From IMG/VR virus record IMGVR_UViG_3300034072_002184, positions 1 to 31,493 of that record: a stretch of DNA of 31,493 nt; one strand, 5' to 3'. Of the stretch, positions 1-31,493 are shown in pieces. The notes beneath the pieces are model-generated. The model had not been told where the DNA came from, ran no database searches, and saw only the letters and a program-made list of their open reading frames with translations. Each line of letters begins with the position of its first letter. The stretch's first letter is position 1. Both the position numbers and the translations under genes were made by a program. The DNA comes from a virus.

Positions 1-348
1 ATGGAATGTCCTCCAAATGAGGCTTCAGACGAAGCGATCGGGCCGGTTTTTCGGTTCGTGAAAGAGAGTCCGCCTTCTGCCGATTGCTTTGCCTCCAAAG
101 CAGCGATGAACGAAGAACCCGCGATCGGCTTTACAGGAACCGCTTGCGCCTGGGCCTCCTGCTCGATGTTCACTGATCCCAGCGCGATGAGGAAACTTCG
201 CGGTCTGAAAAAGCGCTATCCCTTCATTGCTACGCTGAACATTCCGGCCGGGTCAGGCAGACATGCGGGCTCCGGCAAACACCTTGATTTTTGGCGGTAC
301 GCCACCTGCGATTTGACGACGCATGTAGCCCATGTGGAGGAAGCGTAA
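1..348 (+). CDS. Uncharacterised protein, first gene of an AT-richer two-gene module (possibly 5'-truncated)
   Basis: The open frame begins at the first base of the window, so the true start may lie outside it; an internal Met at codon 36 is another candidate. The 115 visible residues have no signal peptide or membrane segment. The C-terminal half has a Cys-containing stretch (ACAWASCSMF) followed by a basic segment and an HLDFWRYATCDL stretch, which looks like a real conserved fold, but I do not recognise the family. The stop codon TAATG overlaps the ATG of the next gene, so the two are translationally coupled. Base composition is clearly AT-richer than the phage genes to the right, suggesting separate acquisition. 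It could be host, or cargo on the prophage edge. Confidence 0.55.
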   Translation: MECPPNEASDEAIGPVFRFVKESPPSADCFASKAAMNEEPAIGFTGTACAWASCSMFTDPSAMRKLRGLKKRYPFIATLNIPAGSGRHAGSGKHLDFWRYATCDLTTHVAHVEEA

Positions 349-1412
349 TGGCCCGCAAAATCGATGAAACAGCGGTCATTAAGCAATGCCTGCTGTGGTA
401 TGATCAGCCCGAAATCATGCTCCTCAAAAAGAACGCTCAGGAATATATCTTGGCGGTCGCTTCTCCCTCCGATCCGGTAAAGCCGGACTGGCAGTATCAA
501 TTCGTGGGCGCCTCCATGACAAATCGCATGGTTAGCGAATACCAATCGGAAAAGTTCGATCTCCGGTTTGCGCTGAGCCACGCAAATTTACGGCGATATT
601 GGATTTTCAATTACGATCCCAAGAGCCCTAATGTTAATCTGACAAAGATTTCAAAAGGCTCAGCATTTCTAGAGGAAGCGCTGCCTGAAATTGGCTTTTT
701 TGCGCGTGAGCATGATCGCATAAAAGTAGTGGATGAGTTTGTTCCAGATGCCGATGAGCGGTTCGAGATTGATGGCTCTTGGGATTTGGGCGAATTCTCC
801 AAGTTTTACGGCCAAGTAGAAGACATCTATTACATTCTTAATGATGTCCGGCGCTACACGGATGGTCGAACCAGCAACGTCACGAAGCAGTCAATCACCG
901 ACGCCTTCAATCGGCCGTGGCGGGGTGGCGGCTCCTACAAGGGGTATTATGATAACATTGCGAATGATAATATGCCGACTGCGCCCTTGAGGGTCGGCGG
1001 CATTCAATACAATTCGCCCGGCTTTGTAAGGATCAAGGCCAAAAGGCAGCCGTTCGATGATATGATCGCCTTACTCCAAAGCTATGCGGGCGAGCCCATA
1101 GCAACTCGCAAGGCGTACACCGTCTTGTATAAATTTTTGTCGTCGGCAGGACTGTTGAAGGCAAGCGCTGACGTACAGATAAGCGCCGAGATTTCTCGTA
1201 GCATCGGGCAGTTTTCAAACGCATTGGCTGAAAAACTTCCGGGTTTTTCATACGCGACTGTTAAGAGCATGACGGGAGACAACACCCTCGTTACCGCCAA
1301 GGTCTTGCTTAGCGTTTATAGGCGCCTTGATAATCTGTTTCATTTTTTTGAGCAGGGCCGAGTGAGTTACGAAGGACTCGAAGTGGACGCATTGCGATCT
1401 GATGAGAATTAA
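348..1412 (+). CDS. Uncharacterised 354-aa protein, second gene of the left-edge module
   Basis: The start chosen is the ATG overlapping the preceding stop, with a GGAGG ribosome site at 335-339; the frame could extend to 291 but that would bury it in the upstream gene. The N-terminus (LLWYDQPEIMLL, then a beta-rich region) vaguely resembles DUF6575-type proteins, from memory only. The C-terminal half is helical and lacks recognisable catalytic motifs. There is no signal peptide or membrane segment, so it is probably cytosolic. The base composition is AT-rich (one 60-base line is about 37 percent GC) against GC-rich neighbours. Its stop overlaps the convergent integrase stop in a shared TTAA. 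Position beside the integrase and odd composition fit accessory or defence cargo, but no function can be assigned. Confidence 0.75.
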   Translation: MARKIDETAVIKQCLLWYDQPEIMLLKKNAQEYILAVASPSDPVKPDWQYQFVGASMTNRMVSEYQSEKFDLRFALSHANLRRYWIFNYDPKSPNVNLTKISKGSAFLEEALPEIGFFAREHDRIKVVDEFVPDADERFEIDGSWDLGEFSKFYGQVEDIYYILNDVRRYTDGRTSNVTKQSITDAFNRPWRGGGSYKGYYDNIANDNMPTAPLRVGGIQYNSPGFVRIKAKRQPFDDMIALLQSYAGEPIATRKAYTVLYKFLSSAGLLKASADVQISAEISRSIGQFSNALAEKLPGFSYATVKSMTGDNTLVTAKVLLSVYRRLDNLFHFFEQGRVSYEGLEVDALRSDEN

Positions 1413-2533
1413 TTGGAAGATTTCATCGACCGGGAAATTCTCGCACCGATAGCTACTACGATTGCCGCATCATCGACGTAGTGCTGCCGGATCTCCGCGA
1501 CCTGTTCGGGCGACCAGCCCATCAGGCCGCCGATTTCCTTATCGGTCAGATTTAGACCGAAGGCTGTCATCAGCTTGGTCGCATAGGTGCCCCGGATGTC
1601 GTGCAAATGCTTCCATTGCCGTTCGCCGTCGCTGTCGACATGATGCAGATCCGTTTCCCGGATCGCCTTCCCGAACGCGCCTGACAATCCGTTGCCCGAC
1701 CAGCTGGTGCCATTGCTGGTCACCAGCACGGTTTCCACGCCCGGCTTGCGTGGGCGCGTCTTCAAATCGTCCAGCAGCTGCTGCAGCGCGGGCAGGATCG
1801 GCATGACGACACGCCGGCGCTTGCCCTTGCTCTTCTTCCGCGCGATCCGGGTAATCGCGACATCGCCGATCTCCGACCAGGTCAGGCCGATCAGATCCGC
1901 GCGGCGCAGGCCGGTCTGGGCAGCCAGCGCGGCGACGTCGCGCAGCGCCTGGTTGACCTTCTTGTGGCTGTTCCAGGTGGAGAAGTCGTCCTCCGTCCAG
2001 ATGATCTCGGCGCGCTGGGCGCTACGGTAAAGCGTCGGAATGCCGGTGGCGATGTTGACGGTCACCTGCCCGCGCAAGCGCGCGAACTCCAGCAGGCGGC
2101 TGAGCTGGGCAATAGCGATATCGGCAGCACGCGGCGTTTCCGCCATGGCGTCGCGCCACTTCACGACCTGCGTCACCATGCGCGGGTTGCACCACAGGCG
2201 TAGCGGCACCTCGCCCCACTTCGCTTCGATCTTGTCGAGCGCCCTGCCCCATGTGTCCCGGGTGGAAGCCTCCAGCGCCTTCCATTCGGGGCTGGACCGG
2301 TACGAGACGGCAAGGCCGCCGATTGTATCCTTGGGCACGGGCTTCGCCGCGTCCAGCGCGGCCGCGATGGCCTTCACGTCGTCTTTCGAGATGGTCGGCT
2401 TTTCTCCGCCCTCGACGGTGCGGATGCGCGGGCCGCCGCGCCAAGCGTAGATGTAATAGCGCACCGGCTTGCCCGCCTTGCGCGACGTCACGATGTGAAC
2501 GCCCTCTACCCCAGTCGTCCGCTTTGCAGCCAT
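1409..2533 (-). CDS. int: Tyrosine recombinase (phage integrase)
   Basis: A 374-aa site-specific recombinase that would integrate and excise the prophage at its attachment site. An N-terminal arm and SAM-like core-binding region (about residues 65-170) precede the catalytic domain. The catalytic signature is visible: Arg210 in TGLRRADL, Lys in the KKSKGKRRR beta-hairpin (233-239), His311-x-x-Arg314 in HDIRGT, Trp340 at the usual His/Trp position (LMGWS), and nucleophile Tyr352 in RQHYVD. Length is normal for phage integrases. The ATG overlaps the upstream small gene by 28 bases, and it is the last gene of the leftward operon. The stop is shared with the convergent gene in TTAA. The attachment site is not identifiable because the right prophage end is outside the window. 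Confidence 0.97.
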   Translation of the reverse strand: MAAKRTTGVEGVHIVTSRKAGKPVRYYIYAWRGGPRIRTVEGGEKPTISKDDVKAIAAALDAAKPVPKDTIGGLAVSYRSSPEWKALEASTRDTWGRALDKIEAKWGEVPLRLWCNPRMVTQVVKWRDAMAETPRAADIAIAQLSRLLEFARLRGQVTVNIATGIPTLYRSAQRAEIIWTEDDFSTWNSHKKVNQALRDVAALAAQTGLRRADLIGLTWSEIGDVAITRIARKKSKGKRRRVVMPILPALQQLLDDLKTRPRKPGVETVLVTSNGTSWSGNGLSGAFGKAIRETDLHHVDSDGERQWKHLHDIRGTYATKLMTAFGLNLTDKEIGGLMGWSPEQVAEIRQHYVDDAAIVVAIGARISRSMKSSN

Positions 2534-2733
2534 TCGTCGAACTCATCCTTTGGCGCGGCGTTCGGAATCGCGGCGCGGTCAAAAATACGGATCGTCCCAT
2601 CAGGACATATCTCAAGGCCGCCGGGGTCAATCCCCATTTCTACCGCCGCCTCTCTGGCGTGGCGGATCGCGACTTTGCCGGGATAGATCGCCTTTTCCCG
2701 ACGGCGGCGCGGCGGCGAGGCAAGCGCATTCAT
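2506..2733 (-). CDS. Small hypothetical protein upstream of integrase (candidate directionality factor)
   Basis: A 75-aa basic protein with an Arg-rich N-terminus (PPRRRREK) and a core containing ICPDGTIRIF, ending with DEFDEWLQSGRLG. It overlaps the integrase start by 28 bases and starts in an ATGA overlap with the preceding gene, so it is co-translated with both. Small basic proteins directly upstream of int are often excisionases or recombination directionality factors, and the size and charge are compatible. I see no clear helix-turn-helix and the role is inference only. It is otherwise a family of unknown function. Confidence 0.7.
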   Translation of the reverse strand: MNALASPPRRRREKAIYPGKVAIRHAREAAVEMGIDPGGLEICPDGTIRIFDRAAIPNAAPKDEFDEWLQSGRLG

Positions 2734-3098
2734 GCGGCTTTCCTTTTCGATCGCAAAGGCACCGGGCGCTCAAGCGTGTAGAGCAAGGTGAACTGAATTG
2801 CATATTGCAGATCGCGCAGGCCACGGACCTTGCCGGGCAAAGCGTAGAAGCTTTCCGGCGCCTTGCGCAGGGTGGTCGCGATATTCTCGGCCATGATGCG
2901 CTTGTCTTCATCGGGCCACGATATCGGCCGACGCTCCCCATTCAGGATGCGGGCAAAATGCTCGATATCGGACCAGACGCTTTCATCGTCGCGCGCGGCT
3001 GGACTGTCCAGCTTGCCCGCGCGCTCCCACGCTACCTTGCGGCGGGCGCATTCCTCGCGGGCGATCTGGACCAGCTGATAGGCGGGCGGCCGGGTCAT
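2730..3098 (-). CDS. Hypothetical early protein, 122 aa
   Basis: Not recognised. The protein is helical and charged, with no Cys motifs, signal peptide or membrane span. Starts and stops overlap its neighbours by four bases on both sides (ATGA at 2730-2733 and at 3095-3098), so it belongs to a tightly coupled leftward operon. Codon use and GC match the phage rather than the left-edge module. Nothing in the sequence suggests an enzyme. Early leftward genes in lysogenic siphophages often modify host physiology or recombination, but that is context only. Confidence 0.75.
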   Translation of the reverse strand: MTRPPAYQLVQIAREECARRKVAWERAGKLDSPAARDDESVWSDIEHFARILNGERRPISWPDEDKRIMAENIATTLRKAPESFYALPGKVRGLRDLQYAIQFTLLYTLERPVPLRSKRKAA

Positions 3099-3376
3099 TG
3101 CGCAGTCTCGTGCGTGAAGCGGCCATGGCGATCGAGCGCGGGCGGCTGGTCCGGCAACCGATTTATGCCAGTGTGCCCGAACGGATCGAGGCAGCGCCAG
3201 ATGCTATCTCGCGCATCGAACCGAAACCACTTGCCGCCCGCGCGCTCCTCTCGAAAGTCATTCCAGAGGAACTGCAAGTCGCCTTCCCGCCTAGGGTGCG
3301 CTTCATCGGCAACGACTGCACCATCACGCCATACCGGCCTTGGATCGGGGCGCATCAAGTCCAAAAGGTCAGCCAT
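3095..3376 (-). CDS. Hypothetical early protein, 93 aa
   Basis: A start at 3376 (MADLLDLMRPD) is preferred to the upstream Met at 3424 because it leaves only an 8-base overlap with the preceding gene. The protein is rich in Trp, Arg and Asp (WNDFREERAGGKWFRFD) and looks like a small compact domain. No recognisable motif, signal peptide or membrane span is present. It sits mid-operon between the zinc-ribbon protein and the 122-aa protein, with overlapping junctions. Function unknown. Confidence 0.7.
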   Translation of the reverse strand: MADLLDLMRPDPRPVWRDGAVVADEAHPRREGDLQFLWNDFREERAGGKWFRFDARDSIWRCLDPFGHTGINRLPDQPPALDRHGRFTHETAQ

Positions 3377-4283
3377 CGCTTGCGTCCCCCGGAAGGTCGC
3401 ATGTGCATGGGACTGCATGGGCATCCTTTAGCGACCCGCCAGCATCGTCCCGGCAAACGCGCGAGGCGAAGGCTTCGGCGGCCTTGTCGAGCTGGCGCAG
3501 GGTGTCGTGGCCGGCCTGGCATTCGTCGACGCTTTCGCGGCCATATTCATCAAGCACTTCCCGCGCAGCGACCACCAGAGCCGCGACATCGGCGGGAACT
3601 GCTGGAGCGAGCGCACGACGGGCCTCGCGGATCAGCACGGCGGCCCACTGCTGCGCATCTTCGGTCAGGCTGTGCCATTCGGGAGCGGCATAGACGCGCA
3701 GCACTGGATTGCTGTCGACAATGGCATGCGCCAGGCGCAGTTCATCCTGTGTGGGCAGCGGGGTGCGGCCAGCGCCAGCGGGTGCGGCAAGGTTGAGCAT
3801 GGCGGCGATGCCCTGCGCCTCATGCTCGGACAGAAAGCGCTGTTCTTCGTCAAGATCGTCGGTATTGGCACGGCAGATGTACCAGCGGCCATCGGGTATC
3901 TTGAATGCGCGCGCCTCATATTGTGCCGGTTCACAGAAAACGCGGCGCGGATCAAGATAGTCGAGGATGCGGGTATAGAAGAGAGCTTCCTCGGCGTCGT
4001 CGGGGCCGCCCTGGGCCTCAATCGACAGGCGAAACGCATCGGCCAGCTTTTCGCCGACCGACACGGAAAATGCCGTATCGCCCAGCTGGTTGCCTTCACG
4101 GGCGAAGTTCAGCAGCTCATTGGCGGCTTCGCTCGCGCAGCTTGCGGCGGCAATCGCCTTCGACCGGGTGTCTGGCACGGCGATACCAAAGCCGCATTCG
4201 CAGACGATGGTGTCGCGGGCGGCGCAATCGCGGGTCGACCAGCTGCGGTCGCAATTGGGGCAGGACAGGATGGCTTTAGACAT
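3369..4283 (-). CDS. Zinc-ribbon-like N-terminal protein, 304 aa, unknown function
   Basis: The start at 4283 gives MSKAILSCPNCDRSW; the frame extends further upstream but that part overlaps two other genes. The first 35 residues carry a likely zinc ribbon: Cys8-x2-Cys11 and Cys28-x-Cys30, with Cys20 between. The rest is long helical segments rich in Ala and Glu with a Pro-Ala-Gly linker (about residue 190) and no catalytic motif that I recognise. Zinc ribbons of this type often bind nucleic acid or mediate protein contacts. It overlaps both neighbours by 8 bases in the leftward operon. Role unknown; a DNA-associated early protein is plausible. Confidence 0.75.
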   Translation of the reverse strand: MSKAILSCPNCDRSWSTRDCAARDTIVCECGFGIAVPDTRSKAIAAASCASEAANELLNFAREGNQLGDTAFSVSVGEKLADAFRLSIEAQGGPDDAEEALFYTRILDYLDPRRVFCEPAQYEARAFKIPDGRWYICRANTDDLDEEQRFLSEHEAQGIAAMLNLAAPAGAGRTPLPTQDELRLAHAIVDSNPVLRVYAAPEWHSLTEDAQQWAAVLIREARRALAPAVPADVAALVVAAREVLDEYGRESVDECQAGHDTLRQLDKAAEAFASRVCRDDAGGSLKDAHAVPCTCDLPGDASDG

Positions 4284-4479
4284 GCTTGGCCTCCAGTTCA
4301 GCGACGCGGGCGCGCAGCTGCATATTGTCGTTTTGAAGGGTCGCCAGATGGCTGCGGTAGTTGACGTTGCTACGGCACAGGCGGCGGACATCATTGGCGC
4401 GCTTGCGTTCGCTGATCCCATCCAGATAGGAGGCGACGCCCTGCGCGGTGTTGACGATGGCGGCGGCAGGTCGGCTCAT
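4276..4479 (-). CDS. Small coiled-coil protein, 67 aa
   Basis: The start at 4479 (MSRPAAAIVN) gives a four-base overlap with the upstream gene; a longer frame to 4515 is less likely. The C-terminal part (residues about 40-65) has heptad-spaced Leu/Met (LATLQNDNMQLRARVAELEA), a short coiled coil likely to dimerise. The basic middle (RKRANDVRRLCR) could contact nucleic acid, so a small bZIP-like layout is conceivable, though unproven. It overlaps the zinc-ribbon gene by 8 bases. Confidence 0.65.
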   Translation of the reverse strand: MSRPAAAIVNTAQGVASYLDGISERKRANDVRRLCRSNVNYRSHLATLQNDNMQLRARVAELEAKHV

Positions 4480-5036
4480 GCTGCGGCCTTCATTGCGTCG
4501 AGAACGACCCGCCACAGGTCATCGTCGCTCATCTGGAAGCGGTCAAAGCCCTGATCAAATTCATGGCCGTGGGTGATCAGAGACGACGCATGCTTGTCGC
4601 CCTCATCCAGCTTGCGCAGCATCGTGACGACGATCCCGCTGTTGGGCGTCTCGTGATATTGCAGCATCGGCATGTGATAATATTGGCCGGCGGGATAGAC
4701 CTCGTCGGCGTTCGGGAAATATTCCTCGATCGAGACGCGCTCGGCCACGTAGGACAGGCGGCCGCCCTTGTCGCTGCGGGCGCCATCGTGGGAAATGCGA
4801 TCATGGGTGCCCTCCTCGGCCGGGCGGACCTTCCAGCGGCGGTTGACCTGCGTTCCGACCAGCACATGGCTCATGAAGCTGAAGCGGTGGTTATGGATCG
4901 CGCTCTGCTCGTGGCAGCTGCGGCGCGGCAGATCCGGGTGCCAGACATGCAGGCGCTGGTTGCCGCTCAGCTTTACCTGGATGAAGCCGAGCCCGTGCAG
5001 GCTGATCTGCTGCGCGGTGGGTGTGAAGTCCATCAT
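4476..5036 (-). CDS. Cupin-like protein, 186 aa
   Basis: The sequence shows alternating beta-strand patterns with a His-x-His pair (HNHRFSF, His48 and His50) and later His residues in YYHMPMLQYHETP (His121, His128). That spacing resembles the metal-binding motifs of the cupin/double-stranded beta-helix fold. No signal peptide or membrane span is present. If it binds metal it could be a small dioxygenase or a non-enzymatic sensor; no substrate can be inferred. The start is either of two adjacent Met codons (5036 or 5033). It overlaps both neighbours by four bases. A cupin in an early leftward phage operon is uncommon. Confidence 0.72.
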   Translation of the reverse strand: MMDFTPTAQQISLHGLGFIQVKLSGNQRLHVWHPDLPRRSCHEQSAIHNHRFSFMSHVLVGTQVNRRWKVRPAEEGTHDRISHDGARSDKGGRLSYVAERVSIEEYFPNADEVYPAGQYYHMPMLQYHETPNSGIVVTMLRKLDEGDKHASSLITHGHEFDQGFDRFQMSDDDLWRVVLDAMKAAA

Positions 5037-5221
5037 GCGAAGATCCTTGTGATCAGGGTGAGCAGCCAGCCCATCGCCTTGAAGGCGCCCAACACGATCA
5101 GGGCGCCGGTCAGGCTGATGGCGGCGAGCTTTACCGGGTGCGGGGGAAGGTCGGGGCCGGCCAGCATGTCAGCCGGCGCGGGGCGGTGTGGCGACGCGGA
5201 CGTAGCGGGGGCTGCGTTCAT
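5033..5221 (-). CDS. Small single-span membrane protein
   Basis: The C-terminal half (AAISLTGALIVLGAFKAMGW) is a clear transmembrane helix, preceded by a Pro-rich N-terminus. The start at 5221 has a GAGG-like ribosome site but overlaps the upstream gene by 53 bases. The alternative ATG at 5167 gives a 44-aa protein that leaves only a one-base gap. Small membrane proteins in early lysogeny operons sometimes act in superinfection exclusion or as holin-like proteins; nothing here distinguishes these. The gene is coupled to the cupin-like gene by ATGA. Confidence 0.55.
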   Translation of the reverse strand: MNAAPATSASPHRPAPADMLAGPDLPPHPVKLAAISLTGALIVLGAFKAMGWLLTLITRIFA

Positions 5222-5627
5222 GGCCCTCGCCGACATAGCCATCCTTGCGCCAGCCCAGCGAGCGCATGACGCGGGCGAGGTGGCTATTGTCCTGGTACTG
5301 GGGGATGCGGCCCAGGCGGGCGGCTTCGGTCAGATCCCGGCCCAGCTGATAGAGGGCGACGTCGTTGATCGTGCGCAGGTGGCCGGCGGTGTACAGGGCG
5401 ATGCGCTTGGTGGCAGCGCTGACGTCCTGCAGCGCCATCAGCGCGTTCTGATCAGCCTCGACCGGATCGACCAGATCGGCAACCGGTGCGCGACGGCTCA
5501 AGCTGGCCGCCGTGCCCTCGCGGGTGATCAGCGCGGTGTCGCCGAACAGCTGATGGATGCGCCAGCGCAGGCCGTCGAACAGGGCCGTGCTGCCGGGGAA
5601 AGGGAATTGGGCGTGAGCCTGAAGCAT
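5169..5627 (-). CDS. First gene of leftward operon, hypothetical, 152 aa
   Basis: It begins with MLQAHAQFPFPG behind a strong ribosome site (GGGAGG, about 5 bases of spacing) and just downstream of the leftward promoter at 5659-5687. The central part is helical. The C-terminal 30 residues (SLGWRKDGYVGEGHERSPRY) look like a small winged or zinc-free DNA-binding tail of the kind seen in phage replication-associated proteins, but this is impression only. Being first in the operon and under likely repressor control, it would be among the earliest proteins made after induction. Function unknown. Confidence 0.75.
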   Translation of the reverse strand: MLQAHAQFPFPGSTALFDGLRWRIHQLFGDTALITREGTAASLSRRAPVADLVDPVEADQNALMALQDVSAATKRIALYTAGHLRTINDVALYQLGRDLTEAARLGRIPQYQDNSHLARVMRSLGWRKDGYVGEGHERSPRYVRVATPPRAG

Positions 5628-5658
5628 GGGAACCTCCCGTCATGGTGGACGGGAGGAT

Positions 5659-5687
5659 GTATAATGTCATCGTTCGCAAACAGTCAA
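5659..5687 (-). promoter_or_regulatory. Leftward early promoter (PL-like)
   Basis: Reading the minus strand, -35 TTGACT (5682-5687) is separated by 17 bases from -10 TTATAC (5659-5664), very close to the sigma70 consensus. It points into the operon whose first start codon is at 5627. The spacer is entirely occupied by the operator-like 18-mer, so repressor binding would block polymerase. Confidence 0.75.
5664..5681 (-). promoter_or_regulatory. Left operator candidate
   Basis: On the minus strand this reads GTTTGCGAACGATGACAT. It matches the right element at 6532-6549 (GTTGGCAAACGATGACAT) in 16 of 18 positions. The first ten bases, GTTNGCNAAC, form an imperfect dyad. Both copies lie inside the -35/-10 spacer of outward promoters flanking the repressor gene, as expected for CI/Cro operators. 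Confidence 0.65.
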
Positions 5688-5715
5688 CGCACTTGTTAGT
5701 TTTTGATGACACATT

Positions 5716-5733
5716 TTGCTAACGTGTTAGAAC
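5716..5733. repeat. Inverted repeat at repressor 3' end
   Basis: TTGCTAAC, two bases, then GTTAGAAC: the inner arms CTAAC/GTTAG are perfect and overlap the repressor stop codon. Another GTTAG half-site is at 5695-5699. It lies upstream of the leftward promoter, so it may be a further operator site. Confidence 0.4.
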
Positions 5734-6461
5734 AGCACCATTTCCCGGTAGGGAATCACACGGTGGATCATCGCTACGTCCTTCATTGGCACCGGGAACG
5801 ACATGCGAGGGTTGAGTTGCAGCAGCTCAATGAAGGATGCGGTTCGCTTCTGGAGCCGCTTGATCAGGACCGAGTGCATGCGCTCGCCATCGTCGCCGTC
5901 AGGCTTGCGAAGGTACACGACAACATCGTCGCCGATGCGGGGAGTGGTCTTGGGATCGACGTAAACAGGATCTCCTGGATCCCAGCGATCGGACATGGAT
6001 GACCCGACTACCGTCACAGCGTAAACGTCCCGGCGGTGTGCCAAAGCAGCTGGCCGACGTGCATAATCTTGCACGTCATCAAGGAACAGGTCGGTCACCT
6101 CGGCAAACAAAGTTTGACCATCTTCGGTAAACTGAAGGTCGGCCCCCAGTGCCGATCCAACTACTGGCACGTCTCTCAACTCCCCCTCTGCTCTGAACGG
6201 CAGGTTGCGTGCCCTTACTTCCTGAGCGCGACTCTCGGTCGAGGCGTCGGGCGCGGATTGAGCGTAAAATTGTGCAGGCGTCATCCCGATCGCCTCGATC
6301 AACTTCTCGACGATATCGTTGCGCGCGCGGCCGCGTGAGCGAAGGTTGGTGAAGAATGAGCGATTGACGCCAGCCTGAACCAACCACTGGTTGGGTGTTA
6401 GGCTGGCGGGCTTCACCGCCATGAGTTGGCGATAAAGCAAGGGTTCGTCGGGGTTTTCCAT
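5727..6461 (-). CDS. CI-like phage repressor with S24 peptidase domain
   Basis: The 244-aa lysogeny repressor has an N-terminal helix-turn-helix-like region (about residues 15-65, NQWLVQAGVNRSFFTNLRS). The C-terminal S24/LexA-type domain has catalytic Ser155 in GSSMSDRWDPGD and Lys201 in VLIKRL. It would bind operators on both sides and be inactivated by RecA-stimulated self-cleavage. The usual Ala-Gly cleavage pair is not evident in the linker (VPVVGSALGAD), so cleavage may occur elsewhere or not at all. The start at 6461 has no clear ribosome site; Met codons at 6482 and 6518 are alternatives. It is transcribed leftward, between the two operator-bearing promoters. Confidence 0.93.
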   Translation of the reverse strand: MENPDEPLLYRQLMAVKPASLTPNQWLVQAGVNRSFFTNLRSRGRARNDIVEKLIEAIGMTPAQFYAQSAPDASTESRAQEVRARNLPFRAEGELRDVPVVGSALGADLQFTEDGQTLFAEVTDLFLDDVQDYARRPAALAHRRDVYAVTVVGSSMSDRWDPGDPVYVDPKTTPRIGDDVVVYLRKPDGDDGERMHSVLIKRLQKRTASFIELLQLNPRMSFPVPMKDVAMIHRVIPYREMVLF

Positions 6462-6464
6462 GTT

Positions 6465-6490
6465 GTCAGCAATTTCGCACATTTGCTGAC
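6465..6490. repeat. Inverted repeat upstream of repressor start
   Basis: GTCAGCAA (6465-6472) and TTGCTGAC (6483-6490) are perfect 8-base arms separated by 10 bases. It sits just before the chosen repressor start, where it could be an autoregulatory operator or an mRNA hairpin covering the start. It resembles the TTGCTAAC arm at 5716. Confidence 0.5.
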
Positions 6491-6524
6491 CAACGTCATT
6501 TTCATCTATTGCAAACATCTGTGC

Positions 6525-6554
6525 TTGCAATGTTGGCAAACGATGACATATACC
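6525..6554 (+). promoter_or_regulatory. Rightward early promoter (PR-like)
   Basis: -35 TTGCAA (6525-6530), 18-base spacer, -10 TATACC (6549-6554). The spacer holds the right operator-like element. The -10 ends seven bases before the ATG at 6562, placing the expected transcription start at or next to that A, so the first gene would have a leaderless mRNA. Confidence 0.65.
6532..6549 (+). promoter_or_regulatory. Right operator candidate
   Basis: GTTGGCAAACGATGACAT, 16 of 18 identical to the left element in opposite orientation. A partial third copy, TATTGCAAAC, is at 6507-6516. Two or three spaced sites upstream of cro are typical of cooperative repressor operators. Confidence 0.65.
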
Positions 6555-6561
6555 TCCGTCC

Positions 6562-6804
6562 ATGCTCATCACTGACCAACAGCTGATCGCCAAGATCGAA
6601 GCATTCCTTCAGCGGCATGGCATGGCGCCAACGCGCTTCGGCCGGGAGGCCGCGAAAGAGGCTTCGCTCCTGACCACACTCCGGAACGGGCGGTCCATAT
6701 CGTTGGCTCGTGCGAACAAGATCGTTTCATATATGGATCGATACGACCGCGAGCAGGGCGGGTCACCCGATAGCGAAACGAAAATTATCGGGGAGGCTGC
6801 ATGA
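6562..6804 (+). CDS. Cro-like helix-turn-helix regulator
   Basis: An 80-aa protein divergent from the repressor gene, starting immediately after a -10 box. The core (FLQRHGMAPTRFGREAAKEA, then LLTTLRNGRSISLARANKI) has the layout of a five-helix HTH DNA-binding domain of the Cro/CI superfamily, with the recognition region around residues 25-45. It likely competes with the repressor for the shared operators. No ribosome site precedes the ATG, consistent with leaderless translation. Its end overlaps the next gene (ATGATG). The Cro role follows from position and size. Confidence 0.8.
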   Translation: MLITDQQLIAKIEAFLQRHGMAPTRFGREAAKEASLLTTLRNGRSISLARANKIVSYMDRYDREQGGSPDSETKIIGEAA

Positions 6805-7433
6805 TGGACGACCTTGGCAATGTGCGTCGTTGGCTGAGCCGGTTCGGCATGGATGTGAATAGCAATCCGATGCAGCGCGCCGACCCACTGACGCAGTTTC
6901 TGTCCGATTTCACGGTCCGGGGCGATTGCTATCTGGTCGCCACTTCTGATCTGTACCGGCGCTTCGTGCTCTGGTGCGGATATAGTGGGCAGGCGGTCTG
7001 GTCGATGCGTGGTTTCGATCGGGCGATGTCCGCCGCCGGCTATACAAAGCGGTTCGCCGGCGGCGCGGTCTGGTTAGGGCTGCGTCTGGACGGGGGCGGC
7101 GAGGGTCAGCCAGTGGCGCGCGCCTTGACGACTTCTGCGCGTGCCCAGGACAAGCCCTCTACCAAATGGTCGGCGTATGCCGGGATTGCTTCATGCAAGA
7201 TTATGTCTGCCTCGACCCGTTCAAACACAGCATCGGCGAAGCCAGCGTGGCGGGCATCGAGTTCCTTCAAAATCGCCGTCATGAAGGCAAAGGCGGCGGT
7301 GGCTTCGGTCGTCGTGTCGCTCATGCAGGTCAGCTTTCGTGTAAGTCGTGGAGGCCGCACGATAACCGAAGGGGGCGCGTCCGACAGTCCGGTTCTGAAT
7401 AACCGTCGTCGCGCCCCCGGAGGTGATCGCTGA
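6801..7433 (+). CDS. Standalone winged-helix protein resembling the C-terminal domain of D5-type primases; C-terminal half doubtful
   Basis: Residues about 45-97 resemble the C-terminal domain of the primase-helicase encoded at 11022: both read S-D/E-L-x3-F-x2-W, then a WSxxGF stretch, then AM-x3-GY and a final VWL/WWL. It is probably a small nucleic-acid-binding domain. A GGGGAGG site (6790-6796) precedes the start (6801 or 6804). After about residue 100 the composition turns Ser/Ala/Lys-rich and unlike a folded protein, and the opposite strand carries a better coding frame (7106-7324). The frame runs into the ribosome site of the next gene. The natural protein may once have ended near 7100. 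Confidence 0.6.
   Translation: MMDDLGNVRRWLSRFGMDVNSNPMQRADPLTQFLSDFTVRGDCYLVATSDLYRRFVLWCGYSGQAVWSMRGFDRAMSAAGYTKRFAGGAVWLGLRLDGGGEGQPVARALTTSARAQDKPSTKWSAYAGIASCKIMSASTRSNTASAKPAWRASSSFKIAVMKAKAAVASVVVSLMQVSFRVSRGGRTITEGGASDSPVLNNRRRAPGGDR
7106..7324 (-). CDS. Small antisense gene nested in the rightward operon, 72 aa
   Basis: The frame MSDTTTEATAAFAFMTAILK onward encodes a compact all-helical acidic protein. Its codons carry G or C in third positions more consistently than the overlapping plus-strand frame. The start at 7324 has only a weak ribosome site (GAAAG). The frame could extend to 7360, but the added residues look non-coding. It is the only minus-strand gene in the right early operon, so it needs its own promoter, which I could not identify. 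It may be a small regulator or moron; function unknown. Confidence 0.5.
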   Translation of the reverse strand: MSDTTTEATAAFAFMTAILKELDARHAGFADAVFERVEADIILHEAIPAYADHLVEGLSWARAEVVKARATG

Positions 7434-7434
7434 T

Positions 7435-7929
7435 ATGGCGCGGGGGGCGGATGATCTGAAACCCACGGACATCGCGATCAGCGAGGCGACCGGCGATGCC
7501 GTCCATGCGGCGGGCAAGCAGGTCTATGTCGGCCATATGCTGGGCCGGGGGCAGCCGACCATCAACGGATGGGCCAATGTCGAGGCGGCGGAGTTCATTC
7601 CGCTGCGTCTGGTGCCCGAACTGGAGAAGATGGCCACTGGTCAGCCCGGCTGGCCGCATATCACGCGGGCGCTGGCGCGAATGCAGGGTTTCGAGCTGTT
7701 CCGCCTGCCCGAGATCGAGGCGGATGCCGGCAACTGGTTGACCCAGATCGGCGCCATGTCGAGCGAGGCGGCCGAGATCACGACCAAAATCTGCGCATCG
7801 CTGGCCGATGATCAGCGGGTCTGCGGTCGCGATGTTCGCCAGCATGCGCTGATCGAGGATGCCGAGCAGCTGGTGGCGCTGGCCGTGCAGCTCCTGGCCC
7901 AACTTCGCGCAGTGGAAAAGGGGGCATGA
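7435..7929 (+). CDS. CII/CP76-like phage regulatory protein
   Basis: A 164-aa protein starting with MARGADDLKP after a GGAGGTGAT ribosome site. The N-terminal 70 residues (DAVHAAGKQVYVGHMLGRG, INGWAN, FIPLRLVPELEKM) fit the Phage_CP76/CII-type regulator pattern: an HTH that discriminates a sequence, followed by a short dimerisation segment. The C-terminal 80 residues are helical and acidic. It would act early in the lysis-lysogeny choice, probably activating repressor or integrase expression. Its stop overlaps the next start in ATGATG. The family assignment is from memory of the pattern, not a search. Confidence 0.72.
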   Translation: MARGADDLKPTDIAISEATGDAVHAAGKQVYVGHMLGRGQPTINGWANVEAAEFIPLRLVPELEKMATGQPGWPHITRALARMQGFELFRLPEIEADAGNWLTQIGAMSSEAAEITTKICASLADDQRVCGRDVRQHALIEDAEQLVALAVQLLAQLRAVEKGA

Positions 7930-8444
7930 TGTCGGCATTGAAGCCTGAGCAATTGATCAGCTGGGCCGAACGGGCACAGCCGGGCGAGAATGTCGCCTAT
8001 TTCACGGGCACGCGGCCGGGGGACGCCGTTCGCGCGGTCGCCAGCGCCCTGCATAGCCGTGGCCTGGTCGCCATGACCACCAAGCGGGCAGCAGGCGAAC
8101 CGACGCGGCACATTTTGCAGCGCCTTGCCTCCCCTCGCCCGTCACAGCTGCGCGCCCGCGCGCGCATCAATCCCGGCCAGTTCCAGAGCCGCGCCGACGG
8201 CGCCAAATGCACTACCAAGGCGGTGCTGCGGCTGCTGACCCGCGTAGCCAACCGGGGGCAGGCTTGTCCGACCAATGCCGAGCTGGCGCGCACGCTGGGC
8301 CTGAAGGACGCGGTGGCCGCGTCCTACCGGGTCCGCCGGCTGGTGCGCGAGAACAAGATCCGCGTCGAGGAACCTGGCCCGACCGAACGGCGCGTCGTCA
8401 CGATCGTCGCGACCGGCAAATCAACCGTGCGAGGTGCGCTATGA
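7926..8444 (+). CDS. Winged-helix DNA-binding protein, 172 aa
   Basis: The N-terminal part (LISWAERAQPGENVAYFTG) is shared in style with small phage regulators. The C-terminal part (residues about 100-150, LLTRVANRGQACPTNAELAR then VRRLVRENKIRVEE) is a clear winged helix-turn-helix, in which the Asn-Ala-Glu-Leu-Ala segment begins the helix pair and the RVRRL segment the recognition helix. A basic stretch around residues 55-85 may add DNA contact. The start is ATG 7926 or 7929 (overlap with upstream stop). It probably controls or assists replication gene expression; no enzyme motif is seen. Confidence 0.78.
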   Translation: MMSALKPEQLISWAERAQPGENVAYFTGTRPGDAVRAVASALHSRGLVAMTTKRAAGEPTRHILQRLASPRPSQLRARARINPGQFQSRADGAKCTTKAVLRLLTRVANRGQACPTNAELARTLGLKDAVAASYRVRRLVRENKIRVEEPGPTERRVVTIVATGKSTVRGAL

Positions 8445-8770
8445 GTTTCATCGACATGGAGATTACGCGGCGCCAGTTCGAGGCGCGCTATGTCAACGTC
8501 GGCCGGGCGATGCTGGGCACGCTGGCCGATATCTGCTGCGTCGATTTCGAGCAGGCCGAACGCTGGGCCGATGAAATCGACCGTGAAGCCGAAATCCTGA
8601 TTGCTGCCGACCTCCCCATAGCTGGCGGCAATGAGGGGGCGGGTGCGAACCCTGAGCCTGCCCCCTCCCCCTCTTTCAAATCCGTCGCCTTCGGGTCGCA
8701 CGACGGAACGGGCGCGGCGCCCATGACTGTGGCAGCCACGCCCGCCAAAATTCGGAGTGAACGACTGTGA
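8441..8770 (+). CDS. Hypothetical protein, 109 aa
   Basis: The start ATG overlaps the previous stop (ATGA) and has a GAGGTG ribosome site at 8431-8436. Residues 1-60 are helical and acidic with a Cys pair (ADICCVD). The rest is a Gly/Ala/Pro-rich disordered tail. No motif is recognised. It overlaps the clamp gene start by four bases, so the products are probably made in step; an accessory of replication is conceivable but unsupported. Confidence 0.65.
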   Translation: MSFIDMEITRRQFEARYVNVGRAMLGTLADICCVDFEQAERWADEIDREAEILIAADLPIAGGNEGAGANPEPAPSPSFKSVAFGSHDGTGAAPMTVAATPAKIRSERL

Positions 8771-9891
8771 AAGTGAATGTGAAGGCGCTTCGCGGCGCGC
8801 TGAAGGCGATCAACCTGGTGGTGGAAAAGCGCAACACGGTGCCGATCCTGTCGCATGTCCTGCTCCAGTCGGGGCCGGCTCAGCTGCGGCTGACCGGAAC
8901 CGACCTGGAATTGCAGCTTTCCAAGCTCATCGACCTGGAAGAGCCGGGCAAGAATGAAGCGCTGGATATCGCCGTGGATGCCGGCACGCTGGCATCGATC
9001 GCGGGCAAGCTGCCGGCGGATGGCATTGCCGAAATCCTGCTGAAGGATGGCAAGATCAGCATCAGCTGCGGCCGGGCGCGTTTCAAACTGCCGACCTTGC
9101 CCAGCACCGACATGGCGATGCTGGTCGAGCGCGACTGGTCCGTCCAGTATGAGCAGGATGCGGGCCGGCTGGCGACGATGCTGCATCGCGTGGCTTTTGC
9201 CATGTCGACCGAAGACGTCCGCTATTATCTCAAAGGCGTCTATCTGCATGTGCCGGAAGGGTCCGAATGCCTGTTCGCTGCGGCCACCAACGGGCATCGG
9301 TTGGCCCGCTATCATGAGGAACTGCCGGAGGGCGCGGACGAGCTGGCCGGAATCATTTTACCGGCAAAGGCAGTCAAGGCGCTTTCGAGCCTGCTGGACG
9401 ATGAAGGCGGGCCGGTCGATATCGCCATGTCGGGCCACACCTTCCGTTTCGATGTCGGCCAGACCACGCTGGTCGGCAAGGCGATCGAGGGCAGTTTCCC
9501 CGATTATAGCCGCGTAATCCCCTCCGCCAGCCAGACTGCCGCATGGTTCGATCCCGGTGCGCTGGTCGAGGCGATTGAACGGGTATTGACGATCAGCACC
9601 GAAAAGACGCGCGGGCTGGCGCTGGATTTCCAGACGGATCGCGTGGTGCTGGACGTCACCAGCCTAGAGCATGGCACGGCCAGCGAAGAAGTGCCGATCG
9701 AGCTGACCGGCGCGCCGGTGCGGATCGGCTTCAATGGCCGCTATCTGCTGGACCTGCTGGGGCAGCTCAGGGGCATGAGCGGCGACGGCGGCCGGGTGGT
9801 GGCGAAGCTGAATAGCGATGTCGATCCGACGCTTTGGCAGACCAGCGATGAGGCGCAGGCGGCCTACGTCCTGATGCCGATGCGGGTCTGA
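8767..9891 (+). CDS. dnaN: Phage-encoded DNA polymerase III beta subunit (sliding clamp)
   Basis: A 374-aa full-length clamp with the three-domain DnaN architecture. Recognisable landmarks are VEKRNTVPILSHVLL near the N-terminus, ATNGHRLARY in the middle domain, EGSFPDYSRVIP before the third domain, and the C-terminal YVLMPMRV, which closely matches the end of bacterial DnaN. Clamps form rings that tether polymerase to DNA. No polymerase gene is visible here, so it would serve host polymerase III. The start is GTG overlapping the upstream stop, with GGAG at 8754-8757. A phage-coded clamp of bacterial type is uncommon and may help redirect the host replisome. Confidence 0.95.
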   Translation: MKVNVKALRGALKAINLVVEKRNTVPILSHVLLQSGPAQLRLTGTDLELQLSKLIDLEEPGKNEALDIAVDAGTLASIAGKLPADGIAEILLKDGKISISCGRARFKLPTLPSTDMAMLVERDWSVQYEQDAGRLATMLHRVAFAMSTEDVRYYLKGVYLHVPEGSECLFAAATNGHRLARYHEELPEGADELAGIILPAKAVKALSSLLDDEGGPVDIAMSGHTFRFDVGQTTLVGKAIEGSFPDYSRVIPSASQTAAWFDPGALVEAIERVLTISTEKTRGLALDFQTDRVVLDVTSLEHGTASEEVPIELTGAPVRIGFNGRYLLDLLGQLRGMSGDGGRVVAKLNSDVDPTLWQTSDEAQAAYVLMPMRV

Positions 9892-9895
9892 GCCG

Positions 9896-10105
9896 ATGGG
9901 CGTGGCGGGCGAGCGGCTGGATACTGGGGCGATGCCGCTCCTTTCGTCCGGCGAGCTTTATCGCCGCGCCCACAAGATCGAGGCGCTTTGCCGGATCGTC
10001 ATGGAATGCACGGCCGGCGGATCGCACCGGGCCGATCGCCAGCGGGCCGCCATGCTGATGAGCGAAATCGGCGCCATTGCCGGGGAAAAGGACAGCGACA
10101 CATGA
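9896..10105 (+). CDS. Small hypothetical protein, 69 aa
   Basis: A helical protein (LYRRAHKIEALCRIVMECTAG) starting four bases after the clamp stop; an internal Met at 9932 is a weaker alternative start. It overlaps the next gene by ATGA. No motif is recognised. Spacing links it to the replication genes, perhaps as a clamp or helicase accessory. Confidence 0.6.
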   Translation: MGVAGERLDTGAMPLLSSGELYRRAHKIEALCRIVMECTAGGSHRADRQRAAMLMSEIGAIAGEKDSDT

Positions 10106-10449
10106 AAGCGCCCTCGCCAGATTATCGCATTGGTGAAATCGTGCCGTTGCCGCGCGACTATGATCCGCAGCAGCTGGTGACCCAGATGCTGAAGCGGAGC
10201 CAGACCGCGCGCCATGCGTCGCTGTGCAGCTATCACCCGGCGGTCGCCGCCGCGCGCAAGACGATGATCGGCCGGGCCGAAGCGTTGGCGCGGGCGGCCG
10301 ATCCATTCGAGCAGGCCCGCACCTTCCTGCGACGCGCCGGGTTCAGCCCCGTCGCCAAGGTGTCGGGCGTCCATCATGTCGGCCGCCATCGCTTCGGCAA
10401 AGATGCTGACGTGATGGCGTTCGCGCGGTCCAAGGGGTGGCAGGGATAG
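10102..10449 (+). CDS. Hypothetical protein, 115 aa
   Basis: Starts at ATG 10102 in a four-base overlap with the preceding stop. The protein is basic and helical (RAEALARAADPFEQARTFLR) with a C-terminal segment HHVGRHRFGKDADVMAFA. It has no signal peptide or membrane span. The position between clamp and SSB suggests a replication-associated role, but I do not recognise the family. The stop is TAG, which matters for interpreting the amber codon in the neighbouring ssb gene. Confidence 0.65.
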   Translation: MKAPSPDYRIGEIVPLPRDYDPQQLVTQMLKRSQTARHASLCSYHPAVAAARKTMIGRAEALARAADPFEQARTFLRRAGFSPVAKVSGVHHVGRHRFGKDADVMAFARSKGWQG

Positions 10450-10491
10450 CCTGCACCCCGTCCATTTTATCAGAATAGCGGGGAAGCTCCC

Positions 10492-10959
10492 ATGTTGAAT
10501 GAAGTCAGGTTGATTGGAAATGTGGGCGCTGACCCGGAAATTCGCGGCACACAGGGCGGCGACAAGGTTGCGTCGATCCGGCTCGCCACCAGCGAGCGCT
10601 GGAAGGATCGCCAGACCGGCGAGAAGAAAGAGCGCACCGAATGGCACAGCATCGTTGTGTTCGGCCCTCTGGTCCAGGTGGTCGAGCAGTATGTGAAGAA
10701 GGGCAGCAAGCTCTTCATCGGCGGCCAGCTCCGCACGCGCAAATGGTAGGACCAGCAGGGTAATGACCGCTGGTCGACCGAAGTGGTGCTGAGCGGCTTC
10801 GACGCGAAGCTGCAGATGCTCGACAGCGCCGGAGGCAATGGCGGCGGGCGCAACGATTATAGCGGCTATCAGGATGGGCCGGGCTTTGGCGGTTCCGCCG
10901 GCGGGACCGGCGGCGCGCCGAACTTCGAAAACGACCTGGATGATGAAGTGCCCTTCTAG
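10492..10959 (+). pseudogene. ssb: Single-stranded DNA-binding protein gene with in-frame amber codon
   Basis: The frame starts at MLNEVRLIGNVGADPEIR and shows the OB-fold SSB pattern to IGGQLRTRKW. It is then cut by TAG at 10747-10749 (codon 86 of 156). It resumes in the same frame with DQQGNDRWSTEVVL, a Gly-rich linker, and the acidic DDEVPF tip used by SSBs to bind partners. The family normally has Gln at the interrupted position (RKWQDQ), so a single C-to-T change of CAG explains it. The truncated 85-aa product would lack the last OB strands and tail. Alternatives are sequencing error, amber suppression or recent decay. It has a GGGGAAG ribosome site. Confidence 0.9.
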
Positions 10960-11021
10960 GCCCCCCTGACCTCAATTTCATTGCTGTTTTCCTGTTTGCC
11001 TGATTTTCGGGGTGGGGTTTC

Positions 11022-13775
11022 GTGTCTTCAATCAATCCGTATCTGGTAGCCGCGCTGGAATATGCGGCGCGCGGCTGGCCCGTGTTTCCCTGCAATCCCC
11101 GCACGAAAAAGCCGCTGATCCCGCGCGACAAGGATGAGAAGGGCAAGCCGATCAACGGCACCGGCGGGCTGAGCAAGGCCAGCCTGGACAGCGAGACGAT
11201 CGGCGAATGGTGGGCGCGCTGGCCCAAGGCGATGATCGGCCTGCGCACCGGCTTTGGCCGCCTGTTCGTCCTCGACTTCGATCCGCGCCATGATGATGAC
11301 ACGGGCGAAGAATGGACGCTTGAGCGGCTGAAGGATGAGCTGGAAGAGCAGATGGGGGTGGCGATGCCGGTGTCGCTGTCGTCGCGCACGCCATCGGGCG
11401 GCGTCCATGTCTGGCTGACGTGGCCCGACGATGGCGGCGCGGAGATCCGCAACAGTGGCAGCCTGCCTGAGCATATCGATGTGCGCGGCGATGGCGGCTA
11501 TGTCATCGCGCCGCCCAGCATCAACGCAAATGGCGTCAGTTACCGGTGGCTGCGCGGCGATGCCGATGCCGATGTGGTCGAGGCGCCCGACGCGCTGATC
11601 GCCATATTGCGCAAGCAGCCCAAGGCCGACACCCCCGCCCCGCCCCGGCGGCCGGCACCGGCGGCCGATGGCGATGTGGACGACCAGCTGCGCCGGTATG
11701 CCCTTTCGGCGCTGGAAGCGGAATGCCGCCTGATCGAAACGGCCGCGTCAGGCAGCCGCAATCCGCAGCTGAACAAGAGCGCATTCCAGATCGCCACGCT
11801 GGTCGCCGCAGGCGCCCTGCGCGAGGCGGTAGCGCGGGCGGCGATCGAGGATAGTGCGCGCCGCAACCCCGGGCGCGACGATGATGCCCAGCTGCAAGCG
11901 ACGATCGAGAGCGGCTGGACAGCAGGTCTAGAAAAACCTCGCGACCTCGGAGAGGTCGCGGCCGCTGCACAGGAGCGGGCCGACCGTCGCGCGCGCTACT
12001 CCGCCGGTGGCGCCTCCTTCCGCGCGGGGGCGGGCGAAACTCCTTCCGCTCCTTCCGCTCCCGGACCCTCTCCTGATGACTATGGATTGTCATCCTTCCA
12101 TATGGAGGAAGACGCGCCGGTTGATCAGCGGGGGTCAGGGGGCGTGCCCAAGCGGATCGGCATGGAACCCGATCCCGATCGGGACCGGGCGTGCGCGTTC
12201 CTCCCCCTGACCGATCTGGGCAATGCCGAGCGGTTCAAGGCCCGCTTTGGTCATCTGTTCCGCTTCTGTCGCGAGCTGGGTTGGTTCCGTTGGGATGGCC
12301 GGCGCTGGGCACTGCTGACCGAAGAAAAGGACAAGACGCCGGGCGAAGTGATGTTCGCCGTGTTCCAGACGATCCGCGCCATTCGCAATGAAGCCGAGCT
12401 GGTGGAGATGAGCGGGTGCAAGGATGATTTGCCGGTCGACGCCACGGATGAGGAAAGGCGCGCGGCGCTGGATTTCGTCGTGAAGGCCACCAAGCAGGGC
12501 ATCACCCTGTTTTCCGACACGATCGCGGCGCATGCCAAGTCCAGTGAGGGTGCATCACGCATCGGCGCGGTCGCCGCCCTGGCGAAATCATTTGGCGAAA
12601 TCGCGATCGATGCCAAGCAGCTCGACCATGACCGCATGGCGCTGAACGTCAAGAATGGCACCCTGCGCATCGTCAATAATGGCAATATGCTGGCCGTGCG
12701 GCTGTTCCCGCACAATCGCGAAGACCTGATCACGAAGATGGCGGACGTCGTCTATGACCCCGATGCGAAGGCGCCCAATTATGACGGCTTCTTTGAGCGC
12801 GTCATGCCCGATCCTGATGACAGGCGCTTTCTGCATCAATGGGCTGGCCTTAGTTCGACCGGCGATATCGGCTATCACAAGATGGCGTTTTTCTACGGGA
12901 TGGGCCGAAACGGCAAGTCAACATGGACTGACCTTATCGCCTATATTCTGGGCGACTATTCGCAGGTCATCAAATTCGACACGTTCCTTGAGCAGTCGAA
13001 CAAGCGGAAAGGCTCCGATGCTACGCCTGATCTTGCCCAGCTGCCCGGCGTTCGCTTCCTGCGCACGTCGGAGCCGGAAAAAGGCGCGAAGCTGGCCGAA
13101 GCCCTGATCAAGGAAGTCACGGGCGGCGAGGCTATTCAGGCGCGGCATCTGAACAAGGGCTTCTTCTCGTTCCTGCCATCGTTCAAGCTGACGGCGCAGG
13201 GCAACTATAAGCCCAAGATCACGGGCCATGACGATGGTATCTGGGGCCGTGTGCGCCTGGTGCCGTGGACGGTCCGCATCCCTGACAGCGAGATCGATAT
13301 CCGTCTGCCGGACAAGCTGAAAGCGGAAGCATCCGGCGTCCTCAACCGGATGATGGATGGCCTGCTGGACCTGAAAATGAACGGGCTGACGGAGTCCGCC
13401 AACGTCAAGGCGGCGACGCAGAAGTATCGCGAGGCCAGCGACCAGCTGGGCAAGTTCCTTCGCGACTGTACGGCCGACAAGGATGGTGCGCGAACGCGAT
13501 CCTCCGAGCTGCTGGAGATCTTCAACGAATGGGTGCGCGAGAGCGGTGCGGCCGAATGGTCCGCGCAGGGCTTCGCCAAGGCCATGGAGGATCGCGGCTA
13601 TGAGCGGAAGACGTCGAACGGCGTCTGGTGGCTCGACATCGAAGCGACCGTCGAGGTGGCCGACATCAAGGCCGGGCGCTTCGGGTCGCAGGACAAGGCT
13701 ACCGAGCCGCCTCCCGAACCCTCATCGCCTGCGGCGCCGGTGGACGATCCCGACGATACCACCCCGCCCTTCTGA
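11022..13775 (+). CDS. Bifunctional primase-polymerase and D5-type SF3 helicase
   Basis: A 917-aa replication initiator. The N-terminal PrimPol (AEP) domain, residues about 5-200, has the motifs VLDFDP (Asp85, Asp87), PSGGVHVW (Ser125-His129) and HIDVRGDGGY (Asp153). A disordered linker follows at 310-375. Then comes the D5_N region (about 400-600) and the SF3 helicase with Walker A GMGRNGKST (Gly626-Lys632). A C-terminal winged domain (about 830-875) resembles the 6801 protein. It would open the origin, prime and unwind DNA. The start is GTG behind a G-rich site. The linker DNA holds four copies of a heptamer that also clusters just downstream of the gene. Confidence 0.95.
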   Translation: MSSINPYLVAALEYAARGWPVFPCNPRTKKPLIPRDKDEKGKPINGTGGLSKASLDSETIGEWWARWPKAMIGLRTGFGRLFVLDFDPRHDDDTGEEWTLERLKDELEEQMGVAMPVSLSSRTPSGGVHVWLTWPDDGGAEIRNSGSLPEHIDVRGDGGYVIAPPSINANGVSYRWLRGDADADVVEAPDALIAILRKQPKADTPAPPRRPAPAADGDVDDQLRRYALSALEAECRLIETAASGSRNPQLNKSAFQIATLVAAGALREAVARAAIEDSARRNPGRDDDAQLQATIESGWTAGLEKPRDLGEVAAAAQERADRRARYSAGGASFRAGAGETPSAPSAPGPSPDDYGLSSFHMEEDAPVDQRGSGGVPKRIGMEPDPDRDRACAFLPLTDLGNAERFKARFGHLFRFCRELGWFRWDGRRWALLTEEKDKTPGEVMFAVFQTIRAIRNEAELVEMSGCKDDLPVDATDEERRAALDFVVKATKQGITLFSDTIAAHAKSSEGASRIGAVAALAKSFGEIAIDAKQLDHDRMALNVKNGTLRIVNNGNMLAVRLFPHNREDLITKMADVVYDPDAKAPNYDGFFERVMPDPDDRRFLHQWAGLSSTGDIGYHKMAFFYGMGRNGKSTWTDLIAYILGDYSQVIKFDTFLEQSNKRKGSDATPDLAQLPGVRFLRTSEPEKGAKLAEALIKEVTGGEAIQARHLNKGFFSFLPSFKLTAQGNYKPKITGHDDGIWGRVRLVPWTVRIPDSEIDIRLPDKLKAEASGVLNRMMDGLLDLKMNGLTESANVKAATQKYREASDQLGKFLRDCTADKDGARTRSSELLEIFNEWVRESGAAEWSAQGFAKAMEDRGYERKTSNGVWWLDIEATVEVADIKAGRFGSQDKATEPPPEPSSPAAPVDDPDDTTPPF
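12015..12100 (+). repeat. Heptamer cluster inside the primase linker
   Basis: Four copies of TCCTTCC (12015-12021, 12041-12047, 12050-12056, 12093-12099) within 86 bases of coding sequence for the disordered linker. They match the repeat seen nine times at 13780-14056. Whether they are bound or just reflect codon use of a Ser/Pro linker is unresolved. Confidence 0.5.
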
Positions 13776-13779
13776 CGAT

Positions 13780-14056
13780 TGGAAGGATTAGTCCTTCCAC
13801 GGAAGGAGCCATTTGGAAGCAGCGGAAGGAGCGCGAGGCGTGGTTTTCTGCGGGTTTGGAAGGAGTGGAGAGAGGATCAGAGGTGCGCCCCACATACATG
13901 CACATGCGCGCATGTGTGCGCGATACGGCCCCTATTTATCCTTCCATGTCCTTCCATCCTTCCAAATTCATCCTGTCCAATATCCATAACCATATGCAAT
14001 CATTGAGGAATATCGGATCATGAAAGGTAGCGGACGGCGGTGGCTAACTCCTTCCA
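13780..14056. repeat. Heptamer array, candidate phage replication origin
   Basis: GGAAGGA occurs at 13781, 13801, 13824 and 13858, and its complement TCCTTCC at 13792, 13939, 13949, 13957 and 14049 (the last just inside the next gene). Positions 13780-13799 form an 8-bp hairpin with a 4-base loop. Four right-side copies share the extended form TCCTTCCA. The forward copies lie left and the reverse copies right of a 32-base alternating tract. Direct downstream placement of a primase-helicase gene is typical of a phage origin. The 13776-14019 stretch holds no convincing gene. Confidence 0.6.
13891..13922. other. 32-base alternating pyrimidine-purine tract with 16-bp palindrome (Z-DNA prone)
   Basis: Sixteen consecutive pyrimidine-purine steps, mostly CA, TG and CG, run without interruption. 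Within them 13901-13916 is a perfect palindrome (CACATGCG and its complement). Such tracts readily adopt left-handed or cruciform forms under negative supercoiling. It sits centrally between the oppositely oriented heptamers. Confidence 0.6.
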
Positions 14057-14508
14057 CCGCAGCAATGGTGGAAGCGGGCGTCCTTACGGCCGACTTTTGG
14101 GACTTCGACAGGCTGGAAGCGCGGCTCGTGGAGGCAATGCAATTCCAGTGGCGCACTGAGGGCGGCACCTGGGGCTTTGCCAGCGACGGGCCGTGGCATC
14201 TGATCGTGCGGGACTGGTGGGACTGGGCCGCGCATGAGGACAAGCCGGTGCCGCGCATCCCGCTGTCGCGTGAACAATTGAAGCGGATGGAAGAGGCGAC
14301 GGCTTGGCTGGCCTATGCGCCGGAACGTGATCGGAAGCTGGTGGTGCTGGCCATCACGGCGCTGGCAGCGGGGCGCAAGGTGGTGCCGTGGCGCGCGCTA
14401 TTGAAGCCGATGCAGATGAAGCGGGGCGCTGACGGCTTGCGCATGCGCTATGGCCGCGCTTTAAACTGCATTTGCGATAGCCTGAATGCCGCAGAAACGC
14501 GCGCATAG
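14020..14508 (+). CDS. Hypothetical protein, 162 aa
   Basis: Starts at MKGSGRRWLTPST after a GAGGA site. The sequence is Trp-rich in the middle (WHLIVRDWWDWAAHEDKPV) and ends with a basic helical segment (KRGADGLRMRYGRALNCICD) that could be DNA-binding, faintly like the DUF6362 phage family, which is a weak impression. It contains the last heptamer copy near its start. It is the last gene before the strong terminator at 14640, so it closes the early/replication operon. Phage genes in this place sometimes regulate late genes, but no direct evidence exists here. Confidence 0.7.
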   Translation: MKGSGRRWLTPSTAAMVEAGVLTADFWDFDRLEARLVEAMQFQWRTEGGTWGFASDGPWHLIVRDWWDWAAHEDKPVPRIPLSREQLKRMEEATAWLAYAPERDRKLVVLAITALAAGRKVVPWRALLKPMQMKRGADGLRMRYGRALNCICDSLNAAETRA

Positions 14509-14824
14509 ACACGGCGCAAGGGGTAGAATGTTGCATCATGCAAATAATGTTTGTTCGTCTTTTGCTTCGGATCGGCTAATTCATAGATACGCTGGTGGCG
14601 GGCCTTTGTGCGAAGCCAGCGGGACCGATCCTCTCCACTGACAACGCCCCGCTTGGCCCTTGCCCAGCGGGGCGTTGTCGTTTTCGGGCGAGGTGTGGAC
14701 GCCCCCTCCCCCCTTCGGGTCCTTTCCGGGGGTGGCCGCCTATTGCGGTGGGGCGAGGCGCGACGGTCGGCGGTTCACGCTGCCCTCGTCATTATGAACT
14801 TTGTGAACTGAACCGGATATCGCC
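14509..14824. other. Intergenic region between early and late genes
   Basis: No gene is convincing here. It contains a 13-base palindrome TTGCATCATGCAA at 14531-14543, a small hairpin GCTGG/CCAGC at 14591-14620, the terminator at 14640, and a TGAACT pair shortly before the HNH gene. A late promoter is expected in this region, but I cannot define one. Confidence 0.5.
14640..14684 (+). terminator. Strong intrinsic terminator
   Basis: Perfect 14-bp stem: 14640-14653 (GACAACGCCCCGCT) and 14666-14679, with a 12-base loop, then GTTTTC. It ends the early rightward transcript before the HNH and packaging genes. Confidence 0.8.
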
Positions 14825-15196
14825 ATGCCGACCATGCCCAAGCGATTGCGGCCATCGGGTCACCGCCCTGCGGCGCAGGCTCGTAAGGAGTATGATGATC
14901 GTCGCGGGTCGGCCGCATCGCGCGGCTATACTGGCCGATGGGCCAAGGCATCGGCATCATTCAGGCGGGTCAATCCGCTTTGCGAGTATTGCGGACTGGA
15001 GGGTCGGGTCACGGCGGCGACGCTGGTTGATCACCTCTATCCGCATCGGACCTATGACGGCGTGTTCTGGATCAAGGATTGGTGGGTCGCATGCTGTGAT
15101 CCATGTCATTCCGGCATGAAACAGGCGGTCGAGCGGTCTGGCAAGGTCGCGATCGACAAGCTCGCGATCCGTCTTGGGCGGACGGTGTTGACCTAA
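14825..15196 (+). CDS. HNH endonuclease
   Basis: A 123-aa protein with a basic N-terminus and the HNH metal core: Cys53-x2-Cys56 (PLCEYC), Asp69-His70 with His74 (VDHLYPH), and Cys91, Cys94 and His95 (CDPCHSGMKQ). HNH proteins beside the small terminase in HK97-type phages assist the terminase in cos cutting and DNA packaging, so this is the probable role. It is not embedded as a free-standing homing element, as it sits in the usual slot just upstream of terS. The start at 14825 is chosen over an internal Met; the ribosome site is weak. Confidence 0.9.
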   Translation: MPTMPKRLRPSGHRPAAQARKEYDDRRGSAASRGYTGRWAKASASFRRVNPLCEYCGLEGRVTAATLVDHLYPHRTYDGVFWIKDWWVACCDPCHSGMKQAVERSGKVAIDKLAIRLGRTVLT

Positions 15197-15370
15197 CCCG
15201 CGCCATATAGGGGGGGTGGGTCAAAGTTCAGAGGCTTGCCGCCGTAGACCGGTGTGTCAGGTCAGAAAAAACCGGCGCGAAATTGGCGCTGAAACATTTT
15301 TTTAAGCCGCTCATTTGTTGCGGAAACCATGAAGGAGGTGGGCCGCGAACCGGTCGGCCAGGGAGTGTTT
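15197..15370. other. Intergenic region upstream of small terminase, candidate cos site
   Basis: Contains a run of seven G (15210-15216), a GCGC/GCGC small dyad near 15276-15290 and a seven-T run at 15297-15303. In HNH/P27-type phages the cohesive-end site lies next to these genes. No overhang can be defined from one integrated copy. Confidence 0.35.
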
Positions 15371-16015
15371 ATGGCGCGTGGACGAAAGGCTGACCCCGAT
15401 CAGGAGGCCAAGGGCTATCCCAACCGACGCAAGTCGGCGACCCGCAAGCGGGAAGAGGAAGCCCAGCGCGTCGCGCAGCTGCTGGTAGCATCGACCACCG
15501 GCGATGTGCTTTCGCCCCCAGCATTGATCGATCAGGGGCCGCTCTACGCAGGGGCTGTGGCGGTCTGGCGGGAAATGGCTCCGCGCCTCGCCCGCACGCA
15601 TCGCTTGCCGGAACAGCATCGCATGATATTTGCGATGTTCTGTGTCTATTATGCAGACTGGGTTTCGCTGAACGATCAGCTGAAACAGGAAGGCATGACG
15701 CAAAAGGTAAAGACGGTGGCGGGCGGTTTCATGATCCGCGACCATCCAGCGGTGCGGCGGCGGCAGGAATGCTTCGACAACGTCATGGCGCTGTCCAAAC
15801 AGTTCGGCCTGACCCCACATGACGAATATGACCTGTTCAAAAATCAGGCCGCCGCTGCCGCAACCAATCCCGGCCTGTTCGGCGGGGCCTTGCCGGTCCC
15901 GCAACAGCGTCGCGAGGATGATGATGTAGCGCCGCAGTCCGAAGGGGCGCAGGCTGCATGGGTCGGAATGCTCGCGGATATGGACGCCCCGCCGCCGGGT
16001 CAGCGTCCGAGCTGA
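15371..16015 (+). CDS. Terminase small subunit, P27 family
   Basis: A 214-aa DNA-recognition subunit of the packaging motor. The start at MARGRKADPDQEAKG has AGGGAG about six bases upstream; the longer frame to 15329 lacks support. The N-terminus is basic, followed by the helical region typical of the P27 family (LYAGAVAVWREMAPRLART, then YYADWVSLNDQL) and a Pro-rich tail. It would bind the cos site and regulate the large subunit. It lies one base from the large terminase, forming the usual pair. Confidence 0.92.
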   Translation: MARGRKADPDQEAKGYPNRRKSATRKREEEAQRVAQLLVASTTGDVLSPPALIDQGPLYAGAVAVWREMAPRLARTHRLPEQHRMIFAMFCVYYADWVSLNDQLKQEGMTQKVKTVAGGFMIRDHPAVRRRQECFDNVMALSKQFGLTPHDEYDLFKNQAAAAATNPGLFGGALPVPQQRREDDDVAPQSEGAQAAWVGMLADMDAPPPGQRPS

Positions 16016-16016
16016 C

Positions 16017-17777
16017 ATGACGGCCACCACGTCGGCGGCTACCATGCCGTCGCCCTGGTGGCGGGAGGGCGACCCGCTGCCCGAATGGTTGTCCAAGGTT
16101 GCGGATGACCCAGCCTATGGCTGGGCGGTCGGCGCATGGAAGAAGGCAGCCAGACAGCCCGGCGCATGGTTCGACCATGCGAAAGCCGACAAGGTTGTCG
16201 AGCTTTGGCCGACGATTTTCAGGCTGACGGATGACCGTTTTGCGGGCGTGCCGTTCCGACTGAACATCTGGCAGGAGATCATCGTCCGCCTGTTGTTCGG
16301 GTGGAAGCATCCGATCGAGATCACGGACCCGATGACGGGGCGGGATGTCGAAGTCCATGTGCGGATATTTCAGATCCTTCGGCTCTGGATACCGCGCAAA
16401 AACGGCAAGTCGGAATTTCTGGCGGCCCTATCGCTCATGTTCTGGGCGATCGAGGGCGTTCAGGGCGGTCAGGGTTTCGTCTTTGCCCGCGATGAGGTGC
16501 AGGCGGAGATACCGTTCGCCAAGATGAAGGCGATGGTGTCGCACAGCGATGTGCTGTCGTCGGACATTCAGGCGCACAGCACGCATATGTGGCTCAAGCC
16601 ACTCTCGTCGTCGTTCATTTTGCTGACCGGTGCCGACCAGGGTAAACATGGCAAATCGCCCAGCGTGACGCTGGGCGACGAGATGCACGAATGGAAAAGC
16701 CGCAAGATCGAGAACGATCTTCGGCAAGGTCAAGGCGCCCGCCTGCAACCGATCGCGCTGTTTGCCTCGACCGCTGGTCTGAAGACGAATCTTACCGGCG
16801 TCGAAATCTGGGAGGAGAGCGAACAAATTCTCGACGGGTCGATAGACGATCCGTCGACGCTAGTCGTGATTTTCGCGGCGCCGGAAGAGGCGGACTGGGA
16901 AGATGAGAAGGTCTGGCGTTCGGCCAATCCTTCGCTAGGCCTGTCTCCGACCTTGCAGTTCCTGCGAGGTGAAGCGCGCCTGGCCAAGGGCAACCCGGTC
17001 AAGGAAGCGCATTTTCGCTGCTATCATTTGAACCAGTGGGTGGATGACCACGCGCTTTGGCTCAATATGAAGAAGTGGGACTCCTGTCAGGTCGGCCGCA
17101 ACGGGTGGCTGACCATGGCGGAGCGGATGGCGGGCCGTCGCTGCTTTGGCGCATGGGACTTATCATCCAAGCGTGACATCACGGCGCTTACCTGGCTGTT
17201 CGAACCGACGTTCGATGATCCGCTCTGGCATCTGCTTTGCAGGTTCTGGATACCCGAAGCGTCGCTGGCGCAGCGGGTAAAGGAGACGAAAGTCCCGTTC
17301 GATAAATGGGTGAACATGGGCGCGCTGACCGTGACACCGGGCAGCATTGTCGATCAGGATTACGTCCTTCAGGAAGTGCAGCAGGGCTTCATCGACTTCG
17401 ATGTGCAGATGCTGGGCTATGATAGTTGGGGTTCGACCAAGCTGATCACCGACATGCAGAAAGAAGGCGTTCCTGTCGAACTGCTACGGGAGGTCCGGCA
17501 GGGCATCCATTCGATGGGTGAGGCCACGAAAGAGTTCGAAGCCGATGTCTATAGCGAGCGGTTGGACCATGGTGGCCATCCCTTGCTCCGGTACATGGCG
17601 CGCAACACCGTCGTGCGGTTCGATGAAAATCTGAACTACATGCCAGCGAAACGGCGCTCGAAGGACAAGATTGACGGCATAGTCGCTGGGGTGATGGCGC
17701 GGGCGGTGTCGCTGGCGCCGGAAGAGGACGACACGTCGATTTATGATGAACGCGGAATAGTGGAGATCGAAATCTGA
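16017..17777 (+). CDS. Terminase large subunit (packaging ATPase/nuclease)
   Basis: A 586-aa Terminase_1-type protein. Walker A PRKNGKS (126-132), Walker B VTLGDEMHEW with Asp221-Glu222, coupling motif STAG (about 251), and RNase H-like nuclease acidic residues (GAWDLSSKRD, Asp381, Asp387; KIDGIV, Asp553) are all visible, so both ATPase and nuclease domains appear intact. It pumps DNA into the prohead and cuts it. It starts one base after the small subunit and ends by overlapping the portal start (TGATG). Confidence 0.97.
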   Translation: MTATTSAATMPSPWWREGDPLPEWLSKVADDPAYGWAVGAWKKAARQPGAWFDHAKADKVVELWPTIFRLTDDRFAGVPFRLNIWQEIIVRLLFGWKHPIEITDPMTGRDVEVHVRIFQILRLWIPRKNGKSEFLAALSLMFWAIEGVQGGQGFVFARDEVQAEIPFAKMKAMVSHSDVLSSDIQAHSTHMWLKPLSSSFILLTGADQGKHGKSPSVTLGDEMHEWKSRKIENDLRQGQGARLQPIALFASTAGLKTNLTGVEIWEESEQILDGSIDDPSTLVVIFAAPEEADWEDEKVWRSANPSLGLSPTLQFLRGEARLAKGNPVKEAHFRCYHLNQWVDDHALWLNMKKWDSCQVGRNGWLTMAERMAGRRCFGAWDLSSKRDITALTWLFEPTFDDPLWHLLCRFWIPEASLAQRVKETKVPFDKWVNMGALTVTPGSIVDQDYVLQEVQQGFIDFDVQMLGYDSWGSTKLITDMQKEGVPVELLREVRQGIHSMGEATKEFEADVYSERLDHGGHPLLRYMARNTVVRFDENLNYMPAKRRSKDKIDGIVAGVMARAVSLAPEEDDTSIYDERGIVEIEI

Positions 17778-19111
17778 TGTCACGTTGGGGCCGGATAATG
17801 CATGCGGCGTTCGGCCCCGCTGAGGCGGTGGCATCCGATCGCTTTGGGCCGTCAGATAGTCTTGGCAGCCGTGACGGGTGGTTTGTCCGCCTGCTGGGCG
17901 GCAGCAAAACCGCCGCCGGGACATCGATTTCCGAGCATAGCGCGCTCTATCTGCCCGTCGTCTATGCCTGCCTCAACCGGATCGCCAATCCGGTTGCCCA
18001 TTTTCCACTGGAAATTCGGCAGCGGAGTGGCAGCGGATCGGTGGCGGTTAGCAACCATCCGATGTCGCAGCGGATCGGCCTGCGGCCCAATGACTATATG
18101 TCGTCGCGGTCGCTTCGCAAAACAACACAGAGCCATGCCTTGCTGTGGGGCAACGGCTATCAGGAGATCGAACGCAACCGTCGCGGGGAAGCGGTGGGAT
18201 TGTGGCCGCTGCTGCCCGATCGCACCCGGCCTCACAGGGTCGATGGGGTGCTGGAATATCGGACGAACATCGACGGCAAGGCATTTCGCCTCGATCATGG
18301 CGATGTCGCGCACGTTATGGACCTGAGCCATGATGGTTATATCGGCTATTCGCAGGTGGCCATCGCGCGCGAAGCCATGGGCATGGCGAAGGCCTTGGAG
18401 GAATTCGGCGGCAAATTCTTCGCCAATGACATGAAGTCGGGCGGCTTCCTGATGCATCCGGGCAAACTTAGTCCTCGTGCGCATCAGAATTTGAAGGGAC
18501 CGGGTGGCCAGACGCGACCAGCGCCGGAAAATCCGGCGGCCCCGCTGGAGGCACAGGGCGGCCTGGACAATGCGCATCGGGTCAAGGTGCTGGAGGAAGG
18601 GATGAAATTCATCCAGACCACCATCCCGCCCGAAGACGCGCAGTTCCTTGGAACCCGCGAATTCCAGATAGCAGAAATAGCGCGCATGTATGACGTGCCG
18701 CTGGTCATGTTGCAGAGCCACGAAAAATCTACCGCTTGGGGGAGTGGCATCGAACAGTTGATGCTGGGCTTTGTCCGACAGACGATCGCGCCATGGATTG
18801 AGGCTACCGAGCAAGAGTATAACTGGAAATTGTTCACCGAAGCTGAACGGGAACGCGGGCTGTTCGTGAAGTTCAACATGAACGCCATGCTTCGCGGCGA
18901 CATGCAGGCGCGGGCAGCATTCTATAAATCGATGTTTGAGCTGGGCATGACGATCAATCAGATCCTCGCCCTGGAGGACATGAACGGCATCGGCGCTGAG
19001 GGCGATGTCAATTTCGTTTCGAACAATGTGCAGACGCTGGAGCGCGCCATCACGGGAGCGCCTGAGCCAGGCCAATCCGGCCCGCCGGCAGAGGAAGTGG
19101 AACCGTCATGA
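17777..19111 (+). CDS. HK97-type portal protein
   Basis: A 444-aa portal forming the dodecameric DNA channel at the capsid vertex. Matching landmarks are YLPVVYACLNRIANPVAHFP, WGNGYQEIERNRRGE, VLEEGMKFIQTTIPPEDAQF and IAEIARMYDVPLVMLQ. Between about residues 240 and 260 the sequence becomes Pro/Gly-rich (PGGQTRPAPENPAAPLEAQG), unlike the charged helix expected; another frame there reads RDRVARRDQRRK, so paired frameshifts are possible. The protein otherwise has normal length and is translationally coupled to its neighbours. Confidence 0.95.
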   Translation: MSRWGRIMHAAFGPAEAVASDRFGPSDSLGSRDGWFVRLLGGSKTAAGTSISEHSALYLPVVYACLNRIANPVAHFPLEIRQRSGSGSVAVSNHPMSQRIGLRPNDYMSSRSLRKTTQSHALLWGNGYQEIERNRRGEAVGLWPLLPDRTRPHRVDGVLEYRTNIDGKAFRLDHGDVAHVMDLSHDGYIGYSQVAIAREAMGMAKALEEFGGKFFANDMKSGGFLMHPGKLSPRAHQNLKGPGGQTRPAPENPAAPLEAQGGLDNAHRVKVLEEGMKFIQTTIPPEDAQFLGTREFQIAEIARMYDVPLVMLQSHEKSTAWGSGIEQLMLGFVRQTIAPWIEATEQEYNWKLFTEAERERGLFVKFNMNAMLRGDMQARAAFYKSMFELGMTINQILALEDMNGIGAEGDVNFVSNNVQTLERAITGAPEPGQSGPPAEEVEPS

Positions 19112-20010
19112 AATACCCTTACATCCTCGCGGCCTTCGCGTCCGAATATTGGGCGATGGAAGAGACGAAGCTGATGGCGATCATCGACCTGCTGGCGATG
19201 CAGGCCGATGGTGTGAAGTTCACAGCCGAAGAGATCGAGGCGCGGATTTCGCCGCAGACCGCCGCTGCGGTGGCGCGGCGGGAAGGCTCTGTTGCCATCG
19301 TCCCGCTGCGCGGCATCATTTCGCCGCGCGCATCGGCCGTGCCGAACAGCTCGACGGGTGGCGGGCTGACGGCCGAAGGGTTCATCCGGTCGGTTGAGGC
19401 CGTGGCGCAGGATGATGGGGTGAAGGCAATCATCATCGATGCCGATACTCCTGGCGGCAATGTGCTGAACGTCGATGAAGCGTCTGCGGCAGTTGCGGCA
19501 GTGAGGGGCATCAAGCCGATCGTGGTGCAGGTAACCGGGAGCCTCGCCAGCGCGGGATACTGGATCGGCGCGTCGGCGGATGAAATCGTTATGTCGCCCA
19601 GCTCGCAGGCAGGTGCCATCGGCGTGCGGACCGCCTATGACGATGTTACCGAGCGCCTGGCGAAGGATGGTGTCGCCCGCGAGATTTTGTCGGCGGGCAA
19701 GTTCAAGGGCGAAGGACTTCTAGGCCCCCTCTCAGACGAAACGCGCTCTTACATGCAGGGCCGTCTCGATGAATATTATGGGATGTTCATCGAGCGAGTA
19801 GCGAAGGGGCGCGGGGTTACGTCCGCTGCCGTTCGCGACGGCTTTGGGCAGGGTCGGGTGCTTGGCGCCGCCGGCGCCGTGCGCGTGGGCATGGCTGACC
19901 GCATCGCCACCATGAATGAAACGCTCGCCCGCTTCGGCGCCGGGCCTGCCCAACCGCAGGGCCGTAAACTGGCTCCGAACCGCGAGCGGCGCGCGCTAGC
20001 GCTTCAATAA
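19108..20010 (+). CDS. Capsid maturation protease, S49 (SppA-like)
   Basis: A 300-aa protein. The ClpP/crotonase-like fold shows TPGGNV (about 114-119), nucleophile Ser148 in SLASAGYWIGA, and Lys198 or Lys200 in SAGKFKGEG, matching the Ser-Lys dyad positions of SppA. In HK97-like phages such proteases cut the N-terminal delta domain off the major capsid protein. Its 3' neighbour is that capsid gene. It begins in a four-base overlap with the portal. The C-terminal tail is Gly/Pro/Arg-rich. Confidence 0.93.
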   Translation: MKYPYILAAFASEYWAMEETKLMAIIDLLAMQADGVKFTAEEIEARISPQTAAAVARREGSVAIVPLRGIISPRASAVPNSSTGGGLTAEGFIRSVEAVAQDDGVKAIIIDADTPGGNVLNVDEASAAVAAVRGIKPIVVQVTGSLASAGYWIGASADEIVMSPSSQAGAIGVRTAYDDVTERLAKDGVAREILSAGKFKGEGLLGPLSDETRSYMQGRLDEYYGMFIERVAKGRGVTSAAVRDGFGQGRVLGAAGAVRVGMADRIATMNETLARFGAGPAQPQGRKLAPNRERRALALQ

Positions 20011-20115
20011 TATCCTTCCCTTTCGGGAGAGATTGCCCCGTTCGCGCGCCGGCGCGGACGCCATGGGGCTGTGTCCGGCACATTCCACAGGGCCTGCGGG
20101 CCGGGAGATAATTCC

Positions 20116-21525
20116 ATGCGCAAGAATATGATTCTCGCGGTCGCATCCATGGCCGCACTTCTGGGGCCGATGTCGGCCGCCGAACGCCAGCGCGGGCGCT
20201 ACATGCGGGCACCCGATGGCCATACGCCGTTGCCGACTTCTACCCTTCGCGCCGAGCGTGCTACTCTCGTCGCCGAAATGCGCGCCATGATTGACGCGGC
20301 CGAAGGCGAGAACCGCGATTTCACGGCGGAGGAAACCACCGCCTATGACGCACTGAAGGTCAAGCTCGACGCGCTGGATGCGCGCCTGTCGCGCCTGACC
20401 GGCTTCGAGGCAGTGGAAGCCGCCGGCGGTACCGTCGTTCCGGCGGCCGCACGGGGCGGCGGCATCACCGTGCCGCAAGGCCCGCATGGCCGCACCGAGT
20501 TCGAATCGATGGGCGAATTTCTCAGCGCCGTCCGCTTCAATCCCAACGATCAGCGCCTGAACTATGTGGAGAATGTCGCGGCGGGCGCAGATGGTCAGAT
20601 CGACGCGTCGCTGCGCATGGACAATGACACCCAGGGCGGCTTCATGGTCCCTCCGCAGTTGCGGCAGACCATTCTGAGCGTTGAGCCGCAGGATGCGCTG
20701 GTGCGCCCGCGCGCCAACGTCATTCCTGCAGGTTCGCCGCCCGATGCCGCGATCACGATGCCTGCGCTCGACCAGAGCGGTTCCAACCCGAAGAATATGT
20801 TCGGCGGGGTCGAGTTCAAATGGATCGCGGAAGGCGAGGAAAAGCCCGAAACCGACGCAAAGCTGAAGAGCATCACGCTCTCTCCGCATGAGATCGCCGG
20901 TTTCGTCACTATCACCGACAAGCTGCTGCGCAACTGGCAGGCGAGCGGCGCATTCATTGAAGGGCTGTTCCGGGGCGCATATGCGGCAGCGGAAGACTAC
21001 GCCTTCATCCGCGGCACCGGCACCAACCAGCCTCTGGGCGCCATCAACTCCGGCGCGATGAAGTTCATCAACCGCTTGGAAGCAAACCATGTCCGCTATG
21101 CGGATTTGCTCAATATGGTGTCCCGCTTCCTGATGCGCGGCGGGCAGTCGCCGGTGTGGTCGATGCCGCAGTCGTCGCTGGTGGATATTGCTACCATGAC
21201 CGACCCTGAGGGCCATTACATCTGGAAGCCCGGCGCGGTTGATGGGTTCGCCGGCACCTTGCTCGGCTATCCCGTCCGCTGGAACAACCGCGCGCCCGGC
21301 CTTGGCACGAAGGGCGACATCACTCTCGTCGACTGGTCGCAATATCTGATCAAGGACGGGAGCGGCCCGTTCGTTGCGACGTCGGAGCATGTGAAGTTCA
21401 CCTCCAACCAGACCGTGATCAAGTTCTTCTCGAACGTTGATGGTGCGCCCTGGCTCACCGCGCCGATCGTAGAAGAGAATGGTTGGGAAGTGTCGCCGTT
21501 CGTCGGCCTCGACGTCCCCGCCTGA
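20116..21525 (+). CDS. Major capsid protein, HK97 fold
   Basis: A 469-aa precursor. The start at MRKNMILAVASMAALLG follows GGGAG at 20103-20107. Residues about 50-105 (FTAEETTAYDALKVKLDALD) form the helical delta/scaffold region expected to be removed by the S49 protease. From about residue 150 the HK97 fold begins, with MDNDTQGGFMVPPQLRQTI, the E-loop region, YAFIRGTGTNQPLGA and the P domain to the end (VSPFVGLDV). The first 20 residues look like a signal sequence, unusual for a capsid protein. The next genes are a small decoration-like protein and connectors. Confidence 0.95.
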   Translation: MRKNMILAVASMAALLGPMSAAERQRGRYMRAPDGHTPLPTSTLRAERATLVAEMRAMIDAAEGENRDFTAEETTAYDALKVKLDALDARLSRLTGFEAVEAAGGTVVPAAARGGGITVPQGPHGRTEFESMGEFLSAVRFNPNDQRLNYVENVAAGADGQIDASLRMDNDTQGGFMVPPQLRQTILSVEPQDALVRPRANVIPAGSPPDAAITMPALDQSGSNPKNMFGGVEFKWIAEGEEKPETDAKLKSITLSPHEIAGFVTITDKLLRNWQASGAFIEGLFRGAYAAAEDYAFIRGTGTNQPLGAINSGAMKFINRLEANHVRYADLLNMVSRFLMRGGQSPVWSMPQSSLVDIATMTDPEGHYIWKPGAVDGFAGTLLGYPVRWNNRAPGLGTKGDITLVDWSQYLIKDGSGPFVATSEHVKFTSNQTVIKFFSNVDGAPWLTAPIVEENGWEVSPFVGLDVPA

Positions 21526-21535
21526 TCGTGATCGG

Positions 21536-21551
21536 CCCGGCGCTGGCCGGG
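21536..21551 (+). terminator. Short GC hairpin after the capsid gene
   Basis: CCCGGC (21536-21541), GCTG loop, GCCGGG (21546-21551), with no T run. It is more likely an mRNA-stabilising or partial-attenuation hairpin after the highly expressed capsid gene. Confidence 0.4.
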
Positions 21552-21585
21552 TCGGCTTTCCTCTCCAGTAAAAGGATCCACGCCC

Positions 21586-22011
21586 ATGCGTGATTTTGCC
21601 AATAGCGTAGAGGTCCGCCGCGCGATCAGCCCGGCGGCCGCAAAGACCGACAACACGGCGTTCGTGTCGCAGATCATCGACGTCTCCGGCTTTTCGATGC
21701 TGCTGTTCGCCATACTGCTCGGGTCGCTGGCCGATGCGGATGCCACCTTCACTGTTCTGGTGGAGCATGGCGATGCGGCCAATCTGAGCGACGCCGCTGC
21801 AGTCCCTGACGTTCAGTTGACCGGATCGGAGGCATCCGCCGGCTTCACCTTCGCCGACGACAATAAGGTGCGGAAGATCGGCTATGTCGGTTCGAAGCGC
21901 TATGTCCGTCTGACCATCACCCCCGCTAACAACACGGGCGATGCCTATGTTTCGGCGGTCGCGATCCTGTCGGGCGGTCGGTATTCGCCCACCGCTGCAC
22001 AGTCGGCCTGA
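21586..22011 (+). CDS. Small capsid-adjacent protein, candidate decoration protein, 141 aa
   Basis: Follows the capsid gene after a short gap and a hairpin. It is beta-rich (FTVLVEHGDAANLSD, VRLTITPANNTGDAYVSAVA) with a hydrophobic central segment (FSMLLFAILLGSLA) that is probably a buried strand rather than a membrane helix. Proteins of this size and position can be head decoration or stabilising proteins. Family not recognised. It is a late structural gene with a strong hairpin on its 3' side. Confidence 0.6.
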   Translation: MRDFANSVEVRRAISPAAAKTDNTAFVSQIIDVSGFSMLLFAILLGSLADADATFTVLVEHGDAANLSDAAAVPDVQLTGSEASAGFTFADDNKVRKIGYVGSKRYVRLTITPANNTGDAYVSAVAILSGGRYSPTAAQSA

Positions 22012-22019
22012 TCAGGTGT

Positions 22020-22042
22020 GAGCGGGGGCGACGCTCCCGCTC
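22020..22042 (+). terminator. Hairpin before the next head gene
   Basis: GAGCGGG (22020-22026) pairs with CCCGCTC (22036-22042), extended by one G-T wobble and two more pairs around a 3-base loop. No T run follows, and it lies just before an AGGAG ribosome site, so it may modulate downstream translation or mRNA stability. Confidence 0.45.
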
Positions 22043-22057
22043 AGCAGGAGAACAATC

Positions 22058-22492
22058 ATGCCCAAATATGACGTTCGCGCCGAGTTTGTGGATATCTACA
22101 CCGGCAATCGAATTCTTCCCGGCGGCGACCCTTTCGAACCGCGTGACATTGAACAGTATGACCGCCTCGTCGCGGCGCGCTGCATCGCTGAGAATCCAGC
22201 CATTCTTGTAATCAACGATCCAACGGCCATGAGCCGTAAGGAGCTGGAGACGGCGGCCCTCGATGTCGTTCGGTCGGAAATGGCGAATGCCAGCGACGAA
22301 GACTTGCGCGCTATGATCCAGCGCTTTCTCGACAAGGCAGACGATGGCGACGCCGACATTTCGCTCGCCAAGATGAAGGTCGATGAATTGAAGGCGCTTG
22401 CCGTCAAGGAAGAGATCGACCTGGGCGATGCCACGAAGAAGGATGACATCATCGCCGCCATCGAACTGGCTCGCGAGGCCAAGGGCGCCTGA
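22058..22492 (+). CDS. Head-associated protein with C-terminal HeH/SAP-like segment, 144 aa
   Basis: N-terminal residues 1-50 are beta-like (FVDIYTGNRILPGGDPFEPR). The C-terminal 45 residues (MKVDELKALAVKEEIDLGDA, then KKDDIIAAIELARE) form two short helices like HeH/LEM/SAP motifs found at the end of phage structural and DNA-binding proteins. The AGGAG ribosome site is strong. It stops in TGATG overlap with the connector gene. It may be a head-completion or scaffold-related protein; the exact role is unknown. Confidence 0.7.
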   Translation: MPKYDVRAEFVDIYTGNRILPGGDPFEPRDIEQYDRLVAARCIAENPAILVINDPTAMSRKELETAALDVVRSEMANASDEDLRAMIQRFLDKADDGDADISLAKMKVDELKALAVKEEIDLGDATKKDDIIAAIELAREAKGA

Positions 22493-23091
22493 TGCGCGTC
22501 ATCGTCATCACCCCTCCCGCGCCCGTCGTGACGTGGGAGGAGGCTGACCAGCATTTGCGTCTCGACGGCGATGACGAGCAGCGCGACATGGTCGAGCGGC
22601 TGATTGCCGCCGCGACCCAGCATATCGACGGCCCCGAGGGCTGGCTTGGCCGCGCCCTTGGCCTCCAAACGCTCGAAGCCCGCATGTGCGGCTTCTGCGA
22701 CCTGATCCGGCTTCCCTATCAGCCGATCGTGGACATCGTGTCAGTCCATTATCTCGACGGCACCGGCCAGCCCGTGCTGGTCGATCCTGACACCTATGAG
22801 CTTTTCGGCCGCGATCTGGGCTGCGCGTGGGGCAAGTCCTGGCCGACGCCGGGCGCCTACCGTGGCCACGCTGAGACCGTGCGCATCCGTTACCGCGCCG
22901 GCTATGCCATCGATCCCGACGCAGATCCGGTCGAGCCGAACGTGCCCGAGCCGATCAAGCAGGCGATCCTGCTGATGGTGGGGGATATGTGGCATGCGCG
23001 CGCCACGATCGCGACCGGTGCCGCGATGCAGGCCGTGCCGATGTCGACGACAGTGCAGAACCTTCTGTCGCCCTTTCGGGTCTACGTCTGA
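22492..23091 (+). CDS. Head-tail connector (phiE125 gp8/HK97 gp6-like)
   Basis: A 199-aa adaptor. WEEADQHLRLDGDDEQ near the start, then IAAATQHIDGPEGWLGRALG and PYQPIVDIVSVHYLDG are typical of the phage gp6/phiE125 gp8 head-tail connector family. PEPIKQAILLMVGDMW is the conserved C-terminal helix. It would form the ring below the portal. The gene overlaps the next gene's start by one base (TGATG). Confidence 0.88.
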   Translation: MRVIVITPPAPVVTWEEADQHLRLDGDDEQRDMVERLIAAATQHIDGPEGWLGRALGLQTLEARMCGFCDLIRLPYQPIVDIVSVHYLDGTGQPVLVDPDTYELFGRDLGCAWGKSWPTPGAYRGHAETVRIRYRAGYAIDPDADPVEPNVPEPIKQAILLMVGDMWHARATIATGAAMQAVPMSTTVQNLLSPFRVYV

Positions 23092-23423
23092 TGTCGCTAG
23101 ATTCTGGGCGCCGCGACAAGAGGATCTTGATCGAACGAGAGATCGAAATCGGTCGAGACACTCTCAACCAACCCATTATCGAGTGGGCGCTTTATACCAA
23201 GGCATCGGCCGATGTGATTTTCGGGAGCGGTTCAGAGCAGCGCGCAGCCGCTCAGACGGATGCAACGCAGGCCGCGACTTTTGAAATCCTGGCTAACAGC
23301 AAGACGCGCGCGCTCCTCATGACTGACCGCGTCAGTTTCTTGGGCGGCCTTTGGGACATTCGAGGCATCGCTCCCATGGGCGACGCGGGGATCAAGATCA
23401 ACGCCATCCGGCAGGTGCCCTGA
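23091..23423 (+). CDS. Head closure protein (SPP1 gp16-like)
   Basis: A 110-aa protein. The beginning (RRDKRILIEREIEIGRD) and the final beta strands (TDRVSFLGGLWDIRGIA) fit the head-tail joining/closure family that blocks DNA leakage. The start at 23091 was chosen over longer frames because it gives the usual one-base overlap with the connector and the expected small size. The stop overlaps the next ATG. Confidence 0.85.
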   Translation: MSLDSGRRDKRILIEREIEIGRDTLNQPIIEWALYTKASADVIFGSGSEQRAAAQTDATQAATFEILANSKTRALLMTDRVSFLGGLWDIRGIAPMGDAGIKINAIRQVP

Positions 23424-23848
23424 TGGCACGCCGATCGGCGTCGCGCCTGGAGGGGTTTCGGGAGGCGTCGCGCCAGCTCAGTGACATGAGCCGCGCCATG
23501 GCTCGAAATGTCGGCAAGCGCGCGCTGACCGATACGGCCGAGATCCTCGCGCGGGGCGTGCGGGCCAATGTTGGTCCGCATAACCTGACCGGCGACACCT
23601 ATGAAAGCGTCGATGTCGAACCGTCGAAGCAGAAGAAGGGTGTCGCCGTCGAAGTCGTGCTGGCTGACATCGCCGGCGTCCAGCTGGAATTCGGCAATAG
23701 CGACCAGGCGGCCACGCCAGTTTTCCGACCAGCGGTCGATGGCAACCGGCAAAAGATGGACGACACCTTTGCCGTTCTGTTGCCGATCGAGATCGACGCG
23801 GCGGTCATCCGCAAGGCCAAGCGCGCGGCGCGAAAGGGTGGCGCATGA
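23423..23848 (+). CDS. HK97 gp10-like head-tail protein, 141 aa
   Basis: Residues 1-60 are helical and basic, followed by the signature RANVGPHNLTGDTYESVDVE and VQLEFGNSDQAATPVFRPA, which closely fit the gp10 family (LxxslxvExxxxxxPFlrPA style). It likely helps terminate the head or tail tube. It begins by overlapping the closure gene (TGATG) and ends with a four-base overlap with the next gene. Confidence 0.88.
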   Translation: MARRSASRLEGFREASRQLSDMSRAMARNVGKRALTDTAEILARGVRANVGPHNLTGDTYESVDVEPSKQKKGVAVEVVLADIAGVQLEFGNSDQAATPVFRPAVDGNRQKMDDTFAVLLPIEIDAAVIRKAKRAARKGGA

Positions 23849-24264
23849 ACTTTCATGAGGGGGTCACCGCTCGTTTGCTCCACAGCACGGCGGTAACGGC
23901 GATCGTCGATCGGCGCATCAACTGGGGCATCCGTCCGCAGGGCGAACCGCTGCCGGCTGTGACCTTGCAGGTTGTGTCCGATCCGCGCCCCGCGCACCTC
24001 AAGGGTCTCGATGGTGCCCGCTTTACCCGCCTGCAGGCCGACTGCTGGGCAGAAACCCAGCTTCAGGCGCTCGCGCTCGCCAAGGCGCTGATCGACACAT
24101 TGCAGCCGCCGGCGACCGTGGGCGACAAGAAATTCGGGAATGCGCTGGTCGAGGGCCAGCGCGACCTGGGGGAAACCGTAGGCTCGGGGCAAGCTTCGCA
24201 GTCCAGCGGCACATATATCCATCGGCAGTCGGTGGATCTTCTTATCTGGCATGTAGGAGATTGA
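23845..24264 (+). CDS. Tail completion protein, DUF3168 family
   Basis: A 139-aa protein. FHEGVTARLLHSTAVTAIV, then INWGIRPQGEPLPAVTLQVV and WAETQLQALALAKALIDTL match the DUF3168/tail-terminator pattern. It would cap the tail tube at the head end. It overlaps the upstream gene by four bases and is followed one base later by the tube gene. Confidence 0.88.
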   Translation: MNFHEGVTARLLHSTAVTAIVDRRINWGIRPQGEPLPAVTLQVVSDPRPAHLKGLDGARFTRLQADCWAETQLQALALAKALIDTLQPPATVGDKKFGNALVEGQRDLGETVGSGQASQSSGTYIHRQSVDLLIWHVGD

Positions 24265-24265
24265 A

Positions 24266-24715
24266 ATGCCCGGTGAAACGCAGGAAGCCACTGTCGGCTA
24301 CATGGGGGAATTCCACTTCCAGAACGCCACGACGCTTTATGAACTGAACCAGGTCAAGAGCTTCGGCGTGCCCAGCGGCGGCACGCGCGAGCAGACCGAA
24401 ACGACGCATCTCAAGTCCCCGGGCTGGCGCCGCGAATATGTCAGCACCTTTTACGAGGACAGCGACTTCGAAGTCGTAATGAACACCCGCCCGCTGTCCG
24501 ACACAGACATACTGTGCGAAGCGGCTCTGAAGGCCGGCGATGTCCGCCCGTTCAAGGCGGTGCTGCCGGAAAATGGTGTCCCGGTCGCGCAGATCACCGG
24601 CACGGCAAAGTGCCTCGGCTATGATCGCGGCGAGGTTTCGATCGATGGCGTGATGGAGGCCACCGCGACGTTCCGCGTTGTCACCATCGCTGATATCAAA
24701 GCCTACGAGGCCTGA
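24266..24715 (+). CDS. Major tail tube protein
   Basis: A 149-aa protein consistent with a lambda gpV/HK97 tail tube family fold: beta-rich, with VPSGGTREQTETTHLKSPGW followed by YVSTFYEDSDFEVVMNTRPL and a final EATATFRVVTI strand. AGGAG precedes the ATG. Each tail contains many copies, so it should be a highly expressed late gene. It sits directly before the tail-assembly chaperone pair, as expected. Confidence 0.9.
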   Translation: MPGETQEATVGYMGEFHFQNATTLYELNQVKSFGVPSGGTREQTETTHLKSPGWRREYVSTFYEDSDFEVVMNTRPLSDTDILCEAALKAGDVRPFKAVLPENGVPVAQITGTAKCLGYDRGEVSIDGVMEATATFRVVTIADIKAYEA

Positions 24716-24720
24716 CGCCC

Positions 24721-25125
24721 ATGGCGAATATCGAGCGTGGCGAGGCGTCCTTCGTTCATGACGGTGTCTCCTATCTGATCGTCATGGACATGAACGCCTT
24801 TGCGGAGGCTGAGGACGCCGCCGACATGGAGGTGGAAGATTTGCTCAAGGCGCTGTCGCCGAAAGTCGACGCCAAGGGCAATATCACCAAAAAGCCCCGG
24901 CTGAAGCATCTGGGCGCCATCTTGTTCGGCGGCCTGCGCGCCCACCATCCCGGTGTCAGCCATGCCGATGCCATTCGTCTACTGAATGCGCCTGGTGCCG
25001 GCGAAGCGATCGGCAAGGCGCTGACGGGCGCGATGCCAAAGCCGGACCCGAGTGCGGAGGGAAAGGCGACGGCAAGCGCTGGGACTGGGACGAAGCCCAA
25101 GAAGACTGGGCAGCGGAAGGCCTAG
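24721..25125 (+). CDS. Tail assembly chaperone, GTA-gp10-like (G-type product)
   Basis: A 134-aa normal product. The N-terminus (MANIERGEASFVHDGVSYLI) and the acidic helix after it match the GTA-gp10/TAC family that coats the tape measure and recruits tube subunits. The final 19 residues are a Lys/Ala-rich disordered tail. At codon 115 the gene carries the slippery heptamer GGGAAAG, allowing a minority of ribosomes to shift -1 into the downstream frame. The stop is TAG. Confidence 0.88.
   Translation: MANIERGEASFVHDGVSYLIVMDMNAFAEAEDAADMEVEDLLKALSPKVDAKGNITKKPRLKHLGAILFGGLRAHHPGVSHADAIRLLNAPGAGEAIGKALTGAMPKPDPSAEGKATASAGTGTKPKKTGQRKA
25059..25065 (+). promoter_or_regulatory. -1 programmed frameshift site GGGAAAG
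   Basis: In the zero frame it reads G GGA AAG, the exact phage lambda G/GT slippery heptamer form. The -1 frame is open from here to 25385. A small downstream hairpin (GCCCA 25095-25099, TGGGC 25107-25111) is about 30 bases away and may contribute. Confidence 0.85.
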
Positions 25126-25385
25126 AGCCTGCGGCCTTCTGGGGGCAGACGTTCCGATCCTATGGGGTGATCATGCGTGGCCGCGCGCGCGGGCATCAGG
25201 AACGGATCGTCATCCTGGCGCACCAGATTGAATCGATGGCCCGGAAAAAGACGCTCCGGGAGGTCAAACATTATCTGCCCAAGCCCGGCAACGCGCCCAA
25301 ACCCAGCGGGACTTCGGCGATGCTCTCCATGGTACGCCGGTTCAAGGCGGACCAGGACCAACGCGCAGCCGCGCGACAAACTTGA
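25065..25385 (+). CDS. Frameshift extension of the tail chaperone (T-type domain)
   Basis: After the shift the product continues GDGKRWDWDEAQEDWAAEGL, then FWGQTFRSYGVIMRGRARG and a basic region to 25385 (106 residues). The fusion from 24721 would be about 221 aa. Lambda-type phages need the gpGT-like fusion to bind the tape measure. Its only internal ATG (25173) lacks a convincing ribosome site, so frameshifting is the expected mode of expression. It precedes the tape-measure gene directly, as in lambda. Confidence 0.85.
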   Translation, partial: GDGKRWDWDEAQEDWAAEGLEPAAFWGQTFRSYGVIMRGRARGHQERIVILAHQIESMARKKTLREVKHYLPKPGNAPKPSGTSAMLSMVRRFKADQDQRAAARQT

Positions 25386-25399
25386 AACTGGAGCGCTGA

Positions 25400-28213
25400 A
25401 TGGCAAGCGGACAAGGTAAAGGTGTCGTTCTCGGCTACCTGCGCTACGTGCTGGGCTTTGACAGCCTTGCCTTTGAAGAAGGCCTGACGGACGCCGAAAA
25501 GCGCCTGAAGGCTGCGCAAAAGTCGATCCAGCGCACCGCCGACGGCTTCAGCGATATCGGTAAGAACCTCTCCAAATATGTCACCCTGCCCGTCGCTGGC
25601 GCGGCTGCGGCCGTCCTCAAGATGGGCGGGGACTTCGAAAGCAGCATGAACAAGGTCGCGATCTCGACGCAGGGCACTGCGGCCGAGATGAAGGCCATGA
25701 ACGATCTTGCGCTGAAGCTGGGCAAGGACACCGTGTTCGGCGCCACCGACGCCGCCGACGCCATGGACATGCTGGCCAAGAACGGCCTCAACGCGCGCCA
25801 GATCCTGGACGGGGCGACAACCGCAGCGGTAAATCTGGCATCTGCGGCGGGATCAGAACTGGCTCCCGCCGCCGACGCAATCACCGATGTGATGGCCCAG
25901 TTCAAGCTGACCACAGACCAGCTGCCGAACGCGGTCAATCAGATCACTGGTGCGGTCAATCAGTCGAAGCTCGACTTCACCGATTTTGCGCAGGGCATTG
26001 CTCAGGCGGGCGGCGTTGCCGGCAGCGTTGGCGTATCCTTCCAGGATTTCAACGCCGTGCTGGCGGGAACCTCCTCCCTGTTCGCCAGCGGGTCGGATGC
26101 CGGCACCAGCTTCAAGACCTTTCTGCTCGCCCTGCCCGGCAACTCGAAGCCCGCAATCCAGGCCATCAAGCAATATGGCCTCCAATTTTATGACGCGCAG
26201 GGAAACCTGCGGTCGATGGCCGAGATTGCCGAAGAGCTTCGCACGAAGCTTGGCGGGTTGAACGACCAAGCCAAGACCGATGTCATGAAGACGATCTTCG
26301 GCACCGATGCCATGCGCACGGCCATCGGCCTGATGGATCAGGGCGCCAAGGGCATCGACACGATCAAGGAAAAGATCGCCGAGACCGATGCCGCTGCCCA
26401 GTCCGCCCAGCGCCTCAAGGGCTTCAATGGGCAGATGGAGCAGCTGAAAGGCGCGGTGGAAACCCTGTCGATCGCCATTGCCCAATCCGGCTTCCTGGAA
26501 TGGGCGACGCAGCTGGTGACGGCCGTGGGCAATATCGTCGATCGGCTGTCGGAGACGAACCCGGCCATTCTGAAATTCGTGTCGATCGTCGCTGGCGTCG
26601 CCGCGATCCTTGGCCCGGTAGCCATCGCGATCGGCGGCTTCCTGAGTGCGGTTGCACCAATCGCCGCGATGATCGGCACGGCCGCGACGGCGGCGGGCGG
26701 TTGGGCGGCGGTGTTGAGCGCGCTGGTGCCACCGGTCGCGGCCGTGGCGGCGGTTCTGGCTGCAGGCTGGCTGGCCTGGCAGAACTGGGACAAGGTCGGG
26801 CCACTGCTGTCGGAAGTCGGCGATGCCATTATGGCGGCGATCGGGCCGTCGGCAATCGCCCTGTTCGATGCGCTCAAGGAAGCAGCCACCGCTCTATGGA
26901 ATAGCGGCTTTGTCGATGCCATCGGTGCGGTGCTGACGGAAATCGGCAAGTTTGCGTCCCTGGTCGCCAGCGTCATTGGCGCCGAACTGCCTGGCTTCTT
27001 CAGGGCCTTTTCCTCGCTCGTTGGCGGCGTGTTCAAGGTTTTCGCCGAAGGGATCCGCGCATGGACGGCGCTCCTGTCCGGAGATTTCTCCGGCGCATGG
27101 GAGCATGCGAAGGGGGCAGTGGTCGCTGCGGTGCAGGCCATCGGCGGCGTGATCGGTGGCCTTTACGATGCCGCCATGGCGGGGATTGAGCGCCTGGTTG
27201 TCGGCATCGGCCAGTGGATGGGCGTGAAGCTCGATGTCATCTGGGGCCGGGCCAAGCAGCAAATTCAGGCGGTCGCCGACAAGTTCAAATGGCTGTGGGA
27301 TGTGGTTGTCGGCCATTCCTATGTGCCGGACATGGTCGACGCGATCGGCGCCAACATGGCGCGCCTCGATGCCCTGATGGTCGACAAGACGGACAAAGCA
27401 ACCAAGAAAACCGCCGACAAGTTCCGCGAGATGGCAGCGAAGGTCGGCGGCATCATGGACGATCTGTTTCCCAAGGTCGCCCAGCTGCGCGAGGAAGAGG
27501 CGGCGCTAATCGCCCTCCAGAATGACACCACGTTGTCGGGTGACGCGCGCAAGGCTGCGATCGACAAGCAGACTGGCCGGGTGCTGGATGCGCGCGACGC
27601 GGCCCGCGAAGAGACATCGCCGGCGCTGGGCAACATCACGCCCGTCACCGGCATGCTGGATGACGCCTATGCGACGTTGGCCAAGGCGGGCGAAGATGCG
27701 GCGAAGTCACTGAGGGCCGCCAATGACAATGCCGGCAAATCCTTCGCCGACATGGCGAATACGGCGCTCAATGCCCTTTCTAACCTGGAGAGCGCGATCA
27801 AGGGGGGCGGCATATTGGATATTCTGTCGAGCGCCTTCAACGCCTTTGGATCGATCGCTGGCACCGGGGCGTTTGGCAAAAATCTCCAGACATCCTTTGC
27901 CAACTTCACGGCGATATCGGGCTTTCGCGCCGATGGCGGGCCAGTGTCGGCCGGCAGCACCTACGTCGTTGGCGAACGCGGACCGGAACTCTTCACGGCG
28001 AAGCGCTCGGGCTACGTCCATGCCAATGGGTCGGAAGCGCCTGGTCGCGGCCGCAGTCGGGTCGAGGTTGTCCCATCCCCCTATTTCGACGTCGTAGTCG
28101 ATGGCCGTGCGGCGATGGTGGCTGACCCCATCAGCCGTCAGAACGCCGCCGGCGCAGTCAACGCCAGCAACCGCCGCCGCGATCGTCGCGTTGCCCGTCG
28201 CATGGGCCGCTGA
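25400..28213 (+). CDS. Tail tape measure protein
   Basis: A 937-aa TP901-type protein that sets tail length and threads DNA ejection. The N-terminal core contains LSKYVTLPVAGAAAAVLKMG, DFESSMNKVAISTQGT and KNGLNARQILDGATTAAVN. A hydrophobic block at about 385-460 (ILKFVSIVAGVAAILGPVA onward) probably acts as membrane-interacting helices. C-terminal FRADGGPVSAGSTYVVGERG (about 843-862) is the common end motif of these proteins. It has GGAG at 25390-25393. By the usual ruler relation (about 0.15 nm per residue) its tail would be roughly 140 nm, which is inference. Confidence 0.95.
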   Translation: MASGQGKGVVLGYLRYVLGFDSLAFEEGLTDAEKRLKAAQKSIQRTADGFSDIGKNLSKYVTLPVAGAAAAVLKMGGDFESSMNKVAISTQGTAAEMKAMNDLALKLGKDTVFGATDAADAMDMLAKNGLNARQILDGATTAAVNLASAAGSELAPAADAITDVMAQFKLTTDQLPNAVNQITGAVNQSKLDFTDFAQGIAQAGGVAGSVGVSFQDFNAVLAGTSSLFASGSDAGTSFKTFLLALPGNSKPAIQAIKQYGLQFYDAQGNLRSMAEIAEELRTKLGGLNDQAKTDVMKTIFGTDAMRTAIGLMDQGAKGIDTIKEKIAETDAAAQSAQRLKGFNGQMEQLKGAVETLSIAIAQSGFLEWATQLVTAVGNIVDRLSETNPAILKFVSIVAGVAAILGPVAIAIGGFLSAVAPIAAMIGTAATAAGGWAAVLSALVPPVAAVAAVLAAGWLAWQNWDKVGPLLSEVGDAIMAAIGPSAIALFDALKEAATALWNSGFVDAIGAVLTEIGKFASLVASVIGAELPGFFRAFSSLVGGVFKVFAEGIRAWTALLSGDFSGAWEHAKGAVVAAVQAIGGVIGGLYDAAMAGIERLVVGIGQWMGVKLDVIWGRAKQQIQAVADKFKWLWDVVVGHSYVPDMVDAIGANMARLDALMVDKTDKATKKTADKFREMAAKVGGIMDDLFPKVAQLREEEAALIALQNDTTLSGDARKAAIDKQTGRVLDARDAAREETSPALGNITPVTGMLDDAYATLAKAGEDAAKSLRAANDNAGKSFADMANTALNALSNLESAIKGGGILDILSSAFNAFGSIAGTGAFGKNLQTSFANFTAISGFRADGGPVSAGSTYVVGERGPELFTAKRSGYVHANGSEAPGRGRSRVEVVPSPYFDVVVDGRAAMVADPISRQNAAGAVNASNRRRDRRVARRMGR

Positions 28214-28215
28214 CG

Positions 28216-28833
28216 ATGGCCTTCGACCCCGTCGACCTGCGCGACATCCGGGTGCAGGTTTGCGAGCCTGGCATGCCGGACGCCGGCGTCCTGCAGCAGC
28301 CGGTGATGGGCGGCTTCACCAACCGCATTGGCCGGCTGGGCGGCGGCCACACGATCAATCTGACCGTGCCGCCCGAGCGGATGGAACCCGACGGCCGAAA
28401 GCTGGTCGCCATGGCGCAGATGGCCAAGGAATATGGCGCGACCTTCGAATATCATCAGGTGGATTTCGACGTCGGTGCGCCGATGCGGGAAGACGGGACG
28501 CCGATCACCATCGTGGGCGCACATGCCGGGGGCCGCACGGTGCAGATCACCGGATCGACGCCCGGCTATGCGGTGAAGCTGGGCCAGGCGTTCAACATCC
28601 TTCGCGGCGGCCACCCCTATCTTTATTTCGCGGGCGCGCAAACGATCCTGGACGACAATGGCGCAGGAGAGATCACCCTAACCCGACCGCTGCGGCGCAA
28701 GCTGCTTGGCGGCGAAGCGGTCGAGATCCGGCGCCCGGTGATCGAGGGATGGATCGTCGGCGATAATTTCTCGTGGCCGATCGACATGCAGCGAACGGTC
28801 GGGCTGGTGTTTGATGTGATGGAGCGGGCGTGA
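28216..28833 (+). CDS. Distal tail protein, 205 aa
   Basis: Beta-rich, with repeated Gly/Asp turns (RLGGGHTINLTVPPERMEP, GGRTVQITGSTPGYAVKLGQ), in the slot where lambda-like phages encode gpM/gpL or the hub baseplate. It contains IDMQRTVGLVFDVMER near its end. A gene in this place normally joins the tape measure to the tail tip. The exact family is not certain. It starts two bases after the tape-measure stop. Confidence 0.78.
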   Translation: MAFDPVDLRDIRVQVCEPGMPDAGVLQQPVMGGFTNRIGRLGGGHTINLTVPPERMEPDGRKLVAMAQMAKEYGATFEYHQVDFDVGAPMREDGTPITIVGAHAGGRTVQITGSTPGYAVKLGQAFNILRGGHPYLYFAGAQTILDDNGAGEITLTRPLRRKLLGGEAVEIRRPVIEGWIVGDNFSWPIDMQRTVGLVFDVMERA

Positions 28834-29111
28834 TGGAGACGACAAACGGCAAGGATGTGTTTGATCCCCGCGCTCAATTGCAGCCCCCTGTCCTGGGCGG
28901 CCAGGCTCAGCAAATCCACCGCCTCTATGGCTTCGGCGACGATTGGTCCGGCATGACGCTATTGCCGGCGGACCAATGGACTATCGAAGCCGTGAACGGG
29001 CGCCCCGGCACTGCCATACTAGGGTGCTGGGAGAAGGCCGGTTATCGCGCCTATCGCTTAATCCGGGTCGATCCGCCGCAGGATCAGGCCGCTGATGCTG
29101 ATGGAAATTAA
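28833..29111 (+). CDS. Small tail protein, 92 aa
   Basis: Starts at ATG 28833 with GGAG at 28821-28824; a GTG at 28830 is possible. The core is Trp-rich (WSGMTLLPADQWTIEAV, CWEKAGYRAYRLIRVD). No motif is identified. It is transcribed with the tail genes, and its stop overlaps the convergent stop of the next minus-strand gene in TTAA, so a cargo gene appears to have been inserted right behind it. Confidence 0.65.
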   Translation: METTNGKDVFDPRAQLQPPVLGGQAQQIHRLYGFGDDWSGMTLLPADQWTIEAVNGRPGTAILGCWEKAGYRAYRLIRVDPPQDQAADADGN

Positions 29112-29281
29112 GCTCTTTCGAGCGCTTCCGGCGGAAAATCGCCTTCCAGCTTCTTCGTTCCGTCAAACCATGTCGTCCAGATCGTGGGCGTCCCGTAGCG
29201 TTCGCCGACAGTCGTGATCGTCATTTTGGGGCTGCCGGACTTGAGCTTGACCGTCTCTCCGACTTTGAATTCCTCTTCCAT
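29108..29281 (-). CDS. YodC/DUF2158-like small protein, 57 aa
   Basis: Reading the minus strand gives MEEEFKVGETVKLKSGSPKM, then TITTVGERYGTPTIWTTWFD and GTKKLEGDFPPEALERA. The SH3-like pattern VGETVKLKSGSPKMT with a Trp-containing strand is the DUF2158 (YodC) signature. A G-rich site (AGGGGGAAAG) precedes the ATG. It is the only clear minus-strand gene in the late half and ends by sharing TTAA with the tail gene's stop. It is a likely moron; the function of YodC proteins is not established. Confidence 0.85.
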   Translation of the reverse strand: MEEEFKVGETVKLKSGSPKMTITTVGERYGTPTIWTTWFDGTKKLEGDFPPEALERA

Positions 29282-29296
29282 TCTTTCCCCCTGAGG

Positions 29297-29308
29297 TTGT
29301 CATGACAA
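29297..29308. promoter_or_regulatory. 12-bp palindrome at start codon of the second YodC-like gene
   Basis: TTGTCATGACAA is a perfect palindrome covering the ATG at 29302. It lies in a 20-base space between two divergent genes, so it may be an operator or part of a start-region hairpin. Confidence 0.45.
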
Positions 29309-29526
29309 TGAAGAAGGCATCGTTCTCCGCCTCTCGCTTAGCGCTAGTGGAGAAGGCGACTCATGAGCCAGTCATTGTTGGCGACTTTGTTCGATTGGCG
29401 AGTGGGAGTCCATTGGGCTTGGTGGTGGATGCTCGCAACGGCAACGGAGACGTTGTGTGGCTGAACAGGGCGAGAGATCGCTCTACGCTTCCGCTGATCT
29501 GTCTGCGCCCATGTGTAGTGCAGTGA
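29302..29526 (+). CDS. Second YodC/DUF2158-like small protein, 74 aa
   Basis: The core FVRLASGSPLGLVVDARNG matches the minus-strand partner (VKLKSGSPKMTITTV) in the same domain type, with a following Trp strand (VVWLNRA). GAGG at 29293-29296 precedes the ATG, and another ATG is six bases further on. The N-terminal 25 residues are a basic extension not seen in the partner. It is co-directional with the tail genes and spaced by one base from the next. Function unknown. Confidence 0.75.
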   Translation: MTMKKASFSASRLALVEKATHEPVIVGDFVRLASGSPLGLVVDARNGNGDVVWLNRARDRSTLPLICLRPCVVQ

Positions 29527-29527
29527 C

Positions 29528-30184
29528 ATGACCATCCTCTCCCCCGCCCTGGACGCGGCGTTTGCCGGCGCGCGCGTGACGATGTTCGGCGCGTTGCGCA
29601 TGCAGTTGCCGGAGGGGCTGGACGTGCGCCTGCTCGACGGCTCGGCAGAGATCGAGATCGACGGGCAGGACTATTACGGCCATGTCGATGGCTTCGGATC
29701 CTGGGCATCGATCGACGAGATCGAAGACGGCTTTGGCGACGAGGCCCCGGGCACGTCCGTCACGATCCTGCCGGAAAGCGACGAAGCCGCCGCGCTGATG
29801 TCCGATCCCGATAATCAGGGGTCCGTCGTCACCGTGATGGTGGGCGCGCGCGACGACGCGACCGGCCTGTCGATCGGCGAGCCGCATGTGCTGATCCGGG
29901 GGATGATCGACGTGCCGGTGCATGCGTTCGGCTCGCGCAAATGCGAGGTCGATTTCGATGTCATCAGCGAGATGGACTATCTGATGCTCAACGATGAGGA
30001 CCGGGTGATGTCGAGCAACTTCCATCGCCGCGTCTGGCCCGACGAGGCCGGCATGGACCATGTCACCGGCGTCACCGAGAACAGCTATTGGGGGACGAAC
30101 CCGCCAAGCGGCGGGGTGGAGAAGGTGACCGGCTGGAAAGCCGTGCGCCAGGCGATCGACACCAACCGACAGGCCAGCTTCTAA
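29528..30184 (+). CDS. Tail protein, probable hub or tip component, 218 aa
   Basis: It starts ATG 29528 one base after the small gene's stop. It is beta-rich and acidic (VRLLDGSAEIEIDGQDYYGH, MVGARDDATGLSIGEPHVLI). The C-terminal part is basic and Trp-containing (YWGTNPPSGGVEKVTGWKAV). Equivalent genes sit between the distal tail protein and the tip protein in related siphophages. I cannot name the family. Confidence 0.75.
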   Translation: MTILSPALDAAFAGARVTMFGALRMQLPEGLDVRLLDGSAEIEIDGQDYYGHVDGFGSWASIDEIEDGFGDEAPGTSVTILPESDEAAALMSDPDNQGSVVTVMVGARDDATGLSIGEPHVLIRGMIDVPVHAFGSRKCEVDFDVISEMDYLMLNDEDRVMSSNFHRRVWPDEAGMDHVTGVTENSYWGTNPPSGGVEKVTGWKAVRQAIDTNRQASF

Positions 30185-30186
30185 AA

Positions 30187-30600
30187 ATGAACATCAGCAA
30201 GCGGCGCAACGCCACCCTGCAGACCGTCAACCGGTTCGCGGGGCAACCCCTCGTGATCGGCACGCATGACTGCGGCAAGATGGTGATCAGCCATTTGCGC
30301 GCCATGGGCCACCGCCCGCGCATCGGCGAGGGCGGGACGTGGAAGAGCACAACCGGCCTGATGCGTTTCCTGCGCCGTCATGGTGGCAGCGGCGCGGCTT
30401 GCCTCGACGCATGGCTGCCGGGTCGCCGCATCACGCCCGCGATGCGGATCATCGGCGATATCGTCGAGATCCCTGGCGAGCCGCCCTTCGGGTGCTTCGG
30501 CATCTGCATCAACAATGGCCGCGTGCTGTGCTGGCTGGAAGATCTGGAAGGCGCCGCGATCGTGCAGCCGGTTCAGATGCTCGCAGCCTGGAGGACCTGA
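30187..30600 (+). CDS. DUF6950-like tail peptidase-type protein, 137 aa
   Basis: The N-terminal segment contains a HDC triad-like start (IGTHDCGKMVISHL, Asp28-Cys29), which matches the position of the DUF6950 family and the NlpC/P60-like gene in lambda (gpK) and GTA tails. The usual His/Asn partners are not obvious. A cell-wall-acting or structural role at the tail tip is inferred. It overlaps the next gene's start by one base. Confidence 0.7.
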   Translation: MNISKRRNATLQTVNRFAGQPLVIGTHDCGKMVISHLRAMGHRPRIGEGGTWKSTTGLMRFLRRHGGSGAACLDAWLPGRRITPAMRIIGDIVEIPGEPPFGCFGICINNGRVLCWLEDLEGAAIVQPVQMLAAWRT

Positions 30601-31493
30601 TGGCCAAAGCGCTCAGAATTGCGGCGTTCGCCGTCGCCATTGCCGCTGCCATCCCGACCGGGGGCGGTTCGACCCTGCTGGCCGGCGCGCTGGGCGTGTC
30701 GGCTGCGACCGCGTCGGCCTTCGCCACGGCGGTAGCGCTGGAAGCCAGCATCGTCGGCGCCATGACGGCGAAGAAGCCGAGTGTCGGCGGGGTGCAGACG
30801 ACCTGGACGGCCGACCCGGATTCTCCGATCCCGATCCTGTTCGGCCGCACGCTCGCCAGTGGCGATATCCGCTACCGCAAGCAGCATGGCCGCGACAACG
30901 CCTATGACACGATCGTCAGCGTCCTGTCGGGCTGCGGGCCGGTCCATGCCATTACCCAGACCTACATGGAAAAGGAGCCGATCAGCTTCTCGGGCGGGCT
31001 GTTTGGTCACTATACCATCGGCGGTCAGCCGCGCATCTGGCAGGACGTTCAATATGGCGCCTGCCCCGAGGCGATGGCGCTGTCCAACGGGGTCGGCACG
31101 CCGCCGGGCTGGGGCAGCGGTTCGAAGCTATCCGGCTATGCCGCCGTGATGAATAGCCTGCTGTTTGACGGCAAGGGCGACGAGACGCTGACCAGCACGC
31201 CCCAGCTCAACTGGCTGGGCGAATGGGTGCTTTGCTACGACCCGCGCCAGGACAGCACATTCCCAGGGGGTGATGGCCCCTGCCGCGCCGATGACCAGAC
31301 GACATGGGTCTATAGCGAGAATGGCTGGATACAGGCGCTGACCTTCGCGCTGGGCTGGCATCAGGGCCCCAACAATATCCGCGTCGGCGGCGCGGGCCTC
31401 AGCATCGACGCGATCGACGTCGCGACCTTTGTCGAGAATGCCAATATCGCCGACGCCAATGGCTGGAAGTCGGGCGGCCGGGTCACCACGGCG
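30600..31493 (+). CDS. Tail tip/host specificity protein (lambda J-like), truncated by window end
   Basis: The first 298 residues of an open frame with no stop before the window edge. A hydrophobic N-terminus (LRIAAFAVAIAAAIPTGGGS, TASAFATAVALEASIVGAM) precedes the conserved tip-protein phrase IPILFGRTLASGDIRYRKQH. Beta-rich Trp/Gly segments then follow (LGWHQGPNNIRVGGAGL). The protein would form the central tip fibre that recognises the host surface. The full protein should be around 800-1200 residues in such phages. Confidence 0.9.
   Translation, partial: MAKALRIAAFAVAIAAAIPTGGGSTLLAGALGVSAATASAFATAVALEASIVGAMTAKKPSVGGVQTTWTADPDSPIPILFGRTLASGDIRYRKQHGRDNAYDTIVSVLSGCGPVHAITQTYMEKEPISFSGGLFGHYTIGGQPRIWQDVQYGACPEAMALSNGVGTPPGWGSGSKLSGYAAVMNSLLFDGKGDETLTSTPQLNWLGEWVLCYDPRQDSTFPGGDGPCRADDQTTWVYSENGWIQALTFALGWHQGPNNIRVGGAGLSIDAIDVATFVENANIADANGWKSGGRVTTA

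What the first reader, a model, noticed from the sequence alone, without database searches (positions are those of the whole stretch)
13780..14056. Candidate phage origin: nine copies of one heptamer around a Z-DNA-prone tract
GGAAGGA or its complement occurs nine times in 277 bases (chance expectation for one 7-mer on both strands is about 0.03). The copies are arranged symmetrically: forward ones mainly to the left, reverse ones to the right, with an 8-bp hairpin at 13780-13799. In between lies the 13891-13922 tract. The site is directly downstream of the primase-helicase gene. I know of no named origin with this repeat.
Basis: partly seen in the sequence, partly recalled or inferred. Interest (0 to 1): 0.75.

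Follow-up and report, generated by a model that had tools for sequence, protein, structure and literature searches.

The report
Phage replication origin with paired repeats
Right behind its replication-helicase gene this bacterial virus carries a compact DNA start site for copying its genome, built from repeated docking words, a strand-opening patch and a left-handed-DNA-prone stretch, and the same design recurs across dozens of related phages with docking words that change in step with the helicase family.

Summary
Nine GGAAGGA heptamers lie at 13781-14055, starting 5 nt after the stop codon of a PrimPol/D5 helicase gene; local shuffles give a mean of 0.07 and a maximum of 2. In 44 of 50 related loci the densest 7-mer cluster of the whole locus starts within -60 to +400 nt of the helicase stop. 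The repeat is clade-specific: TGGAAGG(A/G), TGGGAGG(A/G) or TGCAAGGG. It follows the helicase tree with the minimum of 2 changes, and it stays when the primase type or terminase family is swapped. The site also holds the phage's most AT-rich 60 bp (13965-14019). The Z-prone tract is conserved as purine-pyrimidine alternation rather than as sequence: transitions exceed transversions 534:121 there, against 2859:4388 in its flanks. The architecture matches phage P4 crr and PICI/SaPI origins. The helicase's predicted C-terminal winged helix resembles the P4 origin-binding domain (1KA8, Z 7.6), and the clade-varying residues sit in its wing. Best model: a self-loading SF3 helicase binds the iterons and opens the adjacent AT-rich segment. 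This is a new variant of a known kind.

The parts
11022..13775 (+). PrimPol + D5/P4-family SF3 primase-helicase, proposed initiator
   Evidence: Pfam Prim-Pol and D5_N; TIGR01613 P4-family primase C-term 219 bits vs cut-off 108.7; PHROG 1156
13440..13652 (+). C-terminal winged-helix domain of the helicase, proposed iteron-binding domain
   Evidence: AlphaFold2 model, pLDDT about 80-86 in this part; structural match to P4 origin-binding domain 1ka8, Z 7.6, 3.1 A over 79 residues, and to C-termini of AsfvPrimPol
13614..13622 (+). wing codons S-N-G; SNG with TGGAAGG, SN(V/F) or SDV with TGGGAGG, SHG with TGCAAGG
   Evidence: alignment A3/A4 and tree; loop between the two strands of the model
13780..13799 (.). 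inverted iteron pair TGGAAGGA-N4-TCCTTCCA just after the helicase stop
   Evidence: conserved in relatives; P4 crr has the same element, GGTGAACA-N6-TGTTCACC, just after alpha and its terminator
13781..13864 (.). left iteron array (heptamers at 13781+, 13792-, 13801+, 13824+, 13858+)
13845..13853 (+). conserved motif TTTCTGCGG directly upstream of the last left iteron
   Evidence: TTTNTGCG within 300 nt after the helicase stop in 26 of 50 loci versus 1.5% of background windows; invariant columns in alignment A1
13891..13922 (.). alternating purine-pyrimidine (Z-DNA-prone) tract
   Evidence: 34 of 50 loci at or above the 99th percentile of background alternation; transition-only drift in relatives
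13939..13963 (-). right iteron array, three copies 8-10 bp apart (13939, 13949, 13957)
13965..14019 (.). AT-rich segment (36% GC), proposed DNA-unwinding element
   Evidence: second-lowest 60-bp GC window of the record; in relatives the segment after the helicase is the locus minimum in 31 of 48
14049..14055 (-). outer iteron, inside the next ORF
   Evidence: TCCTTCCA invariant here in all eight loci of A1
12015..12099 (-). four further heptamers in the PrimPol-helicase linker; uncertain, may be a 9-nt coding repeat (TCCTTCCGC)
14020..14508 (+). downstream gene, weak DUF6362 (below cut-off), PHROG 6836; not part of the origin

Best explanation
The region 13780-14056 is the phage's origin of replication (P4/PICI-like). 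The primase-helicase made from 11022-13775 binds the GGAAGGA iterons through its C-terminal winged helix and loads as rings from the converging arrays. It opens the adjacent AT-rich segment 13965-14019 and primes there with its own PrimPol domain, and the host polymerase with the phage beta clamp and SSB extends the primers. The alternating purine-pyrimidine tract between the arrays would tune this by absorbing or releasing negative supercoiling, or by serving as a primer-start zone. Shown here: the anatomy, its conservation, the iteron-helicase linkage and the AT-rich segment. Inferred: binding, ring loading, melting, priming and the role of the tract.
For: (1) The cluster cannot be chance. 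(2) In 44 of 50 loci with a related helicase, the densest 7-mer cluster of the whole locus lies at the helicase 3' end, over protein identity down to about 33%. (3) The iteron core is clade-specific and changes only twice on the helicase tree, the minimum. (4) The iterons stay when the PrimPol is replaced by a CHC2/DnaG-type primase (L007, L011) and when terminase large subunits belong to different families (PHROG 9 versus PHROG 15), so they go with the helicase. (5) The site holds the locus's lowest-GC 60-bp window in 31 of 48 loci and is within the lowest 1% in 45 of 48. (6) In P4 the cis-required region crr, with type 1 repeats, lies directly downstream of alpha. PICI origins are two iteron sets flanking an AT-rich region 3' of rep, and one drove plasmid replication (PMC6092414). 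The D5-type helicase Cch2 binds iterons downstream of its own gene through its C-terminal domain (PMC7581432). (7) The C-terminal domain models as a winged helix resembling 1ka8.
Against: No binding or replication data exist for this phage. GC skew does not change sign at the site. The iteron-wing correspondence rests on only two independent changes. The 1ka8 match (Z 7.6) is within the range that a common winged-helix arrangement can give. Intergenic DNA is generally AT-richer, which inflates point 5. Some relatives (L041, L042, L061) have few exact repeats, and L053 and RR1-A carry the array 0.9-1.9 kb further downstream.
Confidence: 0.88

Rival explanations
1. The repeats are terminase binding sites (cosB/pac-like), since HNH, TerS and TerL genes lie about 1-2 kb downstream.
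For: HNH and terminase genes follow; in RcapNL the annotated cohesive overhang lies about 300 bp after its array.
Against: The same repeat occurs with two unrelated terminase families, PHROG 9 and PHROG 15. The repeat sequence follows the helicase tree. P4 crr is also by the helicase gene, and terminase genes are not adjacent there.
Confidence: 0.04
2. The repeats are operators for a regulator, for example the downstream DUF6362-like protein acting as a late-gene switch.
For: The array lies between the early and late regions, and the outer iteron lies in the regulator-like gene.
Against: No sigma-70-like promoter was found there. The downstream gene differs between carriers (L035 versus L057 versus L047) while the array stays with the helicase. 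The number of copies and the AT-rich segment are unusual for an operator.
Confidence: 0.05
3. pRN1-type origin: the whole region is extruded as a large stem-loop, and the structure rather than iteron binding is what the initiator recognises.
For: pRN1 needs a 100-nt stem-loop downstream of its PrimPol-helicase, and a similar one was proposed for phage BIP-1 (PMC4234260). The strand 13776-13970 folds better than shuffles, z = -3.7, because left and right iterons pair. BPP-1 has inverted ACGAGGCAA repeats about 470 bp after its primase.
Against: Here the repeated words themselves are conserved, also as direct repeats 8-10 bp apart, whereas the pRN1 stem sequence is not conserved. Folding follows trivially from inverted iterons.
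Confidence: 0.12
4. A chance or mutational repeat (minisatellite), with the tract a GC-rich microsatellite.
For: A 9-nt coding repeat with the same word exists in the gene linker.
Against: Conservation across dozens of diverged loci with divergent spacers, shuffle tests, and transition-only drift of the tract.
Confidence: 0.01

Closest known systems
Bacteriophage P4 alpha/crr/ori system
   Same: P4-family SF3 helicase with a C-terminal winged helix; short repeats in both orientations placed directly downstream of the helicase gene, starting with an inverted pair
   Different: Iteron TGGAAGG(A/G) instead of GGTGAACAG; PrimPol instead of Zn-ribbon/Toprim primase; no second distant ori array found; central alternating GC-rich tract; carried by a complete temperate phage rather than a satellite
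PICI / SaPI rep-ori origins (PMC6092414)
   Same: Two sets of iterons around an AT-rich segment immediately 3' of the replication initiator gene
   Different: Self-sufficient tailed phage with structural and packaging genes; extra Z-prone tract and TTTCTGCGG motif between the arrays. [quoted passage not shown]
SCCmec Cch2 and its putative origin (PMC7581432)
   Same: D5-type helicase whose C-terminal domain binds short repeats downstream of its own gene
   Different: AAGTG repeats, three copies, separate primase CCPol-MP, not a phage
pRN1 ORF904 and its downstream stem-loop (PMC4234260)
   Same: PrimPol + SF3 helicase + winged helix, with the origin immediately downstream of the gene
   Different: pRN1 has no iterons and no specific binding was detected; here the iterons are the conserved feature

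Membership tests
P4 alpha-type origin/initiator | P4-family primase C-terminal/SF3 helicase | tested here: met
   TIGR01613 219 bits, cut-off 108.7; D5_N 69 bits
P4 alpha-type origin/initiator | C-terminal winged-helix origin-binding domain | tested here: inconclusive
   Model matches 1ka8 at Z 7.6, 3.1 A, 79 of 100 residues, but Z under 8 can be a common arrangement; Pox_D5 not detected in this domain of the window protein
P4 alpha-type origin/initiator | type 1 repeat GGTGAACAG | tested here: not met
   No exact copy in the window and no one-mismatch copy near the site
P4 alpha-type origin/initiator | Zn-ribbon/Toprim primase fused to the helicase | tested here: not met
   PrimPol PF09250 instead; P4 alpha has Zn_Ribbon_Prim and Toprim
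P4 alpha-type origin/initiator | repeat-bearing cis region directly downstream of the helicase gene | tested here: met
PICI/SaPI-type rep-ori | two iteron sets flanking an AT-rich region immediately 3' of rep | tested here: met
   Arrays 13781-13864, 13939-13963 and 14049 with AT-rich 13965-14019
PICI/SaPI-type rep-ori | rep-ori segment drives autonomous plasmid replication | not testable with these tools
   Needs a bench test
PICI/SaPI-type rep-ori | element is a satellite without its own packaging/capsid set | tested here: not met
   Window encodes its own terminase large subunit; the ORFs after it include portal/protease/capsid-like proteins by eye
pRN1-type stem-loop origin | PrimPol + SF3 helicase architecture with cis element downstream | tested here: met
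pRN1-type stem-loop origin | about 100-nt stem-loop required, no iterons | tested here: inconclusive
   Strand folds with z -3.7, but through the iterons, which pRN1 lacks

The most novel reading that the evidence does not exclude
A widespread phage origin class in which an alternating purine-pyrimidine, Z-DNA-prone tract is a selected working part. It is kept as alternation while its sequence drifts, it lies between converging iteron arrays of a self-loading helicase, and it acts either as a supercoil switch next to the AT-rich melting site or as a dense GTG/CAC primer-start zone for the PrimPol. Iteron identity is read by the wing of the helicase's winged helix, so the iteron could be predicted from protein sequence.
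Probability: 0.35. Interest if true: 0.75.

Novelty: new variant of a known kind. Interest (0 to 1): 0.6.

Why it matters
Replication origins of most temperate phages outside a few models are unmapped. Here a simple rule (look directly downstream of a D5/P4-type helicase gene for converging iterons around a low-GC patch) located the candidate origin in about 50 phage and prophage loci, including named phages such as RcapNL, AmM-1, Pan4, Mae-JY28 and phi105. It also extends to complete phages a layout that was said in 2018 to be unique to phage-inducible islands. The conserved alternating tract gives a rare, directly testable case of selection on a non-B DNA property at an origin, and the iteron-wing correspondence is a concrete hypothesis for origin specificity and compatibility.

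Tried and rejected
GC skew: no sign change at the site, uninformative. blastn of the intergenic region against named phages and plasmids: no match, so its DNA is not in those collections at that sensitivity. Strict pattern in 398 Sphingomonadaceae-family genomes: only the already known Sphingobium MAG, so this subclade is rare there. The extra pattern hit L014 is a lone match in an unrelated AT-rich 95-kb virus; taken as chance. Terminase-site and operator readings rejected as above. RNA element: no Rfam match; no terminator tail at the 13780 hairpin. PrimPol presence versus strong alternation: suggestive (median score 21 versus 9) but only 4-5 independent contrasts, not significant. Weak Foldseek hits of the winged helix to Z-alpha Z-DNA-binding domains (E about 0.4) are generic winged-helix similarity and not used. 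The chance level for 'densest cluster near the stop' was not modelled formally; by length it is about 4% per locus.

Full report
OBSERVATION. The nine GGAAGGA/TCCTTCC heptamers are at the stated place, starting 5 nt after the stop of the 917-aa primase-helicase ORF 11022-13775. They are far beyond chance: mean 0.07 and maximum 2 in 5000 local dinucleotide shuffles, and no 7-mer of any kind exceeds 6 per 400 bp in 60 shuffles of the window. The record is a 31,493-b IMG/VR virus record with an integrase, an S24-type repressor, a beta clamp, SSB and terminase. Four further copies lie inside the gene at 12015-12099 and may be a coding repeat. The heptamer is not enriched in the two bacterial genomes that carry related prophages.

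CONSERVATION. Relatives of the helicase were fetched from viral contigs, genome contigs and named phages. The close set aligns through the region with invariant iterons, an invariant TTnnTGCGnnTTTGGA block and a GC-rich alternating centre, although the spacers have diverged. Without assuming a motif, the densest 7-mer cluster of each locus starts within -60 to +400 nt of the helicase stop in 44 of 50 loci. Three of the six exceptions are loci where a CG-rich coding repeat wins, and L053 and RR1-A carry the array 0.9-1.9 kb downstream. Named phages with their own words at the same place include RcapNL (GGGACG), Pthi1 (GGGCCTGA-like), AmM-1 (AGGGAGGC), Pan4 (GGGAAGAT), Mae-JY28 (TGGAAGG) and phi105 (AGTAACA). 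Microbacterium phage QMacho, whose polymerase gene follows the helicase directly, shows no such cluster.

THE REPEAT GOES WITH THE HELICASE. Three iteron cores occur: TGGAAGG(A/G), TGGGAGG(A/G) and TGCAAGGG. On a tree of the helicase without its C-terminal domain they need two changes, the least possible. L007 and L011 have a separate CHC2/DnaG-type primase in place of the fused PrimPol, yet keep the array. Terminase families differ among carriers (PHROG 9 versus 15), and so do the downstream genes. The array therefore belongs to the helicase and not to priming, packaging or the next gene.

THE LIKELY READER OF THE REPEAT. The helicase C-terminus models as a winged helix. Its structural neighbours include the P4 origin-binding domain 1ka8 (Z 7.6, 3.1 A, 79 residues), the C-terminus of AsfvPrimPol, and RFX DNA-binding domains; Z below 8 is not proof of kinship. 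The loop between the last two strands, the wing, reads SNG (once SDG) in the TGGAAGG clades, including the distant Mae-JY28, L053 and L060. It reads SNV, SDV or SNF in the TGGGAGG clade and SHG in the TGCAAGGG clade. With only two independent changes this is a hypothesis, not a demonstration.

THE OPENING SEGMENT AND THE Z-PRONE TRACT. The stretch 13965-14019, between the right array and the outer iteron, has 36% GC in a 62% GC phage and holds the second-lowest 60-bp window of the record. Across 48 loci this neighbourhood holds the locus minimum in 31 and is in the lowest 1% in 45. Intergenic position contributes to that. The tract 13891-13922 lies between the left and right arrays. In 34 of 50 loci the region after the helicase reaches the 99th percentile of background alternation. 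In a set of 15 aligned relatives the tract varies at 23 of 32 columns, but only 9 of these switch purine/pyrimidine class, against 125 of 156 variable flank columns (Fisher p = 1e-4); pairwise transitions:transversions are 534:121 in the tract and 2859:4388 in the flanks. Alternation, not sequence, appears to be retained. It is weak or lost in several lineages (L032, L055, L057-L060, L007, L008), so it is not universally required. It is stronger where a PrimPol is present, but the contrast is not significant.

MECHANISM. By the precedents, a self-loading SF3 initiator binds iterons through its C-terminal domain and opens an AT-rich segment: P4 alpha with crr directly downstream of its gene, PICI/SaPI rep-ori, for which a cloned rep-ori segment replicated a plasmid (PMC6092414), and Cch2, whose C-terminal domain binds repeats downstream of its gene (PMC7581432). 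I infer the same here: binding at the arrays, ring assembly facing the centre, melting at 13965-14019, priming by the PrimPol domain, then extension by host polymerase with the phage clamp and SSB. The tract could store or release supercoiling next to the melting site. Alternatively it could offer GTG/CAC starts for the PrimPol (the pRN1 primase starts at GTG, PMC4234260, although mutating those sites in pRN1 was tolerated). Both tract roles are speculation.

PLACE AMONG KNOWN SYSTEMS. It works like P4 crr and PICI origins, but it is not a P4-type member by repeat sequence or primase type, nor a PICI, since it is a phage with its own terminase. The pRN1 stem-loop proposal for PrimPol helicases may describe the same architecture, because converging iterons fold into a stem-loop and BPP-1 carries inverted repeats behind its primase. 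I found no paper in the held library naming this repeat or this origin in tailed phages; subscription literature was not searchable.

VERDICT. Novelty: a new variant of a known kind. Binding, melting and replication remain to be shown.

Noticed in passing
window 6801-7433: A separate early gene whose product has a Pox_D5-like winged-helix domain, 35% identical to the C-terminal domain of the primase-helicase; possibly a competitor or regulator at the origin.
   Followed up: no
window 12015-12099; L006 6020-6090: GGAAGGA copies in the PrimPol-helicase linker as a 9-nt tandem (TCCTTCCGC, coding P-S-A repeats), four in the window and five in L006; could be extra iterons or a coding minisatellite.
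   Followed up: partly
L007 2887-4740 and L011 5452-7302: Close helicase relatives carry a separate CHC2/DnaG-type primase where the window has a fused PrimPol: a primase swap with helicase and origin kept.
   Followed up: yes
window 10492-10749: The SSB gene has an in-frame stop after 85 codons in this record; full-length copies exist in relatives L005 and L006, so the protein may be truncated or the record may hold an error.
   Followed up: partly
L010 8001-10425: The primase-helicase of the Sphingobium MAG is split across frames, suggesting a decayed prophage or a sequencing error, although its iteron array is intact.
   Followed up: no
L073 (BPP-1), about 470 bp after the primase stop: Inverted ACGAGGCAA repeats around a short alternating centre, possibly the same origin layout in a Bordetella phage.
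   Followed up: partly
L024 (RcapNL) 5690-5979: Inward-pointing GGGACG repeats with an alternating centre lie between the primase gene and the annotated cohesive end, so origin and cos are neighbours.
   Followed up: partly
window 13845-13853: TTTCTGCGG motif at a fixed place before the last left iteron in about half of the loci; function unknown, perhaps a host-factor or second initiator contact.
   Followed up: partly
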